From Gramella sp. MT6 (GTDB taxonomy: Bacteria > Bacteroidota > Bacteroidia > Flavobacteriales > Flavobacteriaceae): a stretch of DNA of 64,000 bases. The stretch's first letter is position 1. Each line of letters opens with the position of its first letter. This document shows, one piece after another, positions 1-64,000 of the stretch. The notes under the pieces were generated by a model. The model saw only the letters and a list, made by a program, of their open reading frames with translations, was not told the origin of the DNA and ran no database searches. The position numbers were made by a program, and so were the translations under genes. The stretch is taken from the NCBI RefSeq assembly GCF_019357415.1, contig NZ_CP048410.1:2451001-2515000 (forward strand). Direction: 5' to 3'.

Positions 1-577
1 CACAATTAACAAAAACTCTTGATCTTGCAGTTCTGGTAAAATTCTTAAATGGTTCTTCAATTATCTTGGAATTCGGGATCACTACATAATTGTTATCAGA
101 TTGTTTGATCACAATATTTCTCAGGTTAATTTCTGTAACCGTCCCCGCATAGCCATTAGTTTCTACCCAATCTCCAATTTGGAGCTCTGGAAGAAAACTT
201 AAGATCAAACCAGAAAAGGTGTTATTAAGAGTTCCCTGGAGTGCTAAACCAATAGCTAAACCAACCACACCAGCACCAGCTAGTACTGAAGTAAGGACTT
301 TATCAAGATTCAGGAGCCCGAGGGCAATAAAAAATCCTATAAGTATTACAATGGCCTTAATAACCTTGACCGTCATTAACCTTATAGAATCCTGTTTGAT
401 TTGATTTCTGGTGACGCGTTCAAATAATTGTCCTATATATTTCGCAATAAAAGTAAAGACAATGAAAACGATTACGGCCAGAAGAAAATTTGGAAGGCCT
501 AGAATCAATGAGTCTAGCCATCCACTTAATTTTTCAGTTATGCCGCTTAAAGAATCCTGAATGTTGAAATCCTCCAT
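1..577 (-). CDS. MscS-family mechanosensitive channel (partial, C-terminus beyond the window)
   Basis: Inner-membrane small-conductance mechanosensitive channel that releases osmolytes on hypo-osmotic shock. The 192 codons in view give hydrophobic segments at about residues 25-48, 70-89 and 96-127. The last is the Gly/Ala-rich pore helix typical of MscS (AGAGVVGLAIGLALQG). The beta domain starts with GDWVETNGYAGTV near residue 135. The ATG is at 577, 13 bp after the stop of the upstream Dps gene, so the two are probably co-transcribed. The C-terminal part is cut by the left edge. The family is secure; the exact subfamily is not. Confidence 0.9.
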   Translation of the reverse strand, partial: MEDFNIQDSLSGITEKLSGWLDSLILGLPNFLLAVIVFIVFTFIAKYIGQLFERVTRNQIKQDSIRLMTVKVIKAIVILIGFFIALGLLNLDKVLTSVLAGAGVVGLAIGLALQGTLNNTFSGLILSFLPELQIGDWVETNGYAGTVTEINLRNIVIKQSDNNYVVIPNSKIIEEPFKNFTRTARSRVFVNC

Positions 578-590
578 ATTTTAGTTTTGG

Positions 591-1088
591 TTATTTTTTT
601 ACCGGTTTATGTTGATCACTAGTTTTCATTTTCCAGGCATCCAACATCCAACTTGTTTTTTCAAGCTCACGGATATAAGCGCCAATGAGATCTATAGTTC
701 CTTCATCATCTGCGGCATCAGCGGTATCTATGACCTTTCTCATTTGTTTTAAAATCGCCCCATGGTCATCAAGGAGAATTTCGATCATTTTCTTATCTGT
801 GATATCTGATGGAGATTCCTTCAAATTTGAATCTTTAAGATATTCACTAAGGTTACTGGTTGGCTGGTATCTTAGAGTAAGAATACGCTCAGCAATTTCA
901 TCAACCTTCAATTTTGCATCATCATACAATTCCTCGAACTTTTCATGGAGATCGAAAAAGTTTTTGCCAATTACATTCCAGTGAAAGTTACGAAGCTTTT
1001 GGTAATATATGTGATAATCAGCTAATAGGATATTTAGTTCCTCAACTGTTTTCTTTGTCTTATCTGAATCTAAACCTAAGTAATTCAT
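591..1088 (-). CDS. dps: Dps-type ferritin (DNA protection during starvation)
   Basis: Twelve-subunit mini-ferritin that oxidises and stores iron using peroxide and protects DNA under stress. At 165 residues it has normal family length. The ferroxidase ligands are all visible with the spacing of Listeria and Bacteroides Dps: H36 (in NFHWNV), H48, an acidic residue at 52, D63 and E67. The N-terminus is short, without the lysine-rich tail of E. coli Dps, so DNA binding by the tail is unlikely; the C-terminus carries a few lysines. A well-matched promoter lies just upstream, and the MscS channel gene follows 13 bp downstream. Confidence 0.93.
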   Translation of the reverse strand: MNYLGLDSDKTKKTVEELNILLADYHIYYQKLRNFHWNVIGKNFFDLHEKFEELYDDAKLKVDEIAERILTLRYQPTSNLSEYLKDSNLKESPSDITDKKMIEILLDDHGAILKQMRKVIDTADAADDEGTIDLIGAYIRELEKTSWMLDAWKMKTSDQHKPVKK

Positions 1089-1120
1089 AGTTTTTATTTA
1101 TCGTTTTTTAAAATTCAATA

Positions 1121-1151
1121 CAAATTTACAATGGAAGCTTTGTTTTGCAAA
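1121..1151 (-). promoter_or_regulatory. Bacteroidota-type promoter of dps
   Basis: On the minus strand TTTG (1151-1148) is followed after 19 bp by TAAATTTG (1128-1121). This fits the Bacteroidota sigma-A pattern TTTG-N(17-23)-TAnnTTTG. The -7 box lies 32 bp upstream of the dps start codon. Seen directly as sequence; promoter activity is inferred. Confidence 0.6.
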
Positions 1152-1186
1152 TTTCCATCCTCACTTTAATAGAAGTTTAACTTAGG

Positions 1187-1507
1187 TTATCCAAGGGATC
1201 TATGGTCTTTTAAATCTAATTTTTCCATCATTTTTTTAGAAACCTGTCCACTGGATACTCCATATCCATCAACTAGAACTCCCTTATGATTATTTGAGGT
1301 GGTAATTGCATAAAGAATCGCATTATCATCAGGATTACTCATTCCTTCAAATCGTAATACCTTATCAACTTCAAACTCTTCAACCCCGAAAGTTTGTTTT
1401 TTGGATTTTAATTCGATCTCTTCATCCAAAAGGTTAAAATCTTCTTCATAACCTTCCTCTAATTTTAATTTATTTATCGCTTGAGATAATGTACCGTAAT
1501 CTTTCAT
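1187..1507 (-). CDS. Small conserved Bacteroidota protein of unknown function
   Basis: A 106-residue acidic soluble protein without signal peptide or membrane segment. It belongs to a small family common in Flavobacteria, recognisable by a start like KDYGTLSQAIN, a central RFEGMSNPDD and a GVLVDGYGV motif. Members are often labelled phosphoribosylpyrophosphate synthetase in databases, but the protein is about a third of that enzyme's length and shows no PRPP-binding motif, so I do not accept that name. It lies alone between dps and the DUF393 operon. Function unknown. Confidence 0.75.
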   Translation of the reverse strand: MKDYGTLSQAINKLKLEEGYEEDFNLLDEEIELKSKKQTFGVEEFEVDKVLRFEGMSNPDDNAILYAITTSNNHKGVLVDGYGVSSGQVSKKMMEKLDLKDHRSLG

Positions 1508-1597
1508 TTTATTTGAATTTTATTTCTAATTCAAATTACACTGAAAGCCGCATTTGAGCAAAAACTTAGAGGGGTTTAGGATAAGTTTAACTCCAAT

Positions 1598-1620
1598 AAT
1601 AGCGGTGTTTTCCCGCTATT
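1598..1620 (-). terminator. Hairpin at the end of the DUF393 operon
   Basis: AATAGCGG (1598-1605) and CCGCTATT (1613-1620) form a perfect 8-bp stem with a 7-nt loop. It overlaps the stop codon of the small membrane ORF on the minus strand. No clear U-run follows, so it is either a weak terminator or a 3'-end stabilising hairpin. Confidence 0.4.
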
Positions 1621-1753
1621 CATCCCGATTCTTTGAACGAAAAAAACTTAAGGGTAGTAGAATCACCAGAAAGAAATACCAGCCAGTGACCAGGCCGATA
1701 ATAGTTATAATTGCCGCGATAATATAAAACCAGTATGAATTGGGAATTTTCAT
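1616..1753 (-). CDS. Small membrane protein, 45 residues, coupled to the DUF393 gene
   Basis: Short ORF starting MKIPNSYWFY and ending FRSKNRDE. Residues 7-38 form one long or two short hydrophobic segments with a basic cytoplasmic tail. Its ATG at 1753 overlaps the TGA of the upstream DUF393 gene in an ATGA arrangement, which supports translation by coupling. No family is recognised. It is probably a real but uncharacterised inner-membrane peptide. Confidence 0.55.
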   Translation of the reverse strand: MKIPNSYWFYIIAAIITIIGLVTGWYFFLVILLPLSFFRSKNRDE

Positions 1754-2214
1754 AGCAGGAATAAAATTAAAATGATCAAAACCAGATAGAAGATCCAGTA
1801 ATGCTTTAAATTCAAAGGGTTATTCCCGAAAAGGAATTTTGTCAGTCTGAAGTAAAAATGTCTGTTTTTAGCTATATGATTATAGGCGTGATCACTGAAC
1901 TTACGGAAAAAATTATTGCTCTGGTAAAGTTCATGATGGAAAGTAGTGCCAGAGTGCCAGAGACTTCTGTAAGCAGAGTCTGGGCCACTGTAGACTTTTC
2001 CGTCTGGTTCAATTAAACGACTGGCCTTTTTGAATTCCTTCAGAGGGATATCGGGAAAGTTCTGAGCGAATTCCTGATAGGTTTTAAATCTTATCTTTCC
2101 TTTGGTCTTTTCTTCCCATCTCGTTTTCCAGAATTTGCAAAATCCACATTTTCCATCCCAGATCAATACATTCTGCTTAGGGGGATAATTTGTATGATCT
2201 ATTCTTCCAAACAC
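1750..2214 (-). CDS. DUF393 (DCC family) thiol-disulfide oxidoreductase-like protein
   Basis: 154-residue protein with the DxxCxxC signature of the DCC/DUF393 family at residues 20-26 (DGKCGFC). This is a predicted thioredoxin-like redox motif whose substrates are unknown. The C-terminal 20 residues are hydrophobic and should anchor it in the membrane. It is followed by an overlapping small membrane ORF. A TAGTTTTG box lies upstream on the minus strand (2268-2261), but its TTG partner is only 14 bp away, so the promoter is uncertain. Divergent from the LacI-type regulator gene. Confidence 0.8.
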   Translation of the reverse strand: MFGRIDHTNYPPKQNVLIWDGKCGFCKFWKTRWEEKTKGKIRFKTYQEFAQNFPDIPLKEFKKASRLIEPDGKVYSGPDSAYRSLWHSGTTFHHELYQSNNFFRKFSDHAYNHIAKNRHFYFRLTKFLFGNNPLNLKHYWIFYLVLIILILFLL

Positions 2215-2330
2215 TAGAGTTCTCTTTTCATAGTAAAGGACTAAAAAAATAGTTCTAAATCAAAACTAAATCTAATATTGTGCAAATTCAGTAATTTTTT
2301 TAACCTTTATAACTTATTTTCCTGTGAACT

Positions 2331-3338
2331 ATGAAAAGTAAAATTACTCTCAAAGAATTAGCCAAACTCTTGAATGTCAGTATTTCAACAGTTTCAAAAG
2401 CTTTACATGACAGTCCCGAGATAAGTCCTAAAACTGCTGAAAGAGTAAAGGAACTAGCGAAACTTCATAATTACAGGCCCAATCCTGTTGCAGTTAATCT
2501 TAAAAAAAGTAAGACAGGTACAATTGGAGTGGTAATTCCAAATATTTCAAATAGTTTTTTTGCCAGGGTTCTTTCCGGAATGGAAGCCGAAGCTCAGAAA
2601 CATGAACAGCAGGTGATCACTTATATTTCTAATGAATCACTGGATCGGGAAATGCAGATCTGTGATATGCTCACTTCGGGAATGGTTGATGGTGTATTGA
2701 TAGCAGTTTCAGAGGAAACTCAGAAAAAACAGGAATACGATCATTTATACGCCCTGTTGGATTATGATATACCAGTAGTGATTTATGACAGAATTAATCT
2801 AGGACTTCCTTCAGACAAAATTGGGGTAGACGATGAGAAGAGCTTCTATGATGCAACAAAGTTCTTTAAGGCAAAGGGATTGGAAAAAATAGGTCTTGCT
2901 TCAGCAATTCATCATGTTGGAATAGGACAGTTGAGAATAAAAGGCTACGAAAAGGCGATGAAGGAATTGGACAATTTGTACATGGCTACCAGTACAAAGC
3001 CAACTGAGCTGAAAAGAAAGATCAGGGAACTTATAACTACTGAAAAAATTGAGGCTTTATTATGTACCGATTTTGAGAGTGCGATTATGGCGACACGAGT
3101 CGCTTACGAGGAAAACATTAAAGTGCCCGATGATCTTAAATTGATAGGTTATATGAGTAAAGAGGTGGCGGAGTATCTAACGCCTTCATTAAGCTATATC
3201 GAACAACATCCACAGGAATTAGGATCCAAGGCGGTGGAAATTTTAAATAACAGGCTTAATGGGAAATACTTGTCTGGAAAGTTCGAAGAAAAGATAATTG
3301 CAACCACTATGGTTCATTTGGAGTCTACGGGGTTTTAA
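2331..3338 (+). CDS. LacI-family transcriptional regulator
   Basis: 335 residues, full length for the family. The N-terminal helix-turn-helix covers about residues 5-25 (TLKELAKLLNVSISTVSKAL), followed by the hinge and a periplasmic-binding-like ligand domain from about residue 62 (GTIGVVIPNISN). In Bacteroidota such regulators usually sense sugars or sugar metabolites. It lies 67 bp upstream of the first polysaccharide gene on the same strand. No operator repeat was found that would link it to the locus, so its target is unknown. Confidence 0.9.
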   Translation: MKSKITLKELAKLLNVSISTVSKALHDSPEISPKTAERVKELAKLHNYRPNPVAVNLKKSKTGTIGVVIPNISNSFFARVLSGMEAEAQKHEQQVITYISNESLDREMQICDMLTSGMVDGVLIAVSEETQKKQEYDHLYALLDYDIPVVIYDRINLGLPSDKIGVDDEKSFYDATKFFKAKGLEKIGLASAIHHVGIGQLRIKGYEKAMKELDNLYMATSTKPTELKRKIRELITTEKIEALLCTDFESAIMATRVAYEENIKVPDDLKLIGYMSKEVAEYLTPSLSYIEQHPQELGSKAVEILNNRLNGKYLSGKFEEKIIATTMVHLESTGF

Positions 3339-3370
3339 TTTTGAATTCCATCTCACCTGAAATTAAATAT

Positions 3371-3378
3371 TATATTTG
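3371..3378 (+). promoter_or_regulatory. Candidate -7 box upstream of the polysaccharide locus
   Basis: TATATTTG followed by CC, ending 27 bp before the MBOAT start codon. It matches the Bacteroidota TAnnTTTG box exactly. The nearest upstream TTG (3341-3343) is 27 bp away, longer than ideal. The same TATATTTGCC string recurs at 5980-5989 at the same distance from the next start codon. Confidence 0.45.
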
Positions 3379-3405
3379 CCGAAATTATCAATACGAATAA
3401 AATAA

Positions 3406-4857
3406 ATGTTATTTAATTCATTAGATTTCGCAATTTTCCTGCCGATTGTTTTTGTTTTATACTGGTTTGTCTTTAACCGGAATCTTAAATGGCAGAATCT
3501 TCTGGTTGCTGCTGCAAGTTACCTCTTTTATGGCTGGTGGGATTGGCGTTTTTTATCACTTATATTTTTCAGTACTCTTGTTGACTACTTCGTAGGTAAA
3601 AACCTAGGTATTGTCACAAATAAATTACACCGCCAAATTTTATTATGGATTAGCATTATTGTAAATCTTGGATTTCTAGGATTCTTTAAATACTACAATT
3701 TTTTTCTTGATAATTTTATATCGGCCTTTAGCGTTGCAGGTTACGATTTAAATGCAAACTCATTAGATATTATCTTACCGGTAGGAATTAGTTTCTATAC
3801 ATTTCAAACTCTAAGTTATACAATAGATGTATATAAGAAGCGTCTTGAACCGGCTAAGGATTTCATTTCTTTTACGGCTTTCGTTAGTTTTTTTCCTCAG
3901 CTTGTAGCTGGTCCTATTGAAAGAGCAACTAATTTATTACCTCAATTTTATAAAAGCCGAAAATTTGAGTACTCCAAAGCTGTTGATGGGATGCGGCAGA
4001 TTTTATGGGGATTATTTAAAAAAGTAGTTATTGCAGATAATTGTGCTGTTTTCGCCAATCATATTTTTGAGAATTCAGGTGATATGTCAGGAAGTACGTT
4101 GCTCTTAGGAGCTATATTTTTCACTTTTCAAATCTATGGGGATTTTTCGGGGTATTCTGATATAGCTATTGGAACTGCTCGCCTATTCGGCTTTAACTTA
4201 ATGCAAAATTTTGCTTTTCCATACTTTTCCAGAGATATTGCAGAATTCTGGCGTCGCTGGCATATTTCTTTGTCTACCTGGTTTAGGGACTATTTATATA
4301 TACCACTGGGAGGTAGTCGTGGAGGGACATGGATGAAAGTTAGAAATACATTTATCATTTTTATTGTTAGTGGGTTTTGGCACGGAGCCAACTGGACATT
4401 TATTGTTTGGGGAGCTTTAAATGCCTTATATTTTTTACCTCTTCTTTTGGCCAAAAAAAATCGCCAAAATATGGAAGTGGTGGCTCAAAACTCATTATTT
4501 CCTAATTTTAAGGAGTTTGGTCAAATGAGTTTAACTTTTTTCCTTACATTAATTGCTTGGGTGTTTTTTAGAGCAGAAAATATAGGTCATGCTGTAAGTT
4601 ATTTGAAAGGTGTTTTTGACCCGTCTTTATTTACATTTCCTTACTATGTAGGAATTGGTTTTTCGGTTAAATTGGCCCCAATAATTATTCTTTTTTTTAT
4701 TATTGAATGGTTAGGTAGAAGGGAAAAATTTGCTATAGAAAACTTAGTTTATATTAATAATAACAAAGTTAATTGGCTTATCCATAGTTTTTTGATACTG
4801 CTAATTGGTCTTTATATGTTTTCTTCAGAAACTAACTTTATTTATTTCCAGTTTTGA
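3406..4857 (+). CDS. MBOAT-family polysaccharide O-acyltransferase (AlgI-like)
   Basis: Polytopic inner-membrane protein of 483 residues, the usual AlgI/DltB size. It passes acetyl groups across the membrane for O-acetylation of an extracytoplasmic glycan. The MBOAT core is clear: WRRWHISLSTWFRDYLYIP around residues 282-300 and the catalytic His326 in FWHGANW. Many hydrophobic segments span the chain. The next gene encodes an SGNH-type partner, the usual two-component arrangement in which MBOAT moves acetate and the SGNH protein attaches it. Acetate as the acyl group is inferred from family practice. Confidence 0.92.
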   Translation: MLFNSLDFAIFLPIVFVLYWFVFNRNLKWQNLLVAAASYLFYGWWDWRFLSLIFFSTLVDYFVGKNLGIVTNKLHRQILLWISIIVNLGFLGFFKYYNFFLDNFISAFSVAGYDLNANSLDIILPVGISFYTFQTLSYTIDVYKKRLEPAKDFISFTAFVSFFPQLVAGPIERATNLLPQFYKSRKFEYSKAVDGMRQILWGLFKKVVIADNCAVFANHIFENSGDMSGSTLLLGAIFFTFQIYGDFSGYSDIAIGTARLFGFNLMQNFAFPYFSRDIAEFWRRWHISLSTWFRDYLYIPLGGSRGGTWMKVRNTFIIFIVSGFWHGANWTFIVWGALNALYFLPLLLAKKNRQNMEVVAQNSLFPNFKEFGQMSLTFFLTLIAWVFFRAENIGHAVSYLKGVFDPSLFTFPYYVGIGFSVKLAPIIILFFIIEWLGRREKFAIENLVYINNNKVNWLIHSFLILLIGLYMFSSETNFIYFQF

Positions 4858-4858
4858 T

Positions 4859-5788
4859 ATGGAATCAATTAAAAAATTTATCAAAAGATTTATTTTATTT
4901 TCAATTTTTTCAATTGCAGTTTATCTAATTGGTTTAATTGGGTATGGCGAAATAGTTCCAGATTATTTTCAACAAAATATTTTCTTTGAGAAATTTGCAT
5001 ATGGGTTTTCCAACACCAGATTTAAGGAAGTTAAAAACACCTCAGAAGTTGATATAGTGTTTCTAGGTTCATCGAGATCTTACAGGCACTATGATCCAAG
5101 GATCTTTGGGGAATACGGTTATAATAGTTTTAATCTTGGTTCAAGTGCACAAACTTTCTTACAAACAGAAATATTGGTTAATAGATATATTGAGCGTTTA
5201 AATCCAGATTATGTCGTTTTAGATATTTATCCAGGAATGTTTTCGTCAGACGGAGTGGAATCTTCCTTCGATTTGATTTCAAATGATTATAATGATCTGG
5301 AAACTTTTAAGTTAGCACTTCAATTGAGAAATATCAAAGTTATGAACACTTGGATATTTGCAGTTTATAAAGAATATATATGTAATTCGCTAGATGATAT
5401 CGAAAATAAAGCCCAAAAGGAGGACACTTATGTTAATGGAGGTTTTGTTCAACGCAAGATTAGGACTAATCAAAATTATTCAGATATTAATCATCAGAAA
5501 TGGAAATATAATGAATTACAGTGGGAGGCTTTTGTGAGGACTATACAGAAAATTAAGCAAACAGATGCCCAACTGATAATAGTGCATTCGCCTAGAAATA
5601 GTCATTTTAGATATTCCAAACCTGAAAGATTACTAACATATTTGGATTCTTTAAATTTATCTTTTTACAATTATAAAAATATGGGTTTTTTATCAGATTC
5701 GCTTCATTTTTATGATCCCTCTCATTTAAATCAAAATGGTGTTAATCTTTACAATGATTTTTTTTATAAAAGACATTTTAATGATTAA
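4859..5788 (+). CDS. SGNH-hydrolase-like protein, predicted O-acetyltransferase partner
   Basis: 309 residues from ATG 4859, one base after the MBOAT stop. An upstream in-frame start at 4805 would overlap that gene and is less likely. One N-terminal membrane anchor (about residues 9-29) leaves an extracytoplasmic domain. The SGNH fold is indicated by GSS at 70-72 (block I, in FLGSSRSYRH) and D286..H289 in a YDPSHLNQNG block, the Asp-His pair of the catalytic triad. It resembles AlgX/AlgJ/DltD-like partners of MBOAT proteins and should place acetyl groups on the polysaccharide. Confidence 0.78.
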   Translation: MESIKKFIKRFILFSIFSIAVYLIGLIGYGEIVPDYFQQNIFFEKFAYGFSNTRFKEVKNTSEVDIVFLGSSRSYRHYDPRIFGEYGYNSFNLGSSAQTFLQTEILVNRYIERLNPDYVVLDIYPGMFSSDGVESSFDLISNDYNDLETFKLALQLRNIKVMNTWIFAVYKEYICNSLDDIENKAQKEDTYVNGGFVQRKIRTNQNYSDINHQKWKYNELQWEAFVRTIQKIKQTDAQLIIVHSPRNSHFRYSKPERLLTYLDSLNLSFYNYKNMGFLSDSLHFYDPSHLNQNGVNLYNDFFYKRHFND

Positions 5789-5979
5789 TAATTTTCAACC
5801 TTAATTTGTGCAAATTCTCTTATTTAAGATAAAATTTATATTAGAGGTAGTATTAGGGTATGAATCATTTCAAATTATCAGGTTTTGTGTTCTTGCTCAA
5901 CGTATGTTTTAATATATGATGGATATTATTTTTGGGAATTCTTTAAGAAGATGATTATTAATACTCCTGAGGGAAATTT

Positions 5980-5987
5980 TATATTTG
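5980..5987 (+). promoter_or_regulatory. Candidate -7 box before the nucleotide-sugar operon
   Basis: TATATTTG, an exact TAnnTTTG match, 28 bp before the TTG start of the epimerase gene. It is followed by CC exactly as at 3371-3380. No good -33 TTG is present at the expected distance. It sits in the 227-bp gap after the SGNH gene, the only sizeable break in the first 19 kb of the locus, so a promoter here is plausible. Confidence 0.4.
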
Positions 5988-6015
5988 CCAATTCTAAAAA
6001 ACTAAAAATATTATC

Positions 6016-7017
6016 TTGATTACTGAGAATCAGAAGGAAATTATTTCAAAATCGAATATCCTGGTTACAGGAGGAGCTGGATTTATAGGTTCAAACTTAT
6101 GTGAAACTCTTTTGGAATGTGGAGCAAGAGTGAAATGCTTGGATAACCTTTCTACCGGACATGAAGAAAATCTAGAAAATATAATTGATAATCCGAGATT
6201 TCAATTTGTAAAGGGAGATATACGCAACCTTGAAACCTGTCAAAAGGCTTGTGATGACATGGACTTTGTGCTACATGAGGCGGCACTTGGTTCGGTCCCT
6301 CGATCCTTAAAAGATCCTATAACGAGTAATGAAGTAAATGTTTCAGGGTTTTTGAATATGCTTGTTGCTTCAAAAGAAAACAAAGTTAAACGATTCGTTT
6401 ATGCGGCCAGTTCTTCTACCTATGGCGATTCTGAATCATTACCAAAAGAAGAAGACAAAATTGGGAAGCCTTTATCTCCATATGCTATCACTAAATATGT
6501 CAATGAGCTTTATGCAGATATATTTAATAAATCATATGGTCTAAATACAATAGGTCTTCGATATTTTAATGTTTTCGGCAGGAAGCAGGATCCAAATGGA
6601 GCTTACGCGGCGGTAATTCCAAAATTTGTGATGCAGTTTATGGCTCATGAAAGTCCCGTTATAAATGGTGATGGAACTTATTCAAGGGATTTTACCTACA
6701 TTGATAATGTTTTGCAAATGAATTTACTGGCTTTAACCAGTGATGATCCGAATGCGGTTAACGAGGTTTATAATACTGCAGTAGGGGATAGGACTAATTT
6801 GCTGGAGTTGACTCAATTGCTTAAGGAGTATCTTTCTGATTTTGATGCTGAAATATCAAATATCGAAATTAAACATGGACCAAATCGCCCTGGGGATATC
6901 CCACACTCGCTTGCCTCGATTGAGAAAGCAGAAAAATTACTGGGTTATAAGCCAAGTCATAAAATTAAAGAAGGTTTGAAAGAAGCCGTCGATTGGTATT
7001 GGAAGAATCTTAAATAA
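6016..7017 (+). CDS. tviC: SDR-family UDP-sugar 4-epimerase (WbpP/TviC-like)
   Basis: 333-residue extended short-chain dehydrogenase. The NAD-binding [10 protein letters not shown] lies near residues 18-27 and the catalytic Y156xxxK160 (in YAITK) is present with the preceding Ser region. The N-terminal extension before the Rossmann motif is typical of WbpP/TviC, which interconvert UDP-GlcNAc/GalNAc or UDP-GlcNAcA/GalNAcA. The start is TTG at 6016; no in-frame ATG lies just upstream. It is followed 14 bp later by a TviB-like dehydrogenase, so UDP-GalNAcA is the likely joint product. The precise substrate is inferred from this pairing. Confidence 0.87.
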
Positions 7018-7031
7018 ATATACAACAATTA

Positions 7032-8312
7032 ATGTCTGATAAAAAAATAGGGGTTATTGGTCTTGGATATGTGGGTTTACCACTTGCTAGGTTATTTGCT
7101 ACGAAGTTTCCTGTTGTAGGATTTGACATAAATCAACCAAGAGTAAATGAGTTAATGAGCGGTAAAGATTCCACTTTAGAAGTTGAAGATGATCTTTTAC
7201 GTTCGGTTTTAAAAGAAAATAATTCAGACGATTTAGGTTTATTCTGTACAACTAGTTTAGAGGAGATTCGAGGTTGTAATTATTTTGTTATTACGGTTCC
7301 AACACCTGTGGATAAAAATAATCGGCCAGATCTCACTCCGCTATACAAGTCTAGCGAAACTGTAGGTAAAGTCCTTAAAAAAGGAGATATAGTTATATAC
7401 GAATCTACTGTTTATCCAGGTGTTACTGAAGATGAATGTGTTCCGGTACTAGAGAAGATAAGTGGCTTGAAATTTAATGAAGATTTCTATGTGGGATATT
7501 CTCCTGAAAGGATTAATCCCGGGGATAAGGAGCATACTGTGGAAAAGATTCTAAAAGTAACCGCAGGATCAACCCCTGAGGTTGGTGAAAGAGTAAATGA
7601 TTTGTATGCTGAAGTAATAACTGCTGGTACACATTTAGCCCCAACGATTAAGGTAGCAGAAGCAGCAAAGGTTATAGAGAATTCTCAAAGAGATATTAAT
7701 ATTGCTTTTGTAAACGAGCTAGCGAAGATTTTTAATATGATGGGAATCGATACCCAGGATGTTCTTGAGGCAGCAGGAACAAAATGGAATTTCCTCCCCT
7801 TCAAACCAGGATTGGTTGGGGGGCACTGCATTGGTGTAGATCCTTACTACCTAGCACAAAAAGCTCAGGAAATTGGTTACCATCCTGAAATTATTTTAGC
7901 GGGAAGAAGAATGAATGATTCGATGGGGCAATATGTCGCTTCAGAAGTTGTTAAATTGATGTTGCAGAATGACATTAAAGTTAAAGGTTCAAAAATATTG
8001 GTTCTGGGAATTACTTTTAAAGAAAATTGTCCGGATGTACGTAACACTAAAGTAGTAGATGTTATAAAGAACCTTAAAGAATATGGAGTGGAAGTCACTG
8101 TTTATGATCCGCTTGCCAATCCAGCTGAAGTCATGCACGAATATGGTTTGGAGACAGTGAATACGACACCTGAAAATAGATTCGATTCAATTGTTTTAAC
8201 CGTTGCCCATAAACAATTTATGGATCTTGATTTAAATGCCTTTAAAAATAACGGAGCAGTAGTTTATGACGTTAAAGGAGTTTTAGGGAATAAATGTGAT
8301 CGAAAATTATAG
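7032..8312 (+). CDS. tviB: UDP-N-acetylhexosamine 6-dehydrogenase (TviB/WbpO-like)
   Basis: 426-residue UDP-sugar dehydrogenase that oxidises C6 in two NAD-dependent steps to a uronic acid. The N-terminal Rossmann motif GLGYVG is near residues 10-15. The catalytic Cys266 lies in [11 protein letters not shown], the form seen in the TviB/WbpO/VipA branch acting on N-acetylhexosamines. Together with the adjacent epimerase it should give UDP-GalNAcA, an acidic building block. A second dehydrogenase of a different branch follows immediately, so the locus makes two uronic acids. Confidence 0.88.
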
Positions 8313-8318
8313 TTTAGA

Positions 8319-9713
8319 ATGAGGATTAAAAATATTTGCTGTATCGGCGCTGGCTATGTGGGTGGTCCCACTATGGCTGTTATTGCTCAGAAATGTCCTG
8401 AAATCAATGTTACAGTTGTAGATATTAATGAGAAAAGAATTGCGGCTTGGAATGATCAGAATGTCAAAAACATACCAATTTATGAACCTGGTCTCTCTCA
8501 AATTGTAGGTGAGGCAAGAGATCGCAATTTGTACTTTTCCACAGATATAGACTCAGCTATAGATAAAGCAGATATGATTTTCATTTCTGTAAATACACCT
8601 ACCAAAACCTACGGTATTGGAAAAGGTATGGCTGCAGATTTGAAGTATATTGAACTTTGTGCCAGACAAATAGCGAGGGTAGCCAAAGATGATAAAATTG
8701 TGGTGGAAAAATCCACCCTGCCTGTTAGAACAGCTCAGGCTTTGAAAAATATATTAGATAACACAGGGAATGGAGTTAATTATCAAATTCTTTCAAATCC
8801 TGAATTTCTAGCTGAAGGAACTGCGGTTGAAGATTTAATGGATCCAGATCGGGTTCTAATTGGAGGGGATATAGATACCGAAGAAGGAAAAGAGGCTATG
8901 CAAGCTTTAGTTGATATATACTCTCATTGGGTGCCAGCAGAAAGAATTTTAACTACGAATGTTTGGTCCTCCGAACTTTCTAAGTTAACGGCTAATGCCT
9001 TTTTAGCTCAGAGAGTTTCCAGTATAAACGCGATGAGTGAGCTTTGCGAAAAAACCGGAGCAGATGTTAATGAAGTAGCGAAAGCCGTTGGAATGGATAG
9101 CAGAATAGGATCAAAATTCCTTAAATCATCTGTTGGATTTGGTGGTTCGTGTTTTCAGAAAGATATCTTGAATCTTGTTTATATCGCTAAATCTTTTGGA
9201 TTAGAGGAGGTTGCTGATTACTGGGAGCAAGTGATCATAATGAACGATCATCAGAAGAAGCGTTTTGCCGTTAATATTGTAAAAACATTATTCAATACGG
9301 TTTCAGGAAAAAAAATCGCTTTCCTTGGTTGGGCCTTTAAAAAGGACACAAATGATACCAGGGAATCGGCTGCTATCTATGTCGCTGACTATTTGTTAAA
9401 CGAACAGGCAGAAATTGTAATCTATGATCCAAAAGTTACCGAAGAGCAGGTGTTTGCTGATTTGGATTATTTAAGTTCCCGACCTGAAGAAGAAAACAGA
9501 AAACGGGTTACTGTTCTCAATAACCCCTACGATGTTTGTAAGGATTCCCATGCTGTCGCCATTTTAACCGAGTGGGATGAATTTGAAGATTTAGATTGGA
9601 AGGCTATTTATAATAATATGTTGAAACCAGCCTTTTTGTTTGACGGAAGAAGACTATTAGAAAGAAAGAAGAAAGAAGAAATAGGTTTTGAATTTTATGC
9701 AATCGGATCTTAG
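8319..9713 (+). CDS. ugd: UDP-glucose 6-dehydrogenase (animal-type branch)
   Basis: 464 residues, longer than most bacterial Ugd proteins and of the type found in eukaryotes and some Bacteroidota. The start [17 protein letters not shown] holds the dinucleotide fold, and catalytic Cys278 lies in [11 protein letters not shown]. It converts UDP-glucose to UDP-glucuronate. The gene begins 6 bp after the TviB-like gene and ends 2 bp before cysQ, so it belongs to the same transcription unit. Confidence 0.92.
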
Positions 9714-9715
9714 AA

Positions 9716-10510
9716 ATGGATAAGAATTTAGATATAGCAATCAGGGCAGCAATTGAAGCTGGAAATGTAATCATGGAGATTTATAATAGCGAGGATTTTC
9801 AAATCCGGAATAAAGAGGACGATTCTCCACTTACAAAAGCCGATCTTAAAGCTAATGCCGTAATTAACTCCTTTTTAAAGCCAACTAAAATTCCAATCAT
9901 TAGTGAGGAAAACAAGCAACTTGAGTACGAGGAACGTAAAGACTGGAAAGACTGTTGGATTGTAGACCCACTTGATGGAACCAAGGAATTTATTAAACGT
10001 AATGGAGAATTCACTGTCAATATTGCTTACATAAGGGATAATTTACCTGTATTCGGGGTAATTTACGTGCCTGCTAAAAAAACAGTTTATTTTTCAGCAG
10101 GTAGTTCCTCCTGGAAACAGATTTTAAATGATACAGATCCGGCTAAATTTAACCAGGTAGAGTCCATAATGATTTCTCCTGAAAAAAGTGAAGGGGAAAT
10201 TCGGGTTGTGGGAAGCAGATCTCATATGAATCAGGATACTAAAGACTTTATTGCTAACTTACAGGAAAAATCGACCGACAAAATTAAAGTGGTTTCAAAG
10301 GGAAGTTCTTTAAAATTTTGTTTGGTCGCCGAGGGAAACGCTGATGTTTATCCTCGCTTTGCACCAACAATGGAGTGGGATACAGCCGCTGGACAGGCAA
10401 TTTGTAAAGCAGTAGGACTTAAGGTTATTGATAAAGAGACTGGGCAGGAAATGAAATATAACCGGGAAAACCTGTTAAATAACCATTTTTCTGTATCCGC
10501 AATTGAGTAA
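9716..10510 (+). CDS. cysQ: 3'(2'),5'-bisphosphate nucleotidase CysQ
   Basis: 264-residue Li+-sensitive inositol-monophosphatase-fold phosphatase that hydrolyses PAP to AMP and can act on PAPS. Metal ligands are visible: E64-E65, D84-P-L-D87-G-T and a late EWDTAAG motif. PAP is the inhibitory by-product of sulfotransferases, so its place beside cysC, cysD and cysN, in a locus with two sulfotransferases, indicates PAP clearance during sulfation. The downstream DUF2061 gene overlaps its end by 8 bp. Confidence 0.92.
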   Translation: MDKNLDIAIRAAIEAGNVIMEIYNSEDFQIRNKEDDSPLTKADLKANAVINSFLKPTKIPIISEENKQLEYEERKDWKDCWIVDPLDGTKEFIKRNGEFTVNIAYIRDNLPVFGVIYVPAKKTVYFSAGSSSWKQILNDTDPAKFNQVESIMISPEKSEGEIRVVGSRSHMNQDTKDFIANLQEKSTDKIKVVSKGSSLKFCLVAEGNADVYPRFAPTMEWDTAAGQAICKAVGLKVIDKETGQEMKYNRENLLNNHFSVSAIE

Positions 10511-10964
10511 GACGTATAAAAGACATATCGCCAAAACCATAACCTGGAGGGTTGTTGGTACTATAGATACTATAGTCCTTTCCTGGATTGTTACAGGTAA
10601 CCCCTATACAGGTTTAAAGATTGGTTTTTCGGAAGTGATTACTAAGATGTTCTTGTATTACCTTCATGAAAGGATTTGGTTTAATATCAAGGCCGGAGTT
10701 ACTAGAAATGGCGATAGCCGAAAGCGGCATATTGCCAAAACAATAACTTGGCGTTGCATTGGAACTATAGATACGATGTTGCTTGCCTGGTGGATATCTG
10801 GTGATCCACTTACCGGATTGAAAATTGGAGGAATTGAATTGGTGACTAAAATGATACTTTACTACTTGCATGAAAGGGCATGGTATAAATACGATTACGG
10901 CCTTCAACAAAGGAGAAGCAGAGAATTAAAGAAAGAGAATGAATTAAGTTATACCGATGAATAA
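10503..10964 (+). CDS. Tandem DUF2061 membrane protein
   Basis: 153 residues made of two copies of a DUF2061 unit at about 6-60 and 74-128. Each starts KRHIAKTITWR and ends YYLHER.W, with two hydrophobic stretches per copy. The start is TTG at 10503, overlapping the cysQ stop. DUF2061 proteins are often found inside sulfate-activation operons of Bacteroidota, but their role is not established; a membrane function linked to sulfate or PAPS metabolism is a guess. The cysC gene overlaps its 3' end by 8 bp. Confidence 0.8.
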   Translation: MSKTYKRHIAKTITWRVVGTIDTIVLSWIVTGNPYTGLKIGFSEVITKMFLYYLHERIWFNIKAGVTRNGDSRKRHIAKTITWRCIGTIDTMLLAWWISGDPLTGLKIGGIELVTKMILYYLHERAWYKYDYGLQQRRSRELKKENELSYTDE

Positions 10965-11559
10965 TATTGTTCCACATACCTTTCAGGTAGAGCGAAAAGA
11001 CCGCAATAAACTTAAAGGTCATAAATCGTTTGTCGTTTGGTTTACAGGTTTATCAGGATCAGGTAAATCAACACTTGCTAATATGGTTGAGAAACGATTG
11101 TATGATAATGGGGTCCATACATTTACTCTTGACGGTGACAATGTTCGCGGTGGTCTAAATAATAATCTTGGGTTTAGCCGTGAAGATCGTAGTGAGAACC
11201 TTCGCAGGATAGCCGAAGTAGCTAAATTATTTATTGATTCAGGAAGTCTTGTTATAGGATCTTTTATATCACCTCTAAAGTCTGATCGGGATTCTGTAAA
11301 AAAGATAATTGGCGAAAATGATTTTGTTGAAATTTATGTGAATACGCCAATTGAAATATGCGAATCCAGGGATGTTAAGGGGCTGTATAAGAAGGCTAGA
11401 GCAGGGGAGATTAAAAATTTTACCGGTATTGATGCTCCTTATGAAGAACCTGAATTTCCAGATATAGAAGTAAAAACGAACCTTGAGGAAGCTGATGCTT
11501 CCGTAAAAAGGATATTCGATTATTTAAAGAATAAATTAGAAATAAAAAGTAATGAGTAA
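10957..11559 (+). CDS. cysC: Adenylyl-sulfate kinase CysC
   Basis: 200-residue APS kinase that phosphorylates APS to PAPS. The P-loop GLSGSGKS is at residues 31-38. The APS-binding DGDNVRGGLN and the lid region near RDVKGLYKKARAG are present. It is a stand-alone enzyme, not fused to CysN. PAPS is the donor for sulfotransferases. No PAPS reductase or sulfite reductase gene is in the window, which favours sulfation over assimilation as the job of this copy. Confidence 0.95.
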   Translation: MNNIVPHTFQVERKDRNKLKGHKSFVVWFTGLSGSGKSTLANMVEKRLYDNGVHTFTLDGDNVRGGLNNNLGFSREDRSENLRRIAEVAKLFIDSGSLVIGSFISPLKSDRDSVKKIIGENDFVEIYVNTPIEICESRDVKGLYKKARAGEIKNFTGIDAPYEEPEFPDIEVKTNLEEADASVKRIFDYLKNKLEIKSNE

Positions 11560-12457
11560 ATATTATCTGAATTATCTTGATGAGCTGGAGTCGGAAGCGA
11601 TTTTTATTTTACGTGAAGTTTGGGCTCAGTTTGAGAACCCAGTCATCCTGTTTTCAGGAGGGAAGGATTCTATTTTAGTAACTCATCTAGCAAAAAAAGC
11701 TTTTTACCCAAGTAAAATTCCATTTCCTTTAATGCATGTAGATACGGGACATAATTTTCCTGAAACTATCGAATTCCGGGATGACTTGATTGAGAGTCTT
11801 GGAGCAAAATTAATCGTAGGTTCTGTTCAAGAGTCTATCGATAATGGTAGAGTTGCTGAAGAAAAAGGAAAAAATGCTACAAGAAATGCCCTTCAAATTA
11901 CCACACTCCTTGATGCTATTGAAGCTAATAAGGTAGACTGTGCAATTGGTGGTGGAAGAAGAGATGAAGAAAAAGCACGGGCTAAAGAAAGATTTTTTTC
12001 TCACCGAAACGATTTTGGAGAGTGGGATCCTAAAAATCAGCGTCCAGAATTATGGAACCTGTTGAATGGTAAACATTATGAAGGTGAGCACTTTAGGGCT
12101 TTTCCAATTAGTAATTGGACTGAAATGGATGTTTGGAATTATATTAAAAGAGAAAATATCAGTATTCCATCTCTTTACTTTGCTCATGAAAGAGAGGTAG
12201 TTTTTAGGAACAATTCATGGATACCTGTTTCTGAATATTTAAAACTCGAAAAAGGTGAAAAAATTGAAAAGAAGAAAATTAGATTTAGGACTCTTGGAGA
12301 TATAACTATTACCGGAGGAATTGAATCTGATGCCGACACGCTTGATAAAATTGCTGATGAAGTTTCCACTATGAGAAAGACAGAGCGAGGAGATCGTAGT
12401 GATGATAAACGTTCAGAAACAGCGATGGAAGACCGTAAAAAACAGGGATATTTTTAG
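11552..12457 (+). CDS. cysD: Sulfate adenylyltransferase small subunit CysD
   Basis: 301-residue PP-loop ATP sulfurylase subunit. SGGKDS at residues 35-40 binds ATP pyrophosphate, and GGGRRDEEKAR and a C-terminal RSETAMEDRKKQGYF block are canonical. It makes APS from sulfate and ATP, driven by the GTPase CysN encoded next. The start overlaps cysC by 8 bp. Confidence 0.96.
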   Translation: MSKYYLNYLDELESEAIFILREVWAQFENPVILFSGGKDSILVTHLAKKAFYPSKIPFPLMHVDTGHNFPETIEFRDDLIESLGAKLIVGSVQESIDNGRVAEEKGKNATRNALQITTLLDAIEANKVDCAIGGGRRDEEKARAKERFFSHRNDFGEWDPKNQRPELWNLLNGKHYEGEHFRAFPISNWTEMDVWNYIKRENISIPSLYFAHEREVVFRNNSWIPVSEYLKLEKGEKIEKKKIRFRTLGDITITGGIESDADTLDKIADEVSTMRKTERGDRSDDKRSETAMEDRKKQGYF

Positions 12458-12500
12458 GAGAAATAAACTTGATTTAAGAATAAAAACTTTAGCAAAGATA

Positions 12501-13757
12501 ATGGAGATTAATAATAATCAATTACTAAGATTTACAACGGCAGGAAGTGTTGACGATGGAAAAAGTACACTAATTGGTCGTTTACTGTTTGATTCTAAAT
12601 CAATTTTTGAAGATCAGTTGGAATCGGTGACCAATACCAGTGCAAAAAAAGGTCATGACGGAGTAGATTTAGCGCTTTTCACTGATGGTTTAAAAGATGA
12701 AAGAGAACAGGGAATCACTATAGATGTAGCATACAGGTATTTCACAACTCCAAAGAGAAAATTTATTATTGCTGATACTCCTGGACATATTCAATATACT
12801 CGTAATATGGTGACTGGAGCATCGACAGCCAACGCGGCCCTAATATTGATCGATGCACGACATGGAGTTATTGAGCAGACTAAGCGACATTCATTCATAG
12901 CTTCTTTATTAAATATTCCTCATCTAATAGTATGTATTAATAAGATGGATTTGGTAGACTTCTCAGAAGAAAGGTATAATGAAATTATCGGACAATTTGA
13001 GGAATTTTCTTCTAAACTGTTGGTTAAGGATGTCCGTTTCGTACCAATGAGTGCGCTCCTTGGTGATAATGTTGTAAACCGCTCACAGAACATGGGCTGG
13101 TACGGCGGTGGAACGCTTCTTAGTATCTTGGAAACTTTACATATTAGTAGTGATATTAATAAAATTGATGCTAGATTTCCTGTACAAACGGTCCTACGAC
13201 CACAGAGTAATGATCATAGAGATTATAGAGGATATGCGGGAAGAGTTGCTAGTGGGATATATAGAAAGGGAGATGAAATTGCTGTTTTACCTTCAGGATT
13301 CACCTCTAGAATAAAATCTATCAACGCAGGTGAAAATGAAATTGATGAGGCTTTTGCTCCTATGTCTATTGCAATAACCCTTGAAGACGATATTGATGTT
13401 AGTAGAGGTGATATGATTGTCAAAAGGAACAATCAGCCAGAAGGGGAACAGGAGTTTGATGTTATGTTATGTTGGTTAAATAACGATGCTGCAAAGCCAA
13501 GAGCTAAATATACGGTGATGCATGCTTCTAATGAACAAAGAGCCATGATCAAAGACATAATTTATAAGATAGATATAAATACTTATAACAGGAATACAGA
13601 AGATAAAGCTCTTTCTATGAACGATATTGCTCGGGTTAGGATTAGAACTACACATAGATTGATGCTAGACTCATATAGAGACAACCGCAATACAGGTAGC
13701 ATTATATTAATAGATGAGAATACCAATGAAACCGTCGCTGCGGGAATGATAATTTAA
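12501..13757 (+). CDS. cysN: Sulfate adenylyltransferase large subunit CysN (GTPase)
   Basis: 418 residues from ATG 12501. A longer reading from 12399 would overlap cysD and lacks family similarity before this Met. G-domain motifs are GSVDDGKST at 15-23, the DTPGH box and NKMD. Elongation-factor-like beta-barrel domains follow. It couples GTP hydrolysis to APS formation by CysD. There is no C-terminal APS kinase fusion, in line with the separate cysC. It is followed 4 bp later by rfbB, so sulfate activation and nucleotide-sugar genes share one operon. Confidence 0.95.
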   Translation: MEINNNQLLRFTTAGSVDDGKSTLIGRLLFDSKSIFEDQLESVTNTSAKKGHDGVDLALFTDGLKDEREQGITIDVAYRYFTTPKRKFIIADTPGHIQYTRNMVTGASTANAALILIDARHGVIEQTKRHSFIASLLNIPHLIVCINKMDLVDFSEERYNEIIGQFEEFSSKLLVKDVRFVPMSALLGDNVVNRSQNMGWYGGGTLLSILETLHISSDINKIDARFPVQTVLRPQSNDHRDYRGYAGRVASGIYRKGDEIAVLPSGFTSRIKSINAGENEIDEAFAPMSIAITLEDDIDVSRGDMIVKRNNQPEGEQEFDVMLCWLNNDAAKPRAKYTVMHASNEQRAMIKDIIYKIDINTYNRNTEDKALSMNDIARVRIRTTHRLMLDSYRDNRNTGSIILIDENTNETVAAGMII

Positions 13758-13761
13758 AAGT

Positions 13762-14823
13762 ATGACGAGAAATTTCAAAAGGATTTTAGTTACAGGGGGG
13801 GCTGGATTTATAGGTTCACATGTTGTGAGATTATTAGTGAAAAATTATCCAGATTATAACATTTATAATTTGGATAACCTTACTTACGCCGGGAATCTGG
13901 AAAATCTGAAAGATATAGAGAATGAGATCAATTATAATTTTTTAAAGGCGGATATAACAAATGCCGAATTAATTGATGGCCTTTTCGATGATTATCAATT
14001 TGATGCAATAATTCATTTGGCTGCTGAATCTCATGTAGATCGTTCAATATCGGATCCTTTATCTTTTGTAAAGACAAATGTTATCGGAACTATGAACTTA
14101 TTGAATTCGGCTAAAAGAATTTGGCAGGACGACTATTCAGATAAATTATTCTATCATATTAGCACGGATGAGGTTTATGGAACATTAGGTGAAAAAGGCT
14201 TGTTTACTGAAAATACTGCTTATGATCCAAATTCTCCATACTCAGCCTCCAAAGCTAGTAGTGACCATTTTGTAAGAGCCTATGGAGAAACTTATGGATT
14301 ACCTTATATTATTTCTAATTGCTCAAATAATTATGGTCCAAATCAGTTTCCTGAAAAACTAATCCCATTGTTTATCCACAATATTGTTGAGAAAAAGGAT
14401 CTTCCTGTGTATGGAGATGGAAAGTATACAAGGGACTGGCTTTATGTAATTGACCATGCCCGTTCTATTGATTTAATACTTCATGAAGGTTCTAAAAAGG
14501 AAACTTACAACATAGGAGGCTTTAATGAATGGCAGAATATTGACCTCATAGAATTACTTTGTAAATTAATGGATGAAAAGTTGAACAGGGAGATCGGGAG
14601 TTCTGCTAAGTTAATTAATTATGTAAAAGACCGGCCTGGACACGATAAGCGATATGCTATTGATGCTTCTAAACTAAGCAGAACTTTAGGTTGGAAACCT
14701 TCGGTTACGTTTGAAGAGGGGTTGTCTAAAACTATCGATTGGTATCTACATAATAAAAAATGGCTTGATCACGTAGTATCGGGTGATTATAAGGAATATT
14801 ATAAAAAACAATATTTAGAATGA
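13762..14823 (+). CDS. rfbB: dTDP-glucose 4,6-dehydratase RfbB
   Basis: 353-residue extended SDR. The Rossmann motif [11 protein letters not shown] is near the N-terminus, STDEVYG is the catalytic Thr/Asp/Glu strand, and YSASK starts at Y160. It converts dTDP-glucose to dTDP-4-keto-6-deoxyglucose. It overlaps rfbA by 4 bp. No rfbC or rfbD follows, so the product is probably not turned into dTDP-rhamnose here; the aminotransferase at 17838 is the likely next enzyme. Confidence 0.95.
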   Translation: MTRNFKRILVTGGAGFIGSHVVRLLVKNYPDYNIYNLDNLTYAGNLENLKDIENEINYNFLKADITNAELIDGLFDDYQFDAIIHLAAESHVDRSISDPLSFVKTNVIGTMNLLNSAKRIWQDDYSDKLFYHISTDEVYGTLGEKGLFTENTAYDPNSPYSASKASSDHFVRAYGETYGLPYIISNCSNNYGPNQFPEKLIPLFIHNIVEKKDLPVYGDGKYTRDWLYVIDHARSIDLILHEGSKKETYNIGGFNEWQNIDLIELLCKLMDEKLNREIGSSAKLINYVKDRPGHDKRYAIDASKLSRTLGWKPSVTFEEGLSKTIDWYLHNKKWLDHVVSGDYKEYYKKQYLE

Positions 14824-15695
14824 AAGGAATTATTTTAGCAGGAGGTACTGGATCTCGTTTATTTCCAATAACAATAGCCGTAAGTAAGCAATTATTACCG
14901 GTTTATGACAAGCCTATGATTTATTATCCTTTATCCGTTTTAATGCTAGCAGGGATTAAGGATATACTTTTTATTACTACCCCCCATGACCAGGAATCAT
15001 TTAAAAAACTTTTAGGTGACGGATCTCATATTGGATGTAATTTTGAGTATGAGATTCAGGATGAACCAAATGGATTAGCTGAAGCATTTATAATCGGGGA
15101 GAAATTTATCGGTAAAGATAAGGTAGCGTTGGTTTTGGGAGATAATATATTTTATGGAAATGAATTTGGAAAACTTCTGAGAAGTAAAACAGATGTCAAG
15201 GGCGCTTCGATTTTTGCATATCCAGTGAAGGATCCTCAACGCTATGGAGTAGTTGAATTTGATAAGAATAAGAAAGCCATAAGTATTGAAGAAAAACCTG
15301 ATAGACCTAAATCTCAATATGCGGTTCCGGGATTATATTTCTATGATAACAAGGTAATCGAATATGCTAAGAAAGTAAGGCCATCTGCCAGAGGTGAAAA
15401 AGAAATTTCTTCATTAAATAAAATCTATCTGGAAAAGGGAGAATTAGAAGTTGGTGTTATGACGAGGGGAATGACTTGGTTTGATACTGGCACGGTAGAA
15501 TCTTTAGATGATGCAAGTGAATTTATTAGGGTTTTACAGAATAGGCAGAGTACGATGATAGGGAATATTGAAGAGGTAGCATTTCAAAGAAATATGATAG
15601 AACTAGAAGATCTGAAAAAGTCTTCGGAAAGATATGGGAAATCTAAATACGGGCAGTACTTAAAGGAAATTGCTTCAATGGGATTAAGTAAATAA
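14820..15695 (+). CDS. rfbA: Glucose-1-phosphate thymidylyltransferase RfbA
   Basis: 291 residues, the standard RfbA length. The start MKGIILAGGTGSRLFP is the nucleotidyltransferase signature, and the EEKP and TRGMTWFDTGT motifs are in place. It forms dTDP-glucose from dTTP and glucose-1-phosphate and feeds RfbB. The gene order is B then A, with a 4-bp overlap. Confidence 0.96.
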   Translation: MKGIILAGGTGSRLFPITIAVSKQLLPVYDKPMIYYPLSVLMLAGIKDILFITTPHDQESFKKLLGDGSHIGCNFEYEIQDEPNGLAEAFIIGEKFIGKDKVALVLGDNIFYGNEFGKLLRSKTDVKGASIFAYPVKDPQRYGVVEFDKNKKAISIEEKPDRPKSQYAVPGLYFYDNKVIEYAKKVRPSARGEKEISSLNKIYLEKGELEVGVMTRGMTWFDTGTVESLDDASEFIRVLQNRQSTMIGNIEEVAFQRNMIELEDLKKSSERYGKSKYGQYLKEIASMGLSK

Positions 15696-15699
15696 ATGT

Positions 15700-17157
15700 A
15701 TGTTGAAAAATTTCATTCGAAATTTACAAAGCTCCCAAAATTTAACATCTTTATTTTGGGCGTTTACCAACACCTTTAGTATACAGCTCTTAAGTTTCAT
15801 TATTACAATTGTTTTAGCGAGGGTTCTTTCTCCAGAAGATTTCGGAGTTATTGCTATGATTGCAGTTTTTATAGCTGTAGGAAGGGAGTTAAAAGACTCT
15901 GGAATGACCTCATCCTTAATTAGGTCGAAGGATCATAATCAAATTGATTTAAATGTAGTTTACTTTTCCAATTTAGCTCTCTCTATTTTTATCTACATTA
16001 TCATTTATTTTTCCGCACCCCTAGTTGCTCGATTTTATGAAAAAGATATTTTAATATCCGTTTTAAGATTATTTGCCTTAGTAATTCCTATCGGGACTAT
16101 CGGTAGTATACAAAGTACTCTGCTTACTAAGGAAATGAAATTCAAAACTAAATTGAGAATTACTGTTCCATCGTTAATTATTGGAGGGGTTGTGGCTATT
16201 ATTCTTGCCTTAAATGATTTTGGAGTCTGGAGTTTAGTTTGGATGAATATTTTACAAACCTCTATTAATTCTCTCCAACTTTGGTTTTACAGAAGATGGA
16301 TGCCGACATTCGATTGGGACTGGAGAATTTTGAAACATCACTTTAATTTTGGAGTAAATTTGACTTTTTCAAATTTATTGAACGTGGTTTACAAGAATAT
16401 ATATTCAATTATAATAGGTAAATTTTTTTCAGCATCAATATTAGGCTTCTATGACAGAGCAAACTCTTTAAAACAATTACCAGTAAATAATGTTACATCA
16501 GCTCTTACAAAGGTCACATATCCTGTCTTTGCAAAGATACAAGATGAAAATTCCAAGCTTAAAGGTTATTATAAACTTATTATTCAGGAAATCATATTTA
16601 TTCTAATGCCAATATTGGGAATAGCTGCAATCTTAGCAAAACCTTTATTTTTAATCGTTTTAGGTGAAAAATGGTTGCCTGCTGTTCCTTATTTTCAAAT
16701 TTTAACTTTGGTAGGTTTACTATATCCAATTAATGGCTATAATCTTAATATTTTAAAAGTAAAGGGAAGAACCGATATATATTTCAAGTTGTCTATGGTT
16801 AAAAAAGTAATTGAATTGGGGCTTATTTTTATTGGTATTAATTTTGGGATTTATGGGTTATTGGTTAGCCAAATTGTCATAGCATTTCTTAGTTTATTCA
16901 TTAATTCATATTATTCAGGTAAATTCATAGGTTATACATTATATGAGCAATTTATAGATGTAAAGCCAATAGTATTTTTGAATACGGTATTATTAATTAT
17001 CTTTTTTGCCTTCTATCATTACAAGTTAAATAACCTTAATGATTATTTGTTGCTAGCTTTGTATCCAATAATTTATGTATTCATTTATACATTCTTCGCA
17101 TCCTATTTCAAATTTGAAGCTTTACAATATTTAAAAACAAAATTTTTTAATAATTGA
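15700..17157 (+). CDS. Polysaccharide flippase of the MOP/Wzx-like superfamily
   Basis: 485-residue polytopic protein with 12-14 predicted membrane segments. The N-terminal FSIQLLSFIITIVLARVLSP and following EDFGVIA are typical of the PST/Wzx/RfbX group. It should flip undecaprenyl-diphosphate-linked repeat units to the periplasm. A second export candidate, an ABC-type protein, is encoded at 20557. Confidence 0.9.
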   Translation: MLKNFIRNLQSSQNLTSLFWAFTNTFSIQLLSFIITIVLARVLSPEDFGVIAMIAVFIAVGRELKDSGMTSSLIRSKDHNQIDLNVVYFSNLALSIFIYIIIYFSAPLVARFYEKDILISVLRLFALVIPIGTIGSIQSTLLTKEMKFKTKLRITVPSLIIGGVVAIILALNDFGVWSLVWMNILQTSINSLQLWFYRRWMPTFDWDWRILKHHFNFGVNLTFSNLLNVVYKNIYSIIIGKFFSASILGFYDRANSLKQLPVNNVTSALTKVTYPVFAKIQDENSKLKGYYKLIIQEIIFILMPILGIAAILAKPLFLIVLGEKWLPAVPYFQILTLVGLLYPINGYNLNILKVKGRTDIYFKLSMVKKVIELGLIFIGINFGIYGLLVSQIVIAFLSLFINSYYSGKFIGYTLYEQFIDVKPIVFLNTVLLIIFFAFYHYKLNNLNDYLLLALYPIIYVFIYTFFASYFKFEALQYLKTKFFNN

Positions 17158-17158
17158 T

Positions 17159-17845
17159 ATGAATGAACTTTCTTTTTTTTTTAAAATTTTCAGGCATAGA
17201 TATTTAAATAAATATCTACTAAAAAATCGACAGAAAATTTTTTGTATAGGCAAGAATAAAACCGGTACTACTTCTTTGCGTCAGGCTTTCTTAGAGTTTG
17301 GATTGGTTGTTGGATACCAAAGAGATGCTGAAAAATTATTAAAGTCTTATATAAATAACGATTTTAACGAAATCATAAAGTATTGTAAAACTGCGCAGGC
17401 ATTCCAAGATATTCCTTTTAGTTTGCCAAAAACATATAAAGTTTTAGATAGTGAATTTCCTGATGCTAAATTTATTTTAACAATTAGGGATAATCCTGAT
17501 CAGTGGTACTCTTCTGCAATAAGGTTCTACACTAAAAAATTTGGTAGCGGAAATATTCCAACTAAGACTGATTTACAGAATGCAGAGTATGTTTATAAAG
17601 GCTGGATGTGGGAAGAAAATAGAGAAACTTACGATACTTCAGAAAATGATATTTACAATAAAGAATTGATGGTAAAACAGTATATATCATATAACGCAGA
17701 AGTGATTTCCTATTTCAGCGACCGGCCTGATAAGCTTTTAATTATAAATGTATCGGAGAAAAACTCATACCAGAAATTAGCTAAATTTCTCAATGTTCAA
17801 ACTGACAAGGTGAATTTTCCTTGGAAAAATAAAACGGATGAATAA
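17159..17845 (+). CDS. PAPS-dependent sulfotransferase family protein
   Basis: 228 residues. A 5'-phosphosulfate-binding loop, GKNKTGTTSL, is at 31-40, and a 3'-phosphate-binding segment, FILTIRDNPDQWYSSA, at 105-120; this pair defines cytosolic-type sulfotransferases. The closest general type appears to be the Sulfotransfer_4-like group. It probably transfers sulfate from PAPS to a sugar of the repeat unit on the cytoplasmic side. Ten consecutive T residues lie at codons 5-8 (17173-17182), a possible slippage site. The aminotransferase gene overlaps the 3' end by 8 bp. Confidence 0.85.
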   Translation: MNELSFFFKIFRHRYLNKYLLKNRQKIFCIGKNKTGTTSLRQAFLEFGLVVGYQRDAEKLLKSYINNDFNEIIKYCKTAQAFQDIPFSLPKTYKVLDSEFPDAKFILTIRDNPDQWYSSAIRFYTKKFGSGNIPTKTDLQNAEYVYKGWMWEENRETYDTSENDIYNKELMVKQYISYNAEVISYFSDRPDKLLIINVSEKNSYQKLAKFLNVQTDKVNFPWKNKTDE

Positions 17846-18941
17846 GACAATCCCTGTAACAAAAACATTTTTTCCTCCACAGGATGAATATGTAAATCAA
17901 TTATCAAGAATATGGGAAAATGAATGGTTGACAAACCGAGGTGAGTTAGTACGTGAACTTGAGAGTAAGCTGACTAAATATTTATGTGTTGAAAATATTA
18001 TTTTAACCACCAATGGGACATTACCTCTACAAATAAGTCTAAAGGCTCTTGGCCTTAAGGGTGAGGTTATAACTACGCCTTTTAGTTATGTTGCCACTAC
18101 ATCTTCAATTGTCTGGGAGAACTGCAAACCTATATTTGTAGATATAGATCCTGAATATTTAACGATAGATGAAGAAAAAATCGAAGAAGCAATTACGGAA
18201 AAAACAACCGCCATTCTAGCAACTCATGTTTTTGGCAACGCTTGTAATATTGAAGAAATTGAAAGAATTGCAAATAAATATGACTTAAAGGTAATCTATG
18301 ATGCAGCTCATTGTTTTGGTGTAAATTATAATGGAAAAAGTATTTTTCAATACGGAGATGTTAGTACCTGTAGTTTCCATGCAACAAAAATTTTTCATAC
18401 AGCTGAAGGGGGAGCTATGTTTACAAATGATAGTAAATTAAATCACAAGCTTTTTTATAGTCATAATTTCGGGCATAATGGACCAACAGATTTTTTCGGT
18501 TTAGGTATTAATGCTAAAATGAGTGAGTTGCAAGCAGCTATGGGACTAACCGTTTTGCCATACATGAATGATATAATCCAAGAGCGGAAAGCAATCGTAG
18601 ATTTTTATGATGAAAATTTGAACTTTGGTAAAATAAGAAAGATAAAATTAAGATCAGGGTTGAATTGGAATTATAGTTATTATCCGATAATAGTTGATTC
18701 AGAGGCTAATTTATTACGTCTAATTACTTCAATGAATGAAGTAAATGTTTTTCCAAGGCGTTATTTCTATCCTTCACTAAATAATTTATCTTATATTAAT
18801 TATAATCCTTTAGAAATTTCTGAATCTATAGCCTCTCGCATAATTTGCCTACCATTATATTCAGGTTTAAAAGTTGAATCACTTGAGATAATAAAAAAAA
18901 TTATTAATAATGATAATAATTGGAGCAAAGGGACACGCTAA
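17838..18941 (+). CDS. DegT/DnrJ/EryC1 sugar aminotransferase (VioA-like)
   Basis: 367-residue PLP-dependent aminotransferase. The PLP lysine is K184 in FHATKIFHT, with the conserved EGG after it and the aspartate of the YDAAHCF block near 155. The N-terminal KTIPVTKTFFPP and LTNRGELV resemble VioA-type enzymes that aminate dTDP-4-keto-6-deoxyglucose. RfbA and RfbB upstream supply that substrate, and an acetyltransferase gene overlapping the 3' end by 32 bp would acetylate the product. dTDP-Qui4NAc is thus the favoured product; the stereochemistry at C4 cannot be read from sequence. Confidence 0.85.
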   Translation: MNKTIPVTKTFFPPQDEYVNQLSRIWENEWLTNRGELVRELESKLTKYLCVENIILTTNGTLPLQISLKALGLKGEVITTPFSYVATTSSIVWENCKPIFVDIDPEYLTIDEEKIEEAITEKTTAILATHVFGNACNIEEIERIANKYDLKVIYDAAHCFGVNYNGKSIFQYGDVSTCSFHATKIFHTAEGGAMFTNDSKLNHKLFYSHNFGHNGPTDFFGLGINAKMSELQAAMGLTVLPYMNDIIQERKAIVDFYDENLNFGKIRKIKLRSGLNWNYSYYPIIVDSEANLLRLITSMNEVNVFPRRYFYPSLNNLSYINYNPLEISESIASRIICLPLYSGLKVESLEIIKKIINNDNNWSKGTR

Positions 18942-19527
18942 AGAAATATTTGAAATATTTAAGGAAAGTGAATTATCAGAAGCTCTTTATTTTTTCGATG
19001 ATATAAACAAAGATGATACTAAAACCTTATTTAATTGTAGAATATTAAAGAATTTGTTGGAGGTAAAAAATATCTTTTCCGAAAATAAAAGTTTTTGTTT
19101 AGGAATTGGAAAACCTCAATTAAGGTCATTATTAGCTGAAAAGTTAATTAAACAAGGAGGAATCATGGAATCTGTGATTTCTCAACGTGCTTTAGTTGCA
19201 CAATCCAGTGTTATTGATTCAGGAGTTAATCTGATGCCCTTTTCAGCTGTTTATAATTGTACAAAAATTGGTAAGGGAGCACTAATTAATTCTTTTGCTA
19301 GCATTCATCATGATTGCATTGTGGGCAATTTTACAGAGGTTTCACCAGGGAGTAGGGTTTTAGGGAGGAGCAAAATAGGAGCTTTCTGTTCCTTAGGTGC
19401 AAACTCGGTAGTTCTTCCAAAAATAGAAATTTGTGATAATGTAACTATTGGGGCAGGAGCCGTAGTCACAAAATCTATCTTACATGAAGGAACATATGTT
19501 GGTATACCGGCTAAAAAAATAACTTAA
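18910..19527 (+). CDS. Sugar O/N-acetyltransferase of the NeuD/PglD type
   Basis: 205 residues. An N-terminal nucleotide-sugar-binding Rossmann-like domain (IIIGAKGHAKEIF) is followed by a left-handed beta-helix of hexapeptide repeats from about residue 90. Its 32-bp overlap with the VioA-like aminotransferase gene argues that it N-acetylates that enzyme's amino sugar (VioB role). Two other proteins of the same fold are encoded at 37891 and 44214, so assignment rests on gene pairing. Confidence 0.86.
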   Translation: MIIIGAKGHAKEIFEIFKESELSEALYFFDDINKDDTKTLFNCRILKNLLEVKNIFSENKSFCLGIGKPQLRSLLAEKLIKQGGIMESVISQRALVAQSSVIDSGVNLMPFSAVYNCTKIGKGALINSFASIHHDCIVGNFTEVSPGSRVLGRSKIGAFCSLGANSVVLPKIEICDNVTIGAGAVVTKSILHEGTYVGIPAKKIT

Positions 19528-19529
19528 TT

Positions 19530-20501
19530 ATGGATTCTAAGCCGCTAGTAAGTATATGTATAATTACTTACAATCAAGAAAATTATATAGAAGAATGTTT
19601 AAAAGGAGCAATAAACCAAAATTTTAATGGAAAGTTTGAAATTGTTATAGGCGAAGATAATTCAACAGATAAAACCGGACAAATTTGTAAAGAATTTAGT
19701 TTAAAGTATCCTAATCGCGTTCGACTTCTAAAAAGGGCCGAAAATTTAGGAGTGATGAAAAATTTTATTTCAACATTAATGTCTTGCAAGGGTAATTACA
19801 TAGCTGTTTGTGAAGGAGATGATTACTGGACGGATAATTATAAACTTCAGAGACAGTTTGATGTAATGGAAAAAAATCCTAGTATCGATCTTTCATTTCA
19901 TCAATGTGATTTGCTGGATTCTGGAAAAACGCCTCCAATAATAAAAACAAAACAGTTCCCTAAATACGAAAATATGGAGGTAGTTGGTTTGCATGATGTT
20001 ATAAGCGGTGGTGGAGGTTTAATTCCTATGGCAAGTATATTTTTCAGGACCACTATAATGGAACATTATTTAAAGTATGTAGGTAATTATTCTGGGGGTC
20101 ATTACTTATTGCAAGTGATTGGGTCTTTAAATGGAGCCATATTTCTAAAACAAAATATGGCAGTTTATAGGGTAAACTCTTCTACTTCTGTCATTAAAAA
20201 TGTTAAAAATAACTCTGCAAATTATGAATCTTGGATAGATAATCACATTAAGAAATTAGAAGACTTTAAAAGTATAACGGGGCCTAAATATTCTAACCTC
20301 ATCAATTCTTTGATTTTAAAAGAAAAAATGAAGGCATTTAGATCTTTTAAAACTTCTAAAGAATATAGAGATGATTTATTCAAGGAATTAACTTATAATA
20401 GGTCTATAACTTATGTAGACTTTATAAAATTTTATTTGATTTTTAAAAATGAAAATATAGAAAGGTTTGCTGAGAAAATATATAGACTGATTAAGAGATA
20501 A
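19530..20501 (+). CDS. Glycosyltransferase family 2
   Basis: 323-residue GT-A enzyme. N-terminal VSICIITYNQENYI and an EGDDYW acidic motif near residue 96 mark the nucleotide-sugar and metal site. There is no membrane segment, so it acts at the cytoplasmic face. It is related to the oppositely oriented GT2 encoded at 36951-37883, sharing TYNQENYI and CEGDD blocks. Its donor and acceptor are unknown. Confidence 0.9.
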   Translation: MDSKPLVSICIITYNQENYIEECLKGAINQNFNGKFEIVIGEDNSTDKTGQICKEFSLKYPNRVRLLKRAENLGVMKNFISTLMSCKGNYIAVCEGDDYWTDNYKLQRQFDVMEKNPSIDLSFHQCDLLDSGKTPPIIKTKQFPKYENMEVVGLHDVISGGGGLIPMASIFFRTTIMEHYLKYVGNYSGGHYLLQVIGSLNGAIFLKQNMAVYRVNSSTSVIKNVKNNSANYESWIDNHIKKLEDFKSITGPKYSNLINSLILKEKMKAFRSFKTSKEYRDDLFKELTYNRSITYVDFIKFYLIFKNENIERFAEKIYRLIKR

Positions 20502-20556
20502 TTCAAAATGAGAGAAGGTAAAAACAATAGAAAACTCAAAAATTTGAGTTTAATAC

Positions 20557-22356
20557 ATGGAATTGATGAAGGTAAAGGAAATTTTTAGAAATAACTTCAA
20601 CTCATTCTTTTACTTCTTCGGATATCTAAGATACCGTATGTTCATAGTATTTTTTCTTAGTCTTGCTGTTGGGATGTTGGATGGTTTTGGCTTAGCTATG
20701 TTTATCCCTTTACTTCAAATGTTTGATGAAAAGGGTATGGCCGAAAAAGACTTAGGTAAGTTACAATTTTTACCAGATCTTCTTCAAGATTGGGGGGTAT
20801 CCTTTAGTATTATAACCATACTAATTTTAATTCTTATATTCTTTGCTTTTAAAGGTGTTGCTAAATATTTTCAAACATATGTTACTGTAATCTACATGCA
20901 GTTTTTCATGAGAACAGTGAGAGTAGCAAATATTAATTTATTGAATACTTATTCCTTCGCTAGTTTCGTAACCTCAGACAGTGGAAGGATTCAAAATACA
21001 TTTAGCGGAGAGGTAGAGAAACTAAATATTGCCTTTTCTTCTTATATGAAGTCTTTTCAACAAGTAATTTTGGTGTCTGTATATTTGATTTTAGCTTTTG
21101 GATCCAATTTTAGTTTTGCATTGATGGTGAGTATTGGTGGGGGGACTACTAATTTTATTTTTAACTATTTATATAAAAAATCAAAACTTTTTTCTAGAGA
21201 AATCACCACTGAGAATCATGTTTTTCAAGGTTTACTTATTCAACATGTCGCTTTCTTTAAATATTTAAAATCTAGTGGCTTAAATATTAAATATTCAGAA
21301 AAATTAGTAGATAGTATAAAAAAGATAGAAAAAATTCAGCGTAAAATTGGATATATAAGTTCTATTCTTCTTGGAGCAAGAGAGCCTCTTACTATTTTTG
21401 TAGTTGTTCTAGCGATGATCATTCAAATTAAATTTTTGGGAGCTAATATTGGTACTGTTATTTTAAGTTTATTGCTATTATATAGAGCACTAACCTTTTT
21501 GATGGCAATGCAGGCAGATTGGAACAGATTTTTATCTGTTTCAGGTTCGCTAGAGAATATGAATGATTTCGTCAGAGAATTGAAAAGTGGTAAAGAGAAA
21601 AATGGAGAAATTAAGATTGATAGTTTTAAGAATAAAATTTCTCTAAAAAATATTTCATTTACTTATGGAGATAAACAAATTCTCGACTCCATAAATACTG
21701 ATATTTTTAAATATCAAACTGTTGCTTTAGTAGGTCAAAGTGGTTCAGGGAAAACTACTTTGATGAATATACTTACAGGTTTAGTAATACCTCAAAAGGG
21801 TGAAATAAGTATTGATGGTGTAGATTATAAAGATTTAGATTTATACGGGTTAAGAGATAAAATTGGTTTTATTTCCCAGGAAGCTCCAACATTTAGTGAC
21901 ACGATTTTTAATAACATCACCTTTTGGGATGAACCTACACCTCAAAATATGGAAAAATTTCTATCTGCTGTAAAGAAGGCATCTATATATGATTATATAA
22001 TGGAATTACCTAATAGAGAAAATGAATATATCGGTAACAACGGAATAAATTTAAGTGGTGGGCAAAGGCAGAGGATAGCCATTGCACGTGAACTCTATAA
22101 GGAAGTTGATTTACTCTTTATGGATGAAGCAACTTCTGCTTTAGATGGTGAAACAGAAGCTGTTATACAAAAGAACATCGAAGATTTGCATGGCAAATAC
22201 ACTATTGTTATGATCGCTCACAGGTTAAGTACCATTAAAAATGCTGATCAAATAATTTTGTTAAAAGATGGTCATATTACTGCATCTGGAACTTTTCAAG
22301 AGCTTCTTGAAAAATCTCCTGATTTTCAGAATATGATTAATCTACAAGAGTTTTAG
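20557..22356 (+). CDS. ABC transporter with fused membrane and ATPase domains (MsbA/PglK-like)
   Basis: 599-residue half-transporter. About six membrane segments lie within residues 20-330, then a nucleotide-binding domain with Walker A GQSGSGKTT at about 391-399, signature LSGGQRQR near 498, Walker B LLFMDEATSALD and the AHRLST switch. It probably exports or flips a lipid-linked glycan. PglK is the ABC flippase for bacillosamine-primed oligosaccharides in Campylobacter, and a bacillosamine set is present here, so a PglK-like role is attractive. A MOP flippase is also encoded, so the division of labour is unclear. Confidence 0.9.
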   Translation: MELMKVKEIFRNNFNSFFYFFGYLRYRMFIVFFLSLAVGMLDGFGLAMFIPLLQMFDEKGMAEKDLGKLQFLPDLLQDWGVSFSIITILILILIFFAFKGVAKYFQTYVTVIYMQFFMRTVRVANINLLNTYSFASFVTSDSGRIQNTFSGEVEKLNIAFSSYMKSFQQVILVSVYLILAFGSNFSFALMVSIGGGTTNFIFNYLYKKSKLFSREITTENHVFQGLLIQHVAFFKYLKSSGLNIKYSEKLVDSIKKIEKIQRKIGYISSILLGAREPLTIFVVVLAMIIQIKFLGANIGTVILSLLLLYRALTFLMAMQADWNRFLSVSGSLENMNDFVRELKSGKEKNGEIKIDSFKNKISLKNISFTYGDKQILDSINTDIFKYQTVALVGQSGSGKTTLMNILTGLVIPQKGEISIDGVDYKDLDLYGLRDKIGFISQEAPTFSDTIFNNITFWDEPTPQNMEKFLSAVKKASIYDYIMELPNRENEYIGNNGINLSGGQRQRIAIARELYKEVDLLFMDEATSALDGETEAVIQKNIEDLHGKYTIVMIAHRLSTIKNADQIILLKDGHITASGTFQELLEKSPDFQNMINLQEF

Positions 22357-22369
22357 TATATAATTACCT

Positions 22370-23281
22370 TTGAAAAAGATCATGATGAAAACATCCAAAA
22401 TAAAAACAGAGCTATATAAGCATATCACCAAAACAAAAAATTTGTTTACTTCAGATTTTACGAATTATTTGTTTAATGATCCCATTTTATTGTATTATTC
22501 AGATTTTAGTAAAAACTGGGGGGATTATATTAATCCTTTTTTAGTGGAGAAAATTACTGGTAAACAGGCAGTATCTTATAAACGTATTTATAATGTAAAG
22601 AACCGAAGAAAACTTTATGGAGTTGGGAGTATTTTACATCATCCAGGTCTTCAAGATTCAATAATTTGGGGCTCGGGATTCATTTATCCTCCAAAAAAAA
22701 TACATGGAATACCTTCAAAAATTCTAGCGCTAAGAGGAAAAAATTCTGCTAAAATTTTCGAGAATTTTGGAGTGACTCACAATAATGTTTTTGGAGATCC
22801 AGCCTTATTATTTCCTTCTTTTTACAATCCTGATCGCGAATTAAAATACAAAGTTGGAATAATTCCACATTATTCGGAATTAAAAGATTTTGAGAAGAAT
22901 TCAAAGCTAAAAGAAAATAAAGATATAAAAGTAATAAGTCCAATGGTCCCTGGTGACAAGGTATATAATATTATCGATCAATTAAAGGAATGCGAAATAG
23001 TTATATCTAGTTCATTACATGGTTTAATTTTAGCAGATGCATATGGAAAACCATCTTTGAGATTCAATTATTCGAATAAACTTGTAGGTGGAAATTTTAA
23101 GTTTGAAGATTATTATAGTGGTGTGGGAATAAATAAACATGAAACTATTCAGATAAACAAGGTTGACAATATGGATTTTCAGGAAATAAAAAATAAAAGT
23201 AGTTTGAAAGATCTCAAATATGATAAGGAAGAACTTTATAATGTGTTAGTTCAGTATGTTCAAAAAAGGGATAAGTTTTAG
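22370..23281 (+). CDS. Polysaccharide pyruvyl transferase family protein
   Basis: 303 residues. The family signature is visible: YYSDFSKNWGDYINPFLV near residue 45, a GVGS..H block, GDPALLFP and ISSSLHGLILADAYG near 205. It should add a pyruvate ketal from PEP to a sugar, giving another negative charge. The longest reading begins TTG at 22370; ATG at 22382 or 22385 is equally possible and would lose only 4-5 residues. Confidence 0.87.
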   Translation: MKKIMMKTSKIKTELYKHITKTKNLFTSDFTNYLFNDPILLYYSDFSKNWGDYINPFLVEKITGKQAVSYKRIYNVKNRRKLYGVGSILHHPGLQDSIIWGSGFIYPPKKIHGIPSKILALRGKNSAKIFENFGVTHNNVFGDPALLFPSFYNPDRELKYKVGIIPHYSELKDFEKNSKLKENKDIKVISPMVPGDKVYNIIDQLKECEIVISSSLHGLILADAYGKPSLRFNYSNKLVGGNFKFEDYYSGVGINKHETIQINKVDNMDFQEIKNKSSLKDLKYDKEELYNVLVQYVQKRDKF

Positions 23282-23307
23282 TTTACGTTCGATTTTGGTA
23301 AGCCAGT

Positions 23308-24414
23308 ATGGATAAAAATAAAAACATAAAAATTTTAGTAGTCGTAGGTTCTTTTAAAATTGGAGGAGCGGAAAAAATGGCAATTGTAATAGGGGAAGAA
23401 TTATCAAAAAGGGGATTCTTTGTTCATTATGCTATTCAAAAGCCAATTTTTCAAATTCCACACAATATTGAAAACAAACGCATTCACGTTCTAAATAAGA
23501 AAAAGGAATCTAGCAAGTATTATCATCATTTAAATAATATCATTCAAATTAAGAAATTAGCAAAAAGCTATGATCCCGATGTTGTAATTGGTTTAACGTA
23601 TTTTAGTAGTTTTCTTTCTTGTTTTACTTTTTGTAAAAATATTATAGGGACCTTTGATGTTAATCCCTATTCTTTAGGTAAAAAGAGACACCGAATTGCA
23701 GACTTTGTTTGTAATTGGTCTAATGTTAAGAGAGTAGTAGGGCCCTCTATAGGTACCGTTAATGAGTTGAAGAAGGCCCGTCCCCAGTTTGACAATAAAT
23801 TTATTACAATTTATAATTCAATTGATTTTAATAGAGTAGAGGAACTCTCTAAATCGGAAATAAAGGAATCTTACTTGTATAAAAAGCCTTTTATTTCTGC
23901 GATGGGTAGATTAAGCAATCAAAAAAATTTCACATTGTTAATTAGGAGCTACGCTACAAGTGACCTTAAAGAGCACTTCAATTTAGCCATTATTGGGGAT
24001 GGACCTCAAAAATCAGAGTTATTGGAACTCATAAAAAAATTGGGTCTTGAAGACAAAATATTTTTACTTGGTTTTAAAAGCAATCCTTATCCATATATCA
24101 AGCAGTCTGAGTTTTTTATAAATACATCTAATTATGAAAGTTTCTGTGTAGTAATTCTTGAAGCATTAGCTTTAGGAAAAATGGTAGTGGCCACTGACTG
24201 TCCCTCAGGTCCTGGGGAGTTAATACAAGATGGTTTAAATGGTTATTTAACGGAGGTAGACAATATTTCTTCTTTAGTTAATAAACTGGATTTTTTGTCT
24301 AAAAATAAAAAAACGATTCAAAAAAAGTCTTTAATAGCTAAGGAAAGCGTTAATAAATTTAAAATCTCCTCAATAGGAAATGAATGGGAAAATCTTATTG
24401 GTGAAATATTATAA
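23308..24414 (+). CDS. Glycosyltransferase family 4
   Basis: 368-residue GT-B enzyme. The N-terminal GSFKIGGAEKMA is the acceptor-side glycine motif, and the C-terminal half carries GRLSNQKNF and the EX7E motif ESFCVVILE with ATDCPSGPGEL. The sugar is unknown. It is followed by a 151-bp gap before the next gene. Confidence 0.92.
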   Translation: MDKNKNIKILVVVGSFKIGGAEKMAIVIGEELSKRGFFVHYAIQKPIFQIPHNIENKRIHVLNKKKESSKYYHHLNNIIQIKKLAKSYDPDVVIGLTYFSSFLSCFTFCKNIIGTFDVNPYSLGKKRHRIADFVCNWSNVKRVVGPSIGTVNELKKARPQFDNKFITIYNSIDFNRVEELSKSEIKESYLYKKPFISAMGRLSNQKNFTLLIRSYATSDLKEHFNLAIIGDGPQKSELLELIKKLGLEDKIFLLGFKSNPYPYIKQSEFFINTSNYESFCVVILEALALGKMVVATDCPSGPGELIQDGLNGYLTEVDNISSLVNKLDFLSKNKKTIQKKSLIAKESVNKFKISSIGNEWENLIGEIL

Positions 24415-24565
24415 TTTGTATAAATAGATAGCTTAGGATATTCGATAACTCTTCCGTTGTCGAGGAATGCAAATTGATAGTAAATGGTTTAATTATCAGA
24501 TAATTTTGAAATTAGTATTGGAAATTTAAGTTAGTACTCTGAATTTCATTGTAAGTTTAATTTTT

Positions 24566-25597
24566 ATGGGAAGAAAATTAATAATTCATTTGGGATTTCC
24601 TAAAACAGGTACAAGCTACCTGCAGAAAAATATATTTCCTAAAATGGCCGGCATTAATTTTATTGGTAGGCGGGATAATTTCTATTCTCAAGAAGCTAAA
24701 GGATTAAAAGATTTTGTGACTTTTTTATTATTTATTCCCGAAGATGCATTTTTGGATAGATTATCGTCAATGAAGGGTGTTTTGTTAAATATTAATAAAG
24801 CACATTTTAATTATTCTAAATCAGAGAAACTACCTATTCTTTTATCAGATGAGGCTCTTATTTTTAGAACAATTGATCCTTTTAATGTCCGATGGCATGG
24901 AAAATATAGTGCCTCCATCGATAGATTGTTTAGGAGGCTAAAAATTTTCGTCGAATTTTGCGATTTTGATTTGAAATTAATTTTGACTCTCAGAAACCAG
25001 GCCGATTTAATTCATTCTGTGTATAGTGAGCGATATAATGTTTATAGGAATATTGCAGATATTAATACTTTTTCAAAATATCTTTCAGCAATTCTGAACT
25101 CAAAATTTTATGATTATGGAATGTCAAATTTACAATATGATCGATTAATAGATAAGATTAAGTTTTTTTTCGAAAATGATAGATTGTTAGTCTTAAAATA
25201 TGAACAAATGAAAAAAGATCCTTTGCAGTTTTACGAAAGGCTATTGGGATTTTTACCATCAGATAGTACAGTTAGCGAACTGTCATCGGAAATAAACTTT
25301 AAAGCGGAAAATAAACGCGAAATTGGCTTTAATAAAAAGATAGCGAACTTGGGCTATAAACTGCCAAGAGTACTAAAAAAATTAAATTTATTTACTGTAA
25401 GGTTATTTATTAAGTCAGGTTTGACTAGAGAAAGTACAGTTGAAGAATATATATTAAACAATGGTTTTTGGTTTCAAAAGTATAAGATAATTAATATGAC
25501 TCAATCGCAACGTAGTTTGATCAATGGAACCTTTTACGAAAGCAATAAATCATTAGCACAAGCTTATAATGAATTTTTAGATTATACAAATGGATAA
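24566..25597 (+). CDS. Second PAPS-dependent sulfotransferase family protein
   Basis: 343 residues. The 5'-phosphosulfate loop GFPKTGTSYLQ is at 10-20 and the 3'-phosphate site LKLILTLRNQADLIHSVYS at 136-154, with KYEQM further on. It is clearly different in length and sequence from the sulfotransferase at 17159, so a different target position or sugar is likely. It overlaps the aldolase gene by 8 bp, tying sulfation to the CMP-sugar cassette. Confidence 0.82.
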   Translation: MGRKLIIHLGFPKTGTSYLQKNIFPKMAGINFIGRRDNFYSQEAKGLKDFVTFLLFIPEDAFLDRLSSMKGVLLNINKAHFNYSKSEKLPILLSDEALIFRTIDPFNVRWHGKYSASIDRLFRRLKIFVEFCDFDLKLILTLRNQADLIHSVYSERYNVYRNIADINTFSKYLSAILNSKFYDYGMSNLQYDRLIDKIKFFFENDRLLVLKYEQMKKDPLQFYERLLGFLPSDSTVSELSSEINFKAENKREIGFNKKIANLGYKLPRVLKKLNLFTVRLFIKSGLTRESTVEEYILNNGFWFQKYKIINMTQSQRSLINGTFYESNKSLAQAYNEFLDYTNG

Positions 25598-27134
25598 GAC
25601 TTTTAAAATATTAGATTGCACATTAAGAGATGGAGGATATTATACAAATTGGGATTTTGATAAGAATTTAGTAAAAACCTATTTTAGCGCTTTTAACAAC
25701 CTTCCGGTTGATTATTTAGAATTGGGTTACAGATCTAATCCTATGAAAAATTATTTAGGTGAATATTTTTATTGTCCTCAATATGTACTGGAAGAATCCA
25801 AAGCTTTAAGTGATAAAAAGTTAGTAATAATACTGAATGAAAAGGATGTAAGAGCAGAACATGTTCCTGATTTATTAGGTCCCTGCATTGGGTTTATCAC
25901 CTTGGTAAGAATTGCAATAGATCCAAAAAATTTTAAAAGAGCATTATCTCTAGCAGAAGCCGTAAAAAAATTAGGATTTGAAGTTGGATTTAATGTTATG
26001 TATATGTCTGCTTGGGAATCAGAAAAAGATTTCTTGAGTCAGATAAAAGAAGTAGATGGTATTGCAGATTATTTCTATATGGTTGATTCTTTTGGAGGAG
26101 TTTACCCAGATGATGTAAGGAGAACTTTTGATATTGTAAGAAATCAAACTAACACTGAAATTGGTTTTCATGGTCATAACAACCTTCAATTAGCTTTGAT
26201 AAATACTCTGACAGCAATTAATTGCGGTGCTAATATTGTGGACGCAACAGTAACTGGAATGGGCAGAGGGGCAGGAAATCTTCAAACTGAACTTTTATTA
26301 ACAGCATTAAATGCTAAAGAGGGTTTAGAACTAGACTTTAATTCCTTGAGCAGAGTTGTTGGTCCATTCGCCGAAATGCAAAAAGATTATGAATGGGGTA
26401 CTAATTTACCATATATGGTATCTGGAGCAAATTCGCTGCCACAGAAGGAAGTGATGTCATGGGTTACAAAAAGATTTTATTCCTTAAATAGTATTATTCG
26501 TGCTTTATCTAATCAATCCAAAGGATTAAAAGATAATATTGATTTAAAAAATCTTAATGAGAACAAGAAATATAAATCAGCATTAATCATTGGGGGAGGT
26601 CCTACCGGTAAAATGCATTCGAAGGCTATTAAAGAGTTTATAAAGAATCACGAAGAATTATGCGTAATCCATGTAAGTTCAAAAAATGCCCAGGAGTATA
26701 AGGATGTAAAGAATCTGCAAATTCATTGTCTGGCAGGAAATGAGGGTCATAGATTAGAGGAAAGCTATGAAAATATAAACATCAAAGACAAATTGGTTAT
26801 ATTACCTCCCTACCCCAGAACTATGGGTACTTATATTCCTAAAAGTTTGGAACCTGTTGCATTTCAATTAAAAGATATAAGTTTTACTGATAAATATTAC
26901 GAGTCAGTAACATCATTAGCTATTGAAACAGCATTACATTTGGGAGTAGAGAATTTCTATTTTGCAGGTTATGATGGTTATAATGAAGATATTAAGCCTC
27001 AGGAATTAGAATTGTTCAATGAGAATGAATATATTATTGAAAGTTTAAAAAAGAACTCCAACCTTTCTGTAAGCTCAATAACACCAACTTTATACGAAAG
27101 TTTAGAATCGAAATCAGTCTTCTCCTTAATATAA
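25590..27134 (+). CDS. HMGL/DmpG-type aldolase fused to a C-terminal Rossmann-like domain
   Basis: 514 residues in two parts. Residues 1-300 form a DRE-TIM (HMGL-like) barrel: LDCTLRDGG at 8-16, the metal-binding HGH at 194-196, and GMGRGAGN at 223-230. This family includes 4-hydroxy-2-oxovalerate aldolases that join pyruvate to aldehydes. Residues 329-514 form a second domain starting ALIIGGGPTGKMHS and carrying an ALHLGVENFYFAGYDGY block that recalls GT29/GT42 or DUF115-like proteins. With the following CMP transferase and phosphatase genes it probably makes a 3-deoxy-2-keto sugar acid. Substrate and the role of the second domain are unknown. Confidence 0.75.
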   Translation: MDKTFKILDCTLRDGGYYTNWDFDKNLVKTYFSAFNNLPVDYLELGYRSNPMKNYLGEYFYCPQYVLEESKALSDKKLVIILNEKDVRAEHVPDLLGPCIGFITLVRIAIDPKNFKRALSLAEAVKKLGFEVGFNVMYMSAWESEKDFLSQIKEVDGIADYFYMVDSFGGVYPDDVRRTFDIVRNQTNTEIGFHGHNNLQLALINTLTAINCGANIVDATVTGMGRGAGNLQTELLLTALNAKEGLELDFNSLSRVVGPFAEMQKDYEWGTNLPYMVSGANSLPQKEVMSWVTKRFYSLNSIIRALSNQSKGLKDNIDLKNLNENKKYKSALIIGGGPTGKMHSKAIKEFIKNHEELCVIHVSSKNAQEYKDVKNLQIHCLAGNEGHRLEESYENINIKDKLVILPPYPRTMGTYIPKSLEPVAFQLKDISFTDKYYESVTSLAIETALHLGVENFYFAGYDGYNEDIKPQELELFNENEYIIESLKKNSNLSVSSITPTLYESLESKSVFSLI

Positions 27135-27138
27135 CTAT

Positions 27139-27822
27139 ATGTCTATAGCGGTATTTCTACCAACACGAAAAGGAAGTGAGCGTGTTAAAAATAAAAATAC
27201 CAGAAAATTTGCTGAATTTAAAGGCGGTTTACTGGAGTTAAAATTGAAACAATTAAATGGTTTGGATGTTGACGAAGTTATTTTGTCTACAAACGATGAG
27301 GAATCAATTACTATAGCCAAATCTTTTGAATCTGAATTTAAAAATCTGGTAATTAAGCCCAGGCCTGATCATTTAGCAGGAAGTTCTACTAAATTAATAG
27401 ATCTAATTAAATATGTACCTAAAATTACAAATTGCGAACATATATTATGGACACATGTAACTTCTCCAATGGTCGAGAAGGAAATTTATGCCGAAAGTAT
27501 TGAAGAATACAAACAGGCTTTGGAAAATGGCTATGATTCCTTAATGTCTGTAATTCCTTTTCAAAATTTTTTATGGAGCCCTAAGGAGAATGATTTGGTC
27601 AATAGAGAAGGAGATTTGAGATGGCCCAGAACTCAGGATCTTACTAAGCTCTACGAGATTAATAGTGCAATTTTTATAACACCTAGATATATTTATGAAA
27701 ATAATTTTGATAGAGTAGGGAAAAAACCATTTTTGTACGAAATGAATAAATTGAATTCAATGGATATTGACTGGGAAGATGATTTCAAAATAGCTGAAGC
27801 CGTATATGAAAGATTTAAGTAA
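27139..27822 (+). CDS. CMP-sugar acid synthetase (acylneuraminate cytidylyltransferase family)
   Basis: 227-residue GT-A-like nucleotidyltransferase. FLPTRKGSERVKNKN at 6-20 is the CTP-binding motif of NeuA/KdsB-type enzymes. STNDEE, RPDHLAG and late NSMDIDWEDDF blocks are also typical. It should activate a 2-keto sugar acid with CTP. No NeuB, PseI or LegI (PEP-dependent synthase) gene is in the window; the adjacent aldolase is the only candidate source of its substrate. The phosphatase gene overlaps by 17 bp. Confidence 0.85.
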   Translation: MSIAVFLPTRKGSERVKNKNTRKFAEFKGGLLELKLKQLNGLDVDEVILSTNDEESITIAKSFESEFKNLVIKPRPDHLAGSSTKLIDLIKYVPKITNCEHILWTHVTSPMVEKEIYAESIEEYKQALENGYDSLMSVIPFQNFLWSPKENDLVNREGDLRWPRTQDLTKLYEINSAIFITPRYIYENNFDRVGKKPFLYEMNKLNSMDIDWEDDFKIAEAVYERFK

Positions 27823-28441
27823 TTATCAAAACATACTATGGGATTTTGACGGCGTACTAATGGATAGTATGCCTGTAAGAAATAGAGGTTTTGAAATTGT
27901 ATTAAAAAATTACCCAAATAAAGAAGTTGAACAATTAATGCGTTTTCATTTAAATAATGGAGGCCTTTCTAGATTTGTTAAATTCAGATATTTTTTTGAA
28001 AATATCCGCAATGAAGATATATCTGAAAATCAAATTAAATTTTTCGCTGGGAAATTTTCTGAAGTGATGAGAAATGAATTATTGAATGAAAAGCTATTAA
28101 TTTCAGATACTGTTGAATTCGTAAAGAGATTTCATGAAAAATTCAATATGCATATAGTTTCGGGTTCAGACCAAAAAGAGCTTCGCTTTATTTGTAAAAA
28201 ATTAAACCTAAAGTCTTATTTTCTATCTATTAACGGATCACCAACACCAAAAAAGGAATTAGTGTCAATTCTGATGGGAAAGCATGACTATCAAAAGGAC
28301 AAGACTGTTTTGATTGGTGATTCAATAAATGATTATGAGGCAGCAGAATATAATGGAATTGAATTTCGTGGTTATAATAATAAAAATCTTAAGAGGCTCG
28401 AGGCCGGTTATATAGAAAGTTTTTCAGATGGAAAAGATTAA
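27806..28441 (+). CDS. HAD-superfamily phosphatase in the CMP-sugar cassette
   Basis: 211 residues. Motif I DFDGVLMD at 13-20 (nucleophile D13, acid D15), motif II S119 in VSGSD, motif III lysine near K149, and motif IV GDSIND at 171-176. The cap is helical (subfamily I type). Overlap with both neighbours suggests it dephosphorylates an intermediate of the same pathway, as KdsC or NeuA-linked phosphatases do. The substrate is unknown. Confidence 0.85.
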   Translation: MKDLSNYQNILWDFDGVLMDSMPVRNRGFEIVLKNYPNKEVEQLMRFHLNNGGLSRFVKFRYFFENIRNEDISENQIKFFAGKFSEVMRNELLNEKLLISDTVEFVKRFHEKFNMHIVSGSDQKELRFICKKLNLKSYFLSINGSPTPKKELVSILMGKHDYQKDKTVLIGDSINDYEAAEYNGIEFRGYNNKNLKRLEAGYIESFSDGKD

Positions 28442-29159
28442 TGAATCTATTAAAGGATTAGTTTACACCCTAAGGAATTCTAAAAAATTTGAACCCAACA
28501 AAATATTTAAAAATAGGAGGGTAGCCATAGTTGGTCCTGCAGATTCTGCTTTTGATAATGCATACGGAAGTTATATAGATGATTTTGATTATGTAATTAG
28601 AATCAACAAGACACCTTCAAGTTGGAATCCGGAAAATGAAAAATATATTGGTCGTAAAACTGACATATGGTTTCACTCTTTTTTTGAAAATAGAGATAGT
28701 GGTGGGGGCCCTTTAGATCCTTATATTATAAAAAATATGAATATAGAATATTTGGTCAATCCGCGTTCATCTTTTAAAGCATATAGAAGAACTTTTAATT
28801 TCTATAGAAAATACCAGGAAAATATTTCAGTTTATCACTTGGAGTCTAAAGTTTACAAAGATTTATTATATAAATTTCCAAAAAAACTTAGACCTACTGT
28901 AGGTTTTGTAGCTTTATATTCAGCCTTAAAATCAGAATGTGAAGAATTATATATAACAGGCTACACCTTTTTCAAAACACCGTATGCTAAGGGATATAGA
29001 GATCACTTATTAGATTTAGATAAAAATAAAATGCACTTCAAAAGTCAAGGTATCCATGATGCTGATCTGGAGTATCAAATTTTCAAATCCACTATTCAAA
29101 ATCACAATTGTAAAATTTTAAATATAGATAATAAGTTGAATGAAATTTTAAATTCTTAA
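28428..29159 (+). CDS. GT29-like (sialyltransferase-family) glycosyltransferase
   Basis: 243 residues. A sialylmotif-L-like block VGPADS..(35-40)..DDFDYVIRIN (51-60), a sialylmotif-S-like block TVGFVALYSAL with CEELYITGY, and a late HDADLE histidine region follow the order found in GT29 enzymes. GT29 uses CMP-sialic acid, so this protein is the expected user of the CMP-linked product of the three upstream genes, which it overlaps by 14 bp. It may instead use CMP-Kdo-like donors. Confidence 0.72.
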   Translation: MEKINESIKGLVYTLRNSKKFEPNKIFKNRRVAIVGPADSAFDNAYGSYIDDFDYVIRINKTPSSWNPENEKYIGRKTDIWFHSFFENRDSGGGPLDPYIIKNMNIEYLVNPRSSFKAYRRTFNFYRKYQENISVYHLESKVYKDLLYKFPKKLRPTVGFVALYSALKSECEELYITGYTFFKTPYAKGYRDHLLDLDKNKMHFKSQGIHDADLEYQIFKSTIQNHNCKILNIDNKLNEILNS

Positions 29160-29163
29160 TAAC

Positions 29164-30303
29164 ATGGAAAATAATATTCAACTTTTATATTATTCAAATG
29201 CATTGGTAGCTTCTCATGGTGGACGATTACATTCTGAGGCTTTCTGTGAAGAAATTGAAAAGGATGACCGGATTCAGAAATTGATTAGGTTTCCAAAATC
29301 TAATAACCAAAAAAATATAGGCTCAAATTCGAAAATTCGAAAAGCCTTAAAACTAATACCTGCCTTACAAATTTTCTTTTTTTATAGAAGAAATAAATTA
29401 AGTTACTTGGAAATTGAGAAGGAAATTGAAAAACATAAAATTAATATTATTCATATTAGGCTTGATTCTAACTTCCTAATAATTGAGAAAATAAAAGAGA
29501 AATATCCTGATATTTTAATAACTACAGAAGTGAACGCATCACCCTTCGAAGAAAACTTTAAGAATATTCTTTTTAAATCATATTTCAAAAAATTAGAAAG
29601 GAGTAGTTTAAATTTTTCAGATGCAAATTTTTTTGTCTCAAATTATTTAAGAAAACAGATTCTCAGTAAACCTAATTTTAATAGAGATTATGTCGTACCA
29701 AATGGAGTCGATGATAAATTTTTTAATATAGAAAAGACTCCAAAGAAGAATAAGGAGGTAATTTTTGGTTATATAGGTACTCTTGACTTTCATAAAAACT
29801 TGAAGGTTTTAATTGATGCTTTTAAACAAGTTCAATCAGAAAAGACAAATACCAAATTGTTGATTATAGGAGATGGGCCAATGATGATGGACCTTAAAGC
29901 CTATGTTAACAAAACACAACTAGTAAATAATGTAATATTTCAAGGTTGGGTGAAACATGATGAAATTGTGTTTTTTCTTCAAAAATTTGATATTGCTATT
30001 CATCATAGTGCTCAACCATATATGAGTCCTCTGAAATTATTTGAATATATGGCATCAGGGTTGCCAGTTATTGGTCCTGACACTCCTGCCGTTCGCGAGA
30101 TTTTTGATGGTAATGACTTAGTTTTTACAAATGGTGAAAAGAATGATTTAGCGAACAAAATGTTATATCTCTTGGATAACCCGATGTTGAGGGAAGAAAT
30201 CGGGAAGAATTGCAAAAATAAGGTTAAAGCTAATTATAGATGGAAACATAATGCACAAAGGATTATAAATGTAATGTTAGATAAAATTGAAAATAGAAAT
30301 TAA
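29164..30303 (+). CDS. Glycosyltransferase family 4
   Basis: 379-residue GT-B enzyme. The C-terminal domain carries GYIGTLDFHKN, GDGPMM and the donor-site SPLKLFEYMASGLPV; the EX7E motif is replaced by the K-L-F-E-Y-M form used by many GT4 members. It starts 4 bp after the GT29-like gene. The first of four GT4 genes in a row. Confidence 0.9.
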   Translation: MENNIQLLYYSNALVASHGGRLHSEAFCEEIEKDDRIQKLIRFPKSNNQKNIGSNSKIRKALKLIPALQIFFFYRRNKLSYLEIEKEIEKHKINIIHIRLDSNFLIIEKIKEKYPDILITTEVNASPFEENFKNILFKSYFKKLERSSLNFSDANFFVSNYLRKQILSKPNFNRDYVVPNGVDDKFFNIEKTPKKNKEVIFGYIGTLDFHKNLKVLIDAFKQVQSEKTNTKLLIIGDGPMMMDLKAYVNKTQLVNNVIFQGWVKHDEIVFFLQKFDIAIHHSAQPYMSPLKLFEYMASGLPVIGPDTPAVREIFDGNDLVFTNGEKNDLANKMLYLLDNPMLREEIGKNCKNKVKANYRWKHNAQRIINVMLDKIENRN

Positions 30304-30325
30304 ATTTTCACAGCAATAATTTATA

Positions 30326-31459
30326 ATGAAAGTCCTTTATTTAATTGATACATTAGAAGGTTATGGAGCTGAAAAGAGTTTAGCTCATATAACGTGTAAT
30401 TTTAAAAATATTACACCAATATTTGTTCACATTTATAAAGGAGCCACATTAAAACCATACTTGGAATCAAATGGCATTAAAGTTTACTCACTAAATTTTT
30501 CGAGTAAATATTCCTTTTCGAAAGTTCTCCCAAAAATTGAAGAAATATATCAAGCAGAAAAACCTGACATTATTCATGCTACTCTGTTTAGATCAGAGAT
30601 AATTGCTAGAAAACTAAAAAAAAAATTACCTGAAATTATTTTAATCGGCAGCTTTGTAAGTAATTCATATAGTAAACAAAGATTCAATAATCTTAGTATT
30701 GTTGCAAAGGCTAAATTAATATCTATTCAGTTTTATGATTTTATTACCTCACATCATGTGGATAAATTCATTTGTAATTCCTATGCAATTAAAGAAACTA
30801 ATTCTAAGGCACTCAGGATATCAGATAGTAAAATTAAAGTAATTTATAGAGGACGGTCTCCAATGATAGAATTTAATTCTGAATTGAATATTAAAAATAT
30901 TAGGCATAGTTTAGGTATTAATAATAAGGATAAGGTCTTTATCAATGTTAGCAGACTTCAGCAAGGTAAAGGACACCTTGATTTAATTAAAGCCTTTAGT
31001 AATCTTAAAGTAGATTACGCTAAATTACTTATTGCTGGAGAGGGACTTCAGAGATCTATTCTTGAAACCGAAATTAAGAAATTAGGGTTAAAAGGAAGGG
31101 TTTTCCTTCTTGGTTATAGAGATGACATTAATAAGATACTGAAAGTTTCTGATTATTTTGTTTTTCCTTCTTATTATGAAGGTTTACCAGGGGCACTAAT
31201 TGAAGCGATATTTGCTAAAAAGCCTATAATTTATTCGGATATTCCAGAAAATAGGGAATGCATGCCCAATGAGGCCGGATTAAAATTTAATCCTGGTGAT
31301 ATTCAGAAACTAGCTTATTTAATGAAGTCAGTTCTTGAAAAACCTGATGATGATCTAAATCAAGAGATTGCTTATAAATATGCAAAAGTAAAATTCGATA
31401 TTCAGAATGTTAGCTCTAAGTACGAAAATTTCTATAAAAATTTAAATATAAAAAATTGA
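30326..31459 (+). CDS. Glycosyltransferase family 4
   Basis: 377-residue GT-B enzyme. N-terminal LIDTLEGYGAEKS, central NVSRLQQGKGH, and EX7E motif EGLPGALIE near residue 290 with a GEGLQ turn. The next GT4 gene starts within its stop codon (TTGA overlap). Donor unknown. Confidence 0.91.
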   Translation: MKVLYLIDTLEGYGAEKSLAHITCNFKNITPIFVHIYKGATLKPYLESNGIKVYSLNFSSKYSFSKVLPKIEEIYQAEKPDIIHATLFRSEIIARKLKKKLPEIILIGSFVSNSYSKQRFNNLSIVAKAKLISIQFYDFITSHHVDKFICNSYAIKETNSKALRISDSKIKVIYRGRSPMIEFNSELNIKNIRHSLGINNKDKVFINVSRLQQGKGHLDLIKAFSNLKVDYAKLLIAGEGLQRSILETEIKKLGLKGRVFLLGYRDDINKILKVSDYFVFPSYYEGLPGALIEAIFAKKPIIYSDIPENRECMPNEAGLKFNPGDIQKLAYLMKSVLEKPDDDLNQEIAYKYAKVKFDIQNVSSKYENFYKNLNIKN

Positions 31460-32547
31460 AAATAATCCAGTTAATACAAAGACCTCAATTAAGGGGAGCT
31501 GAAATCTTTGCGTGCCAGCTTTCTTCTCATTTAGAAGAATTGGGAAATGAGGTTATTGTTGTAACCATTTTTCGTGGAGATAGCAAACTACCTTTTTCTG
31601 GAAAAATTATAGAATTAAACCTCAAACAGGGATATAGATTTTTTGATTTTAAGGGATGGAAGGAGTTTCATAAAATTATTAAGGAGTTTAAGCCGGATAT
31701 TATTCAGGCTAATGCTGCGGACACTCTAAAGTTTGCATCTAGCTCTAAACGAATTTTTAAATGGTCTGTTCCTATTATTTTTAGGAATGCTAATAAGATG
31801 GGTGATTTTATTAATTCTTCTTTAAAACTTAAATTAAACAATTTTTACCTCCAAAAAATTAATTCAGTAATATCGGTAAGCAAAGAATGTGAAAATAATT
31901 TCAGGGAAACCTTTTTTTTTCCACATGATGAAATTCAAACTATAGAAATTGGAGTTGAGGAAGTATTGCCTTCGGGTATTCCCACGGATTTAGAAAAAAT
32001 TTTTAAGAAAGGTCCCGTTTTTTGTCATATAGGTAGTTTTGTTCCAGAAAAGAATCATAAAGGATTAGTTAAGATTTTTAAACGAATTGTAAATAATTTC
32101 CCTGATTCTCAATTACTTTTAATAGGCAAGGGAAAATTACAAGAGGAATCAAAATCTTTAGTTTATGATCTGAACATAGAATCAAATATTCATTTCTTAA
32201 ACTATAGAAATGATGTCTTCGATATTTTAGCTCATTCAACTGCATATTTGATGCCTAGTTTTATTGAGGGCTTACCAGCAGTAATTTTAGAAGCCATGTA
32301 TTGTAAAACCCCTGTCGTAGCAAATAATGTAGGAGGCATTGGTGAAGTTCTTATAGAAGGACAAACAGGTTGGCCAATTTCAGTAGGTGATGAAGATAAA
32401 TTCGTAAATGCAGTTGCTGATATTATTAAGAAATCTCCTTATGTTGATGAGAGGGTAGAAGCAGCTAAAGAAATGGTAATGCAAAGATTTTTGAATTCCA
32501 TTATAGCTAGGCGATTCATGGAGGCTTATAAAAAAGTAGCCGACTAA
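31456..32547 (+). CDS. Glycosyltransferase family 4
   Basis: 363-residue GT-B enzyme. N-terminal QRPQLRGAEIFA, central GSFVPEKNHKG, and EX7E motif EGLPAVILE followed by NNVGGIGEVL. The start is TTG at 31456, overlapping the stop of the preceding gene. A run of nine T residues at 31912-31920 lies in the middle of the coding region. Donor unknown. Confidence 0.91.
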   Translation: MKIIQLIQRPQLRGAEIFACQLSSHLEELGNEVIVVTIFRGDSKLPFSGKIIELNLKQGYRFFDFKGWKEFHKIIKEFKPDIIQANAADTLKFASSSKRIFKWSVPIIFRNANKMGDFINSSLKLKLNNFYLQKINSVISVSKECENNFRETFFFPHDEIQTIEIGVEEVLPSGIPTDLEKIFKKGPVFCHIGSFVPEKNHKGLVKIFKRIVNNFPDSQLLLIGKGKLQEESKSLVYDLNIESNIHFLNYRNDVFDILAHSTAYLMPSFIEGLPAVILEAMYCKTPVVANNVGGIGEVLIEGQTGWPISVGDEDKFVNAVADIIKKSPYVDERVEAAKEMVMQRFLNSIIARRFMEAYKKVAD

Positions 32548-32651
32548 TTTTTTTAAGTCGCATTGTTGGTTCATGATTTGTATTAAATATTAAATCGTAT
32601 CGCCTGAACTTAACTTCTTTACAAACTAATTTACTCCATAAGATAAATGAA

Positions 32652-33761
32652 ATGCCAAAAATAAAAGTTTTACACATAATTAAATCTTTAGGTAGAGGAG
32701 GTGCTGAAATGTTACTCCCCGAAACCCTGAAATTACACGACCATAATAAGTTTGATTTTCACTATATCTACTTTTTACCCTGGAAAGATCAGATGGTAGA
32801 GTATATTCAAAAGATTGGTGGTAAAGTAAGCTGCATTTCTGCAAAGAATAATATAGAGTTAATAGGTAAATATCCTGAAGTAATTGAATACTGTAAAAAT
32901 GAGAAGATTGATTTAATCCATTGCCATTTGCCGTGGGCTGGATTTTTAGGTAGGCTTATTTATAGAAAAACAGGTATTCCAGTTTTATATTCAGAACATA
33001 ATATGCAGGAGAGGTATCACTTCATTACGAAAGCAATTAATAAATTTTCTTTTAATAGTCAGTCACTTGCAATAGGAGTTTCGGAAGATGTCTCAAATTC
33101 TATAAAATCCAATATTAATCCTAAAATTCCCGTTAAAACAATATTAAATGGCGTAAATACAGAGAGTTTTATCCGGAGTGAAAATGACTCAATAAGAAAA
33201 CAATTTGATATTCCACGAGACGCATTAGTTTTTGGGAATGTAGCGGTTTTTCGTTTTCAGAAGCGACTAGTTCAATGGTTGCGCATATTTAAAAATATAA
33301 AAGAATCAAATAGCCATAAAGTATATGGGATTATAGTAGGTGCAGGACCTTTAGAATCTGAAATACAAGCTGAGGTAGAAAAACTTAATCTAGGTAATTC
33401 TGTATATTTTCCTGGTTTACAAACTAATGTTAAACCATATCTTGAAGCAATGGATGTTTTTATGATGAGCTCTTCATTTGAAGGTTTGCCCATAGCTCTA
33501 TTAGAAGCAATGAGTATGGAATGTGCAATTGTTTCTACAAATGCTGGTGGAATTAAAGAAGTTATTCGAAATGGTAAGGATGGATTGCTTTGTGATGTAG
33601 ATCAATGGAAGGATTTAGAACATTTGAGTAATAAATTGATCAATGATCCAGAATTACTTAAAAATTTAAGCATTAATGCTAGGGAACGGGTAAAAAAGGA
33701 ATTTAGTATGGTCAAGATGGTAGAGGAATTAGAAAGGAATTATGAAACTTTTTCAGTATAA
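32652..33761 (+). CDS. Glycosyltransferase family 4
   Basis: 369-residue GT-B enzyme. N-terminal IKSLGRGGAEMLLPE, central FRFQKRL and EX7E motif EGLPIALLE followed by NAGGIKEVI. It is preceded by a 104-bp gap in which I see no clear promoter. Donor unknown. Confidence 0.92.
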   Translation: MPKIKVLHIIKSLGRGGAEMLLPETLKLHDHNKFDFHYIYFLPWKDQMVEYIQKIGGKVSCISAKNNIELIGKYPEVIEYCKNEKIDLIHCHLPWAGFLGRLIYRKTGIPVLYSEHNMQERYHFITKAINKFSFNSQSLAIGVSEDVSNSIKSNINPKIPVKTILNGVNTESFIRSENDSIRKQFDIPRDALVFGNVAVFRFQKRLVQWLRIFKNIKESNSHKVYGIIVGAGPLESEIQAEVEKLNLGNSVYFPGLQTNVKPYLEAMDVFMMSSSFEGLPIALLEAMSMECAIVSTNAGGIKEVIRNGKDGLLCDVDQWKDLEHLSNKLINDPELLKNLSINARERVKKEFSMVKMVEELERNYETFSV

Positions 33762-33772
33762 TAATAGTTTGA

Positions 33773-34720
33773 ATGACAATTAGAGAAGCGAATAAAAATG
33801 ATATTTCTGGAATTTTAAATGTTCTAAAGGCTAGTTTAGGTGAACAATCATCAAATAAAACTATAGAGGTTTGGAGCTATAAACATTTAGAAAATCCTTT
33901 TGGAAAGTCGTTAGTTCTTATTGCAGAATTTGAAGGAAAAATAGTAGGTGTAAGAGCATTTATGAGATGGGAATGGAAAAAGAATAATGAAACATTTAAG
34001 GCTTATAGAGCGGTAGATACTGCGACTCATCCAGAATTTCAAGGCAAAGGAGTATTTAAGCGATTAACTTTAACAGCTTTAAAATATGCAGAAAATGAAG
34101 GGGGGGATTTTATTTTTAATACACCTAACTCTCAAAGTAAACCAGGATATCTAAGAATGGGTTGGGTAGAAGTAGGTAGACTCAAGGTAAGCTTATTACC
34201 TGTTTTTTCCTCTATTTTTAAATCAAATTCACATAAGTATACTCAGAAAATAAGCTGGACTGAAGCGGGAAGCGCAAAGTTATTCCATAAATACAATTCA
34301 GATTTAGGGATTAGTAATAAATTATTCACTCCAAAATCTAAAACATATTTAGAATGGAGATATCTAAAATGTCCTTTGCAAAAATACAGAATTGATGCTT
34401 GTGATGAATATTTTATAGCTGGTTATGTAAAGCACCACTCAAACTTTAAAGAATTAAGAATATCGGAATTAATAATTGGGAAAGTTAATAAAAAGTTAAT
34501 TAAAAGTATTATTCTAAATTGGGCAAGAGAACATAATGTTCATTTTATAAGTTTCTCATACCCTACCGATATTAAATTACTGACAAAACTAACTGGTAAT
34601 TATGGACCATCATTTACTCTGAGATGTATCCAGGAAAGCAAAAAAATAACGTTCGACTTCATACAACTTAAAAATTTAGACAATTGGCGTTATAGTTTAG
34701 GGGATCTTGAATTATTTTAA
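33773..34720 (+). CDS. GNAT-family N-acetyltransferase
   Basis: 315 residues. The first 150 form a GNAT domain with the acetyl-CoA motif QGKGVFKRL preceded by TATHPEF. The C-terminal half is an additional domain, as in large GNAT proteins of polysaccharide loci. It probably acetylates an amino sugar or another substituent of the polysaccharide; the target is unknown. Confidence 0.78.
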   Translation: MTIREANKNDISGILNVLKASLGEQSSNKTIEVWSYKHLENPFGKSLVLIAEFEGKIVGVRAFMRWEWKKNNETFKAYRAVDTATHPEFQGKGVFKRLTLTALKYAENEGGDFIFNTPNSQSKPGYLRMGWVEVGRLKVSLLPVFSSIFKSNSHKYTQKISWTEAGSAKLFHKYNSDLGISNKLFTPKSKTYLEWRYLKCPLQKYRIDACDEYFIAGYVKHHSNFKELRISELIIGKVNKKLIKSIILNWAREHNVHFISFSYPTDIKLLTKLTGNYGPSFTLRCIQESKKITFDFIQLKNLDNWRYSLGDLELF

Positions 34721-34729
34721 AAGTATAGA

Positions 34730-35932
34730 ATGATAGGAGCTTTATTATTAATCATATGTCTTTTTCTAATAAATCAGACTCTTTTTGGTTTGTATTCAAA
34801 AAGGCACAATTGGTTTTCCAAAAAGCTAATGAACTCTTTGTATTTCTATCATCTAGTTTTTTTTGTTGTTTACTATGTCTACGCATTAAATAACCCTTCT
34901 GATTCTTGGAGTTATTATAATAGTCCTTTAGAAAGTAATAATTTATGGTTTGATTTTTTTATGCCAGGAACAACTTTCATTGATTTCTTATCTTTTCCTT
35001 TTGTCAAATATCTAAATTTCAATTATGAAATGATGATGGTCCTATACTCTTGGATGGGATACTTAGGATTTCTTTTTTCCTATTTGTTTTTTAGAGAGAA
35101 TATTCCAGTCAAGGTAAAAGTGTTTAAACAAATTGACTTGTTAATATTAACTTTATTCTTACCAAACATGCATTTTTGGACCTCTTCCTTGGGAAAAGGT
35201 GCTCCAATTTTTATGGGATTAATGATGTTTGCTTATTCAATTAAGCAGCCGCAATCAAGAATTTTAACACTTATTATAGGAATCATTTTTATTTACTTCA
35301 TAAGGCCACATGTGTTTTTATTTGTAGCTGCAGGTACTGTTTTAGGTTTCATGAGTGGTAAGGAGAAAATTAGCTTTTGGAAGAAAGTTTTAATTTATAC
35401 AGGAATGATAGGTGGATTATATTTAGTTCAGGATGATATTCTTGGAGTGGCTGGTTTAGATAATTCCACAGATGTTATCGGAGATTTTCAAGACTTTTCA
35501 AATAAACGGTCTGCTGATTTAAGTGAATTTGCAGATTCTGCTGTAAGTATGTCTTCCTATCCTTTGCCAATAAAATTATTTACTTTTTGGTTTAGACCTC
35601 TATTTTTTGATGCACCTGGAGTATTAGGCTTGATAGTTTCTGCTGAAAACTTAGTTTATTTGCTTTTATTTTTTAAAATTTTGAATAAGAGATTTTTTAA
35701 ATTTTTAAAAAAAGCTCCTGTTTCGGTTAAAATGAGTCTTACTGTCTTTTTTTTAACCTCCTTTGCTATGACCTTCGTTATGTCCAATCTTGGAATTATT
35801 ATGAGACAAAAATCAATGGTGATGTATTTCCTTTTTTTTACTATTTATTATTTCCTTGCTCAAGAAAAATATGATAAAATAATTGCAATTCGGAGGCAGA
35901 GAAAACAGATGAAAATTCCATCCACTATTTGA
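34730..35932 (+). CDS. Polytopic membrane protein, polymerase (Wzy)-like, copy 1
   Basis: 400 residues with about ten hydrophobic segments and a longer extracytoplasmic stretch near residues 235-285. It has no catalytic signature by eye, as is normal for Wzy proteins. It is a clear paralogue of the protein encoded at 41080: shared blocks include NPSDS, TTFIDF, NYEMMM/SYEMMM, NMHFW and FAMTFVMSNLGI. Position in the locus and topology suggest a repeat-unit polymerase; O-antigen ligase or another membrane role cannot be excluded. Confidence 0.65.
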   Translation: MIGALLLIICLFLINQTLFGLYSKRHNWFSKKLMNSLYFYHLVFFVVYYVYALNNPSDSWSYYNSPLESNNLWFDFFMPGTTFIDFLSFPFVKYLNFNYEMMMVLYSWMGYLGFLFSYLFFRENIPVKVKVFKQIDLLILTLFLPNMHFWTSSLGKGAPIFMGLMMFAYSIKQPQSRILTLIIGIIFIYFIRPHVFLFVAAGTVLGFMSGKEKISFWKKVLIYTGMIGGLYLVQDDILGVAGLDNSTDVIGDFQDFSNKRSADLSEFADSAVSMSSYPLPIKLFTFWFRPLFFDAPGVLGLIVSAENLVYLLLFFKILNKRFFKFLKKAPVSVKMSLTVFFLTSFAMTFVMSNLGIIMRQKSMVMYFLFFTIYYFLAQEKYDKIIAIRRQRKQMKIPSTI

Positions 35933-35985
35933 TCTAGTTAAAGATTATCTTGATATTTTTTAATAATTATTTATATACAATTAAT

Positions 35986-36966
35986 ATGTTAGATCGGTCA
36001 GGTTCTTTAGTGATTTCATTAGATTTTGAATTACTATGGGGAGTTTTTGACAAATTGAGTTTTGAAGAGAATCAATTATATTTTATCAAAACAAGAAATG
36101 CCATTCCCCAGATTTTACAAATTTTTGAAAAATTTGAGATTCATGCTACTTGGGCTACAGTAGGAATGCTATTTAATCATAATTGGGAAGAATGGAATTC
36201 TAATATTCCTTCAAACATACCAAATTATCAAAATAGAAATTTATCTGCGTATAATTTTGGTAAATCTATACAGTCTAAAAGCACAGAGTTTGCATGTTTT
36301 GCTCCAGATTTGATTAAGAAAATAATTAGCACCAAAAATCAGGAATTAGCTACACATACCTATTCTCATTTTTATTGTAGGGAAAAGGGACAAGATTTAA
36401 AAAGCTTCCGAGAAGATTTGAAAATGTCAGTTTCATTAGCAGAGAAAGTAGGTCAGGATTTACATTCTTTAGTTTTCCCACGTAATCAATTAAATAAAGG
36501 ATATCTTGAGACTTGTAGTGATTTGGGAATTACAAGTGTACGCTCCAATCCAAATAAATGGTATTGGGAGGATACCCAGAAAGATACTCTTGCTCAAAAA
36601 ATTTTCCGAACAGGTGATGCCTACATCGGTAAAAACAATAAATCCTATCTTTTATCTGAAATAAGTCGTATTCAAAATATTAGTATTCAATCGGCTAGTC
36701 GGCTACTAAGACCTTTTTCTCATAACCGAGCTTTCAATTATCTGAGATTGAAGCGAATTGCGAATGAGATGGAATACGCCGCTATAAATGGTCAAATATA
36801 TCATTTATGGTGGCATCCGCATAACTTTGGAAATAACCCAGATAGCAATCTTAGAGATCTAACATATCTTCTTCAGGTATACAAAAAACTTAGATCAAAA
36901 TATAATTTTTCTTCTATGACGATGAAGGAGTTGAAAAATGAAACTTGCAGTTATAACAAATTTTGA
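35986..36966 (+). CDS. Polysaccharide deacetylase family protein
   Basis: 326 residues from ATG 35986; a TTG 12 codons earlier is possible. NodB-like features: SLVISLDFELLWG for the catalytic acidic residues, H124xxxH128 (THTYSH) for metal binding, and LVFPRNQLN. The SLDFE variant differs from the usual TFDDG. No signal peptide is seen, so it may act in the cytoplasm on an N-acetyl sugar intermediate. Its 3' end overlaps the convergent GT2 gene by 16 bp. Confidence 0.82.
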   Translation: MLDRSGSLVISLDFELLWGVFDKLSFEENQLYFIKTRNAIPQILQIFEKFEIHATWATVGMLFNHNWEEWNSNIPSNIPNYQNRNLSAYNFGKSIQSKSTEFACFAPDLIKKIISTKNQELATHTYSHFYCREKGQDLKSFREDLKMSVSLAEKVGQDLHSLVFPRNQLNKGYLETCSDLGITSVRSNPNKWYWEDTQKDTLAQKIFRTGDAYIGKNNKSYLLSEISRIQNISIQSASRLLRPFSHNRAFNYLRLKRIANEMEYAAINGQIYHLWWHPHNFGNNPDSNLRDLTYLLQVYKKLRSKYNFSSMTMKELKNETCSYNKF

Positions 36967-37883
36967 AAAGCTTTTTTGAACCTAAATTTTTTAAGATTGT
37001 AGTAAAAAAGATATAATCTTAATTTTAAAATTCTACTTCTAAAAACTTTGGAGAATTCAAGACTATCAATGCGCTTATAATAATCTCCAATATTTTTATA
37101 AGTGTTTATTTTATTTAACAACTTATAACTTAAATCACGTTTCCCCCAAAGTCCATTATCCTGCAATCTATAGTAGGATGGGGATATTTCTTTTAAGTAT
37201 TTGCCTGGCCCAAAATTCCCCAATATAGAATATAAAAAAACATCAAGGGTTAAAACTTTTGTTGCTTCAATAGGTATTTTATCGAGAATGTTTCTAAAAA
37301 AAATAGTTAAGGTTGAGGGATGTACCCAGGGGAATATTAAATCTTTACTTTTTATACTTTTTTTTATAGGAGAGACTAATTGGGTGTCTATGTAAATGCC
37401 TTTATCGTTTACCGGTATAAAAGAATGATAACACAATGAGTAGCCTGGATTTTCCTCCATGAATTCATACTGTTTTTGCAGCTTTTGAGAATCTCCCCAG
37501 AAATCATCTCCCTCGCAAATTGCAATATATTTTCCCCTTGCAGAGAAAAAATTAAAAATTGAAATAAAATTAGCAGAGCTCTGACCTAAGACCTTTATAT
37601 TATTAATTCTAGAATGGATTATATATCTTATTTTATTTGGGTATTTATTAGCATAGTACAGGCATATTTTTGGAGTTTCGTCGTCAGAACCGTCGTCTGC
37701 CAATAGGATTTCGAACTGGAATGTGGTTTCCTGGGATAAAATACTTTCAATACACTGTGATATATAGTTTTCTTGATTGTAAGTCTGAATGCATACTGAT
37801 ACCATAGGTTTTTTTGGGGTACTATTTTTCTTCTCTATAACCGGCTCAACTTCAAATAATTTTCTGAAAGTATTAAAATCCAT
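36951..37883 (-). CDS. Glycosyltransferase family 2, inverted relative to the locus
   Basis: 310-residue GT-A enzyme with VSVCIQTYNQENYI at about 29-42 and an EGDDFWG acidic motif. It is related to the GT2 at 19530. With the acetyltransferase gene 7 bp upstream it forms a two-gene minus-strand unit with its own promoter. Overlaps the deacetylase gene by 16 bp at the 3' ends. Confidence 0.9.
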   Translation of the reverse strand: MDFNTFRKLFEVEPVIEKKNSTPKKPMVSVCIQTYNQENYISQCIESILSQETTFQFEILLADDGSDDETPKICLYYANKYPNKIRYIIHSRINNIKVLGQSSANFISIFNFFSARGKYIAICEGDDFWGDSQKLQKQYEFMEENPGYSLCYHSFIPVNDKGIYIDTQLVSPIKKSIKSKDLIFPWVHPSTLTIFFRNILDKIPIEATKVLTLDVFLYSILGNFGPGKYLKEISPSYYRLQDNGLWGKRDLSYKLLNKINTYKNIGDYYKRIDSLEFSKVFRSRILKLRLYLFYYNLKKFRFKKAFQNLL

Positions 37884-37890
37884 TTTGAGA

Positions 37891-38559
37891 TTATTTCAAA
37901 AATCTATTGGCTACTTTATCATAAGTAGTATTTCTTTTTGTTGTGCCTTTATTACTGTAAACAGAATTTTCCTGGGTATCTCCTTCAATTACGCAGCCCA
38001 TACCTATTATATTTTTACTAGCAATGGTTACGTTTTGCTTAATAACTGAATTCATGCCTATGAAAGATTCATTTTTCACTGTAACTCTTCCGCCTAAAGT
38101 GCTGACGCTAATTAAATTGTGGCTTCCTATTTTTGTATGATGACCTATACTAGAAAACATTATTATAGAATTGTCACCAATTTCAACATATGGATGTATC
38201 TTACACCCTTCATCAATAAATGTATTTTCACCGTAGCTTAAATCTTCCCAACAAATAGTTTTCGTAGAAATAAATTTAGCTAATTTATAACCTAATTCTT
38301 TAGCCAGATTAAAAATTCTCTTCCTTATAATATTATTGCCAACAGCTATAAAGAGATAATAAGATTCCGGAGGGAAAACCTTCATAATGTCTTCGAATGG
38401 AATAAGTGGTTTATTATAAAGACTTATTGATGTTTGGTCAAAAATTGTTCTTTCAACGCAAAATCCAACTACTTCGTACTGACTATCCTTATCAAATAAA
38501 TATTGAACATATTCAGCAAATGACCCTATTCCGTAAATTATTAATTTTTTATTTTTCAT
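37891..38559 (-). CDS. NeuD/PglD-type acetyltransferase, inverted relative to the locus
   Basis: 222 residues: an N-terminal sugar-nucleotide-binding domain (LIIYGIGSFAEYVQ) and a C-terminal hexapeptide-repeat beta-helix from about residue 105 (ENTFIDEGCKIHPYVEIG). It probably O-acetylates a sugar, in partnership with the GT2 gene downstream. It is longer and more divergent than the two other NeuD-like proteins of the locus. Confidence 0.83.
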   Translation of the reverse strand: MKNKKLIIYGIGSFAEYVQYLFDKDSQYEVVGFCVERTIFDQTSISLYNKPLIPFEDIMKVFPPESYYLFIAVGNNIIRKRIFNLAKELGYKLAKFISTKTICWEDLSYGENTFIDEGCKIHPYVEIGDNSIIMFSSIGHHTKIGSHNLISVSTLGGRVTVKNESFIGMNSVIKQNVTIASKNIIGMGCVIEGDTQENSVYSNKGTTKRNTTYDKVANRFLK

Positions 38560-38577
38560 TTAATTTTTATGATAGAT

Positions 38578-38611
38578 CAAATTTATATTTATAATATAAA
38601 TAATAGTTCAA
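38578..38611 (-). promoter_or_regulatory. Candidate promoter of the inverted acetyltransferase-GT2 unit
   Basis: On the minus strand TTG (38611-38609) is followed after 23 bp by TAAATTTG (38585-38578), an exact -7 match, ending 18 bp before the start codon at 38559. The spacing is at the long end of the accepted range. Confidence 0.5.
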
Positions 38612-38777
38612 TTAAAATATAATCTTCTAAATCTTCTAAAGTTGGGATAACCAATAAACTTTTAATTAAATAAAATTTATTTTATCTGATTTATAAGACA
38701 ATTGGTCGAAAAATTAAATAATTCTTATTAATAAGATCATAGTTTACCTATTTTCCAAAAACATTAATTACTTGTTT

Positions 38778-39557
38778 ATGAGAAAAATAGGTCTAAGTAT
38801 CTTTGTTTTTGTTGTAATAATTGCTTGCAGCAAAGAACCTATAGAGGTAAATGAATTTGAAATTAACGAAGTTAATTACTCCTTGGGTAAATTAAACTGC
38901 CAACCCACTATTTATAATTTAGATGATTTCGGAGAGTTTAAGATAGAAAGTGATGAATCCTTTATTTATATAACGATTAGTTCATTTAACCCATATTTAC
39001 TTGACAAGTTTTACCTCCATTATGATAATGATCTGAAAAGTTTTCCTCTCGTTGGAAAGGGTAACTTGCCACCAGGCAACATGAAAGTTAAGATAAACCT
39101 TGATCCTAATTCTACTCAGTTTGACTATCAAATTCCAATAAGTGAGAACTATAATGAATTGACTTTATCTTCATTGGTGTTTTTTGACGGTCCTCATAAA
39201 TTAAGAAAGTGGGTTGGAGATATGAGGGTAAATTTCGGAAATTGGAAATATTTTAATTATGAATTGAAAAACTGTTATCCGTGTGCTTTAATAAGCGCGG
39301 GTAATGATAACTCTACGACCTTAAATGAGTCTGAAGCAAGAGCTATACCTAATAAGGATAGAGTTAAACTATTTTATCTAGATTTATTAGATGACGGAGT
39401 TCCTACCAACGGTATATTTGAACCAACTATAGATGAAATTATTTCAAATTTTGCTAACAATCCTATTGGGGAATTTAAAACTAAATATACAATAGAAGAG
39501 GGGGAGTGCATGGATAGTGTATTTTTAACTCTTTATGTTATTCCAGATGATGAATAA
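38778..39557 (+). CDS. Lipoprotein with one copy of a two-cysteine repeat domain
   Basis: 259 residues from ATG 38778. The signal peptide ends in a lipobox (VIIAC, Cys17). Residues 40-160 form an acidic beta-rich region I do not recognise. Residues 169-256 are one copy of the repeat found three times in the lipoprotein at 39875 (ESEARAIPNKDRV, DDGVPTNGIFEP, GECMDSVFLTLYVIP). It is exported and lipidated, probably outer-membrane or surface. Its place inside the polysaccharide locus suggests a role in glycan handling or attachment, which is inference. Confidence 0.75.
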   Translation: MRKIGLSIFVFVVIIACSKEPIEVNEFEINEVNYSLGKLNCQPTIYNLDDFGEFKIESDESFIYITISSFNPYLLDKFYLHYDNDLKSFPLVGKGNLPPGNMKVKINLDPNSTQFDYQIPISENYNELTLSSLVFFDGPHKLRKWVGDMRVNFGNWKYFNYELKNCYPCALISAGNDNSTTLNESEARAIPNKDRVKLFYLDLLDDGVPTNGIFEPTIDEIISNFANNPIGEFKTKYTIEEGECMDSVFLTLYVIPDDE

Positions 39558-39874
39558 TCAGCCTAGCAAAAATACTCTGTCTTTCTAAAAATGAATTCTA
39601 TTTTTAAACTTACCGTTAGATTTGAAATGCTAAACTCTTTTGAAATAGTCCGAATCTATTTTATTTTTTTGATTTTAATTATACGTTCATACTTTATAGG
39701 TATTTGATATTTAGTTAATTAAACTTACAAAAGTTAAGTTAAACCTTTCAAATTAAAAATTAAAATCCGATTAATATTAGCGTCCAACTAGTATTTCATC
39801 CAATAATCGAAATTATTGAATTAGCAGCGATAGATGGTGTAAATTTAAGTACACCATTCTAAATATTAACTGCG
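39558..39874 (+). promoter_or_regulatory. 317-bp AT-rich intergenic region with two hairpins before the repeat lipoprotein gene
   Basis: No ORF or RNA gene is recognised. Near its end are two perfect inverted repeats: CAATAAT-cgaa-ATTATTG (39801-39818) and ATGGTGTA-aatttaag-TACACCAT (39834-39857). The second ends 17 bp before the ATG. They may form 5'-leader hairpins or an operator. No TAnnTTTG box with good spacing is seen. Confidence 0.45.
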
Positions 39875-40867
39875 ATGAAAGCAAAATTACTATTAACCTA
39901 TTTATTAGGTTTGCTTCTTCTTGGATGCTCAGTAGATCCAATTGAGGATGAGATTATTGAACAAAAAATCAATACAGCCAATTCCCATACCTCCGATGAG
40001 GAATATTCTTGTGCCGGACCTGATAATAATATAACCTTAACCTTAAGTGAGGCTATAGCTATACCAAATATAAATCGGGTTAAAAATTTATATTTGAGCT
40101 TATTGGAACCAGGAGTTGCAACCAATGGTACTTTTGATCCTTCTGTTTGGAATATCATTAGAGCTTTTAATTCATCTGGCGGTGGAAATATCGGAGATTA
40201 TACTACCATTTATACGGTCTTAAATGATGAATGCTCAGATTCAGTTGAGTTAACTATCCGAGTAGTTCCAGATCAAACGGACATTCCGAGTTGTGATCTG
40301 GATGCGGGAGAAGACAATTTTAAAATAATGACTGTTTCAGAGGCTAAAGCCATTCCTAATAAAGATAAAGTGACCAGGTTGTATTTAAGTTTATTGGAAC
40401 CTGGGGTTCCATTGGATGGTACTTTTGATCCTTCTATTTGGAATATTATAAGGGCTTTTGATTCTGAAGGTTCAGGTGGTATACCCGGAGATTACTCTAC
40501 CACTTATACGGTTTCAGATGGTGATTGTACAGATTCAGTTATTTTAACTTTAAGGATTATACCTGATTTTACTGATCCAATTGGTTGTGAATTGAATGCT
40601 GGAGAAGATGCTATTAAGGTAATGACCTTAACTGAAGCTAAGGCCGTTCCGAATGCTGATAAGGTCAAAGCAATTTATCTAAGTTTGCTTGAACCAGGTG
40701 TTCCTTGGGATGGTACTTTTGATCCTGGGATCTGGGATATTATCAAAGCTTTTGGATCCTATAAAGGGGGTGATGGTATTATTGGTGATTACACTACAAC
40801 ATACACTATTACCGAGGGAGAATGTAGTGATTCTGTAGTTTTAACAATAAGAGTAGTTCCTGATTAG
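39875..40867 (+). CDS. Lipoprotein with three tandem two-cysteine repeats
   Basis: 330 residues. Signal peptide with lipobox LLGC (Cys18), an acidic linker to about 45, then three repeats at 46-133, 140-231 and 238-330. Each repeat holds a SEAxAIPNxxxV block, YLSLLEPGV, GTFDPSxWxIIxAF, GDYTTxYT and ends DSVxLTIRVVPD. Each has one Cys near its start and one near its end (46/120, 140/218, 238/317), probably paired as disulfides. The fold recalls short Ig-like or adhesin repeats of Flavobacteria, but I cannot name the family. It has no sorting domain of type IX secretion. A terminator follows. Confidence 0.78.
   Translation: MKAKLLLTYLLGLLLLGCSVDPIEDEIIEQKINTANSHTSDEEYSCAGPDNNITLTLSEAIAIPNINRVKNLYLSLLEPGVATNGTFDPSVWNIIRAFNSSGGGNIGDYTTIYTVLNDECSDSVELTIRVVPDQTDIPSCDLDAGEDNFKIMTVSEAKAIPNKDKVTRLYLSLLEPGVPLDGTFDPSIWNIIRAFDSEGSGGIPGDYSTTYTVSDGDCTDSVILTLRIIPDFTDPIGCELNAGEDAIKVMTLTEAKAVPNADKVKAIYLSLLEPGVPWDGTFDPGIWDIIKAFGSYKGGDGIIGDYTTTYTITEGECSDSVVLTIRVVPD
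40010..40864 (+). repeat. Three tandem protein-coding repeats of about 265-280 bp
   Basis: Copies at 40010-40273, 40292-40567 and 40586-40864 inside the lipoprotein gene. They are strongly similar at protein level and partly at DNA level (for example GGTACTTTTGATCCT recurs in all three). A fourth, more distant copy lies in the neighbouring gene at about 39282-39545. Confidence 0.85.
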
Positions 40868-40891
40868 GATTTCAATGCATAAATTTAAAAA

Positions 40892-40920
40892 GGCCGTTAA
40901 TTTTAGCGGTCTTTTTTATT
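40892..40920 (+). terminator. Rho-independent terminator after the repeat lipoprotein gene
   Basis: GGCCGTTAA (40892-40900) pairs with TTAGCGGTC (40903-40911) in a 9-bp stem containing two G-U pairs, followed by a run of six T. It ends the transcript of the lipoprotein gene and separates it from the second polymerase-like gene. Confidence 0.75.
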
Positions 40921-41079
40921 TGAAGCCTTATTTAGTTCTACAATTATGAGGAAAAATTATACAAAATTCTATTCATAAGAACCTAATATTGGGGTTTATT
41001 CCCCCTGTAAGTCCATATATCAATTCGAAAATAATGATGGCAGGCCCTTTGCTTAATATTGTTTTGAATAGAAGACATT

Positions 41080-42324
41080 ATGGAGCTTAACATCGAGAAC
41101 TTTTTCAATATTATAGAGGTAATTTTTTTGATTCCGTTTTTATATGAACTTAATCAGATATTGCTGTTAAAATTAAAAAAGAGACATACTATAAATTCAA
41201 AATTTAAATTGAATATTCTCTTCTATTATCATCTGTTATTTGGGCTTATTTACTATTTGTACGCTTTTTCAAATCCTTCAGACAGTAAAGCATACTTCAG
41301 ACGTTCAGATAATTTTGAAGGTAACTGGGGGCAATTATTTGGAACGGAAACAACTTTTATTGATTTTATTTCTTATCCCTTTATTCATTTCATGGGCTTT
41401 AGTTACGAAATGATGATGTTACTTTTTACCTGGATAGGATACTGGGGCTTTGTTTTCGGATTTTTGTTTTTTAAAGAGAACATTAAAGAAAAAGTAAAAG
41501 TTTTTAAAAAAGTAGATCTCCTAACCTTGATATTATTTTTTCCTAATATGCATTTTTGGTCGGCTAGTCTTGGAAAAGGAGCATTAATATTTTTTGGTTT
41601 AATGTTATTTGCTTTTTCAATTACTAAGCCCACTCAGAGAATAATTGGTTTAATTGTTTCTTCTATTCTGATTTTTGCGGTAAGACCCCATATGTTTTTA
41701 TTATTATGCATAGGAAGTTTATATGGCCTCTATTTTGGTAAAAATATGATATCTAAGAGATATAAAGTATTTGGAGGTATAGCTATTTTGGCTAGTTTAA
41801 TATTATTACAAGATAAAATTTTAGGGGTAGTTAATCTGAATAATTCAAATAACCTAATAGCAGATTTTATCGCATTTACAAGTCAAAGATCTGAAGATCT
41901 TAGCACGGCCACGTCAGGAGTTAATATGGCTGGATATAGCCTTCCTGAAAAGATTTTTACTTTTTGGTTTAGACCATTATTTTTAGATGCACCCGGTTTC
42001 TTAGGTATTCTAGTTTCTATTGAGAATTTTGTTTATTTATTACTATTTGCCAAGATTTTCAGACTTAATTTTTTCAAATTTTGGAAAAATGCTCCCTCGC
42101 ATGTAAAATCAAGTTTGATGGTTTTTATTTTAACTTCATTTGCAATGACTTTCGTAATGTCTAATCTTGGAATCATGATCAGGCAAAAAACTATGATAAT
42201 GTATTTTATGTTTTTCGTTATCTATTATTTTTTGGCGTATGAGAAGTCTAATGAGGTTAAATTAAGATTAGAGAAGTTCAATTTAATCGCTTCATCGCGG
42301 AACACACCGCTATTAAAATTTTAA
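41080..42324 (+). CDS. Polytopic membrane protein, polymerase (Wzy)-like, copy 2
   Basis: 414 residues with about ten hydrophobic segments, paralogous over its whole length to the protein at 34730. An 11-residue run MTFVMSNLGI near the C-terminus is almost unchanged between them. The upstream 212-bp gap holds a terminator and a GGGG-tttatt-CCCC hairpin (40991-41004), but no convincing promoter. Predicted polymerase on topology and position only. Confidence 0.62.
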   Translation: MELNIENFFNIIEVIFLIPFLYELNQILLLKLKKRHTINSKFKLNILFYYHLLFGLIYYLYAFSNPSDSKAYFRRSDNFEGNWGQLFGTETTFIDFISYPFIHFMGFSYEMMMLLFTWIGYWGFVFGFLFFKENIKEKVKVFKKVDLLTLILFFPNMHFWSASLGKGALIFFGLMLFAFSITKPTQRIIGLIVSSILIFAVRPHMFLLLCIGSLYGLYFGKNMISKRYKVFGGIAILASLILLQDKILGVVNLNNSNNLIADFIAFTSQRSEDLSTATSGVNMAGYSLPEKIFTFWFRPLFLDAPGFLGILVSIENFVYLLLFAKIFRLNFFKFWKNAPSHVKSSLMVFILTSFAMTFVMSNLGIMIRQKTMIMYFMFFVIYYFLAYEKSNEVKLRLEKFNLIASSRNTPLLKF

Positions 42325-42345
42325 AAATGCCAATATGAATTTGTA

Positions 42346-42377
42346 TTGTTGATGTCGATCAAAAAGATATAAATTTG
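42346..42377 (+). promoter_or_regulatory. Promoter of the priming and export operon
   Basis: TTG at 42346-42348 or 42349-42351 is followed after 21 or 18 bp by TAAATTTG (42370-42377), an exact Bacteroidota -7 box. The GTG start of the next gene is 23 bp downstream. It likely drives the co-directional block from 42401 to wzc. Confidence 0.6.
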
Positions 42378-42400
42378 AAAAATAATCAGAAATCTTTTTC

Positions 42401-43564
42401 GTGCACAAATTAATCAGAATTACCACCATCCCACTATCCCTAGAAAAACTATTAGAAGGCCAGCTTAGCTTTATGAGTAGATTTTATGAAGTAACAGCTG
42501 TATCTGCCGAAAGAAATAGACTAGAACAATATGGAAAGGATAATGGAGTGCAAATATTTCCTGTTGAAATGACTAGGGCGATTACGCCAATTCAGGATTT
42601 AAAGAGTTTGTTTCAATTATATAGATTTTTAAAAAAGGAGAAACCACTTATTGTTCATACCCATACTCCCAAAGCGGGAATTATCGGTATGTTAGCAGCG
42701 AAAATGGCCGGAGTACCTATAAGGTTACACACTGTAGCGGGTTTACCTCTGCTTGAAACAACCGGAAATAAAAGAAAAGTGCTTGATACCGTTGAAAAAC
42801 TGACTTACCATTTGGCTACTAAAGTTTATCCGAATTCTTTCAAACTAAAAGAAATTATTTTGGATCTGAGATACGCCAAAGAATCCAAGTTAAAAGTATT
42901 GGGTCAGGGTAGTTCGAATGGTATAGACACTTCCTATTTTGATCCTTCTAGATATAACTCTATACTTAATCAGGAATTAAAGAATAACCTAGGAATTTCA
43001 GAAAATGATTTCATTTATATTTTCGTTGGAAGGTTAGTCAAGGAGAAGGGAATAAACGAATTGGTCAGATCTTTTGTTAATCTTCATAAAAAGGTAAAAA
43101 ATATTTCTCTTTTACTGGTAGGGCCGTTTGAACAAGATCTTGATCCTTTGGACCATGATGTTTTTGATTTAATTCATTCACACCCAAAAATTTTCACAAC
43201 AGGATATCAAGTTGATGTCAGGCCGTATTTTGCTATTTCTGATGCTTTAGCTTTTCCAAGTTACAGGGAAGGTTTTCCAAATGTGGTTATGCAAGCTAAT
43301 GCGATGGAATTGCCTGTAATTGTGAGTGATATTAATGGATGCAATGAAATTGTTACGAATGAAGAAAATGGTCTCATTGTAGAGGTGAAAAACCAGGAAA
43401 AACTCGAAGCTGCAATGGAAAGACTTTTAAAGGACACAACACTGATGAAAAATCTTTCAGAAAAGGCAAGGGGTACTATTCAGACAAAGTATGAAAGGGA
43501 GAAATTCTGGCAAATTCTGTTAAAAGAATACAAAGAATTAGAGGTCCTCTATAAACATGATTAA
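42401..43564 (+). CDS. Glycosyltransferase family 4, next to the priming transferase
   Basis: 387-residue GT-B enzyme with a GTG start. N-terminal IRITTIPLSLEKLL, VHTHTPKAGIIGMLAA and a late REGFPNVVMQA. The second Glu of the usual EX7E motif is Gln here, as I recall for this flavobacterial subgroup, so it is not evidence of inactivity. Being directly before the PglC-like gene, it likely adds the second sugar onto the primed lipid, as PglA does. Confidence 0.9.
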   Translation: MHKLIRITTIPLSLEKLLEGQLSFMSRFYEVTAVSAERNRLEQYGKDNGVQIFPVEMTRAITPIQDLKSLFQLYRFLKKEKPLIVHTHTPKAGIIGMLAAKMAGVPIRLHTVAGLPLLETTGNKRKVLDTVEKLTYHLATKVYPNSFKLKEIILDLRYAKESKLKVLGQGSSNGIDTSYFDPSRYNSILNQELKNNLGISENDFIYIFVGRLVKEKGINELVRSFVNLHKKVKNISLLLVGPFEQDLDPLDHDVFDLIHSHPKIFTTGYQVDVRPYFAISDALAFPSYREGFPNVVMQANAMELPVIVSDINGCNEIVTNEENGLIVEVKNQEKLEAAMERLLKDTTLMKNLSEKARGTIQTKYEREKFWQILLKEYKELEVLYKHD

Positions 43565-43608
43565 ATTCGCCGCTGCGTTAAGATCACAATAAATATCTGT
43601 TATAAGCA

Positions 43609-44214
43609 ATGTATAAGCAATTTATAAAACCTTTTCTAGATTTCATTGTTGCGTTGATTGGTCTTATTCTATTAAGCCCTTTGTTTATAACCTTTGCCGT
43701 ATTGCTTTTTATAGTAAATAATGGAAAACCATTTTTTTTTCAAAAACGGCCTGGAAAACATGGAAAGAATTTTCAGATTGTCAAATTTCGTACAATGACA
43801 GATGAAAAAGACGCTTCTGGAAATTTATTGCCAGATGCGTCTAGATTGACATCTGTAGGTCAATTGGTACGAAAGACTTCCATGGATGAAATTCCTCAGT
43901 TGATAAATGTGGTGAAAGGAGACATGAGTATTGTAGGGCCAAGACCGTTATTACCGGAATATTTAAAACTTTATTCTGAAAGGCAGAAAAAGAGGCATGA
44001 TGTAAAACCGGGTATTACTGGCTGGGCTCAGGTTAACGGTAGAAATGCTATTAGCTGGACACAAAAGTTCGAATATGATGTTTGGTATGTAGAGAATTTA
44101 TCTTTTAGTTTAGATTTCAAAATTTTATTTAAGACTATAAAAAAAGTATTAGTTTCTGAAGGTATTAATACTGAAAATATGGCTACAACAGAACCATTTA
44201 ACGGAAACAATTAA
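43609..44214 (+). CDS. Undecaprenyl-phosphate sugar-1-phosphate transferase (PglC-like)
   Basis: 201-residue monotopic phosphoglycosyl transferase with one N-terminal re-entrant hydrophobic helix (about 10-36). The catalytic D93-E94 lies in SMDEIPQL, with KFRTMTDE and SIVGPRPLLPEY around it. It has the small PglC form without the extra WbaP N-terminal domains. The three genes that follow make a bacillosamine-type donor, which it should transfer to undecaprenyl phosphate to begin each repeat unit. The PglD-like gene overlaps its stop by one base. Confidence 0.92.
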   Translation: MYKQFIKPFLDFIVALIGLILLSPLFITFAVLLFIVNNGKPFFFQKRPGKHGKNFQIVKFRTMTDEKDASGNLLPDASRLTSVGQLVRKTSMDEIPQLINVVKGDMSIVGPRPLLPEYLKLYSERQKKRHDVKPGITGWAQVNGRNAISWTQKFEYDVWYVENLSFSLDFKILFKTIKKVLVSEGINTENMATTEPFNGNN

Positions 44215-44828
44215 TGATAATATTTGGTGCCAGCGGACATGCTAAAGTGATTATTGATATAGTAAAATCTATAGGCAAAAAGTCTATTGATTTCGTTTTA
44301 GATGATGACAGGTCCATAAATAAAATTCAGGGTTTTGAGGTAAAACATGATTTTGATGAATCAATGGTATCACAAGATCTGGTTATTGCTGTAGGTAATA
44401 ACATGACAAGAAAGAAAATAGCTTGTAAAATCTCCAACCCGTTTTCTGAAGCTTTGAAGCATAAATCAGCCGTGGTTTCTGAAAATGTTGTGATTAATGA
44501 AGGTTCAGTAGTTATGGCTAATGCGACCATTAATTCATCTGTCGTAATTGGTAAGCATTGTATAATAAATTCAGGTGCTATAATAGAACATGATACCCAA
44601 ATTGAAGATTTCGTTCATATTTCTCCAGGTTCTACAATTACTGGTAACGTGAAGATAGGTGAAGGAACTCAAGTGGGCGCTGGAGCGACCATTATTCCAG
44701 GTGTTAGCGTTGGGCGCTGGGTAACAATTGGTGCGGGTGCTGTAATAATTAATGATATCCCAGATTTTGCGGTAGTAGTTGGAAACCCAGGGAGGATAAT
44801 AAAATTCAATAAATTAGACAATGAGTAA
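44214..44828 (+). CDS. UDP-4-amino-sugar N-acetyltransferase (PglD-like)
   Basis: 204 residues: an N-terminal Rossmann-like domain (IIFGASGHAKVIIDIV) and a left-handed beta-helix from about residue 95. The catalytic-type histidine lies in a GAIIEHDTQIED block. It should acetylate the C4 amino group made by the PglE-like aminotransferase, giving UDP-N,N'-diacetylbacillosamine. It overlaps the aminotransferase gene by 8 bp. Confidence 0.88.
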   Translation: MIIFGASGHAKVIIDIVKSIGKKSIDFVLDDDRSINKIQGFEVKHDFDESMVSQDLVIAVGNNMTRKKIACKISNPFSEALKHKSAVVSENVVINEGSVVMANATINSSVVIGKHCIINSGAIIEHDTQIEDFVHISPGSTITGNVKIGEGTQVGAGATIIPGVSVGRWVTIGAGAVIINDIPDFAVVVGNPGRIIKFNKLDNE

Positions 44829-45975
44829 AGAAAAGATCTGGCTTTCTTCGCCGCATATGGGGGGCAATGAGCTAAAATACATTCATAATGCATTTGATCA
44901 GAATTGGATAGCCCCTCTTGGACCCAATGTAAATGGTTTTGAAAATGATATCAAAAGTTATCTCGACCCTGCTGATTCAGAAGGACTTGAAGTGGCTGCT
45001 TTGAGTTCAGGAACTGCTGCCCTTCATTTATCTCTAATCCAATTAGGCGTTGGGCCCGAAGATGAAGTAATTTGTCAAAGTATGACTTTTGCAGCTTCTG
45101 CGAACCCCATAATGTACCTGGGAGCCAAACCGATTTTTGTAGATAGTGAAAGAGATACATTAAATATCTGTTCGGAGCAACTGGAAATTGCTATTAAAGA
45201 TAGAATTTCAAAAGGGAAAAAGCCTAAGGCTATTATTGCAGTTCATTTATATGGAATGCCATATAAGGTAGATGAAATTCAAAGTATTTCTGAAAAGTAT
45301 GAGATTCCTATTATTGAAGATAGCGCTGAAGCTTTAGGTTCGAAATATAAGAATAGAAATTGTGGAACCTTAGGTGATTTTTCTATTCTTTCCTTCAATG
45401 GAAATAAAATCATAACTACTTCTGGAGGTGGAGCCTTAGTCACTAGGTCGATCGAAGAAAAACAAAGGACAGTTTTTCTGGCAACTCAGGCCAGAGATGA
45501 TGCTCCACATTACCAGCATAGTGAAATAGGATATAATTATAGATTAAGCAATATTTCAGCCGGTATAGGACGAGGGCAAATGGAGGTTTTGGATAAAAGG
45601 GTGGAAGCCAGGCGGGATATGTTTCAATTTTACGTAAATTTATTCCTTTCTGAAACAGGGGTGAAGGTACACAAAGAACCTTCTGATGATTTTTTTAGTA
45701 ATCATTGGCTAACCGTGATTGAAGTTGACGAGGACGAAACAAATGGGATTAGTAGAGAAGACCTGAGAAAATGCCTGGAAGAGGAAAATATTGAAAGTCG
45801 GCCACTATGGAAACCAATGCATATGCAACCAGTTTTCCAACAATATCCATTTTATGGAACAGGAGTTGCCGAAAATTTATTTAAAAATGGTTTATGTTTG
45901 CCGAGTGGATCTAATCTAACTGATAATGATAGAGATAGATTGAAAATGGCAATTTTAAATTGTTTGAAAAAATAG
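44821..45975 (+). CDS. UDP-4-keto-6-deoxy-GlcNAc aminotransferase (PglE-like)
   Basis: 384-residue DegT-family PLP enzyme. PLP lysine K196 lies in SFNGNKIITTSGGG, the form typical of PglE/LegC aminotransferases, and the EDSAEALGS block carries the pyridine-binding Asp. It aminates the 4-keto product of the PglF-like dehydratase encoded next. Confidence 0.9.
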   Translation: MSKEKIWLSSPHMGGNELKYIHNAFDQNWIAPLGPNVNGFENDIKSYLDPADSEGLEVAALSSGTAALHLSLIQLGVGPEDEVICQSMTFAASANPIMYLGAKPIFVDSERDTLNICSEQLEIAIKDRISKGKKPKAIIAVHLYGMPYKVDEIQSISEKYEIPIIEDSAEALGSKYKNRNCGTLGDFSILSFNGNKIITTSGGGALVTRSIEEKQRTVFLATQARDDAPHYQHSEIGYNYRLSNISAGIGRGQMEVLDKRVEARRDMFQFYVNLFLSETGVKVHKEPSDDFFSNHWLTVIEVDEDETNGISREDLRKCLEEENIESRPLWKPMHMQPVFQQYPFYGTGVAENLFKNGLCLPSGSNLTDNDRDRLKMAILNCLKK

Positions 45976-45984
45976 AGTTAAATT

Positions 45985-47961
45985 ATGGGTAGATTCGATA
46001 AAGCCCTCAAAAACATTCTTTCTGGTCCCGATAATGCTTTAGATATTAGAAATCTGAAATATCTTCCTCGTTGGGCTGTTTTGATGATTGATATAGGTCT
46101 GGTTACAATTTCAACCGTTTTAACGATTTTTATTTTAATTGATCTATCACCATTCCAATACACATTACTTAGTTTTTTCGAAAAAACTTTGCTTGTTGTC
46201 GGTGTAAATATTTTCTTTTTCTATATTTTCAAAACTTACGCGGGGATTATACGATATTCTTCCAACGTCGATGCCTTAAAGCTTTTATTGGCCACAGTTG
46301 GTGTATTTTTGAGTCTTTTATTAATAAATTATGCTACTTATTTTTTAATTGGGGAGAAGATTTTCCTAGTCGGTGGCCTACTTATAAACTTATGGATTTC
46401 TTTTTCCTTACTTTTTCTTTTTAGATTAAGTGTTAAACAAGCTTACGAGTATTTCAAAGTTGTTCAAAAGAATGAAGCTTTAATTAAAGCCGTAATTCTA
46501 GGTGTGGATGAAAACGCGATATCTATTGCAGGTGCATTAGACATAGAACATCCAAAAAGATTTAAAATAGTCGGTTTTCTATCTGAAAGAAATGGCACGG
46601 GAAGGAAAAGCCTTCGGATTTTGGATAAACCAGTACTTCACCATTCACAAAAAATACATGAAGAGGTTCATTTTTTAGGCGCTGATGCAATAATTTTTTC
46701 CGAAAACTCCTTTACAGCGGAAGAAAAATTTCAGTTAGTAGAAGAATGTCTAGAACATGACATAGCAGTCTATAATGCGCCTTTAGTTTCTTCCTGGGAT
46801 GATAATCAGCCTATTGCTAAGAACATCAAAACCTTACAAATTGAAGATCTTTTGGAACGTGAACCTATTCAACTTGAGGTACAAAATAAGATCGATCAAT
46901 TAACCGGCAAAACTATTTTAGTGACCGGTGCAGCTGGTTCCATTGGGAGTGAGATCGTAAGGCAGGTTTCAGAGTATAATCCAAAAAAATTGATTATTCT
47001 GGACCAAGCTGAAACGCCGCTTCATAATTTGCAATTGGAAATTGAATCAATGTTTCCAGATCTTAATTTTCAGGTTATTATTTGCGATGTTGGGAATCAG
47101 AAGAGGCTAGAATTGATGTTCCAGAATCAAGAAATTGACGTAGTATATCACGCAGCAGCTTATAAACATGTTCCTTTGATGGAAAGTAATCCTCATGAAG
47201 CTGTTTTTGTTAATATTCACGGAACTAAAAATTTGGCCGATCTAGCAGTTAAATATAAAGTAGGCCATTTTGTTATGGTTTCTACGGATAAGGCTGTGAA
47301 TCCGAGTAATGTAATGGGGGCCTCGAAGCGAGCTGCAGAAATGTATGTTCAATCCTTATATCACGAGCAACTAAACCATTCCGGTCATAGAACAAAATTT
47401 ATTACCACAAGATTTGGGAATGTATTAGGGTCCAATGGTTCTGTAGTGCCTTTGTTCAAGAAACAGATAGAGCAGGGTGGACCGGTGACCATTACACATC
47501 CTGATATTATTAGATATTTCATGACAATTCCTGAGGCATGTCAGCTAGTTTTAGAAGCAGGTGCTATGGGGAAAGGTGGAGAAATTTTCGTTTTCGATAT
47601 GGGAGAGCCTGTGAAGATTATGGATTTGGCGATAAAAATGATTAAACTTGCCGGATATCAACCCAATAAGAATATAAAAGTTAGAATAACCGGTTTAAGA
47701 CCAGGTGAAAAGCTGTATGAAGAGTTGCTAAACGATGAATGCAAGACTTTACCGACGCATCATAAAAAAATAATGATTGGGCAGGAAGTGGTACGAAATT
47801 ACGAGATGATCAATCAGAAGATTATTAAGATCATTAAATCTGCCAATAAGTTAAAAAATGATAAGGTTGTTGCAAAATTAAAAGATCTAATTCCGGAATT
47901 TAAGAGTAATAATTCATCCTATGAAAGACTCGATAATATTGCAGAACTTAAAAAAGATTAA
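45985..47961 (+). CDS. UDP-GlcNAc 4,6-dehydratase (PglF/CapD-like membrane form)
   Basis: 658 residues. Four N-terminal membrane segments (about 25-155) precede a CoA-binding-like middle domain and a C-terminal SDR dehydratase. The Rossmann motif VTGAAGSIGSE starts near 312 and the STDKAVNPSN active-site block near 432. It converts UDP-GlcNAc to the 4-keto-6-deoxy sugar. With the two preceding genes it completes the bacillosamine set. Confidence 0.93.
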   Translation: MGRFDKALKNILSGPDNALDIRNLKYLPRWAVLMIDIGLVTISTVLTIFILIDLSPFQYTLLSFFEKTLLVVGVNIFFFYIFKTYAGIIRYSSNVDALKLLLATVGVFLSLLLINYATYFLIGEKIFLVGGLLINLWISFSLLFLFRLSVKQAYEYFKVVQKNEALIKAVILGVDENAISIAGALDIEHPKRFKIVGFLSERNGTGRKSLRILDKPVLHHSQKIHEEVHFLGADAIIFSENSFTAEEKFQLVEECLEHDIAVYNAPLVSSWDDNQPIAKNIKTLQIEDLLEREPIQLEVQNKIDQLTGKTILVTGAAGSIGSEIVRQVSEYNPKKLIILDQAETPLHNLQLEIESMFPDLNFQVIICDVGNQKRLELMFQNQEIDVVYHAAAYKHVPLMESNPHEAVFVNIHGTKNLADLAVKYKVGHFVMVSTDKAVNPSNVMGASKRAAEMYVQSLYHEQLNHSGHRTKFITTRFGNVLGSNGSVVPLFKKQIEQGGPVTITHPDIIRYFMTIPEACQLVLEAGAMGKGGEIFVFDMGEPVKIMDLAIKMIKLAGYQPNKNIKVRITGLRPGEKLYEELLNDECKTLPTHHKKIMIGQEVVRNYEMINQKIIKIIKSANKLKNDKVVAKLKDLIPEFKSNNSSYERLDNIAELKKD

Positions 47962-47969
47962 GAGAATTT

Positions 47970-48746
47970 ATGAATAATATATTCAGGTTAATAATTTTGA
48001 CCTTACTTCTAAATAGCTGTGCAACAAAAAAGGAAGTTGTCTATTTCTATGAAGGAAAAGATACTTTGGAAGGGCAGCAAAACCTTTTAAATTATGAACC
48101 TAAAATTGAGAAGAATGATGTTCTTAGGATTAATGTGTCCTCCTCTTCAATAAATGAGGAAATCGTACAACCTTTTCAAATGAAGACAGGTGGGCAGCAA
48201 TCGGGTGGTGGGGGTAACCAAAGTCTGGCATTGACCGGCTATCTGGTTAGCCCAGATGGAATGATTAATTTTCCAGTTTTAGGACAAATTCAAGTAGAAG
48301 GATTAACCAGAACAGAAATCCAAAAAAAATTAGAAGAGAAAATCGAAGTGTATGTTAAAGATCCAATTGTTGACGTACGTATAGTAAATTTTAGCGTAAC
48401 TGTTTTAGGTGAGGTAAGTAATCCGGGTAGAGTTGAGATTCAGGATGGTAGAGTTTCTATGCCAGAATTAATAGCTATGGCAGGGGATATTACATACGAT
48501 GGAAGACGAGAAAATATTACCATTATACGAGAAATAGATGGCGTCAAAAAGATAGGGACGATTGATATGACCCAGACTGATCTTTTTTCTAGTCCTTATT
48601 TTTATTTAAAACAGAATGATATTGTATATGTAGAACCTAGTTATCGTGCTGTAAAATCAGCTGGGTTTTTTACAAGTTATCAAGGAATCATTTCATTAGG
48701 AACAACAATTATTGGAATTTACGTGCTAATAAATAGCTTCAATTAA
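47970..48746 (+). CDS. wza: Polysaccharide export outer-membrane lipoprotein Wza
   Basis: 258 residues. Lipobox LLNSC with Cys17; a Poly_export domain (about 45-135, starting EKNDVLRINVSSSS), and an SLBB domain (VLGEVSNPGRVEI near 150). A C-terminal hydrophobic stretch at about 230-255 is the usual membrane-crossing end. It forms the outer-membrane export channel and is followed 2 bp later by wzc. Confidence 0.93.
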   Translation: MNNIFRLIILTLLLNSCATKKEVVYFYEGKDTLEGQQNLLNYEPKIEKNDVLRINVSSSSINEEIVQPFQMKTGGQQSGGGGNQSLALTGYLVSPDGMINFPVLGQIQVEGLTRTEIQKKLEEKIEVYVKDPIVDVRIVNFSVTVLGEVSNPGRVEIQDGRVSMPELIAMAGDITYDGRRENITIIREIDGVKKIGTIDMTQTDLFSSPYFYLKQNDIVYVEPSYRAVKSAGFFTSYQGIISLGTTIIGIYVLINSFN

Positions 48747-48748
48747 GA

Positions 48749-51151
48749 ATGGAAGAACTTACTGAATTTTCAGAGGATAATAATGAATCAAATTTTGATC
48801 TAAAGGCAGAGATCTATAAATATTTGATTTATTGGAAGTGGATTCTTTTTGGGTTTTTATTGGGGGGGTTGCTGGCTTATTTATACAATAGATACACGAT
48901 TCCTAAATATAGAACCTGGGCTACAATGATAATGGTTGATGATCAGGAAAAGAACGCAATGAATGCCTTGCCTTCTGGAGGAGGTACAATTTTATCACTT
49001 CAGGATGATGGTTTACAGAGCCAAGTAGAAAAACTTAAATCCAAGCAATTAGTCTCAAGGGTTATTGATGAATTGGATCTGAACAAATCCTATTACATAG
49101 AAGGGAACGTTATTGCTGTAGAAGCCTATAAATCGAGCCCATTAGAGTTGGAATTCATTTCTCCCGATTCTATTGTGAATAATTCAAATTTGAATATTTT
49201 CATTACTCCAACTTCTGAAACAGAATTTACCTTGCAATCAAGTAATTCTGACTATAGTAGAATCCATAAAATTGGAGACATCATTAATTTGAGCAATTTG
49301 GATTTTACTGTTCTTCCTAAATCTGGGAATTCTCAAGATTCTTTTAAAAATTCAAAAACTGTAAATTTTATTTTAGAACCAGTAAGGGAGACTGCCAACA
49401 GGTATATTCAAAATTTGTGGATTACACCTAAAGGTCAGGCAAAAGATATTCTGGAACTTTCTATTGTAAATGAATCAAGCTCTAAATCAGAGGATTTTCT
49501 TAATAACTTGATGGAGAGATTTAATGAGGAGGGAGTAGCGAATAAGCAGGAGGTGGCAGAGAATACTACAGCTTTTATTCAGGAAAGGCTAGAAATGATA
49601 ACAAATGAATTGGACTCTGTGGAAATTGGTATTGCAGAATTCAAACGTGAAAATAGGATAATGAGCGTAGAATCTGGAGCGGCAGAATTTCAATCCAAAT
49701 TTTCAGCTGCCGAACAACAGATTTTTGACCTAGAAACTCAGTTAGAATTATTACAATCAATAGAAAATCTTTTAAAAAAACAAGGGCAGTATGATTTTCT
49801 TCCCGAAGTCGGAATTAGCGAAGGTGGTATTTCTGGATTAATTAACACTTATAATGCATTGGTTATGGAGCGTAATATGTATTTAAAAGGATCAACAGTT
49901 AGTAATCCCGTCGTAGTAGCCTTATCAGATCAATTAGATGGGTTAAGGTCAAATTTATATGAGAATATCGAAAGTACTAGGCAGTCCATTAAAGTTCGAT
50001 TGAATGAATTGAGTTCCAGAGAAAATAATGCTCAAGGACGATTTAGCACCTTTCCTGGATTGGAAAAGGGTATGCGAAATATTGAAAGGCAACAACAAAT
50101 TAAGGAGCAGCTTTATTTATTCTTATTACAAAGAAGAGAGGAAGCAGCTATTTCCTATGCTGCAACGGCCTCCGTTGCAAGAGTTGTGGACTCTGCCTTT
50201 ACTTTGGATAATCCTGTAGATCCAGCTCCCTGGTTGATCTTAGTCGGAGGTTTCCTTATTGGTCTAATCGTACCAATAGCAATTATATTCATTAAAAATT
50301 TATTAGATACAAAGGTTCACCACAAAGGTGATTTACAACCTTTAATTAAATCAGTACCATTTATTGGGGAAGTACCTAGAATAGGAGCAGATCAAAACGA
50401 TGTGATACATTTAAATGATAGATCCCCACTTGCAGAATCATTCAGAATATTGCGGACTAATCTTGCCTATCTAATTCAAAATAAGGATAAAGATCGTGGT
50501 GATGTAATTTTTGTAACCTCTACTGTTAAAGGAGAGGGAAAAACTTTTATCTCCTATAACCTCTCAAGGACTTTAGCTAGTACCGGAAAATCTGTTTTAC
50601 TTGTAGGTGCGGACATAAGAAATCCAAAACTTCACCGTTATACTGAATCCACTGCCGGATCAAAAGAGAAAGGCTTATCAGATTTTCTTTATGATTTTGA
50701 TGTGAATCCTGATGATATTATATCTAAAACAAATGACGATAATATTTCAGTAGATATTATACTTTCAGGACCAATACCTCCTAACCCTGCTGAATTATTA
50801 ATGAATGACAGGATGGAGGACCTAATTCAGGAGGCAAGGACTAAATATGATTATATAATTGTAGATACAGCTCCCGCAATGATTGTTACCGACACCCTTC
50901 TTATTAGTCAGCTTGCCGATTATACTCTATATGTAACCAGAGCAGATTTCACTGAGAAGAATCTTCTAGAATTTCCGAAGGATCTTAAAAAGCAAGGAAA
51001 GCTTAAAGGACTTGCGGTTATTCTTAATGATGTGGATTACTCTAAGTTTTCCTATGGTGCTCAGTATGGATACTCCTACGGATATGGATATGGTTACGGT
51101 GTGGATAAAGAAAGTAGATGGAAACGACTAAAAAGAAGATTATCTACTTAA
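48749..51151 (+). CDS. wzc: Polysaccharide co-polymerase and tyrosine autokinase Wzc
   Basis: 800 residues. Wzz domain with membrane segments near 30-50 and 490-515 flanks a periplasmic coiled-coil region. The cytoplasmic BY-kinase has Walker A VKGEGKT with K598, Walker A' VGADIRNP, and Walker B YIIVDTAPA. The C-terminus (about 770-787) is a run of alternating Tyr and Gly, the autophosphorylation cluster. It controls chain length and export together with Wza. The PHP-type phosphatase encoded convergently 9 bp downstream is its expected partner. Confidence 0.95.
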   Translation: MEELTEFSEDNNESNFDLKAEIYKYLIYWKWILFGFLLGGLLAYLYNRYTIPKYRTWATMIMVDDQEKNAMNALPSGGGTILSLQDDGLQSQVEKLKSKQLVSRVIDELDLNKSYYIEGNVIAVEAYKSSPLELEFISPDSIVNNSNLNIFITPTSETEFTLQSSNSDYSRIHKIGDIINLSNLDFTVLPKSGNSQDSFKNSKTVNFILEPVRETANRYIQNLWITPKGQAKDILELSIVNESSSKSEDFLNNLMERFNEEGVANKQEVAENTTAFIQERLEMITNELDSVEIGIAEFKRENRIMSVESGAAEFQSKFSAAEQQIFDLETQLELLQSIENLLKKQGQYDFLPEVGISEGGISGLINTYNALVMERNMYLKGSTVSNPVVVALSDQLDGLRSNLYENIESTRQSIKVRLNELSSRENNAQGRFSTFPGLEKGMRNIERQQQIKEQLYLFLLQRREEAAISYAATASVARVVDSAFTLDNPVDPAPWLILVGGFLIGLIVPIAIIFIKNLLDTKVHHKGDLQPLIKSVPFIGEVPRIGADQNDVIHLNDRSPLAESFRILRTNLAYLIQNKDKDRGDVIFVTSTVKGEGKTFISYNLSRTLASTGKSVLLVGADIRNPKLHRYTESTAGSKEKGLSDFLYDFDVNPDDIISKTNDDNISVDIILSGPIPPNPAELLMNDRMEDLIQEARTKYDYIIVDTAPAMIVTDTLLISQLADYTLYVTRADFTEKNLLEFPKDLKKQGKLKGLAVILNDVDYSKFSYGAQYGYSYGYGYGYGVDKESRWKRLKRRLST

Positions 51152-51160
51152 GTTTTGAGA

Positions 51161-51892
51161 CTAAGTAAATAACTTCTTATTTCTATCAATTATTTTTTCA
51201 ATATACGGCAAATGCTTCTTTGAAATTTTAATTTCCTTAATCTTTTCAATATGCTCAATTTTATGTGCATCACTGCAAATGAAATCGATCAAATTGTTTT
51301 CTATAAGTTGAAATGCCGTTTTTTGAATACCTAATCCGTAATGTCCCGAAAGCGAAAGCATATTGAGTTGAAAATCACATCCACGTGATTTGAGTTCTTT
51401 ATATTTTTTCAGGTCTTTCGAATGGTAGAAAGCATACCTCTCAGGATGAGCCAAAATTGGAGAGTATGAATTGTTTTGTAGCTTAAATAAAATTTCGTTC
51501 AAATTTAAAGGAGGTTGAAAATAGGACATTTCTATCAAAACTTTATTTTCAACTATGCTTAGGATATCTTTTGTCTCAATTATATCTATAAAATTTTGAT
51601 CCATCATATACTCTGCGGCATAGTTCAATTCCACTTTCGCATCTAAATTGCCTTTTACTTTATTGTAAGCTTGGGAAATCGTTTCCGGAGTATTAGGATA
51701 ATATTCTCCAATCACATGGGGGGTAGCGACAAAATTTTTGATTCCAAAATTTTTGAATGCTTCGATTAATTCATGAGATTCTTCAATAGTTTTTGCACCA
51801 TCATCAATTCCAGGTAATATATGATTATGAAAATCTGTTATTCCTCCAATTTGATCTATTAAATAGATTTTCTTTTTAAATATTGAAAACAT
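51161..51892 (-). CDS. YwqE/CpsB-type tyrosine-protein phosphatase (PHP family)
   Basis: 243 residues from ATG 51892; an upstream TTG at 51913 falls inside a candidate -7 box (TAATTTTG, 51918-51911) and is less likely. The PHP metal site starts D20-F-H22-N-H24 in a FHNHILPGIDDG block, with later ATPHV, HPERY and SDAH motifs. It should dephosphorylate the tyrosine tail of Wzc, whose gene is convergent with it. Confidence 0.9.
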   Translation of the reverse strand: MFSIFKKKIYLIDQIGGITDFHNHILPGIDDGAKTIEESHELIEAFKNFGIKNFVATPHVIGEYYPNTPETISQAYNKVKGNLDAKVELNYAAEYMMDQNFIDIIETKDILSIVENKVLIEMSYFQPPLNLNEILFKLQNNSYSPILAHPERYAFYHSKDLKKYKELKSRGCDFQLNMLSLSGHYGLGIQKTAFQLIENNLIDFICSDAHKIEHIEKIKEIKISKKHLPYIEKIIDRNKKLFT

Positions 51893-51969
51893 GAGGTCTA
51901 TTTTATACTTCAAAATTACATAATTTAAATTCTTATTATTAATATTTGCAGAGTTCCTGGATCTAAACT

Positions 51970-53331
51970 ATGAGATTAACTATTTTAATTACTTTTTTAC
52001 TTTCTTTCGGCTTCACTTCTTATAGCCAAATTCATTACCAGGTTAAATTTGACGGTCAGGGACAATTATTCACAGGTGAAGAATCTCCATTCTGGATGCA
52101 TACCAATTATAGAGGTAGACTTGATGAAAAATCCCATTTATTCGGTTTGTTTTCTTCGAATTTAACCATGGACCTTACTACTGATAGTTATGCCGAATTT
52201 GGTATCGGCGCATTCTATAAAGATGGATATAACGATGGCGTTAAACTTGACGAGCTGTATTTCAATTATGTTTCTCCAAAATTTGGTGTGGTAATAGGTA
52301 AGAAACAAAGAGATGATCTATTTCAAGGCCTTAGTGCAACTAATGAAAATATTCTATGGTCACTTAATGCCGCTCCAATGCCTGGAATCAGGTTTTTCAC
52401 CAGAGATCCACTTTTCATCTTTAAAGAAAACCATGGATTAGGGGTTATGGCAAGCCTGGAGGAGTACTTAATGGATGATGACCGCTACATTGAAGATACG
52501 CGTGTTCATCATAAGAGTCTGCATTTGGTTTATAGAAGTGAAAATAATTTTCAGATCGATATGGGGGTGCAGCATTTTGTGCAATGGGCAGGTTATTCAG
52601 AAGAGTTTGGTCAACTTCCCAATTCCTGGGAGGATTATTTTAGAATTTTTACCGGTATGGCGAGTGAAAATGATGTTGGAAATGGTCAGGAAGTAAACGC
52701 CCTTGGAAATCAGATAGGGAGTTATGAAATTAAAATAAAAACCAAAATCCGGGATGTAGATTTTCAATTCATATATAATCATATTTATGAAGATGCTTCA
52801 GGAATGAAAGGTGGGAATTTCCCTGATGGGCGATATGCTGTATATTTTGATGACAACCGTGATACCTTTTGGGGGACTTCATGGCTAAAGGCTTTTATGT
52901 ATGAATTTTATTATACTAAAAACCAGAGTAGAACCAGGAAAAGTTCGGAGGAAGATGGAGCAGATAATTACTTCAATAATAATTTATATCGATCTGGATG
53001 GACCTATAATAATCAAGTTCTGGGAATGCCCTTTATTTTGTTAAATGATAATCGGTTTAGAATTGGCACCAATATTACTACAGTTCATCATTTTGGTCTA
53101 AAGGGTAAAGCTTTTGAGAAGTACCCTTATCGTTTTCTTTTAAGTTACAGAAAGAACTATGGAGTAAAAGATTCTTTTTTCTCTGAAAAGAGAGAGGTTC
53201 TATCAACGCTGGTCGAATTGGACCTGGTGAATGATAGTTATAATCTCAAAGCACAATTTGGAGCCGATATCAGTTCCTACGAGGATGCTAATTTTGGAGT
53301 AGGAATAAATTTCTCGAAAACAATTTTTTAG
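51970..53331 (+). CDS. wzi: Capsule assembly Wzi family outer-membrane protein
   Basis: 453 residues. Signal peptide of about 20 residues ending SYSQ, then a beta-barrel with many alternating aromatic strands. The family pattern includes a FWMHTNYRG block, GKKQRDD and the MPGIRFFTRDP segment. Wzi-type proteins attach or organise exported polysaccharide at the cell surface. It is divergent from the phosphatase gene, with an AATATTTG box at 51941-51948 as a possible weak promoter. Confidence 0.87.
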   Translation: MRLTILITFLLSFGFTSYSQIHYQVKFDGQGQLFTGEESPFWMHTNYRGRLDEKSHLFGLFSSNLTMDLTTDSYAEFGIGAFYKDGYNDGVKLDELYFNYVSPKFGVVIGKKQRDDLFQGLSATNENILWSLNAAPMPGIRFFTRDPLFIFKENHGLGVMASLEEYLMDDDRYIEDTRVHHKSLHLVYRSENNFQIDMGVQHFVQWAGYSEEFGQLPNSWEDYFRIFTGMASENDVGNGQEVNALGNQIGSYEIKIKTKIRDVDFQFIYNHIYEDASGMKGGNFPDGRYAVYFDDNRDTFWGTSWLKAFMYEFYYTKNQSRTRKSSEEDGADNYFNNNLYRSGWTYNNQVLGMPFILLNDNRFRIGTNITTVHHFGLKGKAFEKYPYRFLLSYRKNYGVKDSFFSEKREVLSTLVELDLVNDSYNLKAQFGADISSYEDANFGVGINFSKTIF

Positions 53332-53387
53332 ATTTTGTCTAATTAATTTTTTGTACTTTCCAAGCGCCTTAAATCTTTTAGACTAAC

Positions 53388-56300
53388 TTGAAACCTGATT
53401 CTTCCCTAAATCTTTCGGAAGCCATTATAACTTATAGTTATACCAATGGGATACTTTCTTTCAGTAAACCTAAGGTTAATTTTTTATCTAAGTTTCTTAA
53501 TGAAGAATTAGAAACAGGAAAACAGTTCTCAAATCTTTTTGAATATAATCATCATCTTGAAATTGAAAATTGTCTCGAATCATGCAAAAAAGGTAGTTTT
53601 CAGTCTCTAACCCTTGAAATTAAATCTAAAAAGCTAAACCTTTATTTTTCTCCCATTCTTGAGGAGAAGGGTATTATAGAAAGGGTTTCGATAGTAATTT
53701 CTAAAAAGGAAAATTATATTAAATCTATCTGTGAAGACAAAAAAGATAAGAGCATATTGTCTGAAGATGATTATCATGAACAGGTTTATTCTAACTTGTT
53801 TTTTAATAACCCTGACGCAGTTTTCTCCTTTGACTTGGAAGGTAATTTTGTAAATGCCAATAATAGTTCGGTAAAACTGGCAGAAACCAACATAGAGCAG
53901 ATCTTAAAAATGCATTTTCTTCCTTTTATTCCAGAGGATGACCATTCAAAAGCTCTATATCATTTTGAGAAAGCCCGGGAAGGCTTCAATCAGAATTATC
54001 AAACAACATTCAAAAGTTTAAATGGCACCTTTAAATATCTAGAAATTAACCTTTTTCCAATCCATGATAAAAACCAAATTATTGGTGTTTATGGTATTGC
54101 TAAGGATATAACTTCTCAAAAGCTTGAAGAGAAGAGAGTTCTGGAAGATCGACGAATGTTGCGTGCGATCATTGATAATATTCCCGATTATATATTCGTA
54201 AAAGACCGTGAGCATAAGAGCCTTCTTGCCAATAGAAAATTTTACGAACAAATTCTAGGTAAAACCAGTGACGAAAGTAGTCTTGGATACACGCCTATGG
54301 ACTATTTTGATGAAAAAAAAGGAGAATATATAATTGCTGATAATGAATGGGTAATGAACTCGGGTCAGGCTGTGATTAACCGGCCAGATACGGTATTCAA
54401 TATAAATGGGAAAGAGGAAAAGGTACTCCTAACAAAAGTGCCTTTAAAGAATCAAAAAGAAGAAATTATTGGGCTGGTAGGAATAGCCCGGGATATAACA
54501 GAAACCTATCTTCATAATAAAAAGCAGGAACTTATTTTTAAAGTTATCAAAGCTTTTGGTGATAAACCTACGCTTCAGGAAGCGATGGTGAAAGTGTTAG
54601 AGATCTTTTGTAAGGATTTGGGATACGATTACGCTGAAGCCTTTAAAGTAAGTATTAACAATGAGAAATTGGTTAGAACAGCTTACTGGCCATTAGAAAA
54701 AGATCTTTCAGAGAGCATTACAACCTATGTAAAAGGCGAAAGATTACCTGGGAAAGTCTGGGAATCCGGCAGGGTAAAAATTTTAAGACAGGATGATAAA
54801 AGCGGACTTTTAAAAGATATGCTTTTGAGGAATGGAGATGTTATTAAGTCTGCGGTTGGCTTTCCAATAATCTTTCAGGAAAAATTAATTTCAATATTTT
54901 GTCTAGGTTCTATTGAGGATAAGAAAAAAATTGAAACCGATTTCCTTGAGGATATAACCTTACAAATCGCCTCTGCGATAGAAAGAAAGCGAACCCAGGA
55001 GCAGCTTAATGACTTTTTTAGTTTTTCTCCTAACCTGATCGCGGTGATAGGTATGGATGGATTTGTAAAAAAGATCAATCCTTCTTTTGAGGAAAAATTC
55101 GGATATCCGGAATGTGAAATATTATCAAAACCATTCACAGATTTTATTCATCCGGAGGATCTTTCTAAAACATTTGAAGCCATTGAAAAGGTTTCTATTG
55201 AAAGTCCAGAGTTTGTGATTAGGTGCCGAAGGAAAGACGGAGAATACCTTTGGATCTCATGGCGGTTTTCGCAATTTTTTGAAAAGGAGAATATAGTTTT
55301 TATATACGGAACAGATATTACTCCCTTAAAAAAGGTTCACCGGGAATTATCAGAAAATATTGCTGAAAGGGATCTTATTCAGGCGAAATTGGAGGAATCG
55401 GAAAGAAAGTATAGAAGTCTTTTTGATGCCAGTCCATTACCAATGTGGGTTTTAGATAGAGTTAACTTGAAATTTTTAAAGGTAAATAATGCCGCAATAG
55501 ATCTTTATGGTTATACCGCTGAAGAATTTTCAGAAATGACCGTTAAAGACCTTTGGGTGCCCGGCCAGGATAATATTATAAATCCCATAATTTCTGAAAA
55601 TAAGAATGAATTTTTCCAGGTTAAACTGAGCCACCATAAAAAGAATGGTGACCTGATTTATGTAAATGTAAATAGTAACCCGGTAATGTTCGATGGTATT
55701 GAAGCTAGGGTTTCATTAGTAAAAAATGTTACAGACAGGATCAAAGCAGAGGAAAAATTATTGCAGAGTGAACAGCGATTTAAGGCACTTGTTCAGGATG
55801 GTTCTGATCTTATTTCTATAGTGGATGCTAACTTCAATTATTTATATAATAGTCCTGCAGCTATTTCGGTATTTGGACGTGAAACTGACCAGCTGAAGAG
55901 CAACAATTTTAGAGATTATATCCACAAAGAAGATATCGAATTATTAGAGGATCATTTGGCAAAACTCCAAACTACAAAAAGGGTTCAATTGCCTTCTTAT
56001 AGAGTGAAAGGCGCCGATAATAATTGGCGCTGGATGGAAACTATTATGACAGATCTTACCGATGAGCCGGCAATTGGAGGTATTGTGATGAATTCCAGGG
56101 ATATTACCGAATTTGTAGAACAGGAGAAGGAGCTGCTGGAAAGTTTAACTCGATATAATATCGTTGCTAAGGCTACAAGTGATATTATTACAGATTACGA
56201 TATTGAAAGGTATGAAATTAGGGTAAGTGAGGCCACCTTCAAGTTTTTTGGTTATAAAAAATTAAATGGAATTTATTCAGGGGAATGGTGGAATGAAAAG

Positions 56301-56729
56301 ATCCATCCTGATGATCAGGCAGAGGTGAAAGCGGCAGCCAAAAAGATGAAAGAGGAGGGACTAAAGAATCTTACGATAGAATACAGGTTCCAATGTGCAG
56401 ATGGATCCTATAAATACATTCTGGACCGTAGTTATCTCATGATGGATGAAAATGGCGAGCCTATAAGAATAATAGGTTCAATGCAGGATATAACTGAAAG
56501 AAAACATCATTTAATTGCTATTGAGAATCATAATAAACGTTTGAAAGAAATTGCCTGGACGCAATCCCATACTGTTAGAGCTCCCCTCGCAAAAGTTATG
56601 GGACTGGTAGATTTACTTCTTAATTATAAAAATGATTTAGAAAACATTGATGAAATACTGGAAAATATTTTAATTTCAGCAAATGAGCTTGATAGTATTA
56701 TCAGGCGAATAGCGACCCAAACCGAATAG
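53388..56729 (+). CDS. Multi-PAS/GAF sensor with a histidine-containing DHp end but no ATPase domain
   Basis: 1113 residues with TTG start. Domains by eye: PAS at about 130-240 and 255-370, GAF at 380-540, PAS at 545-650, 675-790, 800-910 and 920-1040, then a helical HisKA-like segment with H1061 in QSHTVRAPLA. The chain stops about 50 residues later, so the HATPase catalytic domain is missing. Reading past the stop gives no ATPase motifs in any frame, so this is not a simple frameshift. No membrane segment is seen. The response regulator gene 34 bp downstream is its likely partner. Confidence 0.87.
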   Translation: MKPDSSLNLSEAIITYSYTNGILSFSKPKVNFLSKFLNEELETGKQFSNLFEYNHHLEIENCLESCKKGSFQSLTLEIKSKKLNLYFSPILEEKGIIERVSIVISKKENYIKSICEDKKDKSILSEDDYHEQVYSNLFFNNPDAVFSFDLEGNFVNANNSSVKLAETNIEQILKMHFLPFIPEDDHSKALYHFEKAREGFNQNYQTTFKSLNGTFKYLEINLFPIHDKNQIIGVYGIAKDITSQKLEEKRVLEDRRMLRAIIDNIPDYIFVKDREHKSLLANRKFYEQILGKTSDESSLGYTPMDYFDEKKGEYIIADNEWVMNSGQAVINRPDTVFNINGKEEKVLLTKVPLKNQKEEIIGLVGIARDITETYLHNKKQELIFKVIKAFGDKPTLQEAMVKVLEIFCKDLGYDYAEAFKVSINNEKLVRTAYWPLEKDLSESITTYVKGERLPGKVWESGRVKILRQDDKSGLLKDMLLRNGDVIKSAVGFPIIFQEKLISIFCLGSIEDKKKIETDFLEDITLQIASAIERKRTQEQLNDFFSFSPNLIAVIGMDGFVKKINPSFEEKFGYPECEILSKPFTDFIHPEDLSKTFEAIEKVSIESPEFVIRCRRKDGEYLWISWRFSQFFEKENIVFIYGTDITPLKKVHRELSENIAERDLIQAKLEESERKYRSLFDASPLPMWVLDRVNLKFLKVNNAAIDLYGYTAEEFSEMTVKDLWVPGQDNIINPIISENKNEFFQVKLSHHKKNGDLIYVNVNSNPVMFDGIEARVSLVKNVTDRIKAEEKLLQSEQRFKALVQDGSDLISIVDANFNYLYNSPAAISVFGRETDQLKSNNFRDYIHKEDIELLEDHLAKLQTTKRVQLPSYRVKGADNNWRWMETIMTDLTDEPAIGGIVMNSRDITEFVEQEKELLESLTRYNIVAKATSDIITDYDIERYEIRVSEATFKFFGYKKLNGIYSGEWWNEKIHPDDQAEVKAAAKKMKEEGLKNLTIEYRFQCADGSYKYILDRSYLMMDENGEPIRIIGSMQDITERKHHLIAIENHNKRLKEIAWTQSHTVRAPLAKVMGLVDLLLNYKNDLENIDEILENILISANELDSIIRRIATQTE

Positions 56730-56763
56730 GATTAGTAATTGAACCCCAAAATTAGCCTATAAG

Positions 56764-57168
56764 ATGTTAAGAACAATAATAGTAGATGATGATGAAATAG
56801 TGACCTTCCTGCAAAAGAAAATAGTTTCCAAATGCGAATTGGATGCCAATCCATTATCTTTTAAGGATGCAGAAGAAGCACTTGATTTTTTAGGAGAGGA
56901 ATCAGATCCAGAAGAAGATTATCTTATCATGCTGGACATTAATATGCCTAAAATGAATGGCTGGCAATTTTTGGAGGAAATAAAGAACGTGCCCAAAAAT
57001 GAACGTTTTCATGTTGTTATGGTCACATCTTCAATCGATAGAAAAGATAAGCGGGACGCGGCAAATGATCCACACGTGGTAGACTTTATTGAAAAGCCCG
57101 TGTCGGCAAAGCATTGCGCAAAATTGAAGGGAATTTCTAAACTCGAAAAATACTTCGAGGAGAGCTAA
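56764..57168 (+). CDS. Single-domain response regulator
   Basis: 134-residue CheY-like receiver without an output domain. Phospho-acceptor D58 in MLDINMPKMNGW, acidic pocket D8-D9, switch Thr in VMVTSS and Lys in IEKPVS. It follows the PAS/DHp protein and probably passes phosphoryl groups or signals by protein contact. Its end overlaps the convergent nuclease-fold gene by 32 bp. Confidence 0.93.
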   Translation: MLRTIIVDDDEIVTFLQKKIVSKCELDANPLSFKDAEEALDFLGEESDPEEDYLIMLDINMPKMNGWQFLEEIKNVPKNERFHVVMVTSSIDRKDKRDAANDPHVVDFIEKPVSAKHCAKLKGISKLEKYFEES

Positions 57169-58249
57169 ATTCGATCTTTTTCATTAAAGGATCTGCATTC
57201 TGGATCTTTTCTTCTGCCCAATTTTCTTCTTCCTGAGCCGGTGCATCTGTATCCTCGTTGATAGCTTCAGCTGTTGGTTCATAATTTAAATTGATGTACA
57301 TGGGAAAGTGATCTGAACCAATATTTCTTTCTCTTGCAATTTCTATCAGAGTAAAGTCTTTTGTATGGAAAACGTGGTCCAGGGGCCATCTAAGGAGAAA
57401 ATACTTGGAATGAAAAGTATTGAAAAAACCTCTTCCTTTTCTTGGATCCATTAGACCACTTAATTTTTGAAAAAGCCTTGTGGTTCTGGACCAGGCAACA
57501 TCATTAAGGTCTCCTATAACAAGAATTGAATCTTTCTCGGCATCAATATCTCTTCCTACCATTAATAATTCTGCATCCCTGTTTGTTGAAGTCTCACTTT
57601 CTGTAGGACTCGGTGGCATTGGGTGAAGACAATGTAACCTTATCTTTTTACCGTTCCTTAAAATCACGTTTCCGTGGATGGAAGGTATATCTTCCTGTAC
57701 CAGATTTCTAACTTTTATGTCGTCTAATTCCAGTTTGGAATATAGGTGCATTCCGTATAAATTATCTTTTGGGATCTTGATGTTGTATTTATAGTCTTCT
57801 TCTATTACAGATAGTTCTTCTTCCCATCGTTTGTCAGATTCCAAAGTAAGCACCAAATCTGGTTTCCGGTCATTAATTAGCGCAATAAGTTTATCGCTCC
57901 TTTTGTTAGGAGTTAAAACATTGCTCACTAGTATTGAAATAGTTGCATTGGGATCACTTCCTTTAAATTTCAGTACTTGTTTCTTAGAAAGATAGGTATA
58001 AGGAAAGATCTTCTTGAATTGATATAAAAGACTAAATATAAGAACTCCAATAGCTATATAATGCCAGGCTTCAGAGAAATCGTAAACAAAAAATGAGAAT
58101 ACGATTACGCAAATGATTAGAAAACTAATTTGTATTCGGGGAAAATCAAAACCTCGAACCCACCAGATATCAAACCTTGTAAGGGATGCGATGGTGGGGA
58201 TACACATTAAAATGGTAAAAAACAGGATTAGAATTTCTCCTAGGCTCAT
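57137..58249 (-). CDS. Membrane-anchored endonuclease/exonuclease/phosphatase-fold protein
   Basis: 370 residues. Three N-terminal hydrophobic segments (about 4-24, 40-58, 63-80) are followed by an EEP domain: E137 in LTLESDKRW, GDLNDVAWS and GSDHFPM with the catalytic Asp-His. An acidic C-terminal tail follows. The substrate (DNA, phospholipid or inositol phosphate) is not evident. It starts 15 bp after the PAP2 gene and shares its operon. Confidence 0.85.
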   Translation of the reverse strand: MSLGEILILFFTILMCIPTIASLTRFDIWWVRGFDFPRIQISFLIICVIVFSFFVYDFSEAWHYIAIGVLIFSLLYQFKKIFPYTYLSKKQVLKFKGSDPNATISILVSNVLTPNKRSDKLIALINDRKPDLVLTLESDKRWEEELSVIEEDYKYNIKIPKDNLYGMHLYSKLELDDIKVRNLVQEDIPSIHGNVILRNGKKIRLHCLHPMPPSPTESETSTNRDAELLMVGRDIDAEKDSILVIGDLNDVAWSRTTRLFQKLSGLMDPRKGRGFFNTFHSKYFLLRWPLDHVFHTKDFTLIEIARERNIGSDHFPMYINLNYEPTAEAINEDTDAPAQEEENWAEEKIQNADPLMKKIEFSSPRSIFRV

Positions 58250-58264
58250 AAGTAAATAGAATCT

Positions 58265-59101
58265 TTAAAATGTATAATTCAAAGCAATACCCTTGGTATC
58301 AATTCCGGTTCCCATAACATTGGTTTGCGAGGTTGGATATATATCCAGTTTTTCATTCCCGATCTTGTGAATTTCAGGAACTAATATACCACAAGCAGCA
58401 CCAATACCAAAACCAATTAAGTTATCTGTTAAGAAGTGTTTACCCGCTTTAGTTCTCAAATATCCAACATATGCGGGTACAGCAACCGCACCGGCCCACA
58501 CATACGGAACAGCAGGGGAATTGGGATTGAAATCCTGAAATACCTTTGCGCTGAAAAAAGTAGCGGCAGCTGTTGCCGCAGTATGACCTGCAAAAAAGGA
58601 TCTTTGGGCATCAGAATCTTTTCTTTCTTCGGCCGAAAGATCTTCATTATAAACTAGCGGTCTGCTTTTTTGTACAGTTCCGGCAGTGATAGTGAAAATT
58701 GCGCCGGTTGTAGCCATTGTTTCCACAAACATCACTGAAATCTGACCGAAATTCTTTCGCTCATCTTCTCCTAAAAGGAATAATAACGGGCTCGCAAAAG
58801 AAGCATAAAAAGGCACGTAGCTTAGCTCATCTGCCTCCAAAGAGTAATTCCCGACAGCTCCACGATTAATTCCCCAAATGTCTTTTCCATTAAGGTTTTC
58901 CAAATCGTTATCAGTCAAATTATCTTTATTCTGAATGGTGATTACACCAAGCACATTTAACGCTGTGGATCCTGCAATCCATGAGCCATCCTTCCAAAAT
59001 TCAGTTTCATAAGGCGATGAACTTTCTTGTGAAAATAGAGACATGCACATACAGAACATTAATAAAAAGGGGGCGGCATTTTTCATATTATTTTTTTTCA
59101 A
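58265..59101 (-). CDS. PAP2-family phosphatase, exported
   Basis: 278 residues with a signal peptide (about 1-25, ending LFSQ). Phosphatidic-acid-phosphatase motifs: K145-S-R147-P148, S168..G172-H173 in SFFAGH, and R216..H222..D226. It probably removes phosphate from a lipid phosphate or undecaprenyl diphosphate at the periplasmic side. Same operon as the EEP-fold protein. Confidence 0.88.
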   Translation of the reverse strand: MKKNNMKNAAPFLLMFCMCMSLFSQESSSPYETEFWKDGSWIAGSTALNVLGVITIQNKDNLTDNDLENLNGKDIWGINRGAVGNYSLEADELSYVPFYASFASPLLFLLGEDERKNFGQISVMFVETMATTGAIFTITAGTVQKSRPLVYNEDLSAEERKDSDAQRSFFAGHTAATAAATFFSAKVFQDFNPNSPAVPYVWAGAVAVPAYVGYLRTKAGKHFLTDNLIGFGIGAACGILVPEIHKIGNEKLDIYPTSQTNVMGTGIDTKGIALNYTF

Positions 59102-59253
59102 ATCTCTTATTTCCTTAGAAAAAATGAGAGGTAATTAAGAAAAGAATAACAATAGAAGACTGTAAGCTGCGACATTTTCAATTAACAAAAGTTTAGTTAG
59201 TGTTTACGAGACTTGTTTTTAAATTCTGTTTAAAAAGCTTTATTTTTAGAGTT

Positions 59254-60384
59254 ATGAAAAGGAATGCAGATAAGGCGATAAGAGGTTTTATATTTAATAA
59301 ATATGATGAACCTGAAGTTTCTCCTTTTGATAAATTATTCGAAATTTTCAAGGAAATTATCACTCACACCTCTGGGGATCTGGACGAAGCTCTGGATTGG
59401 ATGAAACAGCTTGATGAAGAGTATCAATTGACCGATGAGGATTATACCCTAGATGATTTTATAGAAGACCTTAAGAAAAAGGGATATATAAGAGAGGAAA
59501 TAGATCAGGACGGGAATGGTTCTATGGCAATTACAGCTAAGACCGAGAGAGCTATAAGGCAGCAGGCCCTGGAACAGATCTTCGGCAGATTGAAAAAAAG
59601 TTCATCGGGCAATCATCGCACAAATCAAATTGGAAGAGGGGATGAGCACACGGGAGATTTCAGATCTTATCAATTTGGTGATTCTCTTAGCAGGATTTCC
59701 ATGACTGAAAGTCTTCGCAATGCACAGATAAATCATGGTATTGGCGAATTCACGATGTCTGAAGATGACCTGGTGGTGGAAGAAACACATCATAAATCCC
59801 AGATGAGTACTGTCTTAATGATAGATATAAGCCACAGTATGATCCTCTATGGAGAGGATAGGATCACCCCGGCAAAAAAAGTAGCAATGGCTCTTTCAGA
59901 ATTAATTACCACGAGATATCCTAAAGATACGCTCGATATTCTGGTTTTTGGAAATGACGCCTGGCCTATATCTATTGCCGAATTACCTTATTTAAAAGTG
60001 GGACCCTATCACACAAATACCGTTGCCGGTCTTGAACTGGCTATGGATCTATTGCGCCGTAAAAGAAATACCAATAAGCAGATCTTTATGATCACTGATG
60101 GGAAACCTAGTTGCGTGCGTGAGCGTGATGGAAGTTATTATAAGAACAGTATGGGGTTGGACCCATATATTGTAGATAAATGTTATAATATGGCCAGGCA
60201 GGCCAGGAAAATTAGAATTCCTATTACTACTTTCATGATCGCACAGGACCCATATCTAACCAGGTTTGTGCAGGAATTTACTATGGCAAACCAGGGAAAG
60301 GCATTTTATACCGGCTTAAAAGGTTTAGGTGAAATGATATTTGAAGATTATGAAATTAATCGTAAAAAAAGAATAAGAGGCTAA
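59254..60384 (+). CDS. VWA-domain protein, partner of the MoxR-type ATPase
   Basis: 376 residues from ATG 59254; a GTG at 59200 would add a poorly conserved hydrophobic 18-residue head. The C-terminal half is a von Willebrand A domain with MIDAS D191-I-S-H-S and a MITDGKPS block. VWA/MoxR pairs act as chaperone-like ATPase complexes in metal insertion or complex assembly. The ATPase gene starts 10 bp downstream. Confidence 0.87.
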   Translation: MKRNADKAIRGFIFNKYDEPEVSPFDKLFEIFKEIITHTSGDLDEALDWMKQLDEEYQLTDEDYTLDDFIEDLKKKGYIREEIDQDGNGSMAITAKTERAIRQQALEQIFGRLKKSSSGNHRTNQIGRGDEHTGDFRSYQFGDSLSRISMTESLRNAQINHGIGEFTMSEDDLVVEETHHKSQMSTVLMIDISHSMILYGEDRITPAKKVAMALSELITTRYPKDTLDILVFGNDAWPISIAELPYLKVGPYHTNTVAGLELAMDLLRRKRNTNKQIFMITDGKPSCVRERDGSYYKNSMGLDPYIVDKCYNMARQARKIRIPITTFMIAQDPYLTRFVQEFTMANQGKAFYTGLKGLGEMIFEDYEINRKKRIRG

Positions 60385-60394
60385 GAATAAGAAT

Positions 60395-61858
60395 ATGAAC
60401 AAGGACAAGATAAAGAAGTTAGGAGACCTCAAAAAAGCAGGTTACGAGAGTAAAAGCATTAAAGAGGAACTTAGAGATAATCTTAAGGACAAGATCAGAA
60501 AAGGCGAAAATGCCTTTGAAGGAATTCATGGTTACGATTATACTGTTATACCGGAATTGGAAAGAGCGATTCTTTCCCGACATAATATTAACCTCCTTGG
60601 ACTACGAGGTCAGGCGAAAACAAGGCTGGCTAGGTTGATGGTTAACCTATTGGATGAATGGATACCTACGATCGAAGGATCTGAGATCAATGACGATCCA
60701 TTAAACCCAATAAGCAGGTTTGCCAAGGATCTTATTATCGCCAAGGGAGATGAAACTCCTATTGAATGGATTCACCGCGAAGATAGGTTCTTTGAGAAGC
60801 TGGCGACACCAGATGTTACTGTGGCAGATCTTATTGGAGATGTAGATCCTATTAAAGCAGCGAACTTAAGACTAAGTTATGCAGATGACCGCGTTATCCA
60901 TTTTGGTATGATCCCGCGGGCTAACCGTAGTATTTTTGTTATCAACGAGTTGCCAGATCTCCAGGCTAGGATACAGGTTGCACTTTTCAACATACTTCAG
61001 GAAGGAGATATTCAGATTAGAGGTTTTAAACTTAGATTACCTTTGGATATGCAATTCGTATTTACGGCTAATCCTGAAGATTATACCAATAGAGGTAGTA
61101 TAGTAACCCCTCTTAAGGATCGTATTGGTTCTCAGATACTGACGCATTATCCTGAAAATATTGAGATTGCTAAAACTATTACTTCTCAGGAAGCACAATT
61201 AGACACGAGACAAAGGGAATTAGTTCATGTGCCTGAAATGGCCAAGGATCTTCTTGAGCAGATCAGTTTTGAAGCGAGGGATAGTGAATTTATAGATCAT
61301 AAAAGTGGTGTTAGTGCCAGAATGAGCATCACTGCATTTGAAAATTTATTGAGTACTGCCGAAAGGAGGGCTATCAAAAACGGTGAAGAAGAAACATTAT
61401 TAAGATTTGGTGATTTTCTGGGAGTGATCCCTTCAATCACCGGAAAGGTCGAGTTGGTTTACGAAGGTGAACAGGAAGGAGCTGCTTTTGTTGCACAGCA
61501 ACTAATTGGTGATGCTGTTAAAACTTTGTTTCCAGATTATTTTCCGAAGATTGAAAAACTGCAAAAACCAGACGCAACAACGCCTTATGATGATTTGGTG
61601 GAGTGGTTCTTTGAAAGCTCTGGTTTTGAATTACCTGATGACCTTCCAGATTCAGAATACAAGGAAAAGCTGGATTCTATTGAACCTTTGAATAAATTGA
61701 TCGAGAAATACCAACCGGAACTTAAAACTGAAGATAAGTACTTTATGAAAGAGTTTCTTTTATGGGCACTAGTAGAGTATAAAAAACTGAGCAAGCAGAG
61801 GTTTTCAAAAGGTCTTCAATTTAAAGATCTATATGGAAGCTACATAAGCGGATTATAA
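60395..61858 (+). CDS. AAA+ ATPase of the MoxR / magnesium-chelatase type
   Basis: 487 residues. The P-loop GLRGQAKT (69-76) has Ala where most have Gly before the Lys, and the Walker B block reads IFVINELPDL with Asn in place of the first Asp. A sensor-like FVFTANPEDYT follows, and a helical C-terminal region. These departures recur in the Bacteroidota branch paired with VWA proteins, to my knowledge. The client of the complex is unknown. A strong terminator follows. Confidence 0.85.
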   Translation: MNKDKIKKLGDLKKAGYESKSIKEELRDNLKDKIRKGENAFEGIHGYDYTVIPELERAILSRHNINLLGLRGQAKTRLARLMVNLLDEWIPTIEGSEINDDPLNPISRFAKDLIIAKGDETPIEWIHREDRFFEKLATPDVTVADLIGDVDPIKAANLRLSYADDRVIHFGMIPRANRSIFVINELPDLQARIQVALFNILQEGDIQIRGFKLRLPLDMQFVFTANPEDYTNRGSIVTPLKDRIGSQILTHYPENIEIAKTITSQEAQLDTRQRELVHVPEMAKDLLEQISFEARDSEFIDHKSGVSARMSITAFENLLSTAERRAIKNGEEETLLRFGDFLGVIPSITGKVELVYEGEQEGAAFVAQQLIGDAVKTLFPDYFPKIEKLQKPDATTPYDDLVEWFFESSGFELPDDLPDSEYKEKLDSIEPLNKLIEKYQPELKTEDKYFMKEFLLWALVEYKKLSKQRFSKGLQFKDLYGSYISGL

Positions 61859-61888
61859 TTTATCTGATTCAAAATCATTAAAATAAAG

Positions 61889-61916
61889 CCCGATATTTTT
61901 TAGTATCGGGTTTTTT
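61889..61916 (+). terminator. Rho-independent terminator after the VWA/ATPase operon
   Basis: CCCGATA (61889-61895) and TATCGGG (61904-61910) form a 7-bp stem with an 8-nt loop, followed by six T. It lies 30 bp after the ATPase stop codon. Confidence 0.85.
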
Positions 61917-61970
61917 ATGCCTTTAAAATTATCAATTTGATAATTTTTTTGGACTTTCTAAGAAAAAATT

Positions 61971-61999
61971 TTGCCGGTAATTTTATTTAAATACCTTTA
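61971..61999 (+). promoter_or_regulatory. Candidate promoter of the thr leader and thrA
   Basis: TTG at 61971-61973 is followed after 18 bp by TACCTTTA (61992-61999), a 7-of-8 match to TAnnTTTG. Transcription would begin near 62006, about 36 bp before the leader peptide ATG. Confidence 0.5.
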
Positions 62000-62041
62000 A
62001 AAAAGTTATTAGGAAAAATCGTGAAAATACTTCAGCAAAAT

Positions 62042-62134
62042 ATGATTAGTAATACCGGGGATAATTTCTCTGGCATGTTTACTATGATTATCACGATTAC
62101 AGGTATTACCCCTTTTGGGGTCCTTGCTATATAA
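62042..62134 (+). CDS. Threonine/isoleucine-rich leader peptide before thrA (candidate attenuator)
   Basis: A 30-codon ORF whose middle reads FTMIITITGIT. It has five Thr, six Ile and three Met, the end products of the pathway begun by the aspartokinase-homoserine dehydrogenase encoded 59 bp downstream. GTAATACC (62049-62056) can pair with GGTATTAC (62102-62109), while ACCCC-tttt-GGGGT (62108-62121) forms a competing hairpin, because both use the bases at 62108-62109. This resembles thrL-type attenuation. I do not see a classic U-run terminator before thrA, so the mechanism may differ. Confidence 0.6.
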   Translation: MISNTGDNFSGMFTMIITITGITPFGVLAI

Positions 62135-62193
62135 CTTCCGTCCGTACACCTGTATATTTAATTTTCATATTAATCTTATAAACAATTTCAGTT

Positions 62194-64000
62194 ATGTATA
62201 TCCTGAAATTTGGCGGCTCATCTTTAGCCACTTCAGAGCGAATTAAACTAGTAGCTCAAACTATTCAAGAACATTTAAAAAAGGATGCTGTCATTTCAGT
62301 ATTTTCGGCATTTGGAGGGGTGACCAACGACCTTCTTCTAATGGCCGAACTCGCGTCAAAGGAAGATCTTACTTATAAAGAGATTCTTGAGAAGAATGAA
62401 AAAAGACACCTGGAAGTGGTTCGAGAACTTATTCCTGTCACCGCACAAAGCAGTATTCTCAGCCAGGTCAAAAATCAGTTTAACCGGCTGGAGACATTAT
62501 ATGAGGGAGTATACCTTCTAAATGAACTATCGGACAAGACCAAACATGTGATTTCCGGTTTTGGTGAGATCCTTAGCTCCTTAATCATTGCGGAATATTT
62601 TAAAAGTCTGAACCTGGATAGCCTGTTTACAGATTCCCGGGAGCTGATTGTTTGTAAGAATACAAACGAGAAAGTGCTTGTTAATTATGAGGTTACCAAT
62701 AGTAAATTAAAAGATTTTTTTGAAAAGAATAAAGCCGACTTTTACATAGTTCCTGGTTTTGTCGCGAAAAATGACCAGGGTGTTCCCAGTACTTTAGGTA
62801 GGGGAGGATCAGATTTTACCGCAGCTATCATTGCCGGGGCTCTGGACCTGGAAAAAGTGTTTATCTATACCGACGTTAACGGGATGTTTACGGCTAATCC
62901 TAACCTTGTTCCTCAAGCATATTCACTTAAGAATATATCTTATGAAGAGGCTATGGAACTATCACATTTTGGTGCGAAAGTGCTTTACCCGCCAACTTTG
63001 CAGCCATTACTGGATAAGAATATAGAGATCCATATTAAGAATACATTTGAGCCTGATGAACCGGGAACCCTGATCTCAAAATCCAGCAAAAAGAATTTCA
63101 GGTGGGTAACTGGTATTACTCATATCGACTCCATTAAATTATTGAATATTGAAGGTAGCGGCATGGTTGGTATCCCAGGTTTCTCCAAGCGTTTCTTTGA
63201 GATCCTTTTTCAGGAGCATATAAATGTTGTTCTAATTACTCAAGCCTCTTCAGAACATAGTATTTGTATTGCGGTGAAAGCCGATGAAGCTGAGAAAGCT
63301 AAAGAAGCTCTGGATGAAGCATTCGAAGCGGAGATCACTTTCAAGAAAATTAAACCGGTAGAAATTGAGGATAATGTTTCCATTATCGCACTGGTTGGTG
63401 ACCGCATGAAAAGTCACCATGGCTTAAGCGGTAAAATGTTTAGTGCCCTGGGGAATAACAACATCAATATAAGAGCTATAGCGCAGGGTTCTTCAGAACG
63501 GAATATATCTGCAGTCATTGCTAAGAAAGATGTCACCAAGGCGCTTAATACGCTTCATGAGCAGTTCTTCGAGGTTCCTTCTAAAGAACTTAACCTTTTT
63601 GTAACCGGAGTTGGAAACGTTGGAAGTAAATTATTAGACCAATTGAAAAAACAGGAGACTTACCTGCTGGAAAAATTACGATTGAAGGTAAGAGTACTTG
63701 CCGTTTCAAATTCTAGGAAAATGCTTTTCAATGAGGATGGAATTGATCTTGATCATTGGAAAGAGGATCTGGATAAAGCTGAAAAAGCCGATAAAAAGGA
63801 ATTTTTTAACCGGGTTAAACAATACAACCTGCGTAATAGTATTTTCGTTGATAACACTGCCAGCGCCGAAATTTCTGAATGGTATAAAGAATACCTCGCA
63901 AATTCCATTTCGGTGGTTACCTGCAATAAGATTGCCTGTGCAGATGCTTATGAGAATTATGAAAATCTACAAAACCTGGCCAGGGAATATGGTGCTTCTT
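62194..64000 (+). CDS. thrA: Bifunctional aspartokinase-homoserine dehydrogenase ThrA (partial, C-terminus beyond the window)
   Basis: 602 codons in view of a protein usually about 815 residues long. KFGGSS at 5-10 starts the aspartokinase domain, followed by VPGFVAKN and the SDFTAAIIAG region. ACT domains (about 315-465) provide feedback control, probably by threonine. The homoserine dehydrogenase begins near residue 469 with VTGVGNVGS. It catalyses the first and third steps from aspartate to threonine and methionine. The candidate leader peptide upstream suggests attenuation control. The rest of the thr operon is presumably outside the right edge. Confidence 0.95.
   Translation, partial: MYILKFGGSSLATSERIKLVAQTIQEHLKKDAVISVFSAFGGVTNDLLLMAELASKEDLTYKEILEKNEKRHLEVVRELIPVTAQSSILSQVKNQFNRLETLYEGVYLLNELSDKTKHVISGFGEILSSLIIAEYFKSLNLDSLFTDSRELIVCKNTNEKVLVNYEVTNSKLKDFFEKNKADFYIVPGFVAKNDQGVPSTLGRGGSDFTAAIIAGALDLEKVFIYTDVNGMFTANPNLVPQAYSLKNISYEEAMELSHFGAKVLYPPTLQPLLDKNIEIHIKNTFEPDEPGTLISKSSKKNFRWVTGITHIDSIKLLNIEGSGMVGIPGFSKRFFEILFQEHINVVLITQASSEHSICIAVKADEAEKAKEALDEAFEAEITFKKIKPVEIEDNVSIIALVGDRMKSHHGLSGKMFSALGNNNINIRAIAQGSSERNISAVIAKKDVTKALNTLHEQFFEVPSKELNLFVTGVGNVGSKLLDQLKKQETYLLEKLRLKVRVLAVSNSRKMLFNEDGIDLDHWKEDLDKAEKADKKEFFNRVKQYNLRNSIFVDNTASAEISEWYKEYLANSISVVTCNKIACADAYENYENLQNLAREYGAS

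Follow-up and report, generated by a model that had tools for sequence, protein, structure and literature searches.

A candidate aldolase-based cassette for a CMP-activated ulosonic acid, without a PEP-dependent synthase, in Gramella sp. MT6

The pathways to CMP-sialic, CMP-pseudaminic, and CMP-legionaminic acid and to CMP-Kdo consist of NeuB or KdsA, a phosphatase, NeuA, PseF, or KdsB, and a transferase. To our knowledge, every established route to a CMP-ulosonic acid obtains the keto acid from a PEP-dependent synthase. A study of bacterial GT29 (PMC5811610) described bacterial proteins with GT29 sialylmotifs as previously unreported, and its trees gave no functional prediction in Bacteria. 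PDB entry 3dxi is the N-terminal domain of a putative aldolase, BVU_2661, from Bacteroides vulgatus; only that domain was solved, and the title of the entry names no pathway.

The window analyzed here is a stretch of 64,000 nucleotides from Gramella sp. MT6 (positions 2451001-2515000 of contig NZ_CP048410.1). It contains four open reading frames, all on the plus strand and abutting or overlapping, for an aldolase-like protein (ALD), a CMP-transferase, a HAD phosphatase, and a GT29-like transferase (Table 1). An earlier note on this DNA had described such a gene set, and the reading frames and Pfam matches, all above cut-off, confirmed it. The preceding sulfotransferase gene lies outside the conserved cassette, and homologues of it were present in 2 of the 81 loci compared (the window, which is one of the two, and the best 80 of 165). 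The aldolase cassette is not mentioned in the part of the bacterial GT29 study considered (PMC5811610), and no published description of it was found in the open-licence PubMed Central literature, as judged by titles and the starts of abstracts.

Table 1. Position and profile matches of the cassette and its flanking genes in the window
Feature	Coordinates	Strand	Match or remark
Sulfotransferase	24566..25597	+	PF00685, 41.6 bits; 8-base overlap with ALD start
ALD, 514 aa	25590..27134	+	HMGL-like PF00682, 83.5 bits (cut-off 29)
ALD C-terminal Maf/GT42-fold domain, last 190 residues	26562..27131	+	Part of ALD
CMP-transferase, NeuA/PseF/KdsB superfamily, own subfamily, 227 aa	27139..27822	+	CTP_transf_3 PF02348, 37.6 bits (cut-off 22.6)
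HAD-IA phosphatase, 211 aa	27806..28441	+	HAD_2 PF13419, 60.5 bits (cut-off 23.8)
GT29-like sialyltransferase-type transferase, 243 aa	28428..29159	+	Glyco_transf_29 PF00777, 61.5 bits (cut-off 23)
GT4-type glycosyltransferase	29164..30303	+	PF00534, 104.8 bits; same direction, after the cassette

Loci of relatives were found with peptide patterns taken from the window ALD, and the best 80 of 165 were used, a collection biased towards the kin of this protein. Counting the window, 63 loci had a long ALD; a near-identical pair (L052 and L053), a locus cut by a contig end (L058), and a very divergent one (L082) were all included. Among these long loci from the best 80 of 165, a CMP-transferase was present within 3 kb of ALD in 61 of 63 and a HAD gene within 8 kb in 52; no HAD was seen within that distance in 11, L058 with its contig end among them. 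The quick tree had 59 inner branches, 21 of them open, and L008, which has both types of CMP-transferase, was labelled window-type. Enrichment p-values took the genome as uniform and are approximate. A separate draw of 296 genomes from the phylum gave nine ALD copies in eight genomes, including that of the window. All eight copies outside the window's genome had a CMP-transferase and a HAD in the same cluster; three of them are on contigs matching those of L021, L028, and L050 in length and place, so five were new. Because the association is conserved across loci, chance is excluded.

A catabolic aldolase was considered for the long family and rejected: polysaccharide genes recur nearby, as judged by eye, besides the frequent CMP-transferase. 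The short ALD relatives may be catabolic; a KDPG-type aldolase (Eda) adjoined them in 12 of 18 loci (from the best 80 of 165).

Residues 1-313 of ALD are predicted to form an HMGL-like TIM barrel of the pyruvate-type aldolases. The PF00682 match, together with a barrel bearing RDG and an HxH metal site, places the protein in the HMGL-like/DRE-TIM metallolyase superfamily. By sequence and fold, the nearest enzymes of known function were the 4-hydroxy-2-oxovalerate aldolases, and ALD failed both NCBIfam models for them (TIGR03217, 96.3 bits against a cut-off of 286; NF006049, 110.4 against 229). In the alignment, all 62 ALD rows (loci from the best 80 of 165) had Tyr17 at the position of DmpG His21, which we take to be the catalytic His of 4-hydroxy-2-oxovalerate aldolase. 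Because it scores far under the family cut-off and has Tyr for the catalytic His, ALD is, judged from its sequence, not an ordinary member of that family. The substitution means that its mechanism or reaction may differ from those of the known pyruvate aldolases.

The earlier note had called the protein an HMGL-type aldolase, which fits the N-terminal domain but overlooks a second one: ALD is a two-domain protein whose residues 325-514 are predicted to take the Maf/GT42 fold. For this domain, PF01973 gave 20.7 bits, under its cut-off of 34.6; 15 of 29 C-terminal rows matched that model at E values up to 0.1; and there was no significant PDB sequence match, the best profile having an E value of 0.16. 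Iterated MptE profiles absorbed the C-terminal domain of ALD itself, so matches in neighboring genes were filtered by length and score. No His was invariant among the 29 rows. We propose that this is a CMP-sugar-binding domain with a regulatory or transfer role; since it has no invariant His, it would most likely act as a feedback sensor that binds the CMP-sugar made by the cassette.

The CMP-transferase combined PF02348 with the nucleotide-binding motifs of its superfamily (RKGS..NKN and DIDW..DF), and it scored 62.4 bits with the PseF NCBIfam equivalog, under the cut-off of 205.7. Another PF02348 match in this genome, at 2577029, was set aside as presumably of molybdenum-cofactor type, from its sequence and neighbors. 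In the HAD phosphatase, the motifs DxDGV, VSGSD, K, and GDSxND were kept in more than 90% of 52 homologues; the best models were phosphoglycolate phosphatase and beta-PGM.

The GT29-like protein aligned with the alpha-2,3-sialyltransferase structure 2wml at 31.8 bits. Its His-x4-Glu (HDADLE in the window), presumably sialylmotif VS, had the same spacing in eight of nine GT29 rows, L045 being the one that differs. By Pfam and this motif, the window gene is predicted to encode a member of the GT29 sialyltransferase family. Co-occurrence across many genomes held for ALD, CMP-transferase, and HAD but not for GT29, which was present in 8 of the 63 long loci (best 80 of 165); it is a variable partner and not a fixed member of the cassette. 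The partner transferase was swapped between cassette loci, and across them partners were of the sialyltransferase type, which supports the interpretation in the earlier note. No such gene was found by profiles within 8 kb in 26 of the 63 long loci (best 80 of 165), and a further search added one in L060. Thirty-five of the 62 non-window long loci, chosen mostly as named isolates, represented the cassette genomes (contigs of G-numbered genomes were matched to named contigs through coordinates). These encoded six GT29 genes, all six inside the cassette. In the 296-genome draw, PF07388 was above cut-off in nine genomes and inside the ALD locus in only two of them; the match in G016 was not counted as linked, since its position misfits the place of the cassette on the contig.

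We consider it probable that ALD, the HAD, and the CMP-transferase together form a complete pathway that makes a 3-deoxy-2-ketulosonic acid and activates it with CMP, in which a pyruvate-dependent class II aldolase replaces the PEP-dependent synthase. The metal-dependent barrel domain would add the enolate of pyruvate to an aldose phosphate from central metabolism, this putative pair of substrates being the best reading of ALD. The HAD-IA enzyme would then remove the phosphate, the CMP-transferase, from its family membership, would likely activate the free ulosonate, and the sialyltransferase-type neighbor, GT29-like here, would likely transfer it into a surface polysaccharide. Two of the loci without HAD (L044 and L065) had instead a KDG-kinase-like PfkB gene after the CMP-transferase, with which simple phosphate removal fits poorly. 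An HpcH/HpaI-type aldolase gene lay within 8 kb in 7 of the 63 long loci (best 80 of 165), in six of them between ALD and the CMP-transferase, so formation of the C-C bond may involve another enzyme besides ALD. As these neighbors and the KdsB-like enzymes described below point different ways, we name no sugar; it is possibly an undescribed one. A wider reading is tentative: there might be a second, synthase-independent way to CMP-ulosonic acids, in which a fusion of a pyruvate aldolase with a domain of the Maf/sialyltransferase fold makes a keto sugar not yet described, starting from an aldose phosphate of central metabolism, and senses or channels the CMP-activated product; in several phyla, this product would then supply GT29, polysialyltransferase-like, and GT42-like enzymes.

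Alternatively, the CMP-transferase could activate a conventional ulosonic acid made elsewhere (Kdo through KdsA or a nonulosonic acid through NeuB), with the aldolase otherwise employed, for instance on an acidic substituent or in trimming excess keto sugar. The earlier note had reported no PEP-dependent synthase. A genome-wide search found no NeuB or DAHP-synthase-type gene in the window, but the genome encodes NeuB at 69168, a KdsA-type protein at 2000091, and an AroG-type protein at 285907. The first two could serve the cassette, yet the NeuB cluster includes a NeuA-like gene of its own, and the genome also codes for a KdsB at another site. Across the long loci from the best 80 of 165, 9 of 63 had a NeuB no more than 9.6 kb from ALD (L045 has a NeuB-like gene directly next to ALD, with no HAD seen), and of the 62 CMP-transferase rows next to ALD, 25 were KdsB-like; the one tested against NCBIfam, from the Pedobacter locus L017, whose genome gave no NeuB match, exceeded two KdsB subfamily cut-offs. 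The KdsB-like forms nevertheless differed consistently from the KdsB of the window's genome (KHIGIY to RQVCIY, EKIE to EDIE), with the P-loop and QGDEP retained. As the earlier note had anticipated, the cassette also occurs without NeuB homologues: whole-genome searches found none above cut-off in 10 of the 35 cassette genomes. KdsA-size frames (272-290 aa) were present in nine of these ten and the one match in G034 was in a 565-aa frame, but all ten have a second CMP-transferase apart from that of the cassette. A conventional product would also leave the linkage of ALD to the CMP-transferase unexplained, and we regard it as unlikely.

Aldol chemistry could instead yield a known sugar, such as Kdo, Kdn, or a short KDG-type acid. 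This is a sub-case of the proposed aldolase route, overlapping with it in likelihood, and seems somewhat doubtful. The KdsB-like activating enzymes would suit it, as would the KDG/KDGal-kinase-like genes that overlap the end of the CMP-transferase frame in L044 and L065. However, the altered KdsB-like positions are presumably substrate-side, and the KdsA-size genes already provide for ordinary Kdo in nine of the ten genomes tested. It is quite improbable that ALD performs another superfamily reaction on a 2-oxo acid (Claisen-type condensation, decarboxylation, or carboxyl transfer): the closeness to 4-hydroxy-2-oxovalerate aldolases speaks against this, and no CoA-acid, biotin, or dehydrogenase partner was recognized by eye among the recurrent neighbor clusters.

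If true, a widespread aldolase route would add a further biosynthetic logic for CMP-ulosonic acids and suggest what the crystallized orphan family (3dxi) and the GT29 enzymes of bacteria do; it would also point to surface polysaccharides likely to hold overlooked acidic sugars.

Compared with the 4-hydroxy-2-oxovalerate aldolases (1nvm, 4jn6, 4lrs, 8ih7), ALD has about 20% identity, is under the equivalog cut-off, has Tyr for the catalytic His, and differs in its C-terminal domain, which has the Maf/GT42 fold; no aldehyde dehydrogenase was recognized by eye among its recurrent neighbors. The Maf flagellin glycosyltransferase (5mu5) and the GT42 sialyltransferases CstII and Cst-I have a domain of the same fold, which in ALD is fused to an aldolase and lacks an invariant His (29 rows). 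With the CMP-sialic, -pseudaminic, -legionaminic, and -Kdo pathways, the cassette shares the CMP-transferase superfamily, sialyltransferase-type families, and the proposed order of steps, in which a C3 unit is joined through a C-C bond and dephosphorylation, activation with CTP, and transfer follow. Unlike them, its module has an HMGL-like aldolase and no PEP-dependent synthase, and, unlike in the Kdo pathway, the KdsC model is not the best for its HAD.

The genes for the HMGL-like aldolase with a C-terminal Maf/GT42-fold domain (ALD), the CMP-transferase (NeuA/PseF/KdsB superfamily), the HAD-IA phosphatase (HAD) and the GT29-like protein lie exactly where the earlier note placed them. They are co-directional, their ORFs overlap or abut, and all four score over Pfam cut-offs. 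The cassette sits inside a large polysaccharide locus that also encodes glycosyltransferases, sulfotransferases and a sulfate-activation set, whose genes we take to be inositol-phosphatase/CysQ-like, APS kinase, CysD-like and CysN-like. Because this set and two sulfotransferases are present, the polysaccharide is probably sulfated.

Features of the window, its genome and related loci
Feature	Location	Position	Strand
ALD	window	25590-27134	+
CMP-transferase	window	27139-27822	+
HAD	window	27806-28441	+
GT29-like	window	28428-29159	+
Polysaccharide-synthesis (flippase-type) protein	window polysaccharide locus	15700	
Export protein	window polysaccharide locus	47970	
Chain-length/tyrosine-kinase-type protein	window polysaccharide locus	48749	
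Sulfate-activation set, two sulfotransferases	window	9716-13757, 17159-17845, 24566-25597	
KdsA	window's genome	2000091	
KdsB	window's genome, apart from KdsA	2770299	
NeuB	window's genome, NeuB cluster	69168	
NeuA-like gene	window's genome, NeuB cluster	64996	
Separate NeuB cluster	window's genome (L105)	58000-77900	
Cassette with both CMP-transferase types	L008	7995-13146	
Region where a NeuB-like gene abuts ALD	L045	7097-9548	
KDG/KDGal-kinase-like PfkB gene	L044	10252-11280	
KDG/KDGal-kinase-like PfkB gene	L065	9474-10583	

Scanning species genomes with the ALD protein gave 165 relatives, and neighbours were counted by local profile searches in the best 80 of the 165 loci plus the window (63 long and 18 short ALDs). 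The short relatives (about 316 aa) lack the C-terminal domain and come mostly from Omnitrophota MAGs; an Eda-type KDPG/KHG aldolase lies beside 12 of the 18 (L069-L072, L075, L079-L081, L084-L087). Because a CMP-transferase was found within 3 kb of 61/63 long ALDs versus 0/18 short ones by profile search, the C-terminal domain and the CMP-transferase occur together. The two exceptions were L058, where a contig end falls in the gene, and L061. HAD was within 8 kb of 52 long ALDs (50 within 3 kb) and was likewise absent from all 18 short-ALD loci in these searches. The order ALD, CMP-transferase, HAD recurred in Bacteroidota, and the ALD-CMP-transferase pair was also present in Malaciobacter, Methylobacterium, another alphaproteobacterium, Paenibacillus and a Pelagibacteraceae cell (L060, L062, L063, L064, L066). 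HAD stood on either side of the pair in the first four of these loci; none was seen in a profile search of L066.

Of 296 genomes drawn independently from the phylum, eight carried ALD (nine copies). All eight copies besides the window's had CMP-transferase and HAD in the same cluster, five of them on contigs new to our locus set. Conversely, close CMP-transferase relatives were tied to ALD: 4/4 matches above 190 bits adjoined one, as did 1/8 weaker matches (70-95 bits; contig C5 of genome G089).

Co-occurrence of all four families, as the earlier note envisaged, thus held for three but not for the GT29-like gene, found in 8/63 loci. Polysialyltransferase/GT52-like and MptE-like genes occurred in 16/63 and 14/63 (profile searches; assignments spot-checked in Pfam). 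At least one sialyltransferase-type gene was present in 37/63 loci and none by these profiles in 26/63; 13 MptE-like proteins, as a profile, matched GT42 sialyltransferases (E 4.4e-11). When the whole genomes of 35 cassette carriers were searched (about 169 Mb), 6/6 GT29 genes and 11/15 matches to PF07388, a model counted among these partners, were within cassette loci. One of the 11 (genome G026) was also near NeuB; of the other four, three lay within 8 kb of NeuB and one near neither. A search of 395 genomes of the phylum yielded a single GT29 over the cut-off, the window's own, and two weaker matches below it. In the 296-genome draw, PF07388 exceeded its cut-off in nine genomes, four of these with ALD; PF07388 was present in 4/8 ALD genomes versus 5/288 others (p 2.7e-5). 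The linkage is weakened because the gene falls within the ALD locus in only two genomes of the draw (p 0.02 on that count).

Since only ALD, CMP-transferase and HAD recur at a high rate, the acceptor aldehyde of ALD would probably be a phosphorylated sugar from central metabolism. HAD retains the full phosphatase motif set (52 homologues). In L044 and L065, where profile searches found no HAD within 8 kb, a KDG/KDGal-kinase-like PfkB gene occupies the place that HAD takes elsewhere, overlapping the CMP-transferase ORF end. An HpcH/HpaI-type pyruvate aldolase lies between ALD and CMP-transferase in six loci (L011, L013, L028, L039, L052, L053), the CMP-transferase being divergent in all except L039. 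Both gene types are leads to the sugar's size and stereochemistry. Genome G147 carries two more cassettes with this aldolase type (L098, L099), on a single chromosome and separated by about 20 kb.

The CMP-transferases comprised 37 window-like (PseF/NeuA-like) and 25 KdsB-like forms, switching type at least 13 times on a quick ALD tree. The L008 cassette has both types and two GT29-like genes. KdsB-like forms keep the nucleotide-binding motifs and differ consistently from the KdsB of the window's genome, at positions that are presumably substrate-side; the only one tested, from L017, scored over two KdsB subfamily cut-offs and below the kdsB equivalog cut-off.

The main alternative is a conventional ulosonic acid: KdsA could provide Kdo for the KdsB-like forms, or a NeuB could make a nonulosonic acid for the CMP-transferase. 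In 9/63 loci, NeuB and ALD are no more than 9.6 kb apart. In L045 they abut; the CMP-transferase there is KdsB-like, a GT29-like gene is present, and a profile search gave no HAD. Both synthases, either of which the earlier note held would refute its synthase-free route if it fed the CMP-transferase, exist in the window's genome, but that genome also encodes a KdsB elsewhere and a NeuA-like gene in the NeuB cluster, and NeuB is missing from 10/35 cassette genomes (no match in nine; in one, only a sub-cut-off match coinciding with a KdsA-size gene). These ten each have exactly two PF02348 (CMP-transferase) matches over cut-off, one at the cassette; one, G008 (carrying L017), is titled a complete genome. 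The window genome's NeuB cluster further holds glycosyltransferase-like and asparagine-synthase-like genes. A fourth PF02348 match in that genome looks unrelated.

The cassette is real, conserved and multi-phylum, and is best explained as a putative synthase-independent route to CMP-activated ulosonic acids. Literature searches (titles and abstract starts of open-licence PubMed Central papers) found no published description of it. It is a variation on an established type of pathway, and more than that if the sugar proves new.
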